NCBI RefSeq assembly: GCF_024171815.1
Contig: NZ_JAMTCJ010000004.1
Location: forward strand, 62,001-126,000
Source of the DNA: Williamsia maris
Lineage (GTDB): Bacteria > Actinomycetota > Actinomycetes > Mycobacteriales > Mycobacteriaceae
Reading direction: 5' to 3'
DNA: 64,000 nt
A program made the translations under genes and the position numbers. The notes below the pieces were generated by a model, which was not told the DNA's origin, searched no databases, and worked only from the letters and a program-made list of their open reading frames with translations. This document shows, piece after piece, positions 1 to 64,000 of the stretch (positions within the stretch are counted from its first letter, which is position 1; each line of letters starts with the position of its first letter).

Positions 1-236
1 CGACCCTGGCCGACGCGGACCACCGTGTCCAGCTGAGCCTCATGACCGTCGATCAGACCGCGCCGTGCAACCCGTCGGTGTCGATCGAGGTGTCCGACGT
101 CGACGCGAGATATCAGGCGGCACTCGACGCGTCGCTGGAGATCGTGCACCCGCTGAGCGATGAGAAGTGGGGCGTGCGCCGGTTCTTCTACCGCGACACC
201 GCGGGCACCGTCGTCAACGTGCTCACGCACCTCTAG
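1..236 (+). CDS. VOC-family protein, C-terminal fragment (5' end outside window)
   Basis: The reading frame is open from base 3 and ends at TAG 234-236, giving the last 77 residues. The stretch IEVSDVDARYQAALDA, then EIVHPLSDEKWGVRRFFYRD and a hydrophobic end VVNVLTHL, is the usual second half of a small glyoxalase/bleomycin-resistance (VOC) domain: a helix after the 'DVDARYQAA' strand, then 'GVRRFFYRDTAGTVVNV' as the final strands with the Asp-rich turn. VOC proteins bind a metal or small ligand; the substrate cannot be told from this fragment. An internal ATG at 42 is not the true start because the domain begins earlier. The stop overlaps the stop of the convergent SDR gene by two bases. 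Confidence 0.75.
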   Translation, partial: TLADADHRVQLSLMTVDQTAPCNPSVSIEVSDVDARYQAALDASLEIVHPLSDEKWGVRRFFYRDTAGTVVNVLTHL

Positions 237-976
237 CCCCGCGGCAGCCACTCCCGGAAGCGGGTCGTGAGGACCTCGGAACCGTCGCCGGGCAGCAGGA
301 TCGCACCCTCGAGACGGGCGCCGAAGTAGCGCGCATCGTCGTCGGTGACCACGTCGCGGGTGTCGCCGTAGCTCGCCAGACCGATCCGGACGAGTTCATC
401 GAGACCGAACTCCTCCGGACCGGCGATCTCCACCGTCGCGTTGCGGGGGGCCTCGACGGTGAACCGTGCCAGCGCGGTCGCGACGTCGTCGCCGGCCATG
501 GGCTGGATCGACGCGGGGGACAGGCGCACGACACCGTCGACGGTCGAGGCGTCGGCGATGCTGCGGACGAACTCGAAGAACTGAGTCGCATGCACGATCG
601 TGAACGGCGCCCCGGATTCCCGGATCAGTTTCTCCTGGGCGATCTTGGCCCGGAAGTAGCCGCTCTCGGCGAGCCGGTCGGTGCCGACCACCGACAGCGC
701 GACGTGATGGCGCACTCCTGCCTCCTTCTCGGCGGCGAGGAGGTTGGTCGTCGAGGTGGTGAAGAAGTCCAGGACCGCGTCGTCGGCGAACGACGGCGAG
801 TTCGACACGTCGACCACCACGGTCGCCTCGGCGAGGGCGTCGGCCAGTCCTTCGCCGGTCAGCGTGTTCACCCCGGTGTTCGGTGACGCGGCGACGGTCT
901 CGTGACCCGCGGCTCGCAGCGCCGCGGTGAGCTTGGTGCCGATGAGTCCGGTTCCGCCGATGATGACGATCTTCAT
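233..976 (-). CDS. SDR/NmrA-type NAD(P)-binding epimerase, partner of the upstream ECF sigma factor
   Basis: This is a 247-residue atypical short-chain dehydrogenase. The N-terminus is a Rossmann strand and dinucleotide loop (MKIVIIGGTGLIG, Gly-rich loop at residues 7-13), followed by NmrA-like features without an obvious YxxxK active site. The ATG at 976 is chosen because it starts exactly at the Rossmann strand; longer in-frame extensions run into the promoter region. It lies 87 bp downstream of an ECF41/SigJ-type sigma gene on the same strand. That pairing is the known ECF41 context, in which an oxidoreductase, epimerase or carboxymuconolactone decarboxylase gene is the target. A matching promoter element lies at 1025-1054. 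Substrate unknown. Confidence 0.85.
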   Translation of the reverse strand: MKIVIIGGTGLIGTKLTAALRAAGHETVAASPNTGVNTLTGEGLADALAEATVVVDVSNSPSFADDAVLDFFTTSTTNLLAAEKEAGVRHHVALSVVGTDRLAESGYFRAKIAQEKLIRESGAPFTIVHATQFFEFVRSIADASTVDGVVRLSPASIQPMAGDDVATALARFTVEAPRNATVEIAGPEEFGLDELVRIGLASYGDTRDVVTDDDARYFGARLEGAILLPGDGSEVLTTRFREWLPRG

Positions 977-1024
977 GAGATGCCCCTGGTGTCGGTCGCG
1001 GCTCCGATGTCCGCGATCACCATG

Positions 1025-1054
1025 GACGACAGGGCACCGTCGCAACCTGTGACA
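1025..1054 (-). promoter_or_regulatory. Candidate ECF41-type promoter of the SDR gene
   Basis: On the minus strand the bases 1054-1048 read TGTCACA, the -35 element known for ECF41 sigma factors. A CGTC -10 core sits at 1028-1025 after 19 bp, and a TGTC at 1031-1028 after exactly the 16 bp expected from the published ECF41 motif (TGTCACA-N16-CGTC). It lies between the sigma gene stop and the SDR start, giving a leader of about 40 nt. The -10 match is imperfect in one of the two registers. Confidence 0.5.
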
Positions 1055-1063
1055 TCGACCAGG

Positions 1064-1948
1064 TCAGGGCGTTGCCGCGAACCCGGACAGTTTCGTCGGG
1101 TTCATCTGCCAGAGCACGGTGTCGATGACCGCATCCGACACCGCCACCGAGATCACCGCGCAGACGACGTCGCCGCGGGCCACCACCACGGCCGGCTGCC
1201 CGTTGGCGTGCACCGGCGTCACGGTGGTGCCGGCCCAGAACCGGTCGGCGAAGGCGCGCACGAACTTCGCGACCCTGTCCCGTCCGACCACCGGGAACTT
1301 CGAGGCCCGCACCACGCCACCGCCGTCGGAGCGACTCACGACGTCCTCGGCGAGCAACGACTCGAGCCGAGCCAGGTCGCCGACGCGGGCAGCGGCGATG
1401 AACGCGTCGAGAAGTCGACTCTGATCCGCGCTGTCCACCGGGATGCGCTCGGCCGTGTGCAGATGCGTTCGGGCCCGGCTCACCAGTTGCCGGGTCGCGG
1501 GCTCGGTCGTGCCCACGATGTCGGCTATCCGGGAGTAGGGGTAGTCGAAGGTCTCGCGCAGGACGTAGGCGGCCCGTTCACGTGGTGTGAGCGTCTCGAG
1601 GAGCAGGAGCACCGCGACGCTCGTCCCCGCCCGGTTCTCCGCTCCGATCGACGGATCCGCGTGGGTGTCGACCGGATCCGGAAGCCATGGCCCGACGTAG
1701 GTCTCCCGGGTACGCCGAGCGCTCGTCGCGGCGTTGATGGACAGACGCGTGGTGATCGTGGTGAGGAACGCATCGGGGTTACGGATCGAATTCTGCTCGG
1801 CCGAATGCCATTTCAGCCACGTGTCCTGCACGATGTCCTCGGCCTCGGACACGCTGCCCAGCATGCGGTAGGCGATGCCGAACAGACGGGGACGTGCAGC
1901 GGTGAACACGGCGACCGACCCGTCGAGATCGGTCGCATCGGTGGCCAT
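1064..1948 (-). CDS. sigJ: ECF41-family sigma factor (SigJ-type) with SnoaL-like C-terminal domain
   Basis: This 294-residue extracytoplasmic-function sigma factor has region 2 near residues 15-45 (RPRLFGIAYRMLGSVSEAED, then IVQDTWLKW) and region 4 near 120-165 (LTPRERAAYVLRETFDYPYS followed by the recognition helix ATRQLVSRARTHL). A C-terminal extension of about 100 residues has a SnoaL/NTF2-like appearance (LLAEDVV, GRDRVAKFVRAFADRFW). In ECF41 proteins this domain replaces an anti-sigma factor and tunes activity. ATG 1948 is preferred; a TTG at 1963 adds five residues, and neither has a clear Shine-Dalgarno. The upstream VOC gene ends 22 bp before it, so VOC-sigma-SDR may be cotranscribed. 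The inducing signal is unknown. Confidence 0.87.
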   Translation of the reverse strand: MATDATDLDGSVAVFTAARPRLFGIAYRMLGSVSEAEDIVQDTWLKWHSAEQNSIRNPDAFLTTITTRLSINAATSARRTRETYVGPWLPDPVDTHADPSIGAENRAGTSVAVLLLLETLTPRERAAYVLRETFDYPYSRIADIVGTTEPATRQLVSRARTHLHTAERIPVDSADQSRLLDAFIAAARVGDLARLESLLAEDVVSRSDGGGVVRASKFPVVGRDRVAKFVRAFADRFWAGTTVTPVHANGQPAVVVARGDVVCAVISVAVSDAVIDTVLWQMNPTKLSGFAATP

Positions 1949-1970
1949 GGGTGACCGTAGCAAGGAGGCG

Positions 1971-2402
1971 TCAGCCGAAAACGACCGTTCCGTCGGCCTC
2001 GACCCGCCACCCCGGATTGTGCGCGATCTCCCAGATCACACCGTTGGGGTCGGCGACGTGGGCGTGGAAGATGCCGCCGAAGGCACCGTCCTGGGGAGGC
2101 TTGAGGATGGTGGCGCCGGCCGCGGCCATCTGATCGACGACGGCGATCACCTCGTCGCGGCTGTCGACGTTGTTGGCGATCGTCACCCCGGACACGGTCG
2201 ACCCGTTGCCCGCTCCGGCGAGATCGGATTCGAAGCTGTCGGCGTCGAACAAGCCGAGGAGCAGCCCGGGGGCGACCTGGAAGAAGAGGATCTCGCCGGG
2301 GACGTCGAGAAGTGGTTCCCACCCGAGTCCGGCGCAGTAGAACGACCGCGCTTCGTCGAGGTCGGGGGTGGCGAACGTGATGAAACTGACCTGCTGCTTC
2401 AT
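1971..2402 (-). CDS. VOC-family (glyoxalase/bleomycin resistance-like) protein
   Basis: This 143-residue single-domain vicinal-oxygen-chelate protein starts with the typical [18 protein letters not shown] (beta strand then helix), continues with [11 protein letters not shown], and ends with [20 protein letters not shown], where the conserved Asp-Pro-x-Gly turn and the last-strand Glu are present. ATG 2402 sits at the domain edge; upstream extensions would overlap the divergent mug gene, whose start is only 33 bp away. It precedes the ECF41 sigma gene on the same strand. Function could be a dioxygenase, a glyoxalase-like enzyme or a binding protein; sequence alone does not decide. Confidence 0.85.
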
Positions 2403-2435
2403 CGCGCGAAGTCTACGAGCTGATCTACTCCGACG

Positions 2436-3008
2436 ATGAGGTTCACGCAGTCCGAGCTGGCCGCCTACCGCGGCGCCGTGGTCGACGACCTGATCGGCGA
2501 CAACTGTCGACTGCTGTTCGTGGGGATCAACCCCAGCCTGTGGACCGCGGCGACGGGCGCACACTTCGCCCGGCCCGGCAACCGGTTCTATCCCGCGCTG
2601 TACCGCGCGGGCATCCTCGACCGGTTGATCGACGCGTCGAACGGGTACGCCGTCGCCGACCGGGAGATGTTGTTGCGACGCGGAATCGGCATCACCAACC
2701 TCGCCCCGAGAGCGACGGCCCGTGCCGACGAGCTGACGCCGGACGAACTGCGGGACGGCACGCAGCGGTTGCTCGACACGGTGCGTACCGTCGCACCGCG
2801 CGTGGTCGCGGTCGCCGGGATCACTGCCTATCGCACGGCCTTCCGTCGACCCAAGGCCGTCACGGGGGAGCAGGACGAGCAACTCGCGGGTGCGCCGCTG
2901 TGGATCGTCCCCAATCCCAGCGGACTCAACGCCCACGACACCGTCGACTCCCTGGCCGCCGCCTACCGCAGGGTCGGACAGGCGGCGGGGATTCTCGACG
3001 CCGCATGA
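2436..3008 (+). CDS. mug: Mismatch-specific uracil/thymine-DNA glycosylase Mug
   Basis: The 190-residue protein is a family-2 uracil-DNA glycosylase, which removes U or ethenocytosine from mismatches with G in base excision repair. The two signature motifs are visible: GINPSLW at residues 30-36, whose Asn32 matches the water-activating Asn18 of E. coli Mug, and NPSGLNAH at about 159-166, the intercalating loop. The segment [17 protein letters not shown] between them is also typical. The ATG follows 33 bp after the divergent VOC start. Its TGA overlaps the ATG of the next gene (ATGA), suggesting translational coupling. Confidence 0.92.
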
Positions 3009-3583
3009 CGCCGCTACCGTCGGGTATGCGCACCGATGCCGTCACCCAGCTCGATCCGACCACAGCCTCCGAACTGCGCGCGAGCGGCTACACGTACTTC
3101 GAGGTCGGTGCGACCCGCGGTGAGATGCCCTCGGGCTATCACCATCAGCGACGCGAGACCGTGATCGGCAACGGGCGGGACCGTTTCGTCCAGTGCGCGC
3201 GCGCCGTGATGACCTGGCAGGTACAACTGCGCGCCGGTATCGCCGTCGCGACCTCCGACGAGACGGTCGCGGAGGGCACCGTGGCCCGGCTGGCTCTCGG
3301 CGTCGGACCCATCCGCATCCACGCGCCGGCCCGGGTGGTCTATGTGTTCGACGAACCCCGCCATGCCGGCTTTGCCTACGGAACCCTGCCGGGCCACCCG
3401 GAGCTCGGGGAGGAGCTGTTCGCCGTCGAGCACCGCGATGACGACTCCGTCGTGTTCGGGGTCGCGGCGTTCTCCCGGTCGGGGAGTCGTCTGACCACCG
3501 TGGCCGGCCCACTCGGACCGCTGGCGCAGAAGATCGTCGCCGGTCGCTATCTGCGCGGGATGGCGTCGCTGCCGCAGCCCTGA
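3005..3583 (+). CDS. DUF1990-family protein
   Basis: This 192-residue protein resembles DUF1990 members: an N-terminal [16 protein letters not shown]-type segment, a central [19 protein letters not shown] helix-strand, the [14 protein letters not shown] strand, and [20 protein letters not shown], the most conserved stretch of the family. No catalytic residues are known for the family; a START/SRPBCC-like lipid- or ligand-binding fold has been suggested. ATG 3005 overlaps the mug stop; a second ATG at 3026 would give MRTDAVTQL and is equally possible. Cotranscription with mug is likely but no functional link is evident. Confidence 0.8.
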
Positions 3584-3654
3584 TCCGACCGCAGGGGGCA
3601 CCCGAGGGGTGCGAACGGTCACTCCGATTCGGGCCGACCCGCATAATTGCCCGC

Positions 3655-4563
3655 ATGACACATACGCGTGAGGATGTCGGATTCAGTTCGGGGACGGATC
3701 GCTGCGCGGCGTGGCTTTACCGTCCGGACACCGACGACTCCATCGACGAGTCGTCCGATCGACCGATCGTCGTGCTCGGCCACGGTCTCGGCGCGGTCAA
3801 GGAGATGCGTCTCGATGCTTTCGCCGAGCGATTCGTAGACGCCGGTTACGCCGCCCTGGTGTTCGACTACCGGCATTTCGGGGACAGTGAGGGGTCACCG
3901 CGACAGCTCCTCGACATCAAGAAGCAACGCGCCGACTGGCATGCGGCGATCGCTCACGCGCGGTCGCTGCCGGGCATCGACCCCGACCGCGTCGCCATCT
4001 TCGGGTCGTCGTTCGGTGGGGGACACGTACTGGCGGTCGCGGCGGAGGACCACCGCGTCGCCGCGGTCATCTCCCAGTGCCCGTTCACCGACGGGATCGC
4101 GTCGTCGAAGACCCAGGGGCTCGGAGCGTCGATGCGGTTGAGCGTGCTTGCGTTCCGGGACCTGTTCGCGGCCGTCACCCACCGGTCGCGGGTGCTCGTT
4201 CCGCTCGCCGGGCATCCCGGCGAGACAGCGCTGATGAACGCGCCGGACGTGATGGACGGCTACCTCGGCATCGTCCCGGACGGGATGGAGTTCTCCAACG
4301 CGGTGACCGCGAGCTTCGGGTTGTCGGTACCGCTCGAACGTCCCGGGCGCCGTGTCCGCGACATCACCGCGCCGGTGCTGTTCGGGGTCTGCGACAACGA
4401 CACCGTCGCGCCGGCCGGACCGACACTGAAGTACGCCGCGCAGGCGCGTCACGGGACCGTCAAGCGGTACCCGGTCGGACATTTCGACATCTACGTCGGC
4501 GAACCGTTCGAGCAGGCCATCGCCGACTACGTCGACTTCCTCGACGAGCAGCTCGCGGTCTGA
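3655..4563 (+). CDS. Alpha/beta hydrolase (dienelactone hydrolase-like)
   Basis: The 302-residue cytoplasmic hydrolase has the oxyanion region HGLGAVKEMRLDAFAERF, the strand and loop LVFDYRHFGDSEG at about 69-81, and the nucleophile elbow FGSSFGG with Ser119 in G-x-S-x-G. A late acid loop (VCDNDTVAP) and C-terminal His (PVGHFDIYVGE) complete the triad. The middle carries a lid domain (residues about 140-240). It resembles proteins annotated as alpha/beta hydrolases or peptidases of the S9/X-Pro type without the peptidase propeller. ATG 3655 follows a 71-bp gap from the DUF1990 gene. Substrate unknown. Confidence 0.85.
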   Translation: MTHTREDVGFSSGTDRCAAWLYRPDTDDSIDESSDRPIVVLGHGLGAVKEMRLDAFAERFVDAGYAALVFDYRHFGDSEGSPRQLLDIKKQRADWHAAIAHARSLPGIDPDRVAIFGSSFGGGHVLAVAAEDHRVAAVISQCPFTDGIASSKTQGLGASMRLSVLAFRDLFAAVTHRSRVLVPLAGHPGETALMNAPDVMDGYLGIVPDGMEFSNAVTASFGLSVPLERPGRRVRDITAPVLFGVCDNDTVAPAGPTLKYAAQARHGTVKRYPVGHFDIYVGEPFEQAIADYVDFLDEQLAV

Positions 4564-4569
4564 CCCGCC

Positions 4570-5454
4570 GTGTCCGCGCCGTTGTCGGTCACCGCACGCA
4601 CCGAGTACCTCGGCGTCGGGCATCGGGTCGCCGCGGCGACAGCGGTGGCGTTGCTGGCCGTCGGTGTGATCGCGTTGGTGATCCTGCGAGCCGTCGGCGT
4701 CGATTCGGCCCTGGTGGTCGGTGTCGTGGCCGGCGCGATCGCGGGCAGCGTCGCCGTCGCTGCGATCGGTCGGCAACTGAGCCGCGGCGCGGTCATCCTG
4801 ACCGTCGACGACGAGTGGATCTATCTGGGCAACGAGGACGTCACCATCGAGGAGATCGCGGTACGTCGCCTCCGATCGGTCGTCCCCGGCGGCGCGGTCG
4901 CGACATCGACCTCGTCGATGCGCGGCTCCTCGGCCCGTCGGCTGACGGTGAAGGGGTGCGGCTATCTGCAGCTCGAGGTCGCCCGTCTCGACACCGCGCC
5001 CGGCGCCGACGAGGTGGTGGACCGGTGGCAGGTGGCGGTCATGGGGTCCGATCCCGCCGCGCAGGAGGTCGCCGCTCGACTCGTCGCGCTCGTACCGCGC
5101 CGTCGCGTCGTGGAGACACCCGCCGCGGCGACGGGTCCGCGGATGGCTCGTGTCGCCGACGCGGGCACCGATGAAGCGGCGCAACGCCTCTGGGAAGCCG
5201 CGACCCGTATGCACGACGCGGTGATGTCGGAATACGCACCCTACGAACTCGACACCGACCTCGCGCTGCGATCACCCACCGTCACCGACGTGACACGTCC
5301 CGCCGTCCAACGGTTCCAGGAGTCCATGGACGCCGCCGAGGCGCTGCGCACCGACAGGTTTCCCGACGACCGCGACTATGCGGACCGGTATCAACGATCG
5401 GTCTTCGTGCTCCGTGAGGCATGGCACCGGTGTCTCACCGACTCCGCCGACTGA
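4570..5454 (+). CDS. Unrecognised membrane protein with two N-terminal TM helices
   Basis: I do not recognise this 294-residue protein. GTG 4570 lies six bases after the hydrolase stop. Residues about 20-70 form two hydrophobic helices (AAATAVALLAVGVIALVILR and LVVGVVAGAIAGSVAVAAI). A soluble part follows with a beta-rich stretch (AVILTVDDEWIYLGNEDVTI) that resembles a PH-like or bacterial PH domain, and a helical, charged C-terminal half (residues about 190-294). The hydrophobic hairpin followed by a PH-like fold suggests a membrane-anchored structural or sensing protein. Probably cotranscribed with the hydrolase. Confidence 0.7.
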   Translation: MSAPLSVTARTEYLGVGHRVAAATAVALLAVGVIALVILRAVGVDSALVVGVVAGAIAGSVAVAAIGRQLSRGAVILTVDDEWIYLGNEDVTIEEIAVRRLRSVVPGGAVATSTSSMRGSSARRLTVKGCGYLQLEVARLDTAPGADEVVDRWQVAVMGSDPAAQEVAARLVALVPRRRVVETPAAATGPRMARVADAGTDEAAQRLWEAATRMHDAVMSEYAPYELDTDLALRSPTVTDVTRPAVQRFQESMDAAEALRTDRFPDDRDYADRYQRSVFVLREAWHRCLTDSAD

Positions 5455-5455
5455 A

Positions 5456-6955
5456 CTAGCTGGTCCCGGCTCGTAGGAATTCGCCGGACAGGGCGTAGGT
5501 GCCCACCGATCGGTTCGACGGGCCGACCGCGGCGAAGATGACCGGGCCGTAGTCGTCGTCGGAACGGCCCTGCGTGACCTGCAGATCGAAGGCCGTCCGG
5601 TCGAACGTGTCGACCCCGCCTCGTCGCATCGCGTCGTCGCGGATGCGGGCGAACGTGGCCGCGGACAGCTGATCGAACGACGCAGCGCCCCGGGGCAGCC
5701 GACCCGCCTTGTTCTCGTAGGGCGGGCTGTCGGAGGTCGGGAACTCGCCGGGCCGCACGACGATCGACCCGGTCGTGGTCTCGGTCGAATAGTCGATCAG
5801 CACGCCACCGGAGTTCTGGATGGAGCCGGCGCGCATGATCGGCGTCCCCTGCCGTGTCCCGCGGATCTCGAAGCGGGTGAGAACCGGCGCCGTCGTCGGC
5901 AGCCGGGCCCCGCGGATCGCGTCGGCGGCGATACGCATCGACACCGAGAGGTCGCCGGGGTCGAACGACTCGGCGACCTCGCCGGTCAGGAGCGCCTGCA
6001 CCGTCCGCCTGTCGAAGACGCTGGGGCCCACGGTGCCGGTGGCCAGCGGCGCCGCGCCCGCGGTCGGGCGTTTGATGTCGAGCCCGAGGAGTTTGCCGTC
6101 GCCGGCGACCATGGCCGAGGCGGCTGCGGAGAAGTCGAACCGATCCAGATCCGTCAGCGCGAACGCGTCCGCGCTGCGCGATCGGGTCTCACGTGGCGGT
6201 TGATCGCGCCACCCGTTCGAGCTGCGGTACGCCGACACCACCTGGCCGGTGTCGGGGAGGAACACATCGACACTGTCGCTGCCGCTCTCGGACAGGCGGA
6301 TCTGCAGGATGTTCTGCGCCGCGGCCGGTGCCATGGTCCTCGCGTGCCGTACCGCCGAGGTCAGCTGACCGGCGGTGACGCGGTCCGTCGACCCCCTGTC
6401 CGACTCGGACCCGACGCCCGACGATGCGTCGACGTCTACACGCCACACCGATGCGGGCACCAGGACGAGCAGCACGACCAGCACCGCGACCGTGGCGGCC
6501 GGGTAGATCAGGGCGTGCCTGCCGGGAACGTCGTCGAACTCGGGGGTGCCCGGTTCGCGAGGTGGGACCAGATCGTCGGGAAGCTCTACGTGCGGGGAGT
6601 CGAGCAGGGCGGTCACGTCCGACCGCGTCATGGAGGCGAGCCAGCGAGCCTCGTAGGGGGTGTCGTCGGCCGGCGACACCGTCGCGCTGACCAGGCACGG
6701 TTGCCGATCGAGGTCGCCGAGGGTGCTGCGCGTGAGCGCCTGAACCTGCGCCCCGACCCCTGGCTCGGCCTGCGTCCACACCGGGAGTTCGCTGACCCGA
6801 CTCGGACGGGGCGCGATCACGACACCGGTGACGATGAGGGGCACGCCGACGATCAGGGCCATCAGCCAGCCGTTGTTCGCGCCGAGACCGATTCCGCACG
6901 CGACGAGGGCGCCCGCGCCGACAGCGCGGAGGACGAAGATTGCCCGCCGACTCAT
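5456..6955 (-). CDS. Unrecognised membrane-anchored protein with extracytoplasmic domain
   Basis: This 499-residue protein has two N-terminal membrane helices (residues about 5-48), a cytoplasmic stretch of about 100 residues, a third membrane helix near 150-172 ([20 protein letters not shown]), and a long C-terminal region (about 300 residues) with a Ser/Asp-rich start ([13 protein letters not shown]). That region is likely outside the membrane. No enzyme motif is visible. ATG 6955 opens just before the first membrane helix; a GTG six codons upstream is an alternative. Its 3' end converges on the preceding gene with one base between stops. It is divergent from secA2, but I cannot infer a role in export from position alone. 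Confidence 0.7.
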
Positions 6956-7021
6956 CCGCGTACGGTAGATCACGCTGACCGGCGGACACGCCGGTTCGAC
7001 GACAGTGAGGAGTTCGGCGCG

Positions 7022-9481
7022 GTGGGAAAGCTCTCGAACAGGATGTGGCGCGCTCTGGGTGCGCAATCGTCGCGGAATCAGTCGAAGTCGATCACCTTGA
7101 TCAAGGAATCGACCGAACACGACTCGTGGGCCGCCGGGTTGGCCGACTCCGAGTTCGCGGCTGCCGCCGAGAAGCTCGACATCACCGACCCCGCCGGCAC
7201 CGACCGCGCGAAGTTCCTGGCACTCGCCCGCGAGGCCGGCGAGCGCACCCTCGACATGCGCCCCTTCGACGTGCAGCTGCAGGGCGCCCTCCGGCTGCTC
7301 GAGGCCGACGTCGTCGAGATGGCCACCGGTGAGGGCAAGACGCTCGCCGGTGCTATCGCCGCGATCGGCTACGTCCTGCAGGGTCACCGCGTGCACGTCA
7401 TCTCGGTCAACGACTACCTCGCCACCCGCGACGCGAACCAGATGAAGCCGCTGTTCACGCTGTTCGACATCACCACCGGATTCGTCTCCGAGGCGTCGAC
7501 CCGCGCCGAGCGCAAGGCCGCATATGACGCCGACATCACCTACGGCTCGGTCAACGAGGTCGGGTTCGACGTCCTGCGCGACCAGCTCGTCACCCATGCC
7601 GATGAGCTCGTCTCGCCCCGACCGGACGTCGCGATCATCGACGAGGCGGACTCGGTACTGGTCGACGAGGCGTTGGTCCCGTTGATCCTGGCCGGTGCGA
7701 CCACGGGCGAGGTGCCGGACAAGCCGATCCACGACGCCGTCGGCAAGCTCAAGCGCAACCACTACGAGATCGACACCGACGGCCGCAACGTCTTCCTCAC
7801 CGACGAGGGCGCGGAGTTCATCGAGGCCGAGCTCGGCGGCATCAACCTCTACGACGAGGAGCACGTCGGCACCACCCTCGTGCACGTCAACATCGCCATG
7901 CACGCGCACATCCTGACCGAGCGCGACGTGCATTACATCGTCCGTGACGGCGGGGTCCACCTGATCAACGCGTCACGCGGCCGCGTCGCTCAGCTGCAGC
8001 GCTGGCCCGACGGCCTGCAGGCCGCGGTCGAGCTCAAAGAAGGTCTGGCGCAGACCGATTCCGGTGAGGTCATCGACACGATGACCGTCCAGGCTCTGAT
8101 CGGCCGCTACCCGACGGTGTGTGGCATGACCGGTACCGCGCTCGCGGCGGGCGAGCAGTTCCGCCAGTTCTACGAGCTCGCGGTCTCGCAGATCCCGCAG
8201 AACACCGACAACGTCCGCGTCGACGAGGCCGACCGCGTCTACGACAGCAAGGCCAACAAGGCCGAGGCCGTCGTGGCGTTCGTCAAGGAGATCCACGAGA
8301 CCGGTCAGCCCGTTCTCATCGGTACCCACGACGTGGCCGAGTCCGAGGAGCTCGAGTACCTACTCGACCGGGCCGGTGTGAAAGCAGTTGTGCTGAACGC
8401 GAAGAACGACGCCGAGGAGGCGTCGATCATCGCCGAGGCCGGTGCGCTCGACGCTGTCACCGTGTCGACGCAGATGGCCGGTCGCGGTACCGACATCAAG
8501 CTCGGTGGGTCCCGTGGCGAGAAGGACGGCAAGTCCACCGGCGCCCGCGACCAGATCGTCGAGCTCGGCGGCCTCTGCGTCGTCGGCACGGGTCGCCACG
8601 ACACCGAACGCCTCGACAACCAGCTGCGCGGACGCGCGGGCCGCCAGGGCGATCCCGGCCGTTCGGTGTTCTTCTCCAGCCTCGAGGACCCGGTGGTCAC
8701 CCGGAACCTGTCGTTCAAGCGTGACCCGGAGTCCGAATCCGAGGACGGCTCGATGGGCGCCAAGGGGATCGAGCTCATCGAACAGGCCCAGCGCGTCGCC
8801 GAGGGCATCATGCTCGAGCTGCACGCGAACACCTGGCGCTACAACAAGCTGGTCAACCAGCAGCGCGACATCGTGGTCAAACGCCGCATGGAGGTGCTGA
8901 CCACCGAGATCGCCCTCGACGAACTGCGCAAGAGTGATTCGGAGCGTTACGCCGAGCTCACCGGTACCTCCATCGAGAAGGCGGCGGGCGCCGCCGACGC
9001 CGACGCACCGAACGATGCGATGTCGGCCACCGACCCCGACTCGGGCGACGCCGCCGAGGTGACCATCACCAAAGCCGCGGTCGCCACCGAGGATCGGGCC
9101 CCGGCCGAGCCGGTGCCGCACGACGTGCTGGTCCAGGCGGCGCGCGAGATCGCGCTCTACCACCTCGACCGCGCGTGGGCTGATCACCTGGCGTTCGTCG
9201 CCGACGTCCGCGCCAGCATCCACCTGCGGTCCATCGGCAGGCAGAGCCCGCTCGACGAGTTCCACAAGCTGATCCTCGACGAGTTCGGTCGGCTGCCCGG
9301 CGAGGCGGTGGAGAACGCGCGGAAGACGTTCCGCGAGGCCACGATCACCGCCGACGGTGTCGACCTCGAGGGTGCCGACCTGCGTCGTACCACCACCACG
9401 TGGACCTACATGGTCCACGACAACCCGTTCGCGGGCGGCGGCGCGAAGACGCTGCAGGGCATCATCGGCATCTTCCGCTGA
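7022..9481 (+). CDS. secA2: Accessory Sec ATPase SecA2
   Basis: This second SecA paralogue energises export of a subset of proteins in mycobacteria. It aligns through its length with M. tuberculosis SecA2: Walker A ATGEGKT (residues 101-107), Walker B/DEAD box IIDEADS near 206-212, [10 protein letters not shown], the second motor domain with [15 protein letters not shown] and [13 protein letters not shown], and the C-terminal [13 protein letters not shown]. It lacks the Zn-binding tail of SecA1, as expected. GTG 7022 gives 819 residues and begins at the conserved [12 protein letters not shown]; a GAGG lies 11 bases upstream. An Ala/Asp-rich insert of about 50 residues (around 648-700) is not in the mycobacterial protein. 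pgsA2 follows at 28 bp. Confidence 0.95.
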
Positions 9482-9509
9482 CACCGGAGTCCTGTGACAG
9501 GCTGAGCGC

Positions 9510-10124
9510 ATGAGTGCAGAGGCGCAACAGTCCGCCGACCGGGTGCTGACGATCCCGAACGCGCTCAGTTTCCTGCGGCTGGTGCTCGTGCCGGTATTCC
9601 TGTGGCTGCTGCTCGTCGAGAAGGCCGACGGGTGGGCCTTCGTGGTCCTGCTGGTGTCGGGTTTCTCGGACTATGCCGACGGAAAACTCGCCAGGCTGCT
9701 GAACCAGTCGTCGAAACTCGGCGCCCTTCTCGACCCCGCGGCCGACCGGATCTACATGATCATCGTCCCCATCGGGCTGGGCGTGCGCGAGATCATCCCG
9801 TGGTGGTTGATCGGGATCCTCATCGGTCGAGATCTGCTGCTGCTGCTCAGCGTGCCGCTTCTGCGGACCAGGGGACTGACCGCGTTGCCGTCGACGTACG
9901 TGGGCAAGGCGGCGACCTTCGCGCTCATGTACGGGTTCCCGCTGATACTCGGTGGGCAGCTCGACGGTGTGTTCGGCGACATCGTCCGACCCATCGGTTG
10001 GGCGTTCCTGATCTGGGGTACCGGCATGTACGTCTGGTCGTTCCTGCAGTACTGGGTGCAGACCGTCCTGGTGATGCAGAAGATGCCACCGGGCGGTGGG
10101 ATGTCGGCGGTCGATTCGCGCTAA
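9510..10124 (+). CDS. pgsA2: CDP-alcohol phosphatidyltransferase PgsA2
   Basis: The 204-residue integral membrane enzyme carries the complete CDP-alcohol phosphotransferase signature: D54-x2-D57-G58-x2-A61-R62-x8-G71-x3-D75-x3-D79. The four aspartates bind two divalent metals and displace CMP from CDP-diacylglycerol. Five to six hydrophobic helices flank it. By position after secA2 it corresponds to Rv1822 (pgsA2). The exact acceptor alcohol (glycerol-3-phosphate, or another for a cardiolipin-like product) is not settled by sequence. ATG 9510 is the start closest to the first membrane helix. In M. tuberculosis three genes (Rv1823-1825) separate it from gcvH; here gcvH follows after 10 bp. Confidence 0.9.
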   Translation: MSAEAQQSADRVLTIPNALSFLRLVLVPVFLWLLLVEKADGWAFVVLLVSGFSDYADGKLARLLNQSSKLGALLDPAADRIYMIIVPIGLGVREIIPWWLIGILIGRDLLLLLSVPLLRTRGLTALPSTYVGKAATFALMYGFPLILGGQLDGVFGDIVRPIGWAFLIWGTGMYVWSFLQYWVQTVLVMQKMPPGGGMSAVDSR

Positions 10125-10134
10125 GGTTCTCCGC

Positions 10135-10539
10135 GTGACTGAGATCGAGGTGCCCGAAAACCTGCGCTACACCGTCGAACACGAGTGGATCGAGCAGACC
10201 GCGCCGGGCGTGGTCCGGATCGGCATCACCTCCTACGCCCAGGATCAACTCGGCGACGTGGTGTTCGTGCAACTGCCCGCCGTCGACGACGCCGTAGACA
10301 AGGGCGAGTCGTTCGCCGAGGTCGAGTCGACCAAGAGCGTCTCGGACATCTTCGGTCCCATCGACGGATCCATCGCGGCCGTCAACGACGACCTCGACGC
10401 CACTCCCGAGCTGGTCAACTCCGATCCGTACGGTGCCGGGTGGCTGGTCGAGATCGCGGTTCCGGAGGGTACCGATCTCGGCGTCGTCCTCGAGGACATG
10501 CTCGACGCCGACGCGTACCGCGCGGTCATCGAGGGCTGA
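10135..10539 (+). CDS. gcvH: Glycine cleavage system H protein
   Basis: This 134-residue lipoyl carrier shuttles the aminomethyl group between the P, T and L proteins. The lipoyl-attachment hairpin FAEVESTKSVSDI is present with the modified Lys at residue 67, followed by the typical DIFGPIDGSI and the C-terminal DPYGAGWLVEI. GTG 10135 is chosen because the H-protein fold begins at NLRYTVEHEWI; an upstream in-frame ATG at 10096 would overlap pgsA2. The gene lies 10 bp after pgsA2 and so is probably in its transcript. The P protein is about 3.3 kb downstream under a glycine riboswitch; gcvT is not in the window. Confidence 0.96.
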   Translation: MTEIEVPENLRYTVEHEWIEQTAPGVVRIGITSYAQDQLGDVVFVQLPAVDDAVDKGESFAEVESTKSVSDIFGPIDGSIAAVNDDLDATPELVNSDPYGAGWLVEIAVPEGTDLGVVLEDMLDADAYRAVIEG

Positions 10540-10819
10540 TCCACCGAGTCCCGCGACCGCCGATGTTTCGCGTCGGTCAGCGGTTAGGATCGGCGGTGTC
10601 TCCGCCCGACAGGGCAGGGTACGGTCAGTGGAGCAAAGCGGTCGGGCGCGGCGAGATCCGACATCGACCGCTGGGCGTCGGCGACCACAGCACGACACAA
10701 CGAGCGTCAGGACCGACCCCGAACATCATGGCCACGATCTGCCGGCACGTCACGGTGGGCCGGCCATCGCGTCCCACCCCGAGACCATCGGATGGGCACG
10801 GAACACTTAAGGAGAATTG
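10540..10819 (+). promoter_or_regulatory. 280-bp gene-free region upstream of garA
   Basis: No ORF with family resemblance lies here. A TAGGAT at 10585-10590 could be a -10 hexamer but lacks a convincing -35. The region ends with a strong Shine-Dalgarno AAGGAGA at 10809-10815 serving garA. I see no riboswitch-like or terminator-like structure. The length suggests garA has its own promoter rather than relying on gcvH readthrough. Confidence 0.4.
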
Positions 10820-11275
10820 GTGAGCGACAACGACAAGGACCTCCAGGCACCCGTGGAGACGACCTCGGTCTTCCGCGCCGACTTCATCAAGGAGCTCGAC
10901 GCCAACGGCGGCTCGACCGAGACCTCGGAGACCGGCGCCGAGCGCTTGTCGGCCGGAACCGCTCTCCTCGTGGTCAAGCGCGGTCCGAACGCGGGCTCGC
11001 GCTTCCTGCTCGACCAGGCCACCACCTCGGCCGGTCGCCACCCCGACAGCGACATCTTCCTCGACGACGTCACCGTCAGCCGCCGTCACGCGGAGTTCCG
11101 CCTGGGCGACAACGAGTTCCAGGTCGTCGACGTGGGCAGCCTCAACGGCACCTACGTCAACCGCGAGCCGGTCGACTCCGCTGTGCTGGCCAACGGTGAC
11201 GAGGTCCAGATCGGCAAGTTCCGTCTGGTCTTCCTCAGCGGCCCGCACGACGACGGATCCCAGGCCGCCGGTTAA
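10820..11275 (+). CDS. garA: FHA-domain metabolic regulator GarA (OdhI-type)
   Basis: This 151-residue forkhead-associated protein is the mycobacterial/corynebacterial switch that binds and inhibits 2-oxoglutarate decarboxylase and glutamate dehydrogenase and activates glutamate synthase when unphosphorylated. The N-terminal phospho-switch ETTSVF is intact, with Thr14 and Thr15 matching the PknG and PknB sites (Thr21 and Thr22) of M. tuberculosis GarA. The FHA core (SAGRHPDSDIFLDD, SRRHAEFR, GSLNGTYVN) is nearly identical to the M. tuberculosis protein. GTG 10820 has AAGGAGA four bases upstream; a TTG three bases earlier is less well spaced. It is followed at 3 bp by ftsR. Confidence 0.97.
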   Translation: MSDNDKDLQAPVETTSVFRADFIKELDANGGSTETSETGAERLSAGTALLVVKRGPNAGSRFLLDQATTSAGRHPDSDIFLDDVTVSRRHAEFRLGDNEFQVVDVGSLNGTYVNREPVDSAVLANGDEVQIGKFRLVFLSGPHDDGSQAAG

Positions 11276-11278
11276 TCG

Positions 11279-12001
11279 ATGACCGCACCGTCCTCGGGTG
11301 GTCGACACGAAGGATCGATGTCCATCGGATCGGTCCTCGATCGTCTGCGGGGCGACTTCCCCGACGTCACCATCTCGAAGATCCGTTTCCTCGAGGCGGA
11401 GGGGCTGATCACCCCGGAGCGTTCACCGTCGGGCTACCGACGTTTCAGCCACGCCGATTGTGAGCGCCTGCGTTTCGTGCTCACCGCGCAGCGCGACCGC
11501 TACCTGCCGCTCAAGGTCATCAAGGAACAACTCGAGGCCATCGACCGCGGCGAGCGTGTCGACCCCGGTACGCCGCGACTGCTGTCGTCGGCACGGTCGT
11601 GGGTTGCGCCCGCGATCGACTTCGAGCGATCGGGCGGCCGGATCTCGCGCGAGACCCTGCTCGAACGCACCGGCGCCGACGCGGCCTTCGTCGCCGAACT
11701 GATGCGCAGCGGTCTCCTCACGGCAGGGCCCGGCGGATTCTTCGACGAGGACGCCGTCCGCCTGGTGGAAGCGGCCGCGGCGCTCGCCGATTTCGGGCTC
11801 GAGGCCCGTCATCTGAGGGCGTTCAAGGTCTCGGCCGACCGCGAGGCCGGTTTGGTCGCACAGATCGCCAACCCGATCGCCAAGAGCAAGGGCGCCGGCG
11901 CCCGAGATCGTGCCGAGGAGTTGATCCGCGAGGTCGCGGCGCTCTCGGTCACGCTGCACACCCAGCTCGTCAAAGCCGCGGTACGCGACGCACTCGACTG
12001 A
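11279..12001 (+). CDS. ftsR: MerR-family regulator FtsR (Rv1828 type)
   Basis: The 240-residue transcription factor has an N-terminal MerR winged helix-turn-helix (IGSVLDRLRGDFPDVTISK, FLEAEGLITPERSPSGYRRF, and YLPLKVIKEQL). Its longer C-terminal half is not metal-binding: FFDEDAVRLVEAAAALADFG, HLRAFKVSADREAGLVAQIA. This matches Rv1828 and corynebacterial FtsR, which acts on ftsZ and growth genes; targets here are unknown. ATG 11279 starts three bases after the garA stop. A second ATG at 11318 (MSIGSVLD) matches where the conserved domain begins and could be the real start. The protein probably forms an operon with garA. Confidence 0.9.
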   Translation: MTAPSSGGRHEGSMSIGSVLDRLRGDFPDVTISKIRFLEAEGLITPERSPSGYRRFSHADCERLRFVLTAQRDRYLPLKVIKEQLEAIDRGERVDPGTPRLLSSARSWVAPAIDFERSGGRISRETLLERTGADAAFVAELMRSGLLTAGPGGFFDEDAVRLVEAAAALADFGLEARHLRAFKVSADREAGLVAQIANPIAKSKGAGARDRAEELIREVAALSVTLHTQLVKAAVRDALD

Positions 12002-12128
12002 GCGGGAGTAGCGTCGAATTCAGATCGAGCGCGGTCGTGTTCGTGCCATAACATTGGTGCAGGCCGGCCGCGCCTTCGTGCGGTTGTCGACAGCAGGTTG
12101 GGAGAACACTCGATGGGTGCGGTGCGAC

Positions 12129-12629
12129 ATGTGTGAGATGCAGGTGGTCGGGATTCGCGTGGAACCGCCCCAGGGCCAACCGGTGCTGCTCCTCCGCGAG
12201 GTGGACGGCGAACGCTATCTGCCGATCTGGATCGGACAGAGCGAAGCCGCGTCGATCGCGCTGCGGCAGAAGGGCGTCGAGCCGCCCCGGCCGCTGACCC
12301 ACGACCTCATCGTCAACCTGGTCGCCGCGTTCGGCCAGGAACTGATCGAGGTGCGCATCGTCGACATGCAGGAGGGGACCTTCTACGCCGAGATGGTCTT
12401 CGCCGGCGATCTACGCGTGTCGGCCCGGCCGTCGGACTCGGTGGCCATCGCCATGCGGGCCGAGGTGCCGATCATCGCCGAGGAGGGCGTGCTCGCCGAG
12501 GCGGGTCTGCTGATCCCCGACGAGGAGTCCGCCGACTCCGAAGAGGTCAAGGAGGACGAGGTGGAGAAGTTCAAGGAGTTCCTCGACACCATCTCCCCGG
12601 ACGACTTCAAGGCGACCGGCGGATCCTGA
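12129..12629 (+). CDS. Bifunctional nuclease (BFN/DUF151) family protein, Rv1829 type
   Basis: This 166-residue protein of the DUF151/BFN family includes members reported to have DNase and RNase activity; its role in Actinobacteria is unknown. Family hallmarks are visible: PVLLLREVDGERYLPIWIGQ near the N-terminus, EAASIALRQKGVEPPRPLTH, and SARPSDSVAIAMR. The acidic end EDEVEKFKEFLDTISPDDF is nearly identical to Rv1829. ATG 12129 (MCEMQVVGIRV) reproduces the N-terminal length of the mycobacterial protein; upstream codons in frame back to 12054 look non-coding. It lies between the two MerR genes, as in M. tuberculosis. Confidence 0.9.
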   Translation: MCEMQVVGIRVEPPQGQPVLLLREVDGERYLPIWIGQSEAASIALRQKGVEPPRPLTHDLIVNLVAAFGQELIEVRIVDMQEGTFYAEMVFAGDLRVSARPSDSVAIAMRAEVPIIAEEGVLAEAGLLIPDEESADSEEVKEDEVEKFKEFLDTISPDDFKATGGS

Positions 12630-12689
12630 CCGGTTCGTCGGACCTCGGTCCCACATCACGGTTGTGCATCCGCGGGGTCACGGTTCACC

Positions 12690-12706
12690 CTCAACCTCAC
12701 GTTGAG
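12690..12706. promoter_or_regulatory. Inverted repeat, candidate MerR-type operator
   Basis: CTCAAC (12690-12695), a 5-nt spacer, then GTTGAG (12701-12706) form a perfect 6-bp dyad. It lies in the 264-bp gap upstream of the second MerR gene, about 190 bp from its start. MerR proteins bind such dyads, and both FtsR and the downstream regulator are candidates. No promoter hexamers clearly flank it; a TAATCT at 12814-12819 is a possible -10 further down. Confidence 0.4.
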
Positions 12707-12893
12707 AGTCACGTGCTCCGCGAGTCGCATTGAAACCACCCCTTCGCCGCCATAGGTTTGCCCACAGATCCCGCGATCGAGCGGGACGCCAACCAGGGTC
12801 GGGTCGGACGGCGTAATCTGAGTTGCAACGATGGTGTTTTCGTCGTCGTCCTCGGGTTGCCGGGGACGCCCGGTGAGCATTCAGGAGTACGCA

Positions 12894-13535
12894 GTGGGCG
12901 ATGAGCCGAACAACCGCGACGGCGTGACCAGCGTCGACCAAGTCGCGACGGCACCGGTGGCCGCATCTGCGCGCCCCACGCAGGGCACCCTCGACGACAT
13001 CGCGCCGGGACTCTTCCCGAACGACACCGTCCCCGATGAACTCGTCGGATACCGCGTTCCCAGTGCGTGCCAGATCGCCGGCATCACCTACCGACAGCTC
13101 GACTACTGGGCCCGTACGTCCCTGGTGGTCCCGTCCATCCGCAGCGCCGCGGGCAGCGGCAGCCAGCGGCTGTACTCCTTCAAGGACATCCTGGTCCTGA
13201 AGATCGTGAAGCGACTCCTCGACACCGGTATCTCGCTGCAGAACATCCGCGTCGCCGTCGACCACCTGCGCAAGCGGGGCGTCGAGGACCTGGCACGCAT
13301 CACCCTGTTCTCCGACGGCACCACGGTCTACGAGTGCACCTCGGCCGAAGAGGTCGTCGACCTGCTGCAGGGCGGTCAAGGTGTCTTCGGCATCGCTGTC
13401 AGCGGCGCGATGCGCGAACTGTCCGGCACCATCGCCGACTTCCCGGGTGAGCGCGCCGACGGCGGTGTGAGCGAGACCGCACCCGAGGACGAGCTGGCGG
13501 CTCGCCGGAAGACCCGTACCCGCAAGACGGGCTAG
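12894..13535 (+). CDS. MerR-family transcriptional regulator, Rv1830 type
   Basis: The 213-residue regulator is almost identical to Rv1830 across its core: PDELVGYRVPSACQIAGITY, the helix YRQLDYWARTSLVVPSIR, SAAGSGSQRLYSFKDILVLK, and DLLQGGQGVFGIAVSGAMRE. The DNA-binding helix-turn-helix lies at about residues 45-110, the dimer or effector part after it. No metal-ligand cysteines are present, so an atypical MerR. GTG 12894 is chosen for its AGGAG seven bases upstream; longer frames back to 12831 lack resemblance. It ends 16 bp before the tandem glycine riboswitch, and its stop region may contain the gcvP promoter (TAGACT 13533-13538). Confidence 0.9.
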   Translation: MGDEPNNRDGVTSVDQVATAPVAASARPTQGTLDDIAPGLFPNDTVPDELVGYRVPSACQIAGITYRQLDYWARTSLVVPSIRSAAGSGSQRLYSFKDILVLKIVKRLLDTGISLQNIRVAVDHLRKRGVEDLARITLFSDGTTVYECTSAEEVVDLLQGGQGVFGIAVSGAMRELSGTIADFPGERADGGVSETAPEDELAARRKTRTRKTG

Positions 13536-13551
13536 ACTTCTCCTACGTCGC

Positions 13552-13773
13552 CGCACCATGGGAGAGCGTCGGGTCAGCCACGGCTGGTCCCGGCCGCCGA
13601 AGGAGCAACACCTCTCCGTCAATCTCTCAGGCATCCAGGACCGTGGTGCGCTACGACGTCTCTGGAAAGTGGTGACCCCGGTCGCCCGCCCACGGTGAAA
13701 GGCCGCGCCTCGCGCAGCTGAATCTCTCAGGCGCCTGAGTCCGACCGCGAGGTCGGGCGAGAGCAGGACAGAG
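13552..13773 (+). ncRNA. Tandem glycine riboswitch upstream of gcvP
   Basis: Two glycine aptamers lie head to tail. Aptamer I spans 13552-13650, closed by a 10-bp P1 (13552-13561 with 13641-13650), and shows the conserved CCGAAGGAGCAA and AATCTCTCAGGCA cores. Aptamer II spans 13660-13773, closed by CTCTG (13660-13664) with CAGAG (13769-13773), with GTGAAAGG and a second AATCTCTCAGGCGCC core. The linker is nine bases. This is the standard cooperative tandem architecture that switches on glycine-degrading genes when glycine is plentiful. The downstream gene, gcvP, is the expected target. Confidence 0.93.
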
Positions 13774-13810
13774 GGGGAGGACCCACCCCGTCCGGCGTGA
13801 TGTCGGACTC
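13737..13810 (+). promoter_or_regulatory. Candidate expression platform of the glycine riboswitch
   Basis: GAGTCCGAC (13737-13745) is a perfect 9-base complement of GTCGGACTC (13802-13810), which lies just before the gcvP Shine-Dalgarno-like AAAGG. The same CCGACC (13741-13746) can instead pair locally with GGTCGG (13751-13756) inside aptamer II. The two pairings exclude each other. No U-tract follows either helix, so control of translation or processing is more likely than intrinsic termination. This is my reading and has not been folded by computer. Confidence 0.5.
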
Positions 13811-13827
13811 GGCGCAAAGGTTCTCCC

Positions 13828-16668
<2,841 letters not shown>

Positions 16669-16733
16669 GTTCGAAGCCGCTCGGGGTACACAAACCACGT
16701 GGCTGGCGTCCGGTGGCTGTGTGGCGCGTCTAT

Positions 16734-17198
16734 CTACCCTGAGCGGTGTGGGCTGTGGCGACAGGCCGGTTCGCGCGACTCGATTCCGTTCCCGCGATCA
16801 GGATTGGGGTCGCGGAAGCGGATTTGGGTAGAACGAGGGGGTTGATCCGGGCTCTCTAGGCGGAATTTGGTCATAGCCGTCGATACGAGACCGAAAAGAG
16901 CAGATGCAACTGCTATGAACACAACCTGTAAGAGAACAAATGAGCCGGGCCCGCCGTTGCCGTGACTGGTCGAATCGTCCAACCAGGTCCACGCCCAGAA
17001 CACGAACCACGCGCCGGATGAGACTTTGGTGCCCACCTCAATACTTTTGCTGATCACTGTCATACGTGATGAGAGCCCGACGAGCCCCTTCGCCAGGCCC
17101 TCGGACAGAAGGTAAACGCCGGACGCGAGAAAGAAATAAGCGCCAAAGGCTCCCCACGGGACGGCTTGCGTGGTCGCACCGGCGAGATCAGTCGTCAT
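16734..17198 (-). CDS. Orphan small membrane protein with atypical composition
   Basis: I do not recognise this 154-residue protein. Three hydrophobic stretches are evident (WGAFGAYFFLASGVYLL, a second around SGAWFVFWAWTWL, and FVLLQVVFIAVASALFGLV), then a hydrophilic Arg/Pro-rich tail, so it is probably an inner-membrane protein with a cytoplasmic tail. ATG 17198 (MTTDLAGATT) is preferred over an upstream start. Base composition is unlike its neighbours: 16861-16920 is 29/60 G+C by count. That and the absence of a similar gene at this place in mycobacteria suggest acquired or fast-evolving DNA. It lies convergent to gcvP. Confidence 0.6.
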   Translation of the reverse strand: MTTDLAGATTQAVPWGAFGAYFFLASGVYLLSEGLAKGLVGLSSRMTVISKSIEVGTKVSSGAWFVFWAWTWLDDSTSHGNGGPGSFVLLQVVFIAVASALFGLVSTAMTKFRLESPDQPPRSTQIRFRDPNPDRGNGIESREPACRHSPHRSG

Positions 17199-17252
17199 GA
17201 AGTGGACCCTCGCACAACCGACAGACAACCTACCTTGATGGCGTTGCTGTCT

Positions 17253-18425
17253 TCAGCCGCCGAGGATGATCTTCGCGATGGTCGCTGCCGCGGCCGGCTC
17301 CGGTGCGGGCATGGGGTTGTTCGTGACCGGGAAGGTCACCGCCGCCGTGGCCGCCGGTAGCGGAGCGTTGCCGCGGAAACCAAGTGCGGTGATGGATTTC
17401 AGCTGCTCCGGTGTGCGGGCGAAGTCGAAGAATCGGGTGACCGCCTCGGCCTGCGCCGCGCTGACCTGCTGACCCGTGAGGTCGATGACGGGGTAGTCGG
17501 CCATCGGGGTCGGACCGTCGGGCAGCAGCTCGACGACGCCGGGGGAGGTGTCGGTGCGGGTGGCCGCGTACAACGCCTGCTCGGTGATCGGAATGGCGTG
17601 AATCGATGCGGCCGCCGGGTTGCCGGAGTTCGCGATGGTGGGCAGTGCCCCGGTGGCGACACCGTCGGTGGGTGTCGGTGCGCGCCTGCGCAAATCGGTC
17701 AGCGTCGAGGTGACCGTGGCCGAGTCGGCGTCGGCGGCGGTGAGTCCGCCGGTAGTCGTCCGCGACACCTGCGTGGCGATGGCCTCGGCCGCGAGCACAC
17801 TCGCGTCGCTGCCGGGTCCGGCGGCGAGCGCCATCTTCAACGACCCCCACCCGCGCAGACCGAGATCGTCGAGGCTGTTGTCGCGGCGCGCCAATGTGGG
17901 GATGTCGAGCCACCCCACCGTGGAACCGGCCGCCCGCGCGAGTTCGGGGGCCACCGCGAGAACGACCGGCGATGTCACCAGCGACTCGGGGTTGCCGTCG
18001 ACGACCGCCGAACGGGCGGTGAGAAGCTGCGCGCTCCACACCGACGACGCCGGCACCCAGGCCGCCGGGTAGGGGCCCATGGACTCGGTGTCCCAGGTGC
18101 CGGAGAGTCCGTCGAGCGTGACCTTCGCGTCCTGCGGTGCCACGGTGACGGTGATGCATTGGTCGCGCACCACCGGTTTGGTCGCGTTGTAGGCGCCGGC
18201 GATGGTGTTCAGCGGTGTCGCGAGGGCGGGATCGGCCAGGACGGTGACCGTGGCCGGCCCCTCGACGCAGGCCTTGGCCGCATCGTCCCCGTCGGCGGAG
18301 ATCCGGTTGCCCAGGACGACCCACACGACCACCAGCACCGCGACGACCACGATCGCCAGGAAACCGAACACGACGCCGCGGCTGATGCCGCGGCGTCGTG
18401 TGTCATCGGTGCGATGTTGGCCCAT
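17253..18425 (-). CDS. Membrane-anchored extracellular solute-binding-type protein
   Basis: The 390-residue protein begins with a basic head and one membrane helix (residues about 18-38, FGFLAIVVVAVLVVVWVVLG). A periplasmic-binding-like domain follows: VTVLADPALATPLNTIAGAY, a central GLRGWGSLKMALAAGPGSD, SIHAIPITEQALYAATR, and LTGQQVSAAQAEAVTRFFDF. It resembles the substrate-binding (SBP-type) region of actinobacterial proteins that often also carry a von Willebrand factor A domain; none is seen here, so it may be a shorter relative. There is no lipobox, so it is held by the helix. No ABC transporter genes adjoin it. The glcB stop lies 24 bp upstream of its start. Ligand unknown. Confidence 0.75.
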   Translation of the reverse strand: MGQHRTDDTRRRGISRGVVFGFLAIVVVAVLVVVWVVLGNRISADGDDAAKACVEGPATVTVLADPALATPLNTIAGAYNATKPVVRDQCITVTVAPQDAKVTLDGLSGTWDTESMGPYPAAWVPASSVWSAQLLTARSAVVDGNPESLVTSPVVLAVAPELARAAGSTVGWLDIPTLARRDNSLDDLGLRGWGSLKMALAAGPGSDASVLAAEAIATQVSRTTTGGLTAADADSATVTSTLTDLRRRAPTPTDGVATGALPTIANSGNPAAASIHAIPITEQALYAATRTDTSPGVVELLPDGPTPMADYPVIDLTGQQVSAAQAEAVTRFFDFARTPEQLKSITALGFRGNAPLPAATAAVTFPVTNNPMPAPEPAAAATIAKIILGG

Positions 18426-18449
18426 GACAGGCGAGGATAGTCGTCCCGC

Positions 18450-20612
18450 TCAGGCGTTCGCGGCCTTGTACTCGCGACGACGCCGATGCAGGATCGGCTC
18501 GGTGTAGCCGCTCGGCTGCGTCGTCCCGGACACGATCAGCTCCTTGGCCGCCTGGAAGGCGATGTTGGAGTCGAAATCCGGTGCCAGCGGCCGGTAGGTG
18601 GGGTCCGACGAGTTCTGTCGGTCGACCACCGGCGCCATCCGCTCGAGCGACGCGACCACGTCGGCCTCGGAGACGACACCGTGACGGATCCAGTTGGCGA
18701 GCAGCTGGCTCGAGATCCGCAGCGTCGCACGGTCCTCCATGAGCGCGACGTCGTGGATGTCGGGGACCTTCGAGCAACCGACGCCGGCGTCGATCCACCG
18801 GACCACGTAGCCGAGGATCGACTGGCAGTTGTTGTCGAGCTCCTGCTGCTTCTCCTCGTCGGACCAGTCGGTCTTCGGTGCGAGCGGGATGGTCAGGATG
18901 TCGTCGACCGACGCCGGATCACGCTTGGCGATCTCGTCCTGGCGCTCGAACACATCGATCTGGTGGTAGTGCAGAGCGTGCAGGGTCGCCGCGGTCGGCG
19001 ACGGCACCCACGCGGTGTTCGCGCCGGCCTTGGGGTGGCCGATCTTCTGCTCGAGCATGTCGGCCATCAGATCCGGCATGGCCCACATGCCCTTGCCGAT
19101 CTGCGCACGGTGTTGCAGACCTGCGTGCAGGCCGGTGTCGACGTTGAAGTCCTCGTAGGCCTTGATCCAGGTCTGCGACTTCATCTCCGCCTTGCGCACG
19201 ACGGCGCCCGCCTCCATGGAGGTGTGGATCTCGTCGCCGGTGCGGTCGAGGAAGCCGGTGTTGATGAAGACGACGCGCTCGGACGCCGCGGCGATACAGG
19301 CCTTGAGGTTGACCGTGGTGCGGCGCTCCTCGTCCATGATCCCGACCTTGATGGTGTTCTCCGGCAACCCGAGAACCGTCTCGACGCGACCGAACAGTTC
19401 GGCGGTGAAGGCGACCTCGTCGGGGCCGTGCATCTTCGGCTTGACGATGTAGATGGATCCGGTGCGCGAGTTCTGCAGACCGTCGGCACTCATGCCGTGG
19501 ACGCCGATCAGCGAGGTGAACAACGCATCGAGGATGCCCTCGCCGACCTCGTTGCCGTCGGCGTCGAGGATCGCGTCGTTGGTCATCAGGTGGCCGACGT
19601 TGCGGACGAACAGCAGCGAGCGACCCGGCAACGACAGCTCGCCGCCGTCCGGTGCGGTGTAGACGCGGTCGGGGTTGAGCACGCGCGTGAAGGTCTTGCC
19701 GCCCTTGGCGACCTCTTCGGACAGGTCGCCGCGGTTGAGGCCGAGCCAGTTGCGGTAACCGAGCACCTTGTCGTCGGCGTCGACGGCCGCGACGGAGTCC
19801 TCGAAGTCCATGATCGTGGTGATCGCCGACTCGACGAGGACGTCCTTGACGCCCGCCGGGTCGGTGGACCCGATCGGGGAATCGGCATCGATCTGGACCT
19901 CGAGATGAAGTCCGTTGTGACGCACCAGGACCCCGGTGGGAGCCGCGGCGTCGCCGAGGTAGCCCGCGAACGCGTTCGGGTCGGCGAGCGACGTGGTGCT
20001 GCCGCCGTCGAGGGTGACGACCAGAGCGGATCCGTCGATGTGCAGTTTCGTCACCGACGTCCACGAGCCGTCCTCCAGCGCCGCGGCGTAGTCCAGGACG
20101 TTCTTGGCGTAGGCGATGACCTTGTCGCCGCGCACCTTGTTGTAGGACGTGCCCTTCTCGGCGCCGTCGGCCTCGGAGATGGCGTCGGTGCCGTAGAGCG
20201 CGTCGTACAGCGAGCCCCACCGCGCGTTCGACGCGTTCAGCGCGAAGCGGGCGTTGAGGACGGGGACCACGAGCTGCGGGCCCGCGGTGCTGGTGATCTC
20301 GGTGTCGACGTTGTCGGTCGTGATCTGGAAGTCCTCGGGCACCGGCGCGAGGTAGCCGATCTCGGTGAGGAACTCCTTGTAGGCGACCGGCTCGAAGGTG
20401 TTGTCGTGGTGCCAGGCGTCGATCTTGGCCTGCAGCGACTCGCGGATCTCGAGGAGCTCGCGGTTGCGCGGCGCGAGATCGGTGATCACGGCGGCGGCAC
20501 CGGTCCAGAAAGCGTCCTGATCCACACCGGTCCCGGGAAGGGCCTCGGAGTTGATGAAGTCGTAGAGAACGGATGCGACCTGCACCCCGTTCACCGTGAC
20601 GCGCTCGGACAT
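18450..20612 (-). CDS. glcB: Malate synthase G
   Basis: The 720-residue enzyme condenses glyoxylate with acetyl-CoA to malate and completes the glyoxylate shunt. Isoform-G features are visible: [20 protein letters not shown] at the start, [60 protein letters not shown], and the conserved [17 protein letters not shown]. Its length (M. tuberculosis GlcB is 741) fits the monomeric G form and not the shorter A form. ATG 20612 starts directly at [10 protein letters not shown] long antisense frame over this gene is a codon-bias artefact. It is the terminal gene of no obvious operon; isocitrate lyase is not in the window. Confidence 0.96.
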
Positions 20613-20681
20613 GGTTGCCTCACTTCTCGTCGTCGAAACAGCGGAATGTACGTTGCCAGGCTACTTGGGAGTAACAAGCCG

Positions 20682-21572
20682 TCAGCGGGGAGGTTGGCGG
20701 TCGATCAGACCGGCACAACTGTCGATCAGTCGGCGCCGGATCAGCGCCGCGTGATCGGTCAACGTCGCCTGCTGACGGACGTATTCCGCACGTCCGGCGG
20801 GCGTCTCCACCGCGATGGGGGCGAAGCCCAGCGCGGCGAAGTCGTACGGGCTCGCCCGCATGTCCAACTCGCGGAGGTCGAACGCGACCTCGAGTGCGTC
20901 CACGACCAGGTCGGAGCCGATCAGCGGGCTCAACTTGTAGGCCCATTTGTAGAGGTCCATGCCCGCATGGACGCAGCCGGGCTGCTCGGAGTCGACCTGT
21001 GTCTCGCGCGTCAACGACATCAGGTTGCGCGGGCCCGCCGGCTCGGTGAAGAACCGGAAAGCGTCGAAATGGGTACACCGCAGCTCACTGGCCTCGACCG
21101 CGGCGTCGGTGTCGGCGGCCGACAGCCGCAGGGGCGTCCGGTGCCGGATGTCGGAGGCCGGTGCGCGGTAGACCATCGCCCATTCGTGCATCCCGAAGCA
21201 GTTGAGGCGGGGCGCTCGGTCGGCGGTGGCGCGAAGGAGACCGTCGACGAACCCGACGGTCCGGGAGCGGGTCTCGAGATACGCCGGGTCGACGGTGACG
21301 GCATCCCCATCCGCGGACGGCACGTAGTGCGGGTAGTCGGCGTGTTCGGTCGGCATGTCGAGGTCGACGCCATAGCCGGGGTGCCAGCGCATCAACAGCG
21401 CGGGTTTGTGGCTGTAGTAGCGGAACAGGAAATCCCACACCGGGTGCGGCGACCCGTCGCGCGTCCGTGCCGGATGGTCGTCGAGCACACGACCCACCCG
21501 ACCACGGTGCCGCTCGGTCCGCTCGGCGATGTCGGACGCGCACAGGCGCACGCGAAGTCCCTGGACCGCCAT
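20682..21572 (-). CDS. Putative 3-methyladenine DNA glycosylase-annotated protein
   Basis: This 296-residue protein belongs to an actinobacterial family usually annotated as 3-methyladenine DNA glycosylase, but I see no helix-hairpin-helix or AAG motif and treat that name with caution. Recognisable blocks are HPVWDFLFRYYSHKPALLMR, WHPGYGVDLD, RLNCFGMHEWAMVYR, PGCVHAGMDLYKWAYKLSPL and LDMRASPYDFAALGF. Conserved His, Asp and Trp residues in these blocks look like an active site. ATG 21572 shares one base with the stop of the upstream CNNM gene (TGATG), indicating translational coupling in a three-gene operon with two CNNM proteins. Confidence 0.65.
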   Translation of the reverse strand: MAVQGLRVRLCASDIAERTERHRGRVGRVLDDHPARTRDGSPHPVWDFLFRYYSHKPALLMRWHPGYGVDLDMPTEHADYPHYVPSADGDAVTVDPAYLETRSRTVGFVDGLLRATADRAPRLNCFGMHEWAMVYRAPASDIRHRTPLRLSAADTDAAVEASELRCTHFDAFRFFTEPAGPRNLMSLTRETQVDSEQPGCVHAGMDLYKWAYKLSPLIGSDLVVDALEVAFDLRELDMRASPYDFAALGFAPIAVETPAGRAEYVRQQATLTDHAALIRRRLIDSCAGLIDRQPPR

Positions 21573-22648
21573 CAGATCCGGTGCGTCTCGTCTCGCACGG
21601 TGCCGACGAACTCCTCGACGAGGTCCTCGAGCGCGACGATGCCGACCGTGCGCCCGTTGACGTCGACGACCGCGCCGAGGTGGGCGCTGGTCCGGCGCAG
21701 GGCGGCGGTGGCCTCGTCGAGCGAGGTGTCGCCGGAGATGACCGGCAGCGGGCGGATCTTGTCGACGCCGATGATCGAGTCCTGCCCGATGTCGTCGTCG
21801 AGGATCTCGTCGAGCACGTCCTTGAGATGCAGGTATCCGGTGTAGGCGCCGTCGGAACCGCGCACCGGGAACCGCGAGAAGCCGGTGTCGGAGACGGCCC
21901 GCTCGATCGACCCCAACGTGGGGCCGGACCGACCGGTCACCGGGTCGGCGGTGACCCGCACACTGCGCAATTCGTCGAGTCCGATCGCCACCTCGACGAC
22001 GGTCCGACCGGTGGTCTGCAGCGCGCGGGTGAGACGGTCGTGCTCCTCGGCGTCGATCAGCCCCTCCTCGCGGGACTCACCGATCATCGCGGCGAGTTCG
22101 CCCGCCGAGACCGTCGCGTCGAGCTCGTCCTTGGGTTCCACCCGGATGGCGCGCAACGACAGGTTCGCGGCGAGGTTGTAGAAGGAGATGAGCGGGCGGG
22201 CCAGCTTGATGAACGCCAGATGCGCGGGCACCAGCAGCATCGCCGACTTCTCGGGACCGGCCAGCGCGATGTTCTTGGGCACCATCTCGCCGAGCAGGAT
22301 GTGCAGCACGACGACCAGGGCGAGGGCGATCGCGAAACCGATCGGGTGCAGGAAGCTCTCGGGCACACCGAGGAGGTCCATTGGCTTCTCGATCAGATGC
22401 GCCACTGCAGGCTCACCGACACGACCCAGCAGGATCGAACAGATGGTGATGCCCAGCTGCGCTCCGGCGAGCATGAGCGAGAGTTGTTGGCCGGCACGGA
22501 TGACCGTCAGCGCCCGGCGTTTGCCCTCGTCGGCCAGGGCCTCGAGTCGGTCGCGGCGGGCGGAGATGAGCGAGAACTCGGCGCCGACGAAGAAGGCGTT
22601 GCCCGCCAGCAGGAGCACGGCGAGCAGGACGCCGAGGAGGTCGTTCAC
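21572..22648 (-). CDS. CNNM/HlyC-family membrane protein with CBS pair, Rv1841c type
   Basis: The 358-residue protein has an N-terminal CNNM domain (DUF21) with four hydrophobic segments, including LLGVLLAVLLLAGNAFFVGA, the GAEFSLISARRDRLE motif, and GFAIALALVVVLHILLGEMV followed by PKNIA. A linker carries EEGLIDAEEHDRLTRALQ, and a CBS-domain pair follows (LDDDIGQDSIIGVDKIRPLP, VDVNGRTVGIVALEDLVEEF). Such proteins are implicated in divalent cation (Mg or Co) transport. It lacks the CorC_HlyC C-terminal domain of its neighbour. GTG 22648 overlaps the upstream stop by four bases (GTGA). Overlaps on both sides place it mid-operon. Confidence 0.88.
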   Translation of the reverse strand: MNDLLGVLLAVLLLAGNAFFVGAEFSLISARRDRLEALADEGKRRALTVIRAGQQLSLMLAGAQLGITICSILLGRVGEPAVAHLIEKPMDLLGVPESFLHPIGFAIALALVVVLHILLGEMVPKNIALAGPEKSAMLLVPAHLAFIKLARPLISFYNLAANLSLRAIRVEPKDELDATVSAGELAAMIGESREEGLIDAEEHDRLTRALQTTGRTVVEVAIGLDELRSVRVTADPVTGRSGPTLGSIERAVSDTGFSRFPVRGSDGAYTGYLHLKDVLDEILDDDIGQDSIIGVDKIRPLPVISGDTSLDEATAALRRTSAHLGAVVDVNGRTVGIVALEDLVEEFVGTVRDETHRI

Positions 22649-24063
22649 GAGCTGACCTCCTCGTCGGTGTCGGTGTCGGTGCCGTCGGCGTTCCGTTGAT
22701 CCTCGGGGATCGGTTCGATGGCCACCATGTCGATGCGGCGGCCGTCCATCCGGACCACCCGCGCCCGCCACTTCGGCACCACCGGCATGGGGTCGTTGCC
22801 GCTCTCGTCGTCGTCGGATCCCGCGCGCTCGGGGAGGTCGACGACGTCGCCTTCCTGGGCGAGCCGACCCAGGGTGTGCATGACGAGACCGCCGAGGGTG
22901 TCGTAGTCGCCGTCGGGTGCCTTGTAGCCGGTGGCCTCCAACAGCTCGTCGATGCGCAGCAGTCCGGCGCAGAGGTAGCCCTCGCCGTCCTTCTGGACAT
23001 CGGCCTGCTCGTCGTCGTGTTCGTCGGTGACGTCACCGACGATCTCCTCGATGAGGTCCTCGGTGGTGACGATGCCCGCGGTGCCGCCGTATTCGTCGAT
23101 CACGACCGCGACCTGCATGCCGTCGGCCCGGATGCGGCTCATCAACGCGTCGCCGTCGAGACTCGCGGGCACCACCGGCACCGGCCGGGCGAGGTCGCCC
23201 AGACGCGTGGTGCGGCGTTCCGACAGCGGAACCGTGAAGGCCTGTTTGATGTGGACGAACCCGCGGATGTTGTCGAGATCGCCGTCGACGACCACCGGGA
23301 AACGGGAGAACCCGGTCTCCGACGCGGCCACGATGAGGTCACGGACGTTCGCGTCCTCGTCGACCGCGTCGACGGTGACGCGCGGTGTCATCAGTTCCTC
23401 GGCGGTGCGTTCGCCGAAGCGCAGCGAGCGGTTCACCAGGATCGCGGTGCCCTGGTCGAGTGACCCTTCGCGCGCCGAGTTGCGCACCAGGGATCCGAGT
23501 TCCTGTGGCGAGCGCGCCGAGCGCAGCTCCTCTGCCGGTTCGATGCCCAGGCGTCGGACCAGCCAGTTCGCCGTCCCGTTGAGACCGTTGATGGCCCACC
23601 CGAAGGCGGTTGAGAACACCGTCATCGGCCCGGCCGTCCCGCGCGCGGTGGGCAACGGACGTGCGATGGCGAAGTTCTTCGGGATGAGCTCGCCCAGGAT
23701 CATCGACAGCGAGGTGGCGATCACCAGGGCGAGCAGGAGCGAGACCACCGAGGTGACCTGCTCCGACGTCCCGATCGCGTCGAACACGGGGGAGAACAGC
23801 TGCGCCAGAACCGGTTCGGCGATGTAACCGGTGACCAGGGTGGTGATCGTGATGCCCAACTGCGCGCCGGACAGCTGGAACGACAGCGTCTTGTGCGCGT
23901 GGCTGACCTGCCGCGAGCGGCGATCGTCACGCTGCCGGCGGTCGGCCTCGATGGTGGAGCGCTCCAGCGCGGTGAGCGAGAACTCGGCCGCGACGAACAG
24001 GGCGGTGCCGAGTGTGAGGGCGATGAAGCCCAGCAGACTGCCGATGAGGATGAGTGCCTGCAT
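22645..24063 (-). CDS. CNNM/HlyC-family membrane protein with CBS and CorC domains, Rv1842c type
   Basis: The 472-residue protein is the longer partner of the pair. The CNNM domain holds FIALTLGTALFVAAEFSLTA, SGAQLGITITTLVTGYIAEP, and ATSLSMILGELIPKNFAIAR. A CBS pair then spans about residues 210-340 (ELMTPRVTVDAVDED, GFSRFPVVVDGDLDNIRGFV, VAVVIDEYGGTAGIVTTEDL), and a CorC_HlyC-type C-terminal domain (about 370-450) ends in an acidic tail. Paralogy with the downstream gene and the four-base overlap suggest the two act together, perhaps as a heterodimer. ATG 24063 begins immediately before the first membrane helix. A 158-bp gap separates it from guaB1. Confidence 0.88.
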   Translation of the reverse strand: MQALILIGSLLGFIALTLGTALFVAAEFSLTALERSTIEADRRQRDDRRSRQVSHAHKTLSFQLSGAQLGITITTLVTGYIAEPVLAQLFSPVFDAIGTSEQVTSVVSLLLALVIATSLSMILGELIPKNFAIARPLPTARGTAGPMTVFSTAFGWAINGLNGTANWLVRRLGIEPAEELRSARSPQELGSLVRNSAREGSLDQGTAILVNRSLRFGERTAEELMTPRVTVDAVDEDANVRDLIVAASETGFSRFPVVVDGDLDNIRGFVHIKQAFTVPLSERRTTRLGDLARPVPVVPASLDGDALMSRIRADGMQVAVVIDEYGGTAGIVTTEDLIEEIVGDVTDEHDDEQADVQKDGEGYLCAGLLRIDELLEATGYKAPDGDYDTLGGLVMHTLGRLAQEGDVVDLPERAGSDDDESGNDPMPVVPKWRARVVRMDGRRIDMVAIEPIPEDQRNADGTDTDTDEEVSS

Positions 24064-24221
24064 GCTCAGCGACCCGGCTCAGATGTCGGGGTGATGTGGC
24101 TGTGCGTGAGCACGGGTGCCGTGGGCACCAAGATGTCCTCCATGGGGCGCCGGGGAGCGAGTCCGAGAAGGCGCGGTGTCGAATCGATGACCAAGACACC
24201 CATCGTATCGGGTGACGGGCC

Positions 24222-27148
<2,927 letters not shown>

Positions 27149-27208
27149 GTGCCCCAGCCTATTGCCTCCGCGTGAGTGCCATGCGTCGGACTCCGCGTCG
27201 GTGGGGTG

Positions 27209-28159
27209 TCATCCGGCGGTGACGAGCCTGCTCAACTCGGTGAGCCATGGGATGGCGACGGCCAGTGTCGGCAGGACCAGGATTCCCGCGGCCGCGACAT
27301 ATGCGACCAATCCGGCCAGGCGCGCCGGACGATCGTGGCTGAGCCGCTGCACGCGGGTCAGCGTCGTCGGGCCGCCGACCGCGAGCGCACCGCGCGGAGC
27401 GACCGAGTCGGCGCAGGCGACGAGGGCCCGACCGAGCGGCGTCGGGCCGGTGGCGCGGACCGCGTGGTCGTCGGCGAGGACCTCGACCAACAGCTGGACC
27501 GCGCCCAACGCGGACTTGCTGCGGATGAATCGGGGGAAGGCGGCGTGGACCGCGATGAACGCCTCGAGGATGAGGTCGTGGCGTGCCCGCAGGTGTGCCC
27601 GCTCATGGGTGATGACCGCCTCGAGTTCGTCGCGGCTCAACCGGGAGATCACGCCCTCGCTCAGGACGACGCGCTGGCGCAACCCGGGGAGGCAGTAGGC
27701 GATGGGCTGTTCCACCTCGAGCATGCGAACGTCGCGGGCGAGGAACCGATGGTCGGACCGGCTGCGGTCGACCCGGTCGAGGAGGTCGATGAGCTGGCGA
27801 TGAGCCGAACGCCGCGCGCGTGTGCGGACACCGACGCGCACCGTGGTGTACATCAGCCGGGCGCCGATCATCAGGGTGAGCGCGAAGACGCCGACGTAGA
27901 CCAGCCACAGCACGACGCCGAGCGACTTGATCTCGTCCAACGGGTTGGTGGTCGGGCGACCGTCGGGACCGGGGACCAGCAGGTTCGCCGCGATCGCCAG
28001 GCCGCAGCTGAACGCCGAGAGGACGGCGGCGAGGGCGATCGACTGCCACAGGGCCATCGCGGCGCGCGGGGCGTGCAACGGCCAACGGGCCCGGGAGAGC
28101 CACTCCGCCACGGGACCTGTCAGAGCCAGGGCGAAGATCCCGAATACGAGGGCGGTCAT
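27209..28159 (-). CDS. M56-family membrane metallopeptidase (BlaR1-like, Rv1845c type)
   Basis: The 316-residue membrane protease has the zinc motif HERAH (His185, Glu186, His189) with downstream acidic residues (EVLADDHAVRATG) completing the site. About four hydrophobic stretches flank it (VFGIFALALTGPVAEWL, ALWQSIALAAVLSAFSCGLA, VVLWLVYVGVFALTLMIG, and a C-terminal VAAAGILVLPTLAVAIPW). It lacks the penicillin-binding sensor domain of staphylococcal BlaR1, as does Rv1845c. In the related systems this peptidase inactivates the repressor BlaI, whose gene lies 108 bp upstream in the same direction. The signal may be cell-wall stress; target unknown. Confidence 0.9.
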   Translation of the reverse strand: MTALVFGIFALALTGPVAEWLSRARWPLHAPRAAMALWQSIALAAVLSAFSCGLAIAANLLVPGPDGRPTTNPLDEIKSLGVVLWLVYVGVFALTLMIGARLMYTTVRVGVRTRARRSAHRQLIDLLDRVDRSRSDHRFLARDVRMLEVEQPIAYCLPGLRQRVVLSEGVISRLSRDELEAVITHERAHLRARHDLILEAFIAVHAAFPRFIRSKSALGAVQLLVEVLADDHAVRATGPTPLGRALVACADSVAPRGALAVGGPTTLTRVQRLSHDRPARLAGLVAYVAAAGILVLPTLAVAIPWLTELSRLVTAG

Positions 28160-28267
28160 CGACGATTCCTACGGCTGTTGGTACGTGTCCGACGGACCGG
28201 GCACGGTGGCCGATCAGCCGATTCTACCTGTGTGGCGACGGTGCCCACGAGCGATCAGCGGACTCGT

Positions 28268-28657
28268 TCAGCGGTTCCGCGACTCGGACTGCGCGGCCTC
28301 GAGTTCGTCGAGGGCGCGGCGCAGGGCGTCGGCCTCGTCGGCGCCGACCCGACCCACGAACGAGACGAGTGCGGCGTGGCGGGAGGTGGACTCGTCGGCC
28401 TCGCTCAGTGCGTCGACCATCAGGCTCGCCACGAGGTGTTCGCGCGGGTGGGTCGGGGAGTACTGGTGGGCGCGGTCGTCGCGGATCTGCGTGACCAGGT
28501 CTTTCTTCGCCAGACGTTGCAGGACGGTCATCACCGTGGTGTACGCCAGCTCGCGGTCGCGGGACAGTGCCGCGTGGACCTGGCGCACCGTTTGCGGGGT
28601 GTCACTGGACCACAGGTTGTCCATGACCGCACGTTCCAGATCGCCCAAGCCGCTCAT
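28268..28657 (-). CDS. blaI: BlaI/MecI-type transcriptional repressor
   Basis: This 129-residue winged-helix repressor matches M. tuberculosis BlaI closely: LGDLERAVMDNLW, QTVRQVHAALSR, the recognition region AYTTVMTVLQRLAKKDLVTQ, and DDRAHQYSPTHPREHLVASL, followed by the dimerisation helices (EADALRRALDELEAA). ATG 28657 gives the same N-terminal boundary as Rv1846c. It regulates its own operon with the M56 peptidase, and in M. tuberculosis also beta-lactamase and ATP synthase genes. I could not find a clear BlaI dyad in the flanking DNA by eye. The sRNA-like transcript (28787 on) diverges from it. Confidence 0.93.
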   Translation of the reverse strand: MSGLGDLERAVMDNLWSSDTPQTVRQVHAALSRDRELAYTTVMTVLQRLAKKDLVTQIRDDRAHQYSPTHPREHLVASLMVDALSEADESTSRHAALVSFVGRVGADEADALRRALDELEAAQSESRNR

Positions 28658-28751
28658 CCTCCCGAGTTTACCGATGAAGTCCGTTTCCGGAGCCACCGCA
28701 TGGGTGGACGCTCCGTTCGGTTTCCCCCGCAGCGCCCCGGTTGGGCCGCTG

Positions 28752-28782
28752 TTGACACATGAATAAGGGTAGCCTATCTTTA
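28752..28782 (+). promoter_or_regulatory. Strong sigma-A-type promoter overlapped by IdeR/DtxR-like iron box
   Basis: TTGACA (28752-28757) is followed by a 17-base spacer and TATCTT (28775-28780), close to the housekeeping -35 and -10 consensus. A 19-bp imperfect dyad at 28764-28782 matches the IdeR consensus TTAGGTTAGSCTWACCTAA at 14 of 19 positions by my count, taking S as C and W as A, and covers the -10 box. That arrangement predicts repression by iron-loaded IdeR. The initiation site would be about 28786-28788. Confidence 0.7.
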
Positions 28783-28786
28783 GATC

Positions 28787-28882
28787 AACGTCGGACCGAG
28801 TGAGTGTCCTGAGGGCTGCAGAGACCCCCGGTCCACGCCACGGCAGGCCCCACGCCCCCAGGGTGTGGGGCTTGCCGGTTTT
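28787..28882 (+). ncRNA. mrsI: Small RNA, probable MrsI (ncRv11846) homologue
   Basis: In M. tuberculosis the iron-responsive sRNA MrsI is encoded on the plus strand between blaI (Rv1846c) and Rv1847 and is controlled by IdeR. This window has the same gene neighbours and, in the gap, a strong promoter with an IdeR-like box (28752-28782) and a transcript of about 95 nt ending in an intrinsic terminator (12-bp stem, TTTT). No ORF with a Shine-Dalgarno lies in it. The 5' part 28787-28840 is likely the regulatory region; its base-pairing target cannot be assigned by eye. Identification rests on synteny and signals, since I have not aligned the sequence to MrsI. Confidence 0.75.
28841..28882 (+). 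terminator. Intrinsic terminator of the sRNA
   Basis: GGCAGGCCCCAC (28842-28853) pairs with GTGGGGCTTGCC (28865-28876) over 12 bp with one G-U; three further pairs extend into the loop. TTTT (28879-28882) follows after GG. There is no gene directly upstream on this strand, so it ends a noncoding transcript. Confidence 0.8.
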
Positions 28883-28947
28883 CCGGGGCAGGTCGTCGTT
28901 CGACGGTGACATAGGGTCGCAGGCACACCGACCGTGAAGGAGCCCCC

Positions 28948-29367
28948 GTGGCAGACGAACCGTTGTCCATCGGCACCGAGCCCTCGGGCCTCGACGCGAC
29001 ACTGGGTTTCGAGTACCAGACGATGAGCGGCGACGGGTCGGTCGCGACGTTCGACGCGGGTTCCGTGCACCACCAGCCCGACGGGATCGTCCACGGCGGC
29101 ACCTACTGTGCGCTGGTCGAGTCGCTGGCCAGTGTCTCGGCCGCGATGTGGCTGCAGGAGAAAGGCCTCCCGCCCACGGTCGTCGGGGTCAACAACTCCA
29201 CCGACTTCCTCAAGTCGGTCCGCTCGGGTGTCGTGACCGGTCGCGCCGTGCCGATCCACCGTGGCCGGTCGTCGCAGCTGTGGCAGGTCGACGTGACCGA
29301 CGCCGACGACCGCCTGCTGGCGCAGGGACGTGTCCGGCTGCAGAACCTCGACGGTCGTCCGTCCTGA
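28948..29367 (+). CDS. PaaI-type hotdog thioesterase, Rv1847 type
   Basis: The 139-residue hotdog-fold protein shows the PaaI/thioesterase pattern: LGFEYQTMSGDGSVATFDAG, then HHQPDGIVHGGTYCALVES with the catalytic region HGGTYCALVE, SAAMWL, and NNSTDFLKSVRSGVVTGR. It should hydrolyse an acyl-CoA or aryl-CoA ester in the cytoplasm; the substrate is not evident. GTG 28948 has AAGGAG six bases upstream. It is preceded by the MrsI-like sRNA and followed after 7 bp by the citrate-lyase-like gene, so the two are likely cotranscribed, whereas in M. tuberculosis Rv1847 is followed directly by urease. Confidence 0.9.
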   Translation: MADEPLSIGTEPSGLDATLGFEYQTMSGDGSVATFDAGSVHHQPDGIVHGGTYCALVESLASVSAAMWLQEKGLPPTVVGVNNSTDFLKSVRSGVVTGRAVPIHRGRSSQLWQVDVTDADDRLLAQGRVRLQNLDGRPS

Positions 29368-29374
29368 CCGGCCG

Positions 29375-30637
29375 ATGACCGAAGGAATCGACACCACGGG
29401 CCTGCGTGCACGCGCGCAGATGCGCATGGACGCTCTGCTGCGCGAGGTCGACGCCGAGCTCGCCGCCGGATACCCGGATGCACGCGCCGAGACCCAACCC
29501 GTGCACACCGTCTACGTCCCCGCCGACGCGGTGGGTTCCGACACCGTCGCCCAATGGGGCGCTCGTGCAGTCGAACTGGCCGAGTCGGTGCGACCCACGC
29601 TGGTCGAACTGTCCTCGGAGGACGCGGTCGACACCATGCTCACCCGCCTGCGGGCCGCCCCGATCGAGGATCTGCGGATCGACCTCGAGGACGGCTACGG
29701 CTGGCGCGACGACGCGGTCGAGGACCGGCACGCCCGGGCGGCCGGCGCGGTGTTGGCGCAGTGGAGCGCGTCGGGGTCGGGCCCGCGCCTGAGCTCCGGT
29801 GTCCGGTGCAAGGGGCTCGGCCCGCTCGAGCGGGCTCGTGGCCTGCGCACGATGGAGGCGGTTCTCGACGGCGCGGGCGGCGTCCCCGAGGGCTTCGTCT
29901 TCACGGTCCCGAAGCTGCGGGCGGTCGCCCAGGTCGACGCGGTGGTCGCGCTGTGCGAGGAGATCGAGCGAGCACACGGACTCGCGCCGATGACGGTGCG
30001 ATTCGAGTTGCAGATCGAGAGCCCGCAGGCGGTGGTCGGTGCCTCCGGTACCGCGACCGTGGCGCAGGCCATCCATCGGTCCGGCCCGCGCCTGAGCGGA
30101 TTGCACTACGGCACCTACGATTACAGCGCGGCCTGTGGGATCGTGTCGGCGTACCAGTCGCTCGAACACCCGGTCGCCGATCACGCCAAGGCCGTCATGC
30201 TCGCGTCGGCCGCCCAGACCGGCGTCTGGGTCTGTGACGGGTCCACGCAGATCGTCCCCACCGGTGACGCCGCGCAGGTCGACTCCGCCGTGCGGCGCCA
30301 CCACCGACTCGTCCGGCGTTCGCTGGAGCGGGGCTTCTACCAGGGGTGGGACATGCACCCCGGGCACCTCGTCACGCGATGGCTGGCGGTGCAGACGTTC
30401 TTCGCCGACGCCATGCCCGCGGCGACCGCCCGTCTGCAGCGCTACCTCGAACGCGCCGAGACCGACGGGACCGGCGATGCGACCGATGGCGGTGTGATGG
30501 ACGAACCGGCCACCGCGCGGGCGTTGGCCGGTGTCCTGGTCCGCGGGTGGGGTGTGGACGCGTTCGAACCCGCGCACGTGGCCGCCATCGGATCACTGTG
30601 TACACCCGAACGGGTCGCCCCGCTGGCCGGCGGCTGA
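29375..30637 (+). CDS. HpcH/HpaI aldolase / citrate lyase-like protein (DUF6986 type)
   Basis: The 420-residue TIM-barrel protein carries citrate-lyase-beta-type segments: DLRIDLEDGYGWRDD, with the metal-binding Glu-Asp, FVFTVPKLRAVAQVDAVV, RFELQIESPQAVVG and GLHYGTYDYSAACGI. These match the family called DUF6986 in actinobacteria. It likely binds Mg and cleaves or forms a C-C bond, such as between a CoA ester and a keto acid. It is inserted between the thioesterase and the urease operon, a position absent from M. tuberculosis. ATG 29375 lies seven bases after the thioesterase stop. Its substrate is unknown. Confidence 0.75.
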   Translation: MTEGIDTTGLRARAQMRMDALLREVDAELAAGYPDARAETQPVHTVYVPADAVGSDTVAQWGARAVELAESVRPTLVELSSEDAVDTMLTRLRAAPIEDLRIDLEDGYGWRDDAVEDRHARAAGAVLAQWSASGSGPRLSSGVRCKGLGPLERARGLRTMEAVLDGAGGVPEGFVFTVPKLRAVAQVDAVVALCEEIERAHGLAPMTVRFELQIESPQAVVGASGTATVAQAIHRSGPRLSGLHYGTYDYSAACGIVSAYQSLEHPVADHAKAVMLASAAQTGVWVCDGSTQIVPTGDAAQVDSAVRRHHRLVRRSLERGFYQGWDMHPGHLVTRWLAVQTFFADAMPAATARLQRYLERAETDGTGDATDGGVMDEPATARALAGVLVRGWGVDAFEPAHVAAIGSLCTPERVAPLAGG

Positions 30638-30719
30638 GCTGTCGCACGCCGCGCCGAGCTGCGCGCAGCGTGGCACCATGAGATAGCCCATTCCACGGGA
30701 GAGAACGGAGGGAGGCGTC

Positions 30720-31022
30720 ATGCGACTGTCCCTGCACGAACAGGAACGGCTGATGATCTCGTATGCGGCCGAGCTCGCCCGGCGACGTCAGGGGCGAGGT
30801 CTGCTGCTCAATCATCCTGAGGCCGTTGCCCTCATCACCGACCACGTGCTCGAGGGCGCCCGCGACGGAAGGTCGGTGGCCGAGTTGATGTCGACCGGGC
30901 GCGAGGTGATCGGTCGGGCCGAGGTGATGTCCGGCGTGCCGGAGATGCTGCACGACGTCCAGGTCGAGGCGACCTTCCCCGACGGCACGAAGCTGGTCAC
31001 CGTGCACGACCCGATCTCATGA
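30720..31022 (+). CDS. ureA: Urease subunit gamma
   Basis: The 100-residue smallest structural subunit of urease has the whole family sequence from [20 protein letters not shown] through [20 protein letters not shown] to the C-terminal [12 protein letters not shown]. Urease hydrolyses urea to ammonia and carbamate. A strong purine-rich Shine-Dalgarno (GGAGGGAGG) precedes the ATG. Its stop overlaps the ureB ATG (ATGA). An 82-bp gap separates it from the citrate-lyase-like gene and may contain the operon promoter. Confidence 0.97.
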
Positions 31023-31363
31023 CCGGTGGCGGCGCCGATGCGGCGTCCATCGCGGTGATCCCGGGTGAGATCCTCTGTGCCGAGGGCGATGTCGAGATCA
31101 ATGCCGGTGCCGACATCACCACCGTGAGTGTGGTCAACCGCGGCGACCGCCCGGTGCAGGTGGGCAGCCACTATCACTTCCCGCAGGCCAATGCCGCGCT
31201 CGACTTCTCCCGCGAGCAGGCACACGGTCGGCGACTGAACATCCCGGCCGGCACCGCGGTGCGCTTCGAGCCCGGCATCGAGATGCAGGTCGAACTCGTC
31301 CCCATCGGCGGAGCCCGGGTCGTCCCCGGACTGTCGCTGGACCCTCCGGGAAAGCTGGACTGA
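31019..31363 (+). CDS. ureB: Urease subunit beta
   Basis: The 114-residue beta subunit carries the family core [59 protein letters not shown] and [13 protein letters not shown]. It packs with UreA and UreC in the trimer of trimers. Overlap with ureA by four bases and a single-base gap to ureC indicate tight translational coupling. The N-terminal stretch [11 protein letters not shown] is longer and less conserved than usual but keeps the family's second strand. Confidence 0.97.
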
Positions 31364-31364
31364 C

Positions 31365-33086
31365 ATGGCCTCTCTCAGCAGAGCGCGATACGCGGAACTG
31401 TTCGGCCCCACCGTCGGTGACCGGATCCGGCTGGCCGACACCGACCTGTTGATCGAGGTGACCGAGGACCGCTGTGGCGGTCCCGGGCTCGCCGGCGAGG
31501 AGGCGGTCTTCGGCGGCGGCAAGGTCATCCGGGAATCGATGGGTCAGTCGCGGGCGACCCGCGCCGAGGGCAGTCCCGACACCGTCATCACCGGCGTGGT
31601 GGTCCTCGACCACTGGGGGATCATCAAGGCCGACCTGGGGATCCGGGACGGTCGGATCGTCGCGTTGGGCAAGGCGGGCAACCCCGACACGATGGACGGC
31701 GTCCACCCGCAGCTCGTGATCGGCCCGTCGACCGAGGTGATCGCGGGCAACGGCAAGATCGTCACGGCGGGCGGCATCGACTGCCACGTCCACTTCATCG
31801 CCCCGCAGATCATGGAGGAGGCGCTGGGCAACGGCGTCACCACCCTGATCGGCGGCGGAACCGGGCCGGCCGAGGGCAGCAAGGCGACCACCGTGACCCC
31901 CGGCGCATGGCATCTCGCGTCGATGATGGCCGCGACCGATCACTGGCCGATGAACATCGTGCTTCTCGGCAAGGGCAACACCGTCGGCGTCGAGTCGATG
32001 CGCGAGCAGATCCTCGCCGGCGCCTCCGGGTTCAAGGTGCACGAGGACTGGGGGAGCACCCCCGCGGCGATCGACGCCTGCCTGCGCGTCGCCGACGAGT
32101 TCGGCGTGCAGGTGGCCCTGCACTCCGACACCCTCAACGAGGCCGGGTTCGTCGAGCAGACCATCGGAGCCATCGCCGGACGCGGCATCCACGCGTACCA
32201 CACCGAGGGTGCAGGCGGCGGACACGCGCCCGACATCATCACCGTCGCAGGCCTTCCCAACATCCTGCCCAGTTCGACCAACCCCACCCGGCCGCACACC
32301 GTCAACACCCTCGACGAGCACCTCGACATGCTGATGGTCTGCCACCACCTCAATCCCAGCGTCCCCGAGGATCTGGCGTTCGCCGAGAGCCGTATCCGGC
32401 CGTCGACGATCGCCGCCGAGGATCTGCTGCACGACCTGGGTGCCATCTCGATGATCGGCTCCGACGCCCAGGCGATGGGTCGCGTCGGCGAGGTGGTGCT
32501 GCGGACATGGCAGACCGCCCACGTGATGAAGGGGCGGCGCGGGTCGCTCGCGGGCGACACCACCGCCGACAACAACCGCGCCCGCCGCTACATCGCGAAG
32601 TACACGATCTGTCCGGCCATCGCGCATGGCCTCGACGACGAGATCGGCTCGGTCGAGGTGGGCAAGCTCGCCGACCTCGTGCTGTGGGAACCGGCGTTCT
32701 TCGGCATCCGTCCCCACGTGGTCGTCAAGGGCGGCGCCATTGCATGGGCGGCGATGGGGGACGCGAACGCGTCCATCCCCACACCGCAGCCGGTGTTGCC
32801 GCGCCCCATGTTCGGCGCCGCGCCCCCGGTGGCCGCCGACACCTCGCTCACGTTCGTCGCCCAGCAGGCCCTCGACGACGGGCTCGCCGACCGGATCGGG
32901 CTCCGACGCCGACTCGCACCGGTCAAGAACGTCCGGGCCGTGGGCAAGAAGGACATGCCGCTCAACGACGCCCAGCCCGAGATCGTGGTGGACCCGGACA
33001 CCTTCACCGTCCGGATCGACGGTGAGGTGTGGGCCGAGCAGCCCGCCACGTCGTTGCCGATGGCCCAGCGCTACTTCCTGTTCTGA
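31365..33086 (+). CDS. ureC: Urease subunit alpha (catalytic, Ni)
   Basis: This 573-residue catalytic subunit contains the binuclear nickel site. [15 protein letters not shown] carries His141 and His143; the carbamylated lysine is Lys224 in [10 protein letters not shown]; further ligands lie in [13 protein letters not shown] and [10 protein letters not shown]. The mobile flap [20 protein letters not shown] holds the catalytic His. Length (family about 567-575) and the C-terminal PMAQRYFLF are intact, so the enzyme should be functional if nickel is supplied by the UreF/UreG/UreD chaperones. It lies between ureB and ureF with single-base gaps. Confidence 0.98.
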
Positions 33087-33087
33087 G

Positions 33088-33756
33088 ATGCTCCCCGACA
33101 CAGACGATGTCGCGTCCGGCGACCACGCCCTGGCGATGATGCTCACCCTGGCCGACTCACGACTCCCGGTCGGCGGCCACGTCCACTCCGGTGGCGTGGA
33201 GCAGGCCATCGCCGACCGCGTGGTCGTCGACGCGGCCGGGTTGCGGCGGTATCTCGAGCGTCGGATCGCCACCGGTGCTCTCGTGGCCGCGTCGATCGCC
33301 GCCGCGGTCGCCGATGCCCGACTGTCCGACGCGGCCGCGCAGCGCGAGACCGACGCACGCACACCCTCGTCGGCGGCTCGTGCGGCATCGCTGAGTCAGG
33401 GGCGGGGAATGGTCCGGCTCGCGCGCCGACGCTGGCCCGATCACGACTTCGCCGACCACATCCCGCGATCGCATCTGCCCGTGATCGCCGGTCGGGTCGG
33501 CCGACTGTGCGGGGTCTCCGGGCGGCGCACCGCGCTCGTGCAGGTCTACACCGCGATGACCGGTGCCGCGACCGCCGGACAACGACTCCTCGCGCTCGAT
33601 CCGGCCGACGTCGCGATCATCACGATGGACCTCGCACCCCTGTGTCAGGACATCGCCGAGCAGGCCGCATCCGGCCTGGCCGACCTGTCCGACCCCCTGT
33701 TCGACGTACTCGCCGAACGCCACGAGCGACGCGGCATGCCGCTGTTCGCATCCTGA
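33088..33756 (+). CDS. ureF: Urease accessory protein UreF
   Basis: UreF (222 residues) helps GTP-dependent nickel insertion with UreG and UreD. Family features include [20 protein letters not shown] near residues 20-40, [16 protein letters not shown], and [21 protein letters not shown]-type helices. The start ATG 33088 follows the ureC stop by one base. It is typically poorly conserved at sequence level; the position between ureC and ureG supports the call. A 23-bp gap precedes ureG. Confidence 0.92.
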
Positions 33757-33779
33757 TCGACTATCCGAAAGATGGTGAC

Positions 33780-34469
33780 ATGCCCCCGCATCTGATCGAC
33801 GGCGAACCCCACTCGCACGCCCACGACCGGCCGCGCCGTGTCCGCCAACCCGGTGAGGCGTTGCGTATCGGTATCGGCGGCCCCGTGGGTTCCGGGAAGA
33901 CGGCATTGGTCGCCGCGCTGTGTCGGCAACTGCGCGAGGAACTCTCGGTCGCCGTGCTGACCAACGACATCTACACGACCGAGGACGCGGACTTCCTGCG
34001 GCGCAACGCCGTCCTGCCCGACGAGCGGATCACCGCCGTCCAGACCGGTGGGTGCCCGCACACCGCGATCCGCGACGACATCACCGCCAACCTCGATGCC
34101 ATCGACGACCTGGTGGCCGCGAACCCGCCGCTGGACCTGATCCTGGTGGAATCCGGCGGCGACAATCTCACCGCGACCTTCTCGACCGGTCTCATCGATG
34201 TCCAGATCTTCGTCATCGACGTGGCCGGCGGGGACAAGGTCCCGCGCAAGGGTGGGCCGGGCGTGACGTTCTCGGATCTGTTGGTGATCAACAAGACCGA
34301 CCTCGCCCCGCTCGTCGGTGCCGACCTGACCGTGATGGCGACCGACGCCGCCCGTGTCCGCGAGGGGCGCCCGACCGCGTTGATCTCGCTCACCGACGAC
34401 CCCGCCGCGAGCGAGGTGCTGTCCTGGGTGCGTTCGGAGTTGGGCGCAGGGGTGGGCACGCAGGCCTGA
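33780..34469 (+). CDS. ureG: Urease accessory GTPase UreG
   Basis: The 229-residue SIMIBI-class GTPase delivers nickel to urease. P-loop [19 protein letters not shown] is at residues about 30-50. The Ni-binding segment [14 protein letters not shown] has the conserved Cys-Pro-His, and there are [29 protein letters not shown] and the guanine motif NKTDLAP. A short His-containing N-terminus ([15 protein letters not shown]) could bind nickel, as in many actinobacterial UreG proteins; with ureE absent it might store metal. ATG 33780 is the best start; no strong Shine-Dalgarno precedes it. It is followed at 3 bp by ureD. Confidence 0.95.
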
Positions 34470-34472
34470 GGC

Positions 34473-35147
34473 ATGCGCACCGATGTGCACATCGTCGCCC
34501 GCTTCGGGCGCTCACCTCGGATCCGGTCGAGTGGCGGACTCGCCGTCCGTCAGACCGGTACCGATGCGCTGCACCTGATCTCGACGGCCGCGACACCACT
34601 CGGTGGTGACCACGTCGACATCACCGTCGAGGTCGAGGAGGGAGCCCGCCTCCGACTGAGCACCGTCGCCGCGACGATCGCGCTGCCGTCGCTGACCGAG
34701 CGGACCTCGACCATGGACTGGACCGTGCTCGTCGGCGCGGGGGCCGACCTCGCGATCACGCCGCTGCCGACGATCGTCGCCGCCGACGCCGACCTGGTCA
34801 CCTCGACGACGGTCCGCGCGGACCCGACCTCGTCGGTGCTGATCGACGAACGGGTACAACTCGGTCGCCACGACGAGGACGGCGGACGCTGGCAGGGCCG
34901 GTTGTACGTCGACGTCGACGACCTCCCGGCCCTGCGACACCGCCTCGTGCTCGACTCCGACGGCAACCCGGCAACGAGTGGCGAGCGTGCGGTACTCAGC
35001 GCGTTCCGCTACCCGGACACGGATCCGGCCGCGGTGTCGGAACGCATGATCGCGGCCCGCCTGCGGCTCGACTGCGGCGGATCGCTGACCACGGTGCTGG
35101 GACGATCACTCACCCAGATCGAGCAGGGCGTGACCGATCTGAGCTGA
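34473..35147 (+). CDS. ureD: Urease accessory protein UreD
   Basis: The 224-residue scaffold protein binds urease apoprotein together with UreF. Family features visible are an N-terminal GGLAVRQTGTDALHLISTAA-type strand region, the LGGDHVDITVEVEEGARLRL segment, LVSTT and VLIDERVQLGRHDED stretches, and RLRLDCGGSLTTVLG. It is shorter (about 224 versus 270 residues in enterobacteria) but close to mycobacterial length. It is the last gene of the urease operon; the stop is one base from the convergent ndh stop, so transcripts must end in each other's 3' region. Confidence 0.9.
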   Translation: MRTDVHIVARFGRSPRIRSSGGLAVRQTGTDALHLISTAATPLGGDHVDITVEVEEGARLRLSTVAATIALPSLTERTSTMDWTVLVGAGADLAITPLPTIVAADADLVTSTTVRADPTSSVLIDERVQLGRHDEDGGRWQGRLYVDVDDLPALRHRLVLDSDGNPATSGERAVLSAFRYPDTDPAAVSERMIAARLRLDCGGSLTTVLGRSLTQIEQGVTDLS

Positions 35148-35148
35148 G

Positions 35149-36681
35149 TCAGCTCGCGTCGGCCTCGGCCGGCTGTTTGCCCTTGGTGTTGGTGTCCTCG
35201 GCCGCCTTGCTGTCGGTCGTGCCCTGCACCTCGGAGCCCTCCGAGGGAGGGGTCGACGTGGCCGCGGGCGGTGTGGGCGCCGACGCCGCCGGTATCCCCG
35301 AGGCCTCGTCGGTCTTGTTCTCCGACTCGAGGTGGTGCAGGTGATCCATCGCCGTGCGCGCGTACACCTGCTGTTCGGTCACCGTGAGCTGCGAGCGGCT
35401 GCGGGTCGTGAACGACACCGTCCAGTCGATGATCGTGCTGAGGCGGCTGCGGAACCCGACGATGTAGACCAGGTGCAGTGCCAGCCACCCGAGCCACGCG
35501 AAGAATCCCTCGGTCTCGAAGCGCTTGGAGGTGAACGGGATCGGGACGCTCATCACGGCACTGAACCGCGAGACCGTGGCCATCGAACCCTTGTCGTGGT
35601 ACTTGAACGGGCTGCGTTCCTCGGGCTTCTGGCCCGACAGGCTCGCCTTGATCGCGTCCGCCGCGTACCGACCGCCCTGGATGGCGCCCTGCGCCATGCC
35701 GGGGACGTCGTCGATCGACATCATGTCGCCGACGACGAAGACGTTCGGGTGACCCGGGATCGACAGGTCCGGCTGCACCTTCACGCGACCGGCGCGGTCG
35801 AGTTCGACGCCGCTCTGCTCGGCGAGCTGCTTGCCCAGCGGGCTGGCGGCCACACCGGCCGACCACACCTTGCACTGCGACTCGATGCGACGGGTGGTGC
35901 CGTCCTTGTCCTTGACGGTCAGACCGTTGTAGTCCAGGTCGACGACCATCGCGTTGAGCTGGATCTCGACGCCCATGCTCTCGAGTCGCCGAGCGGCCTT
36001 GGTGCCGAGGTTCTCGCCCATCGGCGGCAACACCGACGGCGCGGCGTCGAGCAGGATCACCCGGGCGCTCGACGGGTCGATGTTGCGGAAAGTGTCCTTG
36101 AGGGTCTTGTCGGACATCTCCGCGATCTGACCGGCCAGCTCGACGCCGGTGGGTCCGGCGCCGACGACCACGAAGGTGAGCAGACGCGCTCGCTCCTCGG
36201 GATCCTCGGACAGCTCGGCCTGCTCGAACGCGCCGAGGATGCGGCCGCGCAACTCGAGTGCGTCGTCGATGGTCTTCATGCCGGGCGCGAACTCGGCGAA
36301 CTGGTCGTTGCCGAAGTACGACTGGGCGGCACCCGCGGCGATGATCAGGCTGTCGAACGGGGTCTCGGTGATGCGGGTCAGCAGCCGCGACCGGACGACC
36401 TTGCGCTCGAGGTCGATGGATTCGACGTCGCCCAGGAGGACCTGTGCGTTGTCCTGGTTCCGCAGGATCACCCGGGTGGCCGGGGCGATCTCGCCCTCCG
36501 ACACGATTCCCGTCGCGACCTGGTAGAGCATGGGCTGGAACAGGTGATGTGTGGTGCGTGCGATCAAGGTGACATCGACATCGGCCTTCTTCAGCCGTTG
36601 GGTGCCGAACAACCCGCCGAATCCCGATCCGATGACCACCACGCGATGGGGGTGCTGTCCATCAAGCCGATTCAGGCTCAT
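35149..36681 (-). CDS. ndh: Type II NADH:quinone oxidoreductase Ndh
   Basis: This 510-residue membrane-associated flavoprotein passes electrons from NADH to menaquinone without pumping protons. FAD-binding GSGFGGLFGTQRL is near residues 15-30, the NADH-binding VVVGAGPTGVELAGQIAEMS near 170-190, and there are PSVLPPMGENLGTKAARRL, SIPGHPNVFVVGDMM and AQGAIQGGRYAADAI. A membrane-anchoring amphipathic end (FAWLGWLALHLVYIVGFRSR) follows, and then a Ser/Thr/Pro-rich hydrophilic tail of about 60 residues, longer than usual. ATG 36681 has AGGAG six bases upstream; a 26-residue upstream extension is unlikely. Convergent with ureD as in M. tuberculosis (Rv1854c). Confidence 0.95.
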   Translation of the reverse strand: MSLNRLDGQHPHRVVVIGSGFGGLFGTQRLKKADVDVTLIARTTHHLFQPMLYQVATGIVSEGEIAPATRVILRNQDNAQVLLGDVESIDLERKVVRSRLLTRITETPFDSLIIAAGAAQSYFGNDQFAEFAPGMKTIDDALELRGRILGAFEQAELSEDPEERARLLTFVVVGAGPTGVELAGQIAEMSDKTLKDTFRNIDPSSARVILLDAAPSVLPPMGENLGTKAARRLESMGVEIQLNAMVVDLDYNGLTVKDKDGTTRRIESQCKVWSAGVAASPLGKQLAEQSGVELDRAGRVKVQPDLSIPGHPNVFVVGDMMSIDDVPGMAQGAIQGGRYAADAIKASLSGQKPEERSPFKYHDKGSMATVSRFSAVMSVPIPFTSKRFETEGFFAWLGWLALHLVYIVGFRSRLSTIIDWTVSFTTRSRSQLTVTEQQVYARTAMDHLHHLESENKTDEASGIPAASAPTPPAATSTPPSEGSEVQGTTDSKAAEDTNTKGKQPAEADAS

Positions 36682-36849
36682 GGGCTTCTCCTGTCTGTGG
36701 TCGTGGAGTGCGTCTGCGCAGGCCGGTCTCAGGTCGAGTTCACGCCCGCTCGGACTCAACGGTAGTCAATCGAGGCGATTCGCACGCGCCCACGGTGGGC
36801 ACCGTGTCGTCGGCCCCCGGGGACCGGTACGGGCGTACCCGTCGCCGCG

Positions 36850-37398
36850 TCAGTCGGCGGCCTGCGATCGACGTCGACGGTATGCGGCCACATTGGCCCG
36901 GTTGCCGCAGTTGCGGTGGGCGCAGAACCGGCGAGAACGGTTGCGTGACATGTCGATCAGCACGGAATCGCAGTCCGGCGCCGCGCACACGGTGAGTCGG
37001 TCGAACTCGTCGGCGCGGATCAGGTCGATCAGCGCCATCGCGGTCTCGGCGCCGATGCGGTCGGCGAGCGGATCGGCGGAATCGGTGACGTGGATGTGCC
37101 AGTCGCTCGAGTCGTGCCGCGTCAGGAACGGCACGGCGCCGCATTCACGCAGGATCGCGTTCACCTCCGACGCGGCGTCGTCGCGTCCGATCTGCCAGAA
37201 ATGCGTCACCCGGTCCCGTAACGCCCGCACCGACCTCAGTTCCGCGTCGGTGCCGTCACGACGCCCGGTGTAGCCGTGCTCGTCGAGGAAATCGGCGAGA
37301 GCGGCGGGGTCGGTGAGCGTGTCCTGCGCATTGCGCCCGGAGTTGACCAGCGCGACGACGGCAACCAACGCCGGTTCTGTGTCATGGGTGAAACGCAC
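36850..37398 (-). CDS. CGNR zinc-finger transcriptional regulator
   Basis: The 182-residue protein has an N-terminal ABATE-like domain (HDTEPALVAVVALVNSGR, LRSVRALRDRVTHFWQIGRD) and a C-terminal CGNR zinc finger: LTVCAAPDCDSVLID, FCAHRNCGNRANVAAYRRRR. Cysteines in C-x4-C...C-x4-C spacing bind zinc, and the Arg-rich helix contacts DNA. Such proteins are stress-associated regulators. GTG 37398 has AGGAG six bases upstream. It is divergent from an EamA transporter gene with a 98-bp shared upstream region that holds inverted repeats, suggesting it regulates the transporter. Confidence 0.85.
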   Translation of the reverse strand: MRFTHDTEPALVAVVALVNSGRNAQDTLTDPAALADFLDEHGYTGRRDGTDAELRSVRALRDRVTHFWQIGRDDAASEVNAILRECGAVPFLTRHDSSDWHIHVTDSADPLADRIGAETAMALIDLIRADEFDRLTVCAAPDCDSVLIDMSRNRSRRFCAHRNCGNRANVAAYRRRRSQAAD

Positions 37399-37401
37399 CT
37401 T

Positions 37402-37460
37402 GACTCCTGACTCTCGATGTCGTCTCCTGTAAGGAGTCTAAATGAAGATCACCTCTTACA
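37402..37460. promoter_or_regulatory. Clustered inverted repeats in the CGNR/EamA divergent region
   Basis: GACTCCT (37402-37408) faces AGGAGTC (37432-37438), and TGTAAG (37428-37433) faces CTTACA (37455-37460); CTCCT-GTA-AGGAG forms a tight dyad at 37424-37436. Part of this overlaps the Shine-Dalgarno of the CGNR gene. It may be an operator for the CGNR protein, but short repeats are common in G+C-rich DNA. Confidence 0.3.
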
Positions 37461-37496
37461 TGCGACCTCTCGCATGCGGAGCGAACGGGGAACACC

Positions 37497-38501
37497 ATGA
37501 ATCGGACCGCCTCCGGTGGGCTGATGGTCGCGGCGGTGTCGGCCACCGCGTTCGGGATGTCCGGGCCGCTGGCGAAGTCGCTGATCGACGCCGGATGGTC
37601 GTCGACCGCGGCGAGCGCACTGCGACTCGGGCTGGGCGCGGCGTTGCTGGTCGTCCCGGTGCTCATCCTGCGACCCCGACGACTGCTGGCGATCGGGCGC
37701 GCCCCGATCCGGGTGGTGGCGTACGGGGTGTTGGCCGTCGCCGTCGTCCAGCTGAGCTTCTTCAACGCGGTCCGCTACCTCGACGTCCCGATCGCGCTGC
37801 TCATCGAGTACAGCGCCCCGGTGATGGTGATCGGGTTCGAGTGGGCCGTGCGCGGGCGACGTCCGGGTCGGGTGACCCTGGCGGGTGGCGCAGTCGCGGT
37901 CGCCGGCCTGCTGGTCGTGATCGGCGGTGGTGCCGGGGTGTCGATCGATCCGGTCGGGGTCGCCTGGGCGCTGGCCGCGGCGGTCGGTTTGGCCGCGTAC
38001 TTCATATTGGCCGAGGAGTCCGAGGACGCCGCAGGCAGCGTCGACCCCATCGCGTTGACGTGTGGAGGACTCGTGGTCGGTGCGGTGCTCGTCGGTGCCG
38101 CGGGCGCGGTCGGGTGGTTCCCGATGCGTGCGACCACGGCGGATGTGACGTTGGCCGGCCACGCCACCCCGTGGTGGGTCGCGGCGCTGGCGGTCGCGGG
38201 TGTCGCGACGACGCTGGCCTACGTCACCGGGATCACCGCGGTGCGCATGCTCGGACCGACACCGGCCTCGTTCGTCGCGCTCCTCGAGGTCGTCGCGTCG
38301 GCGGTCGCCTCGGCGGTCCTGCTGGGTCAGGTGCTCAGACCGCTGCAGGTGCTCGGTGCGTTCGTCCTGCTGGCCGGCATCGTCGCGGTGCGCACGGGGT
38401 CGTCGGCCGATGCGCGTGCGGTGGCGGCTAGGCGATCAGGTGCGCGGCCGCCCGAGCCGATCTCGCCCACGGGAAATCCGCTGTCTCCCACTGAGATCTG
38501 A
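37497..38501 (+). CDS. EamA-family (DMT) transporter
   Basis: This 334-residue membrane protein has ten hydrophobic segments in two repeats of the drug/metabolite transporter type, from MVAAVSATAFGMSGPLAK to the repeat end LGAFVLLAGIVAVRTGS. The repeat motif is at FNAVRYLDVPIALLIEYSAP and again at GITAVRMLGPTPASFVALLE. It likely exports a small metabolite or amino acid. Its 3' end overlaps the 3' end of the convergent GNAT gene by 74 bp; both C-terminal tails (HPLSPTEI here) are hydrophilic. It is divergent from the CGNR regulator gene. Confidence 0.88.
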   Translation: MNRTASGGLMVAAVSATAFGMSGPLAKSLIDAGWSSTAASALRLGLGAALLVVPVLILRPRRLLAIGRAPIRVVAYGVLAVAVVQLSFFNAVRYLDVPIALLIEYSAPVMVIGFEWAVRGRRPGRVTLAGGAVAVAGLLVVIGGGAGVSIDPVGVAWALAAAVGLAAYFILAEESEDAAGSVDPIALTCGGLVVGAVLVGAAGAVGWFPMRATTADVTLAGHATPWWVAALAVAGVATTLAYVTGITAVRMLGPTPASFVALLEVVASAVASAVLLGQVLRPLQVLGAFVLLAGIVAVRTGSSADARAVAARRSGARPPEPISPTGNPLSPTEI

Positions 38502-39024
38502 GGATCTCGTACTCGACCTCGCCGCGCTCGTATCCGTCGATCGCGGTGTCGTCGGCCTGGTGGAGGGCGGCCAGGCGCATGCCGGACTTCTCCATCACCC
38601 GGCGTGACGGGGCGTTGACGGCCATCGTCCCGGCGAAGAGACGGTCGGTCGCGAGACGGTCGAAGGCCACCTGCACCAGTGCGCGTGATCCCTCGGTCGC
38701 GATGCCGTACCCCCACGCCTCACGACGCAGGCGATAGGTGAGTTCGAGCTCGGCCCGGCTGCTGTGGCGCGGGGCCCGCAGCGAGAACCAGCCGAGGAAT
38801 CCGCCCCGGTGTCGATCCATCGCGGCGAACATGCCGACCCCACGTCGCGTGGACATCTCGGCGATGGCGCGCGGGATCACCCAGTCCTCGATCATGGTGC
38901 GAGGTGTCGGGCGTCCACCCGAGACGTAGCGCATCACCGCAGGATCACTGTCGAGTTCTTCCAGGGCCGCGGCGTCGTCACGGGTGATCGGCCGGAGCAC
39001 CAGGTGCGCGGTCTCGATGATCAC
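38428..39024 (-). CDS. GNAT-family N-acetyltransferase (RimJ/RimL type)
   Basis: The 198-residue acetyltransferase has the GNAT order of motifs: ETAHLVLRPITRDDAAALEE (beta1-alpha1), FLGWFSLRAPRH, ELTYRLRREAWGYGIATEGS (acetyl-CoA loop after Q/R-x2-G), and MEKSGMRLAALHQ (beta6 region). It likely acetylates a small molecule or a protein N-terminus; substrate unknown. GTG 39024 (VIIETAHLVLRP) starts at the first domain strand; the longer frame upstream is unlike any GNAT. The gene ends within the 3' end of the EamA gene, an overlap of 74 bp. Confidence 0.85.
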   Translation of the reverse strand: MIIETAHLVLRPITRDDAAALEELDSDPAVMRYVSGGRPTPRTMIEDWVIPRAIAEMSTRRGVGMFAAMDRHRGGFLGWFSLRAPRHSSRAELELTYRLRREAWGYGIATEGSRALVQVAFDRLATDRLFAGTMAVNAPSRRVMEKSGMRLAALHQADDTAIDGYERGEVEYEILRSQWETADFPWARSARAAAHLIA

Positions 39025-39109
39025 CGCCCCAATATAGGGCGCAGGCGCAGCGCATCGGCGGTTTCGTCGAACGTGTCGTGCTATCGGGCCACGCCACCGC
39101 GCCCGTCGG

Positions 39110-40453
39110 TCAGCGTCCGCACTGGTGTCGAAGGGTGTCGGCGAGTGCGGGCATCCGGAAATCGTGCCCGACGCCGGCGAGGACCTCCGGGAGCACACGC
39201 TGGCTCGCCAACGCCAGTGAGCCCGCACCGCTCTCGGTGAGCACCAGCTTCGGTGCGAACTCCGGCACCCGCAGGACGGTGGGGCGGTGCAGGACCGTCC
39301 CCATCGTGTCGGTGAACTCGCTGTTGCGGACGGGCTCGGGGGAGACCGCGTTGACCGGCCCGGACAGGCGGTCGTCGAGCGCCGCGCGGTAGAAGACGTC
39401 GCACACGTCCTCCAGACCGATCCAGGACAGCCACTGCGTGCCGTCACCGATCGGGCCGCCCAGCCCCGCACCGAAGACCGGCCGCAGCACCTTGAGCATG
39501 CCGCCTGCCGCCGCCTGCACGACGCCGGTGCGCACGGTCACCACCCGCAGTCCGGACTCCGCGGCCGGTGTGTAGGCCGATTCCCAGTCGCGCACGATGT
39601 CCGCGATCACGCCGTCGCCCGGGGTGCTGGTCTCGGTGAGTTCCTCGTCGCCGCGGTCGGCGCCGTAGTACCCGATGGCCGACGCCCCGATGAAGACGCG
39701 GGGCCCGCGCCCCTCGGCGGCGGCTGCGGCGGCCACCCGCGCCAGGGCGTGGGAGGGCTCGACCCGGCTGTGGCGGACACGGGAGACGTGCGCGTCGGTG
39801 AACCGCCCCGCGATGGACGAGCCCGCCAGATGGACCACGATGTCGAGTCCGTCGAGCAGATCGGCGGCGGGATTGTCGGGGTCCCAGCGTCGTTCGTCGT
39901 CGCCGACCGGTGTCCGACGCACCAGTGACACGACCCGGTGGCCGCCGGTGGTGGCCAGGGCGGCCAGCGCGGTGCCGATCGTCCCCGACACCCCGGTCAT
40001 GCCGATGGTCAGCGGCGTCGGCTGCAGTGACCGAGCCCACTTCTGCGTGATGATGTCGTCGGCGAGCTGCCGATGCCGGAAGTCGAACATCGACGACAAC
40101 GCGAATCCGGGCACCCGGGTGTCCACGTTGTCGGTCACGCGGGTGTGGTCGGCGTCGACGGCGTCGAAGTTGTGGGTGTGCGTCCACGGGGTGACGTACC
40201 GGAGCGGGACCGAGGTGAGCTTGTCCACGAACTGGTTCGGCGGACGATATCCGCCCGGCTGATGGGCCGCGGTCCAGGTCAGACCGCCGGGAAGCACCAG
40301 GATGGCCTTGCCGTCCTCGATGGAGGTGGCCTCGGACCGCAGCGACATCGGCGCGAAGCCGGGGGAGAGGCGATGGAACGCCCCTGGGCGCTGGTGCCAG
40401 GCGAAGACCTCGTCGATCGAGTCATCGACCACGGACGAACGAGTGATGCTCAT
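39110..40453 (-). CDS. SRPBCC plus TIGR01777 epimerase fusion
   Basis: The 447-residue protein fuses an N-terminal SRPBCC/polyketide-cyclase-like domain (residues about 1-145: VDDSIDEVFAWHQRPGAFHR, PGGLTWTAAHQPGGYRPPNQ, DADHTRVTDNVDTRVPGFAL) with a C-terminal TIGR01777 NAD(P)-binding epimerase-like domain. That domain has TGVSGTIGTALAALATTGGH, LDIVVHLAGSSIAGRFTD, ASAIGYYGADRGDEELTE, and a PVNAVSPEPVRNSEFTDTM end, with no clear YxxxK. This two-domain form is common in Actinobacteria; function is unknown. ATG 40453 starts the SRPBCC domain. It is divergent from the FAD-oxidase operon with a 164-bp shared region. Confidence 0.85.
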   Translation of the reverse strand: MSITRSSVVDDSIDEVFAWHQRPGAFHRLSPGFAPMSLRSEATSIEDGKAILVLPGGLTWTAAHQPGGYRPPNQFVDKLTSVPLRYVTPWTHTHNFDAVDADHTRVTDNVDTRVPGFALSSMFDFRHRQLADDIITQKWARSLQPTPLTIGMTGVSGTIGTALAALATTGGHRVVSLVRRTPVGDDERRWDPDNPAADLLDGLDIVVHLAGSSIAGRFTDAHVSRVRHSRVEPSHALARVAAAAAAEGRGPRVFIGASAIGYYGADRGDEELTETSTPGDGVIADIVRDWESAYTPAAESGLRVVTVRTGVVQAAAGGMLKVLRPVFGAGLGGPIGDGTQWLSWIGLEDVCDVFYRAALDDRLSGPVNAVSPEPVRNSEFTDTMGTVLHRPTVLRVPEFAPKLVLTESGAGSLALASQRVLPEVLAGVGHDFRMPALADTLRHQCGR

Positions 40454-40565
40454 GTCGCGAGCCTATGCGCGTCGCGGCGGTGTCCGATTTCCCGTGTCCG
40501 ATTTCACCGACAGCGAACCGCCGACGCCCATCCGGTGGTGCGGGGGGTCCGAACCATGAGTGAGA

Positions 40566-40585
40566 CCATTGTGATCCGACAATGG
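40566..40585. promoter_or_regulatory. Perfect 20-bp palindrome, candidate operator
   Basis: CCATTGT (40566-40572), a 6-nt spacer, and ACAATGG (40579-40585) form a perfect 7-bp dyad centred 42 bp before the FAD-oxidase start in the divergent region. Symmetry and position suit a TetR- or MarR-type homodimer, but no such gene adjoins. Its distance to the downstream start suits a promoter-blocking site. Confidence 0.5.
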
Positions 40586-40617
40586 CTTCTTCGGCGTGAG
40601 AGACAGTGGTGCGAGTG

Positions 40618-41904
40618 ATGACGAGTGGGTCCCAGAATGCGCAATCCCCGACCGTTGCGGTCGTGGGGTCGGGCGTGTCCGGACTCACCGCCGCGCACCT
40701 GCTGGGCCGCACCCATGCGGTGACGCTCTACGAGTCCGACGACCGGCTGGGGGGCCACGCCCACACCCATCAGGTGCCCGACGGTGACCGCCGACTGGGC
40801 ATCGACTCCGGTTTCATCGTGCACAACGACGAGACGTACCCGATCCTGCGCCGGCTGTTCGCCGACCTCGGTGTGGCCACCCAGCCCACCGAGATGAGCA
40901 TGAGCATCGTCGACCGCGTCAGCGGCTTCGAGTACGCGGGGGGTCGGGGCGTCGGCGGCATCCTCGCGCAGCCGCGTCGGCTGGCCGACCCGCGATTCCT
41001 CGGGATGCTCCTGCAGATCAAACAGTTCCACCGCGCTGCGGGGGCCTTCCTGGACTCGGCCACCGACGACGACCTGACCACCTACGGACAGTTCCTCGAC
41101 GGGCACGACTTCGGTGCGTTCTTCCGACGTCACTACGCCGTCCCGCTCGTGTCCTGTGTGTGGTCGTCGGGCCCGGAGGCGTCGCTGGACTACCCAGCGC
41201 GCTACCTCTTCGCGTTCCTGCGCAATCACGGCATGCTCACCGTCACCGGCTCGCCGCAGTGGTACACCGTGACCGGCGGATCCCAGGAGTACGTCCGCAG
41301 GATCGCCGAGGGCATCGCCGACGTCCGGCTGTCGAGCGGCGTCACCGAGATCGTGCGCCACGTCGACGGCGTCACGATCACCGACCGCACCGGCGCCCGC
41401 AACCGATTCGACAAGGTGGTCGTCGCCACCCACCCCGATCAGGCGCTGGCGATGCTGGCCGATCCGTCGGAATCCGAGCGCACCGTCCTGTCGGCGTTCC
41501 ACTACGCGCCCAACCAGGCTGTGCTGCACACCGATTCGACCCTGCTGCCGTCGGCGAAGCGTGCAAGGGCGTCGTGGAACTACCTGACCCCTGACGGGGA
41601 CGGCGGATCGGACGAACCGCCGGTGGTCACCTACTGGATGAACCGCCTGCAGGCACTCGACAGCGCGACCGACTACCTGGTGACGCTCAACGCCCGTGAA
41701 CTCATCGATCCGTCGACGATCATCGCGGTGATGGACTACGCCCACCCCACCTACACGCCGGCGGCCGTCGCCGCGCAAACCCTTCTGGGCGAACTGAACT
41801 CGTCGACGACCGCGTTCGCAGGTGCCTACCACGGCTGGGGTTTCCACGAGGACGGCGCCCGCTCTGGTGTTGCCGCAGCCGAACATCTCGGTGCCCGGTG
41901 GTGA
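40618..41904 (+). CDS. FAD-dependent amine-oxidase-type oxidoreductase
   Basis: This flavoprotein of 428 residues from ATG 40618 has the FAD-binding GSGVSGLTAAHLLG at residues 17-30, the conserved GLGGHAHTH-type second region (DDRLGGHAHTH), and a C-terminal TTAFAGAYHGWGFHEDGA that closes the FAD site. GTGs at 40606, 40609 and 40615 are possible starts; no clear Shine-Dalgarno decides. With the following DUF1365 and cyclopropane-synthase-type genes it reproduces the Rv0449c-Rv0448c-Rv0447c order of M. tuberculosis. That suggests it oxidises or reduces a membrane lipid intermediate. The stop is 4 bp before the next ATG. Confidence 0.87.
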   Translation: MTSGSQNAQSPTVAVVGSGVSGLTAAHLLGRTHAVTLYESDDRLGGHAHTHQVPDGDRRLGIDSGFIVHNDETYPILRRLFADLGVATQPTEMSMSIVDRVSGFEYAGGRGVGGILAQPRRLADPRFLGMLLQIKQFHRAAGAFLDSATDDDLTTYGQFLDGHDFGAFFRRHYAVPLVSCVWSSGPEASLDYPARYLFAFLRNHGMLTVTGSPQWYTVTGGSQEYVRRIAEGIADVRLSSGVTEIVRHVDGVTITDRTGARNRFDKVVVATHPDQALAMLADPSESERTVLSAFHYAPNQAVLHTDSTLLPSAKRARASWNYLTPDGDGGSDEPPVVTYWMNRLQALDSATDYLVTLNARELIDPSTIIAVMDYAHPTYTPAAVAAQTLLGELNSSTTAFAGAYHGWGFHEDGARSGVAAAEHLGARW

Positions 41905-41908
41905 CCCG

Positions 41909-42670
41909 ATGACGGCGGTCCTCGACCTGCCGTCGCTCCCGGCGATCGTGACCGGGGACGTCTCGCACGTCCGGCGCGGGCAGACGGCGCACAGGTTCCG
42001 ACACCGCGTGTACCAGTGGCTGATCGACCTCGACGCGCCTCCGCGGCTGCCGAAGCCGCTCGCCCCCTTCGCGCGGTTCAGCGCCCGAGACCATCTGGGC
42101 GCGATCGACTCCGATTCCGCGGCCGCGATCAAGACCAACGTCGAGACCTATCTGGCGGCCAACGACATCGACCTCGGTGCCGGCTCGCGGGTGGTCATGC
42201 TCGCCAACGCGCGGGTGCTCGGCTACGTCTTCGACCCGCTGTCGGTCTACTGGTGCTTCACGGCCGACGGTGAACTGCGGTGCCTGATCGCCGAGGTGCA
42301 CAACACCTACGGCGAACGCACCGCCTATCTGCTCCGGCCCGACGCCGACGGACGCGCGGAGGTCGACAAACACTTCTACGTCTCGCCGTTCAACGACGTC
42401 TCGGGCCACTACCGCATGGTGTTCCGACTCGACGCCGAACGTGTCGTCGTCACCATCACACTCGACCGCCCCGGGATGCCGCCGTTCTCCGCGTCGTTCA
42501 CCGGGGTTCCGCGCCCGGCCACGAAACGAGCCGTCCTGCGGTCGATACTGACCATGCCGCTGATGCCCCAGCGGGTCACCGGACTCATCGCGGTCCACGG
42601 CATCTGGCTCTGGCTCCGTCGCCTGCCCGTCGTGGCACGCCCTTCTCACACGCCCCCACAGGAGGTCTGA
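41909..42670 (+). CDS. DUF1365-family protein
   Basis: The 253-residue protein has the family pattern: VYQWLIDLDAPPRLP, ARFSARDHLGAID, ANARVLGYVFDPLSVYWCF, DKHFYVSPFNDVSGHYRMVF and RVTGLIAVHGIWLWLRRLPV. The family is almost always encoded between an FAD amine-oxidase-type gene and a cyclopropane-fatty-acid-synthase-type gene, but no catalytic activity is established. ATG 41909 begins four bases after the preceding stop, and 4 bp separate its stop from the next ATG, so translation is coupled. A C-terminal hydrophobic segment (GLIAVHGIWLWL) may bind the membrane. Confidence 0.87.
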   Translation: MTAVLDLPSLPAIVTGDVSHVRRGQTAHRFRHRVYQWLIDLDAPPRLPKPLAPFARFSARDHLGAIDSDSAAAIKTNVETYLAANDIDLGAGSRVVMLANARVLGYVFDPLSVYWCFTADGELRCLIAEVHNTYGERTAYLLRPDADGRAEVDKHFYVSPFNDVSGHYRMVFRLDAERVVVTITLDRPGMPPFSASFTGVPRPATKRAVLRSILTMPLMPQRVTGLIAVHGIWLWLRRLPVVARPSHTPPQEV

Positions 42671-42674
42671 ACCC

Positions 42675-43913
42675 ATGACCAACGTCGTTGATCCGTTCGC
42701 CGTGCGCAGGCCTGTCCTCGCGGGGACGTGGTTCAAGACCCCCATCACCCGTCGCCTGGTCGACTACGCGCTGAGCAAGGCGCCGGTCAACGTGCTGTTC
42801 CCGGACGGCGACATCCGCGGCAACGGGGCCCCCGACAGCGAGACACTGGAGATCGTGCGGCCCAAGGTCTTCTACGACCGACTGGGACACAACCCGAAGA
42901 TCGGACTCGGCGAGGCCTACATGGCCGGTGACTGGCGCGCGGCCGAGGGCAGTGACCTCGGGCGGGCCCTGACGCCGTTCGCCGAGCGGATGACCAGTCT
43001 GGTGCCGGAGCCGATCTGGAAGTTGCGGGCCGTCGTCGACAAACGGATCCCGGAGCACCAGCGGAACTCGGTCGAGGGGTCCAAGCGCAACATCGGCGCC
43101 CACTACGACCTCAGCAACGAGATGTTCGCCTCGTTCCTCGACCCCACGATGTCCTACAGCTCGGCCATGTTCGACGCGGCCGGGGACTTCGCGACGCAGG
43201 ATCTCGAGGCGGCGCAGTACCGCAAGATCGACTCGGTCCTGGACATGGCCGGGGTCGCCGAGGGCACGCGGGTGCTCGAGATCGGCAGCGGCTGGGGCGC
43301 CCTGGCCATCCGTGCCGCGCAACGCGGTGCCGAGGTGACCACGGTGACGCTGTCGCAGGAGCAGCGTGAGCTCGCGCTGCAGCGCATCGACGCCGCGGGT
43401 CTCACCGACCGCATCGACATCCGCCTTCAGGACTACCGCGACGTCCAGGGTCGGTTCGACGCGATCGTCAGCGTCGAGATGATCGAGGCGGTCGGCGAGG
43501 AGTACTGGCCGACCTACTTCGGCAAGATCGACGAACTGCTCGCTCCGGGCGGCAAGGTCTCGATCCAGGCGATCCTGATGCCGCACAACCGGATGTTGGC
43601 CACCCGACGGTCGTTCGGTTGGATCCAGAAGTACATCTTCCCCGGTGGGCTGATCCCCTCGATGGAGGCCATCGACTCCACGATCGCCGAGCACACCGGA
43701 CTGGTCCGGTCGGACCGGATCGATCTCGGACAGCACTACGCCGAGACGCTGCGGCGCTGGCGCCATCGGTTCAACGCCTCGTGGGACACCGTGCAGCACA
43801 AGGGGTTCGACGAGACGTTCCGTCGCATGTGGGAGTACTACCTGGCCTACTGCGAGGCCGGGTTCGCGTCGGGCTACCTGCAGGTCAGCCAGTTGCAGTT
43901 CACCCGCCCCTGA
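42675..43913 (+). CDS. Cyclopropane-fatty-acyl-phospholipid-synthase-type methyltransferase (UfaA1-like)
   Basis: The 412-residue enzyme has the CFA-synthase architecture: an N-terminal lipid-binding part (residues about 30-130), then the AdoMet-binding core VLEIGSGWGALAIRAAQRGA (200 onward), and catalytic-site segments DFATQDLEAAQYRKIDSVL, EMIEAVGEEYWPTYFGKIDE and the C-terminal RHRFNASWDTVQHKGFDET. It transfers a methyl group onto the double bond of a phospholipid acyl chain. In mycobacteria its orthologue UfaA1 makes tuberculostearic (10-methyl) acid, whereas others make cyclopropane rings; sequence alone does not tell which. Strong GGAGGT at 42661-42666 precedes the ATG by eight bases. 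Confidence 0.9.
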   Translation: MTNVVDPFAVRRPVLAGTWFKTPITRRLVDYALSKAPVNVLFPDGDIRGNGAPDSETLEIVRPKVFYDRLGHNPKIGLGEAYMAGDWRAAEGSDLGRALTPFAERMTSLVPEPIWKLRAVVDKRIPEHQRNSVEGSKRNIGAHYDLSNEMFASFLDPTMSYSSAMFDAAGDFATQDLEAAQYRKIDSVLDMAGVAEGTRVLEIGSGWGALAIRAAQRGAEVTTVTLSQEQRELALQRIDAAGLTDRIDIRLQDYRDVQGRFDAIVSVEMIEAVGEEYWPTYFGKIDELLAPGGKVSIQAILMPHNRMLATRRSFGWIQKYIFPGGLIPSMEAIDSTIAEHTGLVRSDRIDLGQHYAETLRRWRHRFNASWDTVQHKGFDETFRRMWEYYLAYCEAGFASGYLQVSQLQFTRP

Positions 43914-43951
43914 CGCACCGCACCGTGGCGTGCACGCGCGCCGACGATACG

Positions 43952-44419
43952 ATGTCGCCCATGTCCGATCACGCGGTGACCATCGCCCTGCAACTGCGCT
44001 GGGGTGACATGGACATCAACAGCCACATCAACAACGTCGCGATCGCCCGCCTGCTGGAGGAGTCCCGGGTGCGGGCCATGCCGCGCCTCATCGCGGCCGG
44101 CCCGGCGGCACCGAGGACCGACGATGCCACCGCGACCGGCACGGGCCTGGTCGTGGTGCGCCAGGAGGTCGAATTCCTGGCCACGATCCCCTACAGCGAG
44201 GACGACATCATGGCGTCGGTGTGGCTGAGTCGGGTCGGCCGCTCGTCGTTCGAATTCGGTTCGGTGCTCGCCGATGCCTCCGGCCGACGCTTCGTGCAGG
44301 CCGAGACCACACTGGTGTGCGTGGATCCGGAGGGCGCACCCACGGCCATGCCGGAGCATTTGGTGACGGCCATGCGGGACCGTCTCGACGAACCGGTGGC
44401 CCTGCGTCGGCGGGCCTGA
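43952..44419 (+). CDS. Acyl-CoA thioesterase, hotdog fold
   Basis: The 155-residue protein (ATG 43952, or ATG 43961 giving 152) is a 4HBT-type thioesterase: RWGDMDINSHINNVAIARLL has the hotdog signature with the Asp that activates water (RWGDMD), followed by EESRVRAMPRLIAAG, RQEVEFLATIPYSEDDIM and SRVGRSSFEFGSVLAD. Substrate is a fatty or aromatic acyl-CoA. It follows the CFA gene by 38 bp on the same strand, but there is no proof of cotranscription. It is followed 66 bp later by recC. Confidence 0.88.
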   Translation: MSPMSDHAVTIALQLRWGDMDINSHINNVAIARLLEESRVRAMPRLIAAGPAAPRTDDATATGTGLVVVRQEVEFLATIPYSEDDIMASVWLSRVGRSSFEFGSVLADASGRRFVQAETTLVCVDPEGAPTAMPEHLVTAMRDRLDEPVALRRRA

Positions 44420-44485
44420 CGCGGTGATGTCGGTGCCCACTGGTACACCTGTGCGGCAACGTGTCGGAGCGAGGGGAGGGGCACC

Positions 44486-47400
44486 ATGCTGACCCTGCAT
44501 CGCGCCGAGCGCACCGACATCCTCGCCGACGCCCTGGCCGACATCCTGCTCGATCCCCTCGCCGACGCGCTGACCCCCGAGATCGTCGCCGTCCCCGCCA
44601 AGGGGGTGGAGCGCTGGTTGGGTCAACGGCTCTCCGCGCGGCTGGGCACCTCCGGTGCCGGGTCCGACGGCATCGCCGCCAACATCGACTTCCGGTCGCC
44701 CACCGACCTCGTCGACCGGGTGCTCGGGTCGATCCGCGGCTACCACCGGGCCGACGACCCGTGGTCGCCCGCGCGGATGCGATGGACGCTGCTCGAGGTG
44801 CTCGACACCTGCGTGCACGATCCCGGTTGCGAGGTTCTCGCACGGCACCTGGGTGTCCGCCCCGACGGATCGGTCGACGCGCATCGCGCCGGGCGGCGGT
44901 GGAGCACGGCGGTCGGTCTCGCCCGCACGTTCCGCTCCTACGCCGCGCAACGACCGCAGATGCTCTCCGACTGGGCCGCCGGCCACGACACCGACGGCAT
45001 CGGCGGTGAGCTCCCCACCGACCAACGGTGGCAGGCGCACGTGTGGCGACGGCTGCGTGAGCGGATCGGGACGCCCGGTCCGGCCGAGCGTCTGGAATCC
45101 CTGTGCGCGCAGATCTCGTCCGAGCCGACCGCACTCGACCTGCCCCGTCGGCTCTCGCTGTTCGGACCCACCCGGCTGACCACCGAGCAGCTCGCGGTGC
45201 TCTCCGCCGTGGGTGCCGAGCGCGACGTCCACGTCTTCCTGCCGCACCCCAGCGACCGGCTGTGGCAGATCACCGCCGCCGCGGGGGAGCCGATCAGACG
45301 CCGTGATCTGGCCCGCGGCGCGGTGTCGAACCCGTTGCTGGCCAGCCTGTCCCGGGAGATCCGCGAGACCCAGCTGCGGCTGACCCGCCACGTCACCCGC
45401 GACATCCACCACGCCGGTCCGGTCGCCGAACCGACGACGCTGCTCGCCCGTCTGCAACAGACGATCCGTGACGACGCCACGCCGACCGACCTCACGCCGG
45501 GGCCCATGGACGACTCGGTCGGCGTGCACTCGTGCCACGGCCCGGCCCGGCAGGTCGAGGTGATCCGGGACGTCCTGTCCCGGATGTTCACCGACGACCC
45601 GACACTGATGCCCCGCGACGTCATCGTCATGTGCCCGGACATCGAGGCGTTCGCCCCGTTGATCCGAGCGGCGTTCGACACGCGCAGGCCGGACGGCCGG
45701 GGCCCGGACATCGACGGCCATCCCGCGCACCGACTACGGGTCCGTCTCGCCGACCGTTCGATGAGCGCGACCAACACCGTCCTGGAGTCGGTCGTCGTCG
45801 TCGTCGCGCTCGCCGGGGCCCGCGTCACCGCCAGCGACATCGCCGACCTGGCCGGCCGGGCACCGGTCCGGACCCGTTTCGGTTTCACCGACGACGACCT
45901 CGAGCTCATCGGCCGGTGGATGGCCGAGGCGGGCGTCCGCTGGGGTCTGGGATCGGCCCAGCGAACCGCGTTCGGCCTCAAGGGGTTCGAACAGAACACG
46001 ATGGAGACTGGGCTCGATCGGATCGTCCTCGGTGTCGTCGCGCACGAGGCCGGTCTGCAGTGGATCCACCGTGCGCTGCCCCTCGACGACATCGACAGCG
46101 CCGACATCGACCTGGTCGGTCGCTTCGCGGAGTTCGTGGACCGACTCGACGCGTGCGTGGGAGCGCTCGCCGGGGTGCGCTCGGCGCAGGACTGGACCGC
46201 GTCGATGGTGCGGGTGATCGACGACCTGCTCGACGTGGCGCCCACCGACGCGTGGCAGCGGGCGCAGGCGGTCGACGAGATCACCCGCGCGACCGAACAC
46301 TGCGGCGACGTCGACCTGCGCCGCGCCGATGTCGTCGCCCTGCTCGACGACGTGGTCGCCGCCCGCCCGACACGGGCGAACTTCCGGACCGGCGAGCTGA
46401 CGGTCTGCTCGATGGTGCCCATGCGCGCCGTCCCGCACCGGGTGGTGGTGCTCATCGGTCTCGACGACGACGTCTACCCCCGGGTGTCGCGTGAGGACGG
46501 AGACGATGTCCTCGACCGCAACCCCTGCGTGGGTGAACGCGATCCACGCAGCGAGGACCGGCAACTCCTGCTCGACACGATGATGTCGGCGCGCGAGAAG
46601 CTCGTGATCGCCTACACCGGAGCCGATCCGGTGACCGGGCTTCGTCGTCCGCCGTCGGTGCCGGTGAGCGAGGTGGTCGACGCCATCACCGCCCTGGTCT
46701 CGCCCACGCACGCGGAGCAAGTGGTCCGCAGGCATCCGCTGCACGCCTTCGACCCGGCGAACTTCGATGCCGAGGCGCCCTTCGGTTTCGATCGCGCCGC
46801 CCTCGCAGGCGCTCGGGCGCTGATCGCGCCGCCCACTCACGTCATCGAGTTCGATCGCACCCCGCTGCCGCCGGTCACGTCCACCGTCGGCGCAGCGGCA
46901 CCGGTCGATGTCGCCGAACTGATCGCGTTCTTCGAACATCCCGTCCGCGGGTTCTGCAGGCAACGCCTCGGTTTCGCCGTCCCCGACACCGCGGAGGTGC
47001 TCGACGACGAGCTCGATCCCGGTCTCGATCCGTTGGACCGCTGGGGGATCGGCGACCGGTTGCTCCGTCATCGACTACAGGGCGACACCATCGACGCGCT
47101 GCGGGGAGCCGAACTCCGCCGCGGGACCCTGCCGCCGTTCGAACTGGGTCGCCGCGCGCTCGAACCGGTGCTCGACGACGTGAACCGTCTGTGGGATGCG
47201 GCCTCGGCGACCGTCGCCATAGAACGGACGTCGGTGGACGTCGATGTCGACCTCGGCGACGGCAGACGACTGACCGGCACGGTGGACGGTGTCCACGGTG
47301 ACGTGGTGTTCCGGGCGCACTACTCCAAACTCGCGCCCAAACACCGGCTGTCCACATGGATCGCCCTGCTCGCCGCGGCGGCCGCTCGCGCCGACGGGAC

Positions 47401-47791
47401 CATGACCGGTCTCTCCATCGGCCGATTCGGCAAGGGGACCAGGCTCGCCCGCGCGCAGCTCGCGCTGCCCGCTGCACCGGCGCAGATACTGGCCGACCTG
47501 GTGCGGCTACGCGACCTCGGTCTCACCCACCCGCTGGCCCTGCCCGCGGCGGCAGGCGCCGAGTACGCCGTCCGCCGTCATGGAGGGGAGCCGGTCCCGG
47601 ATGCGCTCGACGCCGCCCGGGCCGCCTTCGAGAGCACGTTCGGTGAACACACCGACCGCTACCTGAACCTGGTCTTCCCCTCCGGATTCGCCGGCATCGC
47701 GGCCGATCCGGGAGCCATCGACGAATTCACCGCATCGGCGGAGTCGATCTGGCATCCGATGCTCGACGCCGAGCAGGTGGTGGTCCGATGA
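44486..47791 (+). CDS. recC: RecBCD exonuclease V subunit RecC
   Basis: This 1101-residue subunit resembles the RecC helicase-like scaffold, which lacks ATPase motifs and scans for Chi. Recognisable segments are TLHRAERTDILADALADILL at the start, IVAVPAKGVERWLGQRLSA, DIDFRSPTDLVDRVLGSIRG-type region, LSLFGPTRLTTEQLAVLSAV, and RRHPLHAFDPANFDAEAPFG towards the end. The inactive nuclease-like C-terminus is retained. GAGGGG lies before ATG 44486. The last codon overlaps the recB ATG by four bases (GATGAC: recB starts at 47788), so the three subunits are translated together. Confidence 0.93.
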   Translation: MLTLHRAERTDILADALADILLDPLADALTPEIVAVPAKGVERWLGQRLSARLGTSGAGSDGIAANIDFRSPTDLVDRVLGSIRGYHRADDPWSPARMRWTLLEVLDTCVHDPGCEVLARHLGVRPDGSVDAHRAGRRWSTAVGLARTFRSYAAQRPQMLSDWAAGHDTDGIGGELPTDQRWQAHVWRRLRERIGTPGPAERLESLCAQISSEPTALDLPRRLSLFGPTRLTTEQLAVLSAVGAERDVHVFLPHPSDRLWQITAAAGEPIRRRDLARGAVSNPLLASLSREIRETQLRLTRHVTRDIHHAGPVAEPTTLLARLQQTIRDDATPTDLTPGPMDDSVGVHSCHGPARQVEVIRDVLSRMFTDDPTLMPRDVIVMCPDIEAFAPLIRAAFDTRRPDGRGPDIDGHPAHRLRVRLADRSMSATNTVLESVVVVVALAGARVTASDIADLAGRAPVRTRFGFTDDDLELIGRWMAEAGVRWGLGSAQRTAFGLKGFEQNTMETGLDRIVLGVVAHEAGLQWIHRALPLDDIDSADIDLVGRFAEFVDRLDACVGALAGVRSAQDWTASMVRVIDDLLDVAPTDAWQRAQAVDEITRATEHCGDVDLRRADVVALLDDVVAARPTRANFRTGELTVCSMVPMRAVPHRVVVLIGLDDDVYPRVSREDGDDVLDRNPCVGERDPRSEDRQLLLDTMMSAREKLVIAYTGADPVTGLRRPPSVPVSEVVDAITALVSPTHAEQVVRRHPLHAFDPANFDAEAPFGFDRAALAGARALIAPPTHVIEFDRTPLPPVTSTVGAAAPVDVAELIAFFEHPVRGFCRQRLGFAVPDTAEVLDDELDPGLDPLDRWGIGDRLLRHRLQGDTIDALRGAELRRGTLPPFELGRRALEPVLDDVNRLWDAASATVAIERTSVDVDVDLGDGRRLTGTVDGVHGDVVFRAHYSKLAPKHRLSTWIALLAAAAARADGTMTGLSIGRFGKGTRLARAQLALPAAPAQILADLVRLRDLGLTHPLALPAAAGAEYAVRRHGGEPVPDALDAARAAFESTFGEHTDRYLNLVFPSGFAGIAADPGAIDEFTASAESIWHPMLDAEQVVVR

Positions 47792-50700
47792 CAACACCGC
47801 GGCCGCGCATCGCGCGCAGCACGTTCGACCTCCTGGCCCCGCTGCCCACGGGCACGACCGTGCTCGAGGCGAGCGCGGGTACCGGGAAGACCCACGCGAT
47901 CGTCGGATTGGCGGCCCGCTACATCGCCGAGGGCGTCGACGTGGGTGCACTGCTGCTGGTGACGTTCAGTCGGATGGCCACCGCAGAACTGCGGGAGCGG
48001 ACACGTGAACGGCTGACGACCCTGGCCGCCGGTCTCGCCGACCCGGCGTCCGCGAGGTCGGACTCGTTGGTCACGGCGCTCGCCGACGCTCCCGCCGACG
48101 AGGTGGCACTACGTCGCGAACGGATCAGCGCGGCGTTGTCGGACTTCGACGCCGCCACGGTCAGCACCACCCACACGTTCTGTTCGCGGATGCTCGACGC
48201 GCTCGGCATCGCCGGGGAGAGCGAACACGGCCTCACCCTCGTCGAAGAGGTCGACGACCTGGTCACCGAGGTCGCCGGTGACGTGTTCCTCAAGTGGTAC
48301 AGCGGCCTCGACGAGCTGCCGTTCGACTTCCGCGACGCGGTGGCCATCGCCCGCGACGGGGTCCGACAGTCCCACGCCACCCTCGTTCCGCGCGATGCAC
48401 CGGAGGGGACCACGGCCCGCGCACGGACCGACTTCGTGACGGCGGTGCGCAGGGAGGTGCTGCGACGCAAGCGGATGATGCGCATCCGCGACTACGACGA
48501 ACTGCAGTCGTTGCTCCGCGACGTGATCACCGATCCGGTGCACGGCGAGGCGGCCTGCGCCCGGATCCGTGACTTCTTCTCCGTTGTCCTGGTCGACGAG
48601 TTCCAGGACACCGATCCGATCCAGTGGGAGATCCTGCGCCGCTGCTTCCACGGCCACTCCGATCTCATCCTGGTCGGGGACCCGAAACAGTCGATCTACG
48701 CCTTCCGCGGCGCGGAGGTCCTGAGCTACCTCGACGCCGCGACGAGTGCCGACAACCACCAGGCCCTCGGAACGAACTGGCGTAGCGACGCCGGACTCGT
48801 GACGGCGTTGCACCACCTTTACGGCGGAGCGGCGCTGGGACATCCCGACATCGTCGTCCGGTCCGTCGATGCGACCCACACCTCCTCGAGGCTGTCCGGC
48901 CGACCACCGCTGCGGCTGCGACACCTCGGTCGTGTCGGCCTCGGACCGTTGGGGGACAACGGGTTCCCGCCGCTGTCCGCGGTACGGTCCGCGGTTGTCG
49001 ACGACGTCGCACGCGATGTCGCCGAGCTGCTCGCCGATGCGCCCGAACTGACCGACCCGGACGGGACCACCCGGCCGGTCCGGCCCTCGGACGTGGTGAT
49101 CCTGCTGCGCACCCGTTCGACCATCGGACCCGTGCAGCGGGCGTTGCGCGAGGCCGGGGTGGCCTCGGTGGTCGGTGCCGGATCGAGTGTCTTCGCCACC
49201 GCGAGCGCCCGCGACTGGTTCCACGTCCTGCGGGCTCTCGAGCAGCCCAACCGTTCCGATCGCGTGAGCCTCGCCGCGCTGACGCCGCTGATCGGTCGTA
49301 CGGCGGGCGAGATTGACGCAGCCGGTGGTGATGCGTTGGCCGACGTCGGTGACCTGCTGATCGAGCTGTCGCAGACGATGGCGCAGTCGGGATTCGCCGC
49401 GATGTACGAACGCCTGGCGATCCGGACCGGGTTGGAGTCGCGCATCCTCTCCGGCGTCGACGGCGAGCGTGTGATGACCGACATCGCGCACCTCGCGTCG
49501 TTGTGCAACAGGTACGTGGTCACTGAATCACGGGGGATCGCGGGGCTGTTGCGGTGGTTCGTCGACCGCCTCGAGGATCCCCGGGTGGGCGATCAGACCG
49601 AGCAGAGTCGGCGTCTGGACCGCGACGCGCAAGCGGTCTCGATCATGACCGTCCACGGCAGCAAGGGCCTCGAGTTCCCGATCGTCTACGTCCCGTTCGG
49701 GTGGGACGCCGCCCGCAATCCCTACCCGCCGACCCTCGATCTGCACGACGAGTCCGGTGCCCGCATCCTCGACGTGGGCGGATCGCGCTCCGCCGAGTTC
49801 GCCCGCAACCGTCGGACGTCGGAGGCCGAGGACGCCGGCGAGGAACTGCGACTGTTCTATGTGGCCGTCACCCGGGCCCGGTGCCAGGTCGTCCTGTGGT
49901 GGGCCGCCGGTTCATCCGCGCGGTCGGCACCGTTGCACCGACTCTTGTTCGCCCGCACTCCCACCGGCGCCGACACCGGCGCGCCCGATCCCGGACCGAG
50001 CGCGCGCGTACCGGCCGACGCATCGATCGCATCCGACCTCTCCGCGTGGGCGGGTGCGGCCCGCGGCCTGATCTCCGTCGAACCCGTGGGCGGGGGACCG
50101 GCGTCCCCGCCACCGGTCCCGACCACCGACGACGAACCGATCACGCTGCGCGCCGCCGACTTCGACCGTGTCATCGACCACGGCTGGCGCCGCACCTCCT
50201 ACTCCGCGCTGGTCGCCGATCAGCACGTCGCGGTCGGTGCCGCGATCGAGGCCGATGCCACCGCGGCGCTCACCGACGAACCCGAGGACGCGGTGGTCAC
50301 CGACGCGACCGCGGACACGGGCGCGCCGTCGCTGATGAACGGACTCCCCGCCGGTGCCACGTTCGGGTTGCTCGTGCACTCGGTGCTCGAGAACGTCGAC
50401 ACCGACGCCGCCGACCTGTCCGCCGAGGTCCGGGAACGGTGTGTCCGTGCCGCAATGTCCTCGGGGTTGCAGGTCGATGTCGACGTGCTCGCCCACGCGA
50501 TGGACTCGGTGTTGCACACCCCGCTCGGAATCGGCTCGGGACCATCGGATCTCGCCGGGGTCGCGATGTCGGACCGTCTGGCCGAGATGGATTTCGAGTT
50601 CCCGCTGGCGTCGGCCACCCGCGGCTCGACCCTCGGCGCGATCGCTGACCTGATGGACGAGCACCTCCCGGCCGACGACCCGTTGCGCGAGTACCCGGAA

Positions 50701-51120
50701 CGCCTACGTCTCATCCCGGGCGCGGCGCTCGACGGGTTCCTCACCGGTAGCATCGACGGCGTCCTGCGCACCGCAGACGAACGGTTCGTGGTCGTCGACT
50801 ACAAGACCAACCGACTCGGTTTCGGGGACCTGACCGTCGAGGACTACGACGAGGACGCCATGGCCGCGGAGATGATGCGATCGCACTATCCGTTGCAGGC
50901 GATGCTGTACTCGGTTGCGCTGCATCGTTATCTGCGTTGGCGCCTGCCCGGGTACCGCCCCGAGCGTCACCTCGGTCGTGTGCTGTACCTCTTCGTCCGG
51001 GCCATGGTCGGACCCGACACCCCGCCCGATCGAGGGGTGTTCGGCTGGGATGTGCCGCCCGCACTCGTGGTGGCGTTGTCAGAGCTGCTGGGCGGGCAGA
51101 GGACGGGGGGCCGATCATGA
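47788..51120 (+). CDS. recB: RecBCD exonuclease V subunit RecB
   Basis: The 1110-residue helicase-nuclease has UvrD-type motifs in order: Q-motif-like N-terminus, Walker A ASAGTGKTHA (Lys34), Walker B VVLVDEFQDTDPIQW (Asp270, Glu271), GDPKQSIYAFRGAEV, and SIMTVHGSKGLEFPIVYVPF and VAVTRARCQ. The nuclease domain retains the catalytic motif VVVDYKTNR (Asp1004, Lys1006). The frame is intact. It moves 3'-5' on DNA and cuts it; in mycobacteria RecBCD acts in single-strand annealing rather than as the main resection enzyme. It overlaps recC by four bases and recD by four. Confidence 0.95.
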   Translation: MTTPRPRIARSTFDLLAPLPTGTTVLEASAGTGKTHAIVGLAARYIAEGVDVGALLLVTFSRMATAELRERTRERLTTLAAGLADPASARSDSLVTALADAPADEVALRRERISAALSDFDAATVSTTHTFCSRMLDALGIAGESEHGLTLVEEVDDLVTEVAGDVFLKWYSGLDELPFDFRDAVAIARDGVRQSHATLVPRDAPEGTTARARTDFVTAVRREVLRRKRMMRIRDYDELQSLLRDVITDPVHGEAACARIRDFFSVVLVDEFQDTDPIQWEILRRCFHGHSDLILVGDPKQSIYAFRGAEVLSYLDAATSADNHQALGTNWRSDAGLVTALHHLYGGAALGHPDIVVRSVDATHTSSRLSGRPPLRLRHLGRVGLGPLGDNGFPPLSAVRSAVVDDVARDVAELLADAPELTDPDGTTRPVRPSDVVILLRTRSTIGPVQRALREAGVASVVGAGSSVFATASARDWFHVLRALEQPNRSDRVSLAALTPLIGRTAGEIDAAGGDALADVGDLLIELSQTMAQSGFAAMYERLAIRTGLESRILSGVDGERVMTDIAHLASLCNRYVVTESRGIAGLLRWFVDRLEDPRVGDQTEQSRRLDRDAQAVSIMTVHGSKGLEFPIVYVPFGWDAARNPYPPTLDLHDESGARILDVGGSRSAEFARNRRTSEAEDAGEELRLFYVAVTRARCQVVLWWAAGSSARSAPLHRLLFARTPTGADTGAPDPGPSARVPADASIASDLSAWAGAARGLISVEPVGGGPASPPPVPTTDDEPITLRAADFDRVIDHGWRRTSYSALVADQHVAVGAAIEADATAALTDEPEDAVVTDATADTGAPSLMNGLPAGATFGLLVHSVLENVDTDAADLSAEVRERCVRAAMSSGLQVDVDVLAHAMDSVLHTPLGIGSGPSDLAGVAMSDRLAEMDFEFPLASATRGSTLGAIADLMDEHLPADDPLREYPERLRLIPGAALDGFLTGSIDGVLRTADERFVVVDYKTNRLGFGDLTVEDYDEDAMAAEMMRSHYPLQAMLYSVALHRYLRWRLPGYRPERHLGRVLYLFVRAMVGPDTPPDRGVFGWDVPPALVVALSELLGGQRTGGRS

Positions 51121-53015
51121 ACGCCGACAACCGGATCGCGTTGCGTGCCGAGGGAGTACTGGCGGATTTCAACCGCGCGGGGGTACTCGGTCCGGCCGAC
51201 GTGCACGTCGCCCGGCGCCTGGTGACGATCCGCCGGGCCGAGGTCGACCCCGACGTCCTGCTCGCCGTCGCCCTCACCGTCCGCGCCGTCCGGGCCGGGT
51301 CGGTCTGTATCGACCTGGCGCGACTACGCGACATCCCGCCCGACTCCGACACCGGCACGGACCCGGCCGAGTTGTCGTGGCCCGACCCGCTCGCCCTTCC
51401 CGACAAGGTCCGGGCCAGTGCTCTGGCGACGACGTCGGTCGAGTCGCCACTGCAGCCGCTTCGGGTGGTGACCACCGATGACGGTGCGTCCCTGCTCTAC
51501 CTCGACCGGTACTTCCGCGAGGAACAACGCGTCCGCGCCATCCTCGCCGAGCGCGCGGCCGGTGAACCGTTCGTCGAGGTCGCCCGCGTGGCCACCGAAC
51601 TCGGTGCGCTGTTCCCGCCGGACCCGGAGGCACCCGGCCCCGACCGTCAACGGATGGCGGCAGCGGTCGCGGCCACCCGGTGGACCACCGTCCTCGCCGG
51701 CGGGCCGGGAACCGGCAAGACCCACACCGCCGCCCGGATCATCGCCCTGCTGTACGCGCTGCACGGATCGGGACTCCGCGTCGGTCTGTGTGCGCCCACC
51801 GGACGGGCGGCGGCGTCGCTGCAGGACGCGGTGACCGCCCAGTCCGCGCAGATCGCGCTGCCCGACGTGGAGGCCGTGACCATCCACCGGCTGCTCGGCC
51901 CGCTTCCCGGCGGCGGTCACCGGTTCCGGCACCACGCGTCGAACCGCCTGCCACACGACGTGATCATCGTCGACGAGGCGTCGATGGTGTCACTGACGTT
52001 GATGTACCACCTGCTCGAGGCGCTGCGACCGACCACGCGGTTGGTGATGATCGGTGACCCCGATCAACTGGCGTCGGTCGATGCCGGCGCCGTGTTGGCC
52101 GACCTCGTCCACCGCTCGCACACCACCGAACTCGCAGGCCCGCTCGCCGACCTCGTCACCACCGACACCGCGCCGCCCGTCACCGACACGGCAACCGACA
52201 CCGGGGCCGCCACGGATCCCGATGCGACCGTGGCGGTATCGGAGCGGTCGGAGATGGCCGACGGTGTGGTCCGGCTCCGCCGCCGTCGTCGTTTCGGCGC
52301 GAGGATCGGTCGGCTGGCCGACGCCGTCCGGGCCGGCGACGCCGACGAGGCGTTGTCGATACTCGACGCCGGAGCGCCGGACCTCACCCTCGAGCCCGTC
52401 GAGGAGGCGCACATCGCCCGGGGCGAGGTGTCGGCGTGGGTGCAGACCATGTCGTCGGCGGCCGAACGAGGCGACGCCGAGGCCGCGCTGACCGCACTCG
52501 GTGGACACCGGGTGCTGTGTGCTCATCGCGAGGGGCCGGCGGGCGTGCGGCAGTGGTCCCAACGGGTCACCGCATGGGGGACCGACGGAGCCTCGTCGTT
52601 CCTCGATCTCGATCGCCCCTGGTATCCGGGGCGACCGTTGCTGCTCACCGAGACCGACCACCGCGCACGATTGTTCAACGGTGACACCGGCATCGTCGTC
52701 GCCGAGGACGATCGGCTGATGGCGGCGTTCGGCCGAGGCACCGACCTGCGTCTGGTGCACCCGGGCCGACTCCGGGGAGTGTCCTCGGCCTATGCGATGA
52801 CAATCCACCGCAGCCAGGGCAGCCAGTACCGTGCCGTGGCCGTGGTGATCCCACCCGCCGACTCCGCGCTGCTGAGTCGGGAACTGCTCTACACCGCGAT
52901 CACCCGGGCGACCGACTCCGTCCGTCTCATCGGAACGGCCGAGGGTCTGCGCGCCGGAATCGAACGAAAGGTTCTTCGCGCCAGCGGATTACGGTCGTCG
53001 ATCATCGACGTGTAG
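51117..53015 (+). CDS. recD: RecBCD exonuclease V subunit RecD
   Basis: This 632-residue 5'-3' helicase has Walker A GGPGTGKTHTAARI (Lys201), Walker B IIVDEASMVSLTLMYHLLEA, the motif RLVMIGDPDQLASVDAGAVL, and the C-terminal SSAYAMTIHRSQGSQYRAVA plus LLYTAITRATDSVRLI. An N-terminal segment precedes the helicase core, as in all RecD. A Thr/Asp/Ala-rich insertion lies near 345-390 (VTTDTAPPVTDTATDTGAAT), a low-complexity linker not typical for RecD. ATG 51117 overlaps recB by four bases. Converges with the PIG-L gene, 9 bp between stops. Confidence 0.95.
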   Translation: MNADNRIALRAEGVLADFNRAGVLGPADVHVARRLVTIRRAEVDPDVLLAVALTVRAVRAGSVCIDLARLRDIPPDSDTGTDPAELSWPDPLALPDKVRASALATTSVESPLQPLRVVTTDDGASLLYLDRYFREEQRVRAILAERAAGEPFVEVARVATELGALFPPDPEAPGPDRQRMAAAVAATRWTTVLAGGPGTGKTHTAARIIALLYALHGSGLRVGLCAPTGRAAASLQDAVTAQSAQIALPDVEAVTIHRLLGPLPGGGHRFRHHASNRLPHDVIIVDEASMVSLTLMYHLLEALRPTTRLVMIGDPDQLASVDAGAVLADLVHRSHTTELAGPLADLVTTDTAPPVTDTATDTGAATDPDATVAVSERSEMADGVVRLRRRRRFGARIGRLADAVRAGDADEALSILDAGAPDLTLEPVEEAHIARGEVSAWVQTMSSAAERGDAEAALTALGGHRVLCAHREGPAGVRQWSQRVTAWGTDGASSFLDLDRPWYPGRPLLLTETDHRARLFNGDTGIVVAEDDRLMAAFGRGTDLRLVHPGRLRGVSSAYAMTIHRSQGSQYRAVAVVIPPADSALLSRELLYTAITRATDSVRLIGTAEGLRAGIERKVLRASGLRSSIIDV

Positions 53016-53024
53016 GCGCCGGTC

Positions 53025-53783
53025 TCATACCAGGTCGACGCCGCCGTCGACGAGGTCGCGGCGGAGGTACCACTCCGTCCCCAGCAGGGCGTTGCGGCGC
53101 GTGAGGTCGAGTTCGGCGAGTTCGGCAAGGGCCGGGCTCCGGTCCATCTCCGACCGGTGTGCGCCGATGGCCGACCACTTCTGCTCCACCCACGCCGACA
53201 CGTCGAGTTCGAGATCGATCGCGGCGTCCGGTGTGCCGGGGGCGACCGCGCCGTCCGGCGGAGGACCGGTGTTCACCTGGTGGCGGATCCGATGCATGAC
53301 CCGGGTCGGCACCGTCGACAGATACACCGACCGGGTCTGCCAGGCCGGGCCGGCGTCGGGGTAGAGCGGTCCGCACGCGGCCGCCTCGACCGCCGCGAGA
53401 GCGAGCCGGTGCGTCTGGATGTGATCGGGATGGCCGTAGATGCCGTACGCGTCGTAGGTGACGACGATGTCGGGCCGCAACATCCTGATCTGTTCGACGA
53501 TCTGCCGGACAGCGTCGTCGAACCGGCACTCGCACAGCGCGGCCGACTGCGGAGCGGACTCGGGGAAGCCCCCGTCGGCGTAACCGAGTGCGATGGGACC
53601 CTCGACGCCCAGGATGCGCAGTGCGCTCGCGAGCTCGGTGTGGCGAGGTGTGCCGGACGCCCAGGTACAGGTGAGGACCGAGGTCACCGATCCCGCCTCG
53701 ACGACCCGTGCGATGGTGCCGCCGGTCCACAGCGACTCGTCGTCGGGGTGTGCGTGGACGAACAGAACGCTCGGAGCCCCCAC
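53025..53783 (-). CDS. PIG-L family deacetylase
   Basis: The 252-residue zinc enzyme has the family motif HAHPDDESLWTGGTIARV (AHPDDE at about residues 11-16, with His12, Asp14 and Asp15 as metal and catalytic residues), and the second zinc ligand in YGHPDHIQTHRLAL. The fold continues with YADGGFPESAPQSAALCE. Members deacetylate GlcNAc-linked substrates: MshB in mycothiol synthesis, LmbE-like enzymes and others. Length (252 versus about 300 for MshB) and the absent MshB-specific blocks argue against assigning mshB. GTG 53783 begins three codons before the first strand; an alternative lies upstream. Substrate unknown. Confidence 0.88.
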   Translation of the reverse strand: MGAPSVLFVHAHPDDESLWTGGTIARVVEAGSVTSVLTCTWASGTPRHTELASALRILGVEGPIALGYADGGFPESAPQSAALCECRFDDAVRQIVEQIRMLRPDIVVTYDAYGIYGHPDHIQTHRLALAAVEAAACGPLYPDAGPAWQTRSVYLSTVPTRVMHRIRHQVNTGPPPDGAVAPGTPDAAIDLELDVSAWVEQKWSAIGAHRSEMDRSPALAELAELDLTRRNALLGTEWYLRRDLVDGGVDLV

Positions 53784-53887
53784 GACTGATCCTCCCGGTT
53801 GTCACCTCGGTCGTCGCGACACCGTCACGTGCAACGGGTGGCGCGGTCATCTCAGACTAGTGCCCTGCCATCGGAGGTCCCGGCGGG

Positions 53888-55309
53888 TCAGTGCTTGAAG
53901 TGGTTGCGATGGGGGAGCTCACCGGAGGTGCGCACCTGGCGCAGACCGGCGATGGCGGTGGAGATGTTCTCGCACAGGACGCGTGCCATGTCGGCGGAGA
54001 AGCCCTCGCGGACCACGATGCGCAGCACCGCGACGTCGGTGGCGTCGGCGGGCATCGTGTACGCCGGGACCTGCCACCCGAACGCGGCCAGGGCGCGGGA
54101 GAGGTCGAACACCGAGAAACCCGGGTCGCCCGTCGTCGCGAACGTCACCACCGGGATCGCCGACCCGTCGGAGATGATCTCGAACTCCGACATCTCCGCG
54201 AGTTGCTGCGCGAGCCACTGCGCCGTCTCCGACAGACAGGTCATGATCGACCGGTAGCCCTCGAAGCCGAGCCGCAGGAAGTTGTAGTACTGGCCGATCA
54301 CCTGATTGCCCGGGCGGGAGAAGTTCAGGGTGAAGGTCGGCATGTCGCCGCCGAGATAGTTGACGTGGAACACCAGGTCCTCGGGCAGGAACTCCTTTCC
54401 GCGCCACACCGCGAACCCGATGCCGGGGTAGGTGAGTCCGTACTTGTGTCCGCTGGCGTTGATGGACACGACGCGGCGCAGCCGGAAGTCCCACTCCAGG
54501 TCGGGATCGGTGAAGGGGACCACGAAACCGCCACTGGCCGCGTCGACGTGGACCGGCACATCCACCCCGCCGCCGGCCGCGACCTCGTCGAGCGCCGCCA
54601 CGATCGCCGCGACCGGTTCCAGTTCGCCGGTGAACGTCGTCCCCAGGATGGCCACGACACCGATGGTGTTCTCGTCGATCGCGGCGGTGACCTGCTCCGG
54701 GGTGATCACATAGCGGCCCGGCTCCACCGGCAGGTAGACGGCGTCGACATCGAAGTAACGACAGAACTTCTCCCAGACGACCTGCACGTTCGACCCGAGG
54801 ACCAGGTTGGGTCGGTGCGTGTCGGCGCCGGCGTCGCGCCGCTGCGCCCGCCACCGCCACTTCATCGCCAGTCCGGCCAGCATCACGGCCTCGCTCGAGC
54901 CGATCGTGCTGACACCGATGGCGCTGGACGGGTCGGTCGGATCGAGATCGGGGGCGTGGAAGAGGTCGGCGACCATCGACACGCACCGGGACTCGATCGC
55001 CGACGTGGCCGGGTACTCGTCCTTGTCGATCATGTTCTTGTCGAAGGTCTCGGCCATCAGCTTCTCGGCCTGCGGATCCATCCAGGTGGTGACAAAGGTG
55101 GCCAGGTTCAGGCGCGACACCCCGTCGAACATCATCTCGTCGTGGATGAACCGGTAGGCGGCGTCGGGATCCATCGATTCCGCGGGCATCCGCAGCGCCG
55201 GGATCTTCTGGGTCGACAGGCGACCGGTGTAGGCGGGCGACAGGTGGGTGTCGGTGGGGATACTCCTGGGGCTCGACGCGGCGTCACGGGGCTCGGGCGA
55301 TGGGGACAC
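53888..55309 (-). CDS. gadB: Glutamate decarboxylase
   Basis: The 473-residue PLP enzyme converts glutamate to GABA with uptake of a proton, giving acid resistance. The catalytic lysine is Lys289 in SINASGHKYGLTYPGIGFAV; further family features are HVDAASGGFVVPF, GSSEAVMLAGLAMKWRWR, LGTTFTGELEPV and NYLGGDMPTFTLNFSRPG. GTG 55309 has GAGGAG seven bases upstream; a longer frame exists but the start fits the family's N-terminal length. No GABA antiporter gene is adjacent. It is divergent from htpG, sharing a 149-bp upstream region. Confidence 0.95.
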   Translation of the reverse strand: MSPSPEPRDAASSPRSIPTDTHLSPAYTGRLSTQKIPALRMPAESMDPDAAYRFIHDEMMFDGVSRLNLATFVTTWMDPQAEKLMAETFDKNMIDKDEYPATSAIESRCVSMVADLFHAPDLDPTDPSSAIGVSTIGSSEAVMLAGLAMKWRWRAQRRDAGADTHRPNLVLGSNVQVVWEKFCRYFDVDAVYLPVEPGRYVITPEQVTAAIDENTIGVVAILGTTFTGELEPVAAIVAALDEVAAGGGVDVPVHVDAASGGFVVPFTDPDLEWDFRLRRVVSINASGHKYGLTYPGIGFAVWRGKEFLPEDLVFHVNYLGGDMPTFTLNFSRPGNQVIGQYYNFLRLGFEGYRSIMTCLSETAQWLAQQLAEMSEFEIISDGSAIPVVTFATTGDPGFSVFDLSRALAAFGWQVPAYTMPADATDVAVLRIVVREGFSADMARVLCENISTAIAGLRQVRTSGELPHRNHFKH

Positions 55310-55458
55310 GACTGACTCCTCGGGTGAACGATGGCAGCGGGTGCCGGTGGGGGACCGACACCTCCGGGATACACCAGCGCGGGCGGCGGGGTGCGACGAT
55401 CGCGCGGTCGGTAACATCGAGTGCCGACTCGATCACGACACAGGAGAAGAGATCAACA

Positions 55459-57438
55459 GTGAGCACACCTGTCGAAGAACGTGAATTCCAGGCCGAGACC
55501 CGTCAATTGCTCGACCTCATGGTTCATTCCGTCTACTCGAACAAGGACAGCTTTCTGCGCGAGTTGGTGTCGAATGCCTCCGATGCCCTCGACAAGCTGC
55601 GCCTCGAGGCCTACCAGAACAAGGATCTCGACGTCGACACGTCGGACCTCAACATCACGATCGAGCGTGACCCCGAAGCCCGGATCCTGACCATCCGGGA
55701 CAACGGCATCGGCATGTCCCGCGACGACGTCGTCGGTCTGATCGGCACGCTCGCCCGCTCGGGCACCGCGGAGCTGCGCAAGAAGCTGGCCGAGGCCAAG
55801 GACTCCGCGGCCTCGCAGGACCTGATCGGACAGTTCGGCATCGGGTTCTACTCGACGTTCATGGTCGCCGACACCGTCACGCTGCTCACCCGCAAGGCGG
55901 GCGAGAGCGAGGGCACCAAGTGGGAGTCGACCGGCGCGGGCACGTACACCATCGAGTCCGTTGCGGATGCGCCGCAGGGCACTTCGGTCACGCTGGCCCT
56001 CAAGCCCGCCGACACCGACGACGCCCTGCACGACTACGCCGACGACGCCAAGATCCGTGAGCTCGTGAAGAAGTATTCCGACTTCATCGCCTGGCCCATC
56101 CGCATGGACGTCGAGCGCACCGAGACCGTCACGCCGGAGACCGACGACGACACCGACGAGGCAACCGACTCCGAGCCCACCACCCGGACGGTCGTCGAGA
56201 CCCAGCAGTTGAACTCGATGAAGGCTCTGTGGTCGAAGTCCAAGGACGAGGTGGACCCCGAGGAGTACAAGGAGTTCTACCGCCACGTCAGCCACGCGTG
56301 GGACGACCCGCTCGAGACCATCGCCCTGCGGGCCGAGGGCACATTCGAATACCAGGCGCTGCTGTTCATACCGACCCAGGCGCCGTTCGACCTGTTCATG
56401 CGTGAGCGCAACGGTGGCATCTCGCTGTACGTCAAGCGCGTGTTCATCATGGATGACTGCGAGGAACTGATCCCGGAGTACCTGCGCTTCGTCAAGGGTG
56501 TCGTGGACGCGGCTGATCTGTCGCTCAACGTCTCCCGCGAGATCCTGCAGCAGGACCGCCAGATCCGCGCCATCCGGCGGCGCCTCACCAAGAAGGTGCT
56601 CTCCACGATCAAGGACATCCAGTCCTCGCGCCCCGAGGACTACACCACCCTGTGGTCTCAGTTCGGGCGCGCGATCAAGGAAGGCCTGATCAACGACCAG
56701 GACAACAAGGACGCCCTGCTCGCCATCTCGTCGTTCGAGTCCACCCACGATCCCGACACCCTGACCACCCTCGCCGACTACGTCGGTCGGATGAAGGTCG
56801 GCCAGGACGAGATCTACTACCTCACCGGCGAATCGCGGCAGGCCATGGAGAACTCGCCGCACATCGAGGCCTTCCGGGCCAAGGGAATCGAGGTGCTGCT
56901 GCTCGGCGACCCGGTCGACGAGATGTGGGTCGGCTCGGTCCCCGAGTTCGACGGCAAGGCCCTGCGGTCCATCGCCAAGGGAGAGGTGGACCTCGACGAC
57001 GACGCGGGCAAGTCCGACGACGAGAAGAAGGAAGCGGCCACCGAGCGGGAGGAGCGGGAGGCGAAGTTCGCCGACTTGACCGGATGGCTGTCCGAGGCCC
57101 TCTCCGAGCACGTCAAGGAGACCCGCCTGTCGACGCGCCTCACCGATTCGCCGGCCTGTCTGGTCGGCGACACGTTCAGCTTCTCGCCGCAGATGGAGAA
57201 GCTCTACCGTGCGTCGGGCCAGATGCTGCCGCCGACCAAGCGGATCCTCGAGCTCAATCCCGACCACCCGCTCATCGTCGCGCTGCAGTCGGCCCGAGAG
57301 TCCAAGGCCGACGACCCGTCGCTGGTCGACACCGCGGAGCTGATCTACGGGATGGCCGTCATCGCCGAGGGGGGTGAGCTGTCCGATTCGGCACGGTTCA
57401 GCCGGTTGCTAGCAGATCGGTTGGCCGCCACCATCTGA
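55459..57438 (+). CDS. htpG: Hsp90 chaperone HtpG
   Basis: The 659-residue chaperone has the GHKL ATPase motifs: [16 protein letters not shown] near residues 30-45, [20 protein letters not shown], and [15 protein letters not shown], followed by the middle domain ([60 protein letters not shown]) and the dimerising C-terminus. It contains an acidic linker ([16 protein letters not shown]). GTG 55459 has AGGAGA 11 bases upstream; extension into the upstream frame would be atypical. It assists folding of client proteins under heat or acid stress. Confidence 0.97.
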
Positions 57439-57473
57439 CGTGCGGACAGATCGGGGCGATCACCTACTGCTAA

Positions 57474-57492
57474 TTTGACTGTCGTTTGACTG
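57474..57492 (+). promoter_or_regulatory. TTTGACTG direct repeat upstream of amt
   Basis: TTTGACTG occurs at 57474-57481 and 57485-57492, spaced by exactly 11 bp (one helical turn). They are 22 to 40 bp before the amt start. Tandem 11-bp repeats are the target form of OmpR-type regulators such as PhoP or GlnR; this makes GlnR control of ammonium transport plausible, although neither repeat matches the known GTNAC half-site exactly. Confidence 0.4.
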
Positions 57493-57513
57493 CAGAGAAG
57501 CAAAGGAGCTGTG

Positions 57514-58842
57514 GTGACCTACCCGATCATCGGTGCGCCCGACGCGGCGAACACCGCCTGGGTGATGGCAAGTGCGGCTCTCGTCCTCGTCATGACGCCC
57601 GCGCTCGCCTTCTTCTACGGAGGCATGGTGCGCGCGAAGAGCGTCCTGAACATGATGATGATGTGCTTCGCGGCCATCGGTGTCGTGTGGGTCCTGTGGC
57701 TGGTGTTCGGGTACTCGCTGGCGTTCGGCGACGACATCGGGGGAGTGATCGGTGACCCCACCCAGTTCGCCGGGCTGAAGCATCTCTTCGGTGGCGACTA
57801 CGCGCCGGGTGAACCGGCGTCGGCCGCCATCCCGCTGGTCGGCACCATCCCGGCGATGGTCTTCGTGATGTTCCAGGCCGGCTTCGCGATGGTGACGGTG
57901 GCGTTGATCGCCGGTGCGGTCGCCGACCGGATGAAGTTCACCGCGTGGTTGCTCTTCGCCGCGCTGTGGGCGACGTTGGTGTACTTCCCGGTGGCGCACT
58001 GGGTGTTCGCGGTCGACGGGCTCGCCGCCGACAAGGGCGGCTGGATCGTCAACCACCTGCGGGCGATCGACTTCGCAGGCGGAACCGCGGTCGAGATCAA
58101 TTCGGGCGCATCCGCTCTCGTTCTCGCACTGGTCGTCGGGACCCGGCGTGGGTGGCCGCGCGACCCGATGCGGCCGCACAACCTGCCCGCGGTCATGCTC
58201 GGCGCCGGACTGCTGTGGCTGGGGTGGTTCGGCTTCAACGCCGGGTCGGCTCTCGCGGCCGACGGCACCGCCGCTCTCGCTCTGGCCAACACGCTGGGTG
58301 CCGGTGCGGTGTCGATGATGAGCTGGTTGCTCGTCGAACGCATCCGCCAGGGCAAGCCGACCTCGTTCGGCGCAGCCTCGGGCGTGGTCGCAGGACTGGT
58401 CGCGATCACCCCCGCCTGCGCCTCGGTGACCCCGATCGGCGCGCTGGCCATCGGCATCGTCGCCGGTGCCGTCAGCTCGCTGGCCATCGAGCTGAAATAC
58501 AGGCTCGGATACGACGACTCGCTCGACGTCGTCGGTGTGCACCTCGTCGGCGGTGTCGTCGGCACGCTCATGATCGGCCTCGTCGCGAGCAGTGCGTCGC
58601 CTGCGGGTGTCGACGGACTCTTCTACGGCGGCGGTCTCGATCAGCTCTGGCGGCAGGTGGTGGCCGTCCTGGCCGTCGGCGGATACGCGATGGCGGTGAC
58701 CGCGGTCATCGCGCTGGTGCTCAAGGTGACCATCGGCGTCCGTGCCCATCCGCAGGACGAGGCCGACGGCATCGACGACGCCGAGCACGCCGAGACCGCG
58801 TACGACATGGCGGCCTCGCGCGGCGGTCGCGTCGACATATAG
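57514..58842 (+). CDS. amt: Ammonium transporter Amt
   Basis: The membrane channel has 11 hydrophobic segments over 442 residues, ending in a cytoplasmic C-terminus. Amt hallmarks are FYGGMVRAKSVLNMMMMCFA, FQAGFAMVTVALIAGAVADR, DFAGGTAVEINSGASALVLA (His in DFAGG-type pore motif is shifted; the twin-His region lies further on), GFNAGSALAADG, and VGVHLVGGVVGTLMIGLVAS with the second pore His. GTG 57514 is preferred over 57511 because AAGGAG at 57503-57508 is then five bases away. No glnK or glnD follows; the amt-glnB pair of many actinobacteria is broken here. Confidence 0.93.
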   Translation: MTYPIIGAPDAANTAWVMASAALVLVMTPALAFFYGGMVRAKSVLNMMMMCFAAIGVVWVLWLVFGYSLAFGDDIGGVIGDPTQFAGLKHLFGGDYAPGEPASAAIPLVGTIPAMVFVMFQAGFAMVTVALIAGAVADRMKFTAWLLFAALWATLVYFPVAHWVFAVDGLAADKGGWIVNHLRAIDFAGGTAVEINSGASALVLALVVGTRRGWPRDPMRPHNLPAVMLGAGLLWLGWFGFNAGSALAADGTAALALANTLGAGAVSMMSWLLVERIRQGKPTSFGAASGVVAGLVAITPACASVTPIGALAIGIVAGAVSSLAIELKYRLGYDDSLDVVGVHLVGGVVGTLMIGLVASSASPAGVDGLFYGGGLDQLWRQVVAVLAVGGYAMAVTAVIALVLKVTIGVRAHPQDEADGIDDAEHAETAYDMAASRGGRVDI

Positions 58843-59197
58843 TCCGACTGATCCGAACCGGTTGCCGGGACTGACAGCGGCAGCCGCGATCTCGCGTATC
58901 CGCCGAAAACAGCCCGTCCACATGAACGACAGATGGACAATCGGTGTGTCGAAATCGTTTGGTGCGCTTCGCATTACGATTTGACCGGTTCTGTGATCGG
59001 AATCGGCCCGCGTTCACACCACGGGGGAGTCGTTGTCACCGAAACGCGGGGATCCGTTCACCGCGTGTTCTTTTCGCTGCATCAGGCTTCTGCCGATCGA
59101 GAGAGTCAGCTCTCTACCATTCAGCTCGATCGACACCCATTGACGTGAATGTGATCCGTGAGCGCGCTCCGGGTCCCGATTGTCCGAAAGAGGAACA
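58843..59197 (+). promoter_or_regulatory. 355-bp gene-free region upstream of the porins
   Basis: No credible ORF lies here. It must contain the porin promoter. I see no confident -35/-10 pair. The most distinct structure is a hairpin at 59094-59132: CGATCGAG (59094-59101) pairs perfectly with CTCGATCG (59125-59132), with a nested GAGAG-CTCTC stem inside. An AAGAGGA precedes the ATG. Confidence 0.4.
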
Positions 59198-59905
59198 ATG
59201 AGCAAGAACTCCACCGCGTTGCGGCGGGCGGCATCGCTCGGAGCGATGACCATGGTCGGCGCTGCCGCAGTCGGTCTGGTCGCCCCGGGTGCGGCCAACG
59301 CCGACACCTTCGTCAAGCTCCCCAACGGAGCGATCCGCGGTGACGACGGCATCGCCCTCACCCGCTCCAACGAGCGCGCCCAGCTCTCGCCGTCGCTGGC
59401 GGCCAACGGCGCGGGTCGGACCGCATGGGTGTCCGCGGACATCAAGCTGTCCGCGCCGAACCTCAAGTCCAAGAAGGCCGGCCCGAACCGCGGTGCGCAG
59501 AGCGAGAGCAACTCGACCTCCGGCACCCTCGGCACGAACTCGACCGAGACGAACGGCGCCGCCGCCACCCTGTCGACCGGGTACATCGTGGGCTGCCAGG
59601 TCGCAGTCGGGAACCTGACACTGGGCGGAGGCGCGACGGTCAACAACATCGGCGCCGCGTTGCCCACCGCGACGGTCAACGGGTCGTTCTCGCTGCCCCT
59701 CACACCGGGTGCGGTCTCCTTCGTCATCGTCAACTCGAAGAACATCGAGAAGAAGGGGACGTACTACATCTCCTACGATCGCGCCCAGCTGCAGATCCAG
59801 GGATGTGGTGGGTACGCCCAGGCCCGCGCGTTCACGGTGGTCGAGACCACCGGCGAGAGCCAGCAGAAGGTCACCCTGTACGGCAAGCCGTTTTCCATCG
59901 GCTGA
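59198..59905 (+). CDS. MspA-family outer-membrane porin 1
   Basis: The 235-residue protein has a Sec signal peptide ending ANA before DTFVKLPNGAIR (cleavage near residue 35), exactly as MspA-type porins. It forms a water-filled channel through the mycolate outer membrane for small hydrophilic solutes. Family-like strands include IVGCQVAVGNLTLGGGATV, NGSFSLPLTPGAVSFVIV and the C-terminal VTLYGKPFSIG. Exactly two cysteines (Cys133, Cys203) are present, whereas MspA has none; they are in the same relative positions as in the downstream porin. ATG 59198 has AGAGGAA upstream. 42 bp separate it from the second porin. Confidence 0.85.
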   Translation: MSKNSTALRRAASLGAMTMVGAAAVGLVAPGAANADTFVKLPNGAIRGDDGIALTRSNERAQLSPSLAANGAGRTAWVSADIKLSAPNLKSKKAGPNRGAQSESNSTSGTLGTNSTETNGAAATLSTGYIVGCQVAVGNLTLGGGATVNNIGAALPTATVNGSFSLPLTPGAVSFVIVNSKNIEKKGTYYISYDRAQLQIQGCGGYAQARAFTVVETTGESQQKVTLYGKPFSIG

Positions 59906-59947
59906 TCCCCTCACACCCACGAACCACATCACCAGACAAGGGATTCG

Positions 59948-60622
59948 ATGAACAACTCGTACAAAGCAACCCGCCGTGCCGCGGGGCTTGCCGGGACCGG
60001 CGCCGCGCTGGTCGCCGCTGCAGCACTTCTTGCGCAGGGCTCGGCCAACGCCGACGTCTTCGTGAAGCTGCCCAACCAGGCGCAGAACACCACCCTGCAG
60101 GACGGCACCAAGGTGTCGATCACCCGCACGGGTGAGACCGCGACCATCGCACCGTCGCTCGGCGGGACCCCGCTGCACCGCGCCGCACAGGTGTCCGCGC
60201 GCTACCAGGTGACCTCCAGCAAGAAGGCCAAGATTCGTATCCAGGCCGGTTACATCGTCGGCTGCCAGGTCAACATCTCGTCCACCACCTCCGGTGGCAC
60301 CGGGACCACCACCGAGAACCTCGCCGGGACGAGCACCGCCACCGGCGGCGGTGCCAACCAGTCGCTGGTCCTCGGGCCCGGCCAGGCAACCCAGTACTTC
60401 ATCAACTCGGTGGAGAAGGCCGACGACTTCGGCAGCCAGCAGTACACGAACAACGTCGACTACGAGGGCTCCAAGCTCAAGCTCAGCTACACGGGTTCGC
60501 AGCTGCAGCTGACCGGCTGCGCCGGTTACGCCCAGGCCCGCTCGGTCGCGATCGTGCGTGTGCGCACGTCGAACGTCGACAAGCAGGTCACGTTCTACGG
60601 CAAGCCGTTCTCGATCGGCTGA
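59948..60622 (+). CDS. MspA-family outer-membrane porin 2
   Basis: The 224-residue paralogue has the signal peptide MNNSYKATRRAAG...ANA before DVFVKLPNQAQN and shares with the first porin the segments GYIVGCQV, GYAQARSVAIV and TFYGKPFSIG. A Gly/Thr-rich loop (TTSGGTGTTTENLAGTSTAT) is extended relative to porin 1. Cysteines Cys106 and Cys191 align with the two of porin 1. Tandem paralogous porins of this family (NfpA/NfpB of Nocardia) form hetero-oligomeric channels; the same is possible here. An intrinsic terminator follows the stop. Confidence 0.85.
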   Translation: MNNSYKATRRAAGLAGTGAALVAAAALLAQGSANADVFVKLPNQAQNTTLQDGTKVSITRTGETATIAPSLGGTPLHRAAQVSARYQVTSSKKAKIRIQAGYIVGCQVNISSTTSGGTGTTTENLAGTSTATGGGANQSLVLGPGQATQYFINSVEKADDFGSQQYTNNVDYEGSKLKLSYTGSQLQLTGCAGYAQARSVAIVRVRTSNVDKQVTFYGKPFSIG

Positions 60623-60645
60623 TCTGAACTCCTCTCACGAGACGG

Positions 60646-60679
60646 ATGCCCCCGACCTGCCGGTCGGGGGCATTCTTTG
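60646..60679 (+). terminator. Intrinsic terminator after the porin operon
   Basis: ATGCCCCCGACC (60646-60657), a 4-nt loop, then GGTCGGGGGCAT (60662-60673) form a perfect 12-bp stem followed by TTCTTTGTT. It ends 17 bp before the stop of the convergent lipoprotein gene; on the minus strand no T-tract follows it. Confidence 0.88.
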
Positions 60680-60697
60680 TTCTGTCGAGCGAGTTGT

Positions 60698-61747
60698 CTA
60701 GCGCGGCAACTGATCCGCAGGGATGATCTGCAGTGAACTGGCCTCGCCGGGAGCGCTACCGGTGACGGCGACGATGCCGGTCACCGGGTCCATCGCCACC
60801 GAGTTCGCCTGCTGCACCGTGGGGACGTCGCCCTTGATGCGCGGCTTGGCGGGGTCGGTCATGTCGACCAGCCGGAGCTTGTTCGACGACCCCAGCGTGA
60901 CCAGTAGCGTCTTGGTCCGTGCGTCGTAGCTCAGCCCGTAGGGCTTGCCGGGCGCCTCGATGCGGGAGACATCGACGACCTGCGGGGTGATCCGCTCGAC
61001 GAGCACCGCGCCACCGTCGGTGTCGGCGAACGCCACCAGTCCGTCGCCGAGTGCGTGGGCGTGGGTCAGCCGGGTCCCGATGCGTTTGCTCGCGACCTCG
61101 GTCATCGTGGTGCCGTCGTAGATGAAGACCCCGTTGCCCTGGACGTCGGCCATCGCCGCGTAGCGACCCACTGCGGCGACACCACCCGGCTGCGGCGGAC
61201 CGGCGGGCAGCGACTTGACGAGCTTGCCGTCGCGGATGAACAACGCGCCACCGCCGTGCTCGTTGGTGCCGACGAGCGTCCCGTCCGAGGTGCGCACCGC
61301 ATCGTGCGGCAGATCGCCCACGCCGGTTGCGATCGGTCCGAAGGTCCCGTCGAACGACAGCTCGGTGATGGTGTTCGAGGTCTCGAGCGGGAGGATAACC
61401 GGGCCATCGGGTCCGGCGAGCTCGAGATGCCGTGGTGCGCCACTGGTCGGGATGCTGCGGATCACCGTTCCGGTACGCACGTTGACCAGGGTGATGGCGT
61501 CGGGCCTACGCACCCCGACCGCGGCGATGCCGGACGTGCCGATGACCACGCCCTCGGGTTCGTTGCCGACCTCGATCACCGTGCCCGCCGGCGTCACCGT
61601 CGGCGCCGGGGCCACCGCGGGTTCGGCCGCGACCGGGGTGGACGACGAGGACGATGCGGGGGCGTCACCCGAATCCGAATCCGTGCCACAACCCGCCACC
61701 AACACGACCGACAGAGCCACCGCAGTGGTGGCGACCAGAGACCTCAT
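60698..61747 (-). CDS. Beta-propeller lipoprotein (YncE-like)
   Basis: The 349-residue lipoprotein has a signal ending in the lipobox LVAGC with Cys20, then a Ser/Pro/Ala-rich linker and a propeller of about six to seven blades, each with a GxxAVxxxxxD-type strand (for example GNEPEGVVIGTSGIAAVGV, GAPRHLELAGPDGPVILPLE, KPYGLSYDARTKTLLVTLGS). Similar proteins bind small molecules or DNA at the surface, and mycobacterial relatives are reported as surface lipoproteins. ATG 61747 starts the signal peptide. It is divergent from the VOC gene. Confidence 0.82.
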   Translation of the reverse strand: MRSLVATTAVALSVVLVAGCGTDSDSGDAPASSSSSTPVAAEPAVAPAPTVTPAGTVIEVGNEPEGVVIGTSGIAAVGVRRPDAITLVNVRTGTVIRSIPTSGAPRHLELAGPDGPVILPLETSNTITELSFDGTFGPIATGVGDLPHDAVRTSDGTLVGTNEHGGGALFIRDGKLVKSLPAGPPQPGGVAAVGRYAAMADVQGNGVFIYDGTTMTEVASKRIGTRLTHAHALGDGLVAFADTDGGAVLVERITPQVVDVSRIEAPGKPYGLSYDARTKTLLVTLGSSNKLRLVDMTDPAKPRIKGDVPTVQQANSVAMDPVTGIVAVTGSAPGEASSLQIIPADQLPR

Positions 61748-61876
61748 GACTCCAGTGTGCCTGCATCGGCGTTCACCCGAGCGTCACTTCTGGCATCCGC
61801 CGTCCGCGTAGGGTCGGTCAGGGCAGATGCACACATGTTTATGCGACCACCCGGTCGCGGAAGAGGAGTCATCGAA

Positions 61877-62308
61877 GTGACGATTAAAGCGACCGACTAC
61901 CACCATGTTCGGTTGACCGTCCGGGACATCGCCACGTCCCGCAAGTTCTACGACGACGTGTTCGGTTTCGATGTCGCGTTCGAGGCACCGCCGGCCGACG
62001 CCGACGAGGCCACGAAGGAAGCGCTTGCTTTCTTGTTCGGCGGCGTCATCTACCAGTTCGGTGGCGGACTGCTCGGACTGCGCCCGGTCGCCCCGGGAGA
62101 CGACTCGTTCACCGAGGACCGGTCCGGACTCGACCACCTGAGCTTCTCGGTGGCAGGCCTGTCGGACCTGCACGATGCGGCCGCGACCCTGGACGGGCTC
62201 GGCATCGCCCACGAGGGCGTCAAGGATCTCGGCGATGCCGGCATCGCCATCCTCGAGTTCCGCGATCCCGACAACATCGCTCTGGAGATCTCCGGCCCCA
62301 ACAGCTGA
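61877..62308 (+). CDS. VOC-family glyoxalase-like protein
   Basis: The 143-residue domain is a classic glyoxalase I/VOC fold with potential metal ligands His9 or His10 (ATDYHHVRLTV), His87 (LDHLSFSVAG) and Glu137 (NIALEISGP); a fourth at position about 60 (IYQFGGG) is Gln. GTG 61877 has AGGAG eight bases upstream. Two bases separate the stop from the next ATG, and the next two genes overlap, so the three form an operon with an FAD-dependent oxidase and a TPP enzyme. Glyoxalase or dioxygenase activity is possible; substrate unknown. Confidence 0.85.
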   Translation: MTIKATDYHHVRLTVRDIATSRKFYDDVFGFDVAFEAPPADADEATKEALAFLFGGVIYQFGGGLLGLRPVAPGDDSFTEDRSGLDHLSFSVAGLSDLHDAAATLDGLGIAHEGVKDLGDAGIAILEFRDPDNIALEISGPNS

Positions 62309-62310
62309 GC

Positions 62311-63717
62311 ATGACCACCAGCGCGCGCGTCCGGACGATCTCGGCGGAACTCGCCGAGATCGTCGGGGCGCGCGACGTGCTCCACGCCGACGACGTCGGA
62401 CCGGACTACGGCCACGACGAGGCCCTGCACCTCGAACCGGTGACACCGATGGTCGTCGTGCGGCCCTCGACGGCCGAGCAGGTCGCGGCGTTGTTGCGCT
62501 ACGCGGGCGAGCACGCCGTCCCGGTCACCGCACGTGGTTCCGGTACCGGACTGTCCGGCGCGGCGCGGCCACTCGCCGACGGCATGGTCATCTCGTTCGA
62601 GAACATGGCCGAGATCCTCGAGATCGACGTCGACAACCAGGTCGCCGTGGTCCAGCCCGGTGTCGGGCTCGCCGCCCTCGACGAGGCCGCCGGGCGCGTC
62701 GGACTCATGTACTCGGTCTATCCCGGTGAGCTCAGCGCCAGCATCGGCGGCACGGTGGGCACCAACGCCGGCGGCATGCGGGCGGTGAAGTACGGCGTCA
62801 CCCGCCACAACGTCCTCGGCCTGCAGGCCGCCCTCGCGACCGGCGCGCTGATCCGGACCGGCGGCGCCATCGCCAAGGTCTCGACCGGCTACGACCTGAC
62901 CCAGCTCATCATCGGCTCGGAGGGAACCCTCGCGCTCGCCACCGAGGTCACGGTGAAACTGCATCCGCGACTGGCGTATTCGGCCACCATCCTCGCTCCG
63001 TTCGCCACGGTCGACGAGGTCGTGGAGATCGTCCCGTCCGTCATCGCCACCGGCTGCGCACCGGTCGTCCTCGAATACATCGACGCGATGACGATGGCGT
63101 CGATCACCCACTCACAGGATCTGGCACTCGGGATCCCCGATGCACTCCGCGACTCCGCGCAGGCCTATCTGGTCGTCTCGCTCGAGAACCGCGACCGCGA
63201 CCGTCTCGACGGGGACATCGAGTTGCTGGGATCGCTGGTCGCAGAGCGTGGTGCGCTCGATTCGTTCGTACTCGACGGCGGATCGGCCCGCGCGTTGATC
63301 ACCGCGCGCGAGAAGGCGTTCTGGACCGCCAAGGCCGCAGGCGCCGACGACATCATCGACATGGTGGTGCCCCGCACCGCGATGCCCGTCTTCCTCACAC
63401 GATCACGGGAACTGGCGACGGCCGCAGGCGGAGTGGCCATCGGCTGCGGTCACGCCGGCGACGGCAACGTCCACCTCGCGATCTTCTGTCCCGACGCCGA
63501 GGCCCGCCGAACACTGCTGCACGACATCTTCGCTCTCGGGATGGGCATGGGCGGCGCCATCTCCGGCGAACACGGTGTGGGGCGCGCGAAGTCGGCACAT
63601 TTCGCCGAACTGACCGACCCGGAAGTGGTCGCGGTGATGCGCGAGATCAAACGAGGATTCGACCCGGCCGGGATACTCAATCCCGGCGTTCTGTTCGGCG
63701 AAGGGGAACCAGGATGA
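62311..63717 (+). CDS. FAD-linked 2-hydroxyacid oxidase (GlcD / D-lactate dehydrogenase-like)
   Basis: The 468-residue enzyme has the FAD_binding_4 domain: [38 protein letters not shown] and [20 protein letters not shown]. The C-terminal FAD-oxidase cap has [40 protein letters not shown], the catalytic His in [11 protein letters not shown], and [17 protein letters not shown]. Such proteins oxidise glycolate, D-lactate or 2-hydroxyglutarate to the keto acid. It lacks the iron-sulfur GlcF partner in this window. ATG 62311 follows VOC by 2 bp; its stop overlaps the TPP-enzyme ATG (ATGA). Confidence 0.92.
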
Positions 63718-64000
63718 CCAACGGCGCCAACGCGGTGATCAGCTCGCTCGTCGATTCCGGCGTGCAGGTGTGCTTCGGCAATCCCGGTACCTCGGAGATG
63801 CATTTCGTCGCCGCGCTGGACTCCGTCCCGCAGATGCGCGCGGTGCTCTGCCTGTTCGAGGGGGTCGTCACCGGCGCCGCCGACGGGTACGCCCGGGTCA
63901 CCGGCCGACCGGCAGCCACGTTGCTGCATCTCGGACCCGGGATGGCCAACGGCCTGGCGAACCTGCACAACGCCCGCCGCGCCCACACCCCGATCGTCAA
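63714..64000 (+). CDS. TPP-dependent acetolactate-synthase-like enzyme, IlvX type (3' end outside window)
   Basis: The first 95 residues (ATG 63714) read [20 protein letters not shown], then [40 protein letters not shown] with the catalytic Glu that activates thiamine pyrophosphate, and [20 protein letters not shown]. This is almost identical to the start of M. tuberculosis IlvX (Rv3509c), a homologue of acetolactate synthase with unclear substrate. It overlaps the preceding oxidase by four bases. The rest lies beyond the window. Confidence 0.88.

Follow-up and report, generated by a model that had tools for sequence, protein, structure and literature searches.

Positions 28787–28882 of the analysed stretch of Williamsia maris DNA (64,000 nt, referred to as the window) very probably encode an orthologue of MrsI, i.e., a trans-acting small RNA under control of IdeR. 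Documented here are how it is built, how it is conserved and covaries, that the same genome encodes an IdeR orthologue, and that seed-complementary sites are enriched in bfrA leaders of relatives bearing MrsI. While this kind of RNA is already known, its range is wider than is described in the available portions of the open-licence literature searched.

Anatomy of the predicted RNA

The predicted RNA is situated in a gap that an earlier note on this sequence had described as lying between blaI and an Rv1847-type thioesterase gene, and the PF03965 and PF03061 genes on either side bear this out (Table 1). Among PDB entries, the BlaI encoded in the window matched 2g9w alone, which we take to be M. 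tuberculosis Rv1846c.

Table 1. Predicted features at and around the RNA (positions in the window)
Feature	Position	Strand	Basis or remark
M56/M48 peptidase, BlaR1-like neighbour of blaI	27209..28159	-	PF05569 + PF01435
blaI, penicillinase repressor family	28268..28657	-	PF03965; divergent neighbour of the predicted RNA
–35 element TTGACA	28752..28757	+	Promoter scan; relatives have TTGAC-/TTGC-type hexamers at the equivalent position
IdeR box TAAGGGTAGCCTATCTTTA	28764..28782	+	Predicted; overlaps the –10 element
–10 element TATCTT	28775..28780	+	Promoter scan; 17-nt spacer from the –35 element
Predicted MrsI-family small RNA	28787..28882	+	Ends inferred; ~96 nt
5′ stem-loop domain	28793..28834	+	RNAalifold and pair counts
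Outer stem P1	28793–28800 with 28828–28834	+	RNAalifold and pair counts
Inner stem P2	28806–28811 with 28819–28825	+	RNAalifold and pair counts
7-nt apical loop AGGGCUG, presumed seed	28812..28818	+	GGGCUG pairs with CAGCCC
Terminator hairpin, 17 pairs	28841..28877	+	Predicted fold; followed by G and TTTT at 28879–28882
4HBT thioesterase, in the position of Rv1847	28948..29367	+	PF03061; relatives adjoin the RNA in other loci

Scanning of positions 27500–30200 yielded a single promoter-like site, i.e., the TTGACA-N17-TATCTT pair that had been recognized before (10/12 matches; mean of 0.1 in shuffles). The predicted IdeR box TAAGGGTAGCCTATCTTTA agrees with a looser form of the IdeR consensus, TWAGGTWAGSCTWACCTWA, at 16/19 positions, and it is the one site in the 64-kb window with at most three mismatches to TWAGGTWAGSCTWACCTWA (0 in 100 shuffles). 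Against the strict consensus TTAGGTTAGSCTAACCTAA, as given in the available portion of PMC10317159, our recount returned 14/19 positions, and both this value and the coordinates of the box over the –10 element agree with the earlier note. Of the 27 thioesterase loci that carry the core sequence of the RNA, 26 also have a box of 14–17/19 upstream of it, and one of 15–16/19 was found in all 18 titled loci examined (a subset of those matched by the covariance model R1, see below). Moreover, the genome to which the window belongs encodes an IdeR orthologue (E 5.4e-108 to IdeR 1fx7), and a DtxR-family regulator is present in 8/8 genomes of the genus.

For the predicted transcript, the folding energy is –57.4 kcal/mol, compared to –41.0 ± 3.7 kcal/mol for shuffles (z –4.46; 0/200 as low). 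The terminator had previously been read as a 12-bp stem followed by TTTT, of which the hairpin and the TTTT stand, whereas the stem comprises 17 pairs in the predicted fold. A terminator pattern scan looking for 5 T in 8 left this hairpin unflagged; its T tract is short.

Twenty-six RNA sequences, including that of the window, were aligned with MAFFT. Both-sided changes were observed in 19 of the 29 consensus pairs (15/15 in the terminator and 4/14 in the 5′ domain), and paired cells amounted to 95.0%, compared to 85.0% after shuffling (0/500 as high) and 38–46% when the partners were slid. The apical loop AGGGCUG was kept in 25 of the 26 aligned sequences, with L017 carrying UGGGCUG instead, and it is unchanged in two Nocardia sequences in which the loop-closing stem reads CCG/CGG and not CUG/CAG. 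Of 16 mycobacterial loci examined among the titled loci listed, 15 carry the core CCTGAGGGCTGCAG unchanged, making it less divergent than the earlier note had expected. Separately, one locus (L025, from genome G031 of genus g25) keeps the loop AGGGCUG, but its outer stem differs and an IdeR box is lacking; R1 matches its genome weakly (E 3.6e-4).

That the stretch is a small IdeR-controlled protein gene is exceedingly unlikely. In favour of such a gene, two of the three frames are mostly stop-free (stops in 3, 5, and 24 of the 26 sequences), as is expected at high G+C. Against it speak the compensatory base-pair changes and the length from the core to the end, which is spread over all remainders modulo 3 (10, 9, and 7 of the 26).

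The element is located upstream of the thioesterase gene and on the same strand, both in the window and in its relatives, and might thus be taken for a 5′ leader (attenuator) of that gene instead of an independent RNA. This reading is nevertheless improbable in the light of three features. The conserved domain is followed by a strong hairpin, conservation is highest in an exposed loop and not at a site near the gene, and the distance between RNA and thioesterase varies greatly among loci, with the core lying ~1.4 kb upstream in L032 and ~0.5 kb upstream in L016, L023, L030, and L034.

Rfam 15 returned nothing at its gathering score at the RNA, either in the window or in nine carrying loci (eight relatives and the window's own), so that routine annotation probably omits it. 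A weak match to RF01066 (20.1 bits, positions 28810–28880) could suggest a 6C/B11-family RNA placed here by chance, since it runs via C-rich stretches and two hairpins, which this likewise actinobacterial family has in common with the element. However, the match stays far from the gathering score of 47 and includes several non-standard pairs, the conserved loop is AGGGCUG and not a C-run, and RF01066 reached its gathering score in none of the nine loci scanned (eight relatives and the window's own), making such a placement highly improbable next to an independent MrsI-type RNA. Elsewhere in the window, Rfam placed a glycine riboswitch aptamer at 13549–13653 (plus strand, 56.7 bits), and Rfam 15 placed RF02514 (5′ ureB sRNA) at 31526–31818 (minus strand, 46.1 bits), antisense to ureC. 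RF02514 also scored in five of the nine relative or own loci scanned with Rfam, and these matches probably correspond to conserved urease coding sequence and not to an RNA.

Link to mycobacterial MrsI

The original paper on MrsI is reportedly that of Gerrick et al. 2018. According to the available portions of PMC8628891 and PMC11188477, MrsI is encoded at 2096766–2096867 of H37Rv, between blaI and Rv1847 on the plus strand, as an RNA of ~100 nt with an IdeR site at its promoter, a 6-nt seed within a 7-nt apical loop, and a predicted 3′ terminator; the targets given for it are bfrA, hypF, and fprA. The element in the window resembles this RNA (ncRv11846; M. tuberculosis and M. smegmatis) in its gap, strand, IdeR box, loop, terminator, and length, in line with the identity proposed for it earlier. 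It differs in belonging to a different genus, where neither of the reported targets bfrA and hypF exceeded the cut-off (see below).

A covariance model, R1, was built from 26 family members including the window, where it matches positions 28791–28884 with 101.9 bits (the window being among its 26 source sequences). At least 80 titled loci, mostly mycobacterial, were fetched with the 2g9w sequence, and none of them had been used to build R1; those listed carry a BlaI of up to 96% identity to the 2g9w query. R1 matched 68 of the 80 titled loci listed (50–96 bits; E 1.9e-15 to 6.5e-7), each time on the strand divergent from blaI (68/68). In 66 of these 68, a relative of the thioesterase followed on the same strand ~0.6 kb or less downstream, the two exceptions being L108, whose sequence stops next to the RNA, and L081, which gave no thioesterase relative. 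The listed loci gave 51 further R1 matches on the opposite strand (E 0.0024 to 0.87), which resemble these hairpins read in reverse.

The earlier note had suggested a covariance search against ncRv11846 and had named a lack of conservation with MrsI as an argument against its own reading. The R1 matches show such conservation, in that they link the element to the blaI–thioesterase gaps of the titled mycobacterial loci, with H37Rv itself lying outside this set. In the window, a DUF6986/HpcH-like gene (29375–30637) separates the thioesterase gene from the urease genes, while ureA lies close behind the thioesterase gene in titled loci of mycobacteria (e.g., L069 and L105).

The 12 listed titled loci without an R1 match were six from Mycolicibacter, L101, L131, L141, and three from Nocardia, the latter having no thioesterase in the stretch. 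All six listed Mycolicibacter loci (L128, L129, L130, L135, L136, and L137) have both blaI and the thioesterase with no MrsI match between them, which suggests that the RNA was likely lost there, within the mycobacteria.

RyhB is an enterobacterial, Fur-controlled RNA that is made at low iron and lowers dispensable iron proteins. The RNA described here would work similarly, with IdeR in the place of Fur, a likeness drawn here for function. In the available portion of PMC8628891, MrsI is termed an ortholog of RyhB.

Range across the family and order

Searches with the thioesterase gave 36 loci, of which L009–L014 were weak paralogue matches without the core. Among the 30 others (L001–L008 and L015–L036), the core CCTGAGGGCTGCAG was present with at most two changes upstream of the thioesterase in 27, and it was not found within the stretch fetched for L027, L031, and L035.

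With R1 at E <= 0.001, matches were obtained in 305 of 401 family genomes (two matches in four of the 305) and in 22 of 31 genera. Since R1 was made from the same family, this within-family count lacks independence for the genera that supplied its sequences. All eight genomes of the window's genus were among those matched, and the extension beyond Mycobacterium that had been anticipated is thus observed. R1 gave no match in the sampled genomes of nine genera (g3, g4, g5, g8, g12, g14, g15, g18, and g31). In a sample of the order, R1 matched 48 of 298 genomes, 45 of them from the same family. The hits outside the family (G523, G576, and G594; 40–41 bits) were terminator hairpins only, and were rejected since they had no core within two changes and their best IdeR boxes did not exceed 12/19. 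Within this order sample and under the stricter filters of the large search, the RNA thus seems to be restricted to a single family.

No text on MrsI beyond mycobacteria was found in the open-licence literature, as far as the available portions of PMC8628891, PMC11188477, PMC3388012, PMC7029489, PMC10986025, PMC8600241, and PMC10317159 extend. An RNA described in mycobacteria thereby becomes family-wide. It now has a covariance model and a seed that hardly varies, and some lineages naturally lack it (6/6 listed titled Mycolicibacter loci and the nine sampled genera), which allows its targets to be searched for by genome comparison. It is of interest for its wide range, for the lack of an Rfam match, and for the targets missing from the window's genus.

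Seed pairing and candidate targets

We infer transcription, an iron response, and repression by the RNA along the following lines. When iron is plentiful, Fe-IdeR would sit on the box over the –10 element and block the promoter, while under iron shortage IdeR would leave and the ~96-nt RNA would be made, ending at its 3′ hairpin. The loop AGGGCUG, exposed in the 5′ domain, would then pair through GGGCUG with CAGCCC in mRNA leaders, and this pairing would lower the expression of dispensable iron proteins.

Bacterioferritin (TIGR00754) was found above the family cut-off with 59 matches in 57 of the 131 genomes searched, and 58 bfrA leaders (–90 to +15) were examined, leaving out the second copy of G161. 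CAGCCC, the complement of GGGCUG, occurred in 29 of the 50 leaders from genomes with MrsI vs. none of the eight from genomes without it, in a small comparison that ignores kinship and in which five of the eight MrsI-less leaders stem from one genus. G129 and G144, which are not among the R1-matched genomes, were counted as MrsI-less. When all leaders were shuffled, 2.2 on average and at most 6 contained CAGCCC. When one leader per genus was taken, CAGCCC was present in 6/14, while 300 shuffles gave 0.6 on average and at most 4. Across leaders and first codons, it was the second commonest 6-mer after GGCGAC, which was taken for coding sequence, and in the non-coding part it was the 6-mer common to the most genera (6/14). 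Computed duplexes ranged from –11.5 to –16.7 kcal/mol. CAGCCC was absent from the L157 leader, and from all examined bfrA leaders of 8 of the 14 genera that have both MrsI and bfrA. For hypF as a conserved target, no support was obtained, with CAGCCC at most 200 nt upstream of the match in one of four MrsI-bearing hypF genomes (G022); it was likewise upstream of hypF in none of three genomes of other families in the order.

Within the window's genus, neither bacterioferritin (TIGR00754) nor HypF (TIGR00143) was found above cut-off in the eight genomes. Since these genomes do have the RNA, its targets here must differ, and the genus constitutes a natural experiment, in which the RNA is present while two targets reported for it were not found. 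A target is no part of the RNA, so that the missing bfrA and hypF limit the claim on function and not that on homology. Seven other genera in which the RNA is present (g6, g10, g13, g20, g22, g28, and g30) likewise had no bacterioferritin over the cut-off in the sampled genomes, bringing the MrsI-bearing genera of this kind to 8/22, the window's included. In the window's genus, the RNA would act on mRNAs other than bfrA and hypF. A tentative proposal, to which we assign a little less than an even chance, is that MrsI is ancient and common to the whole family, with a core regulon unlike the mycobacterial one, to which bfrA was perhaps added in some lineages. Since the loop is kept in genera with no bacterioferritin above cut-off, and in the window's genus with no HypF either, a further target set would then have to exist.

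Several candidate targets were considered and rejected. Leaders of ferritin/Dps-type genes in the genus (14 matches found) contained CAGCCC in one of the 11 read (G004). In the window's own genome, a near-full complement of the core gave seven matches, including MrsI itself, and a rough look at the other six revealed no clear leader; the reversed-pattern control gave 43, i.e., the complement is the rarer of the two. A leader-like complement pattern was likewise rarer than its reversed control (5 vs. 29 matches in the same genome), with two of its matches inside long open frames and three before frames of 8–88 codons. Finally, and apart from these candidates, an IdeR-box-like sequence (gaggtaaggttagccttaccc) was observed in locus L213 (genome G006), immediately upstream of the ferritin gene and adjoining its start.
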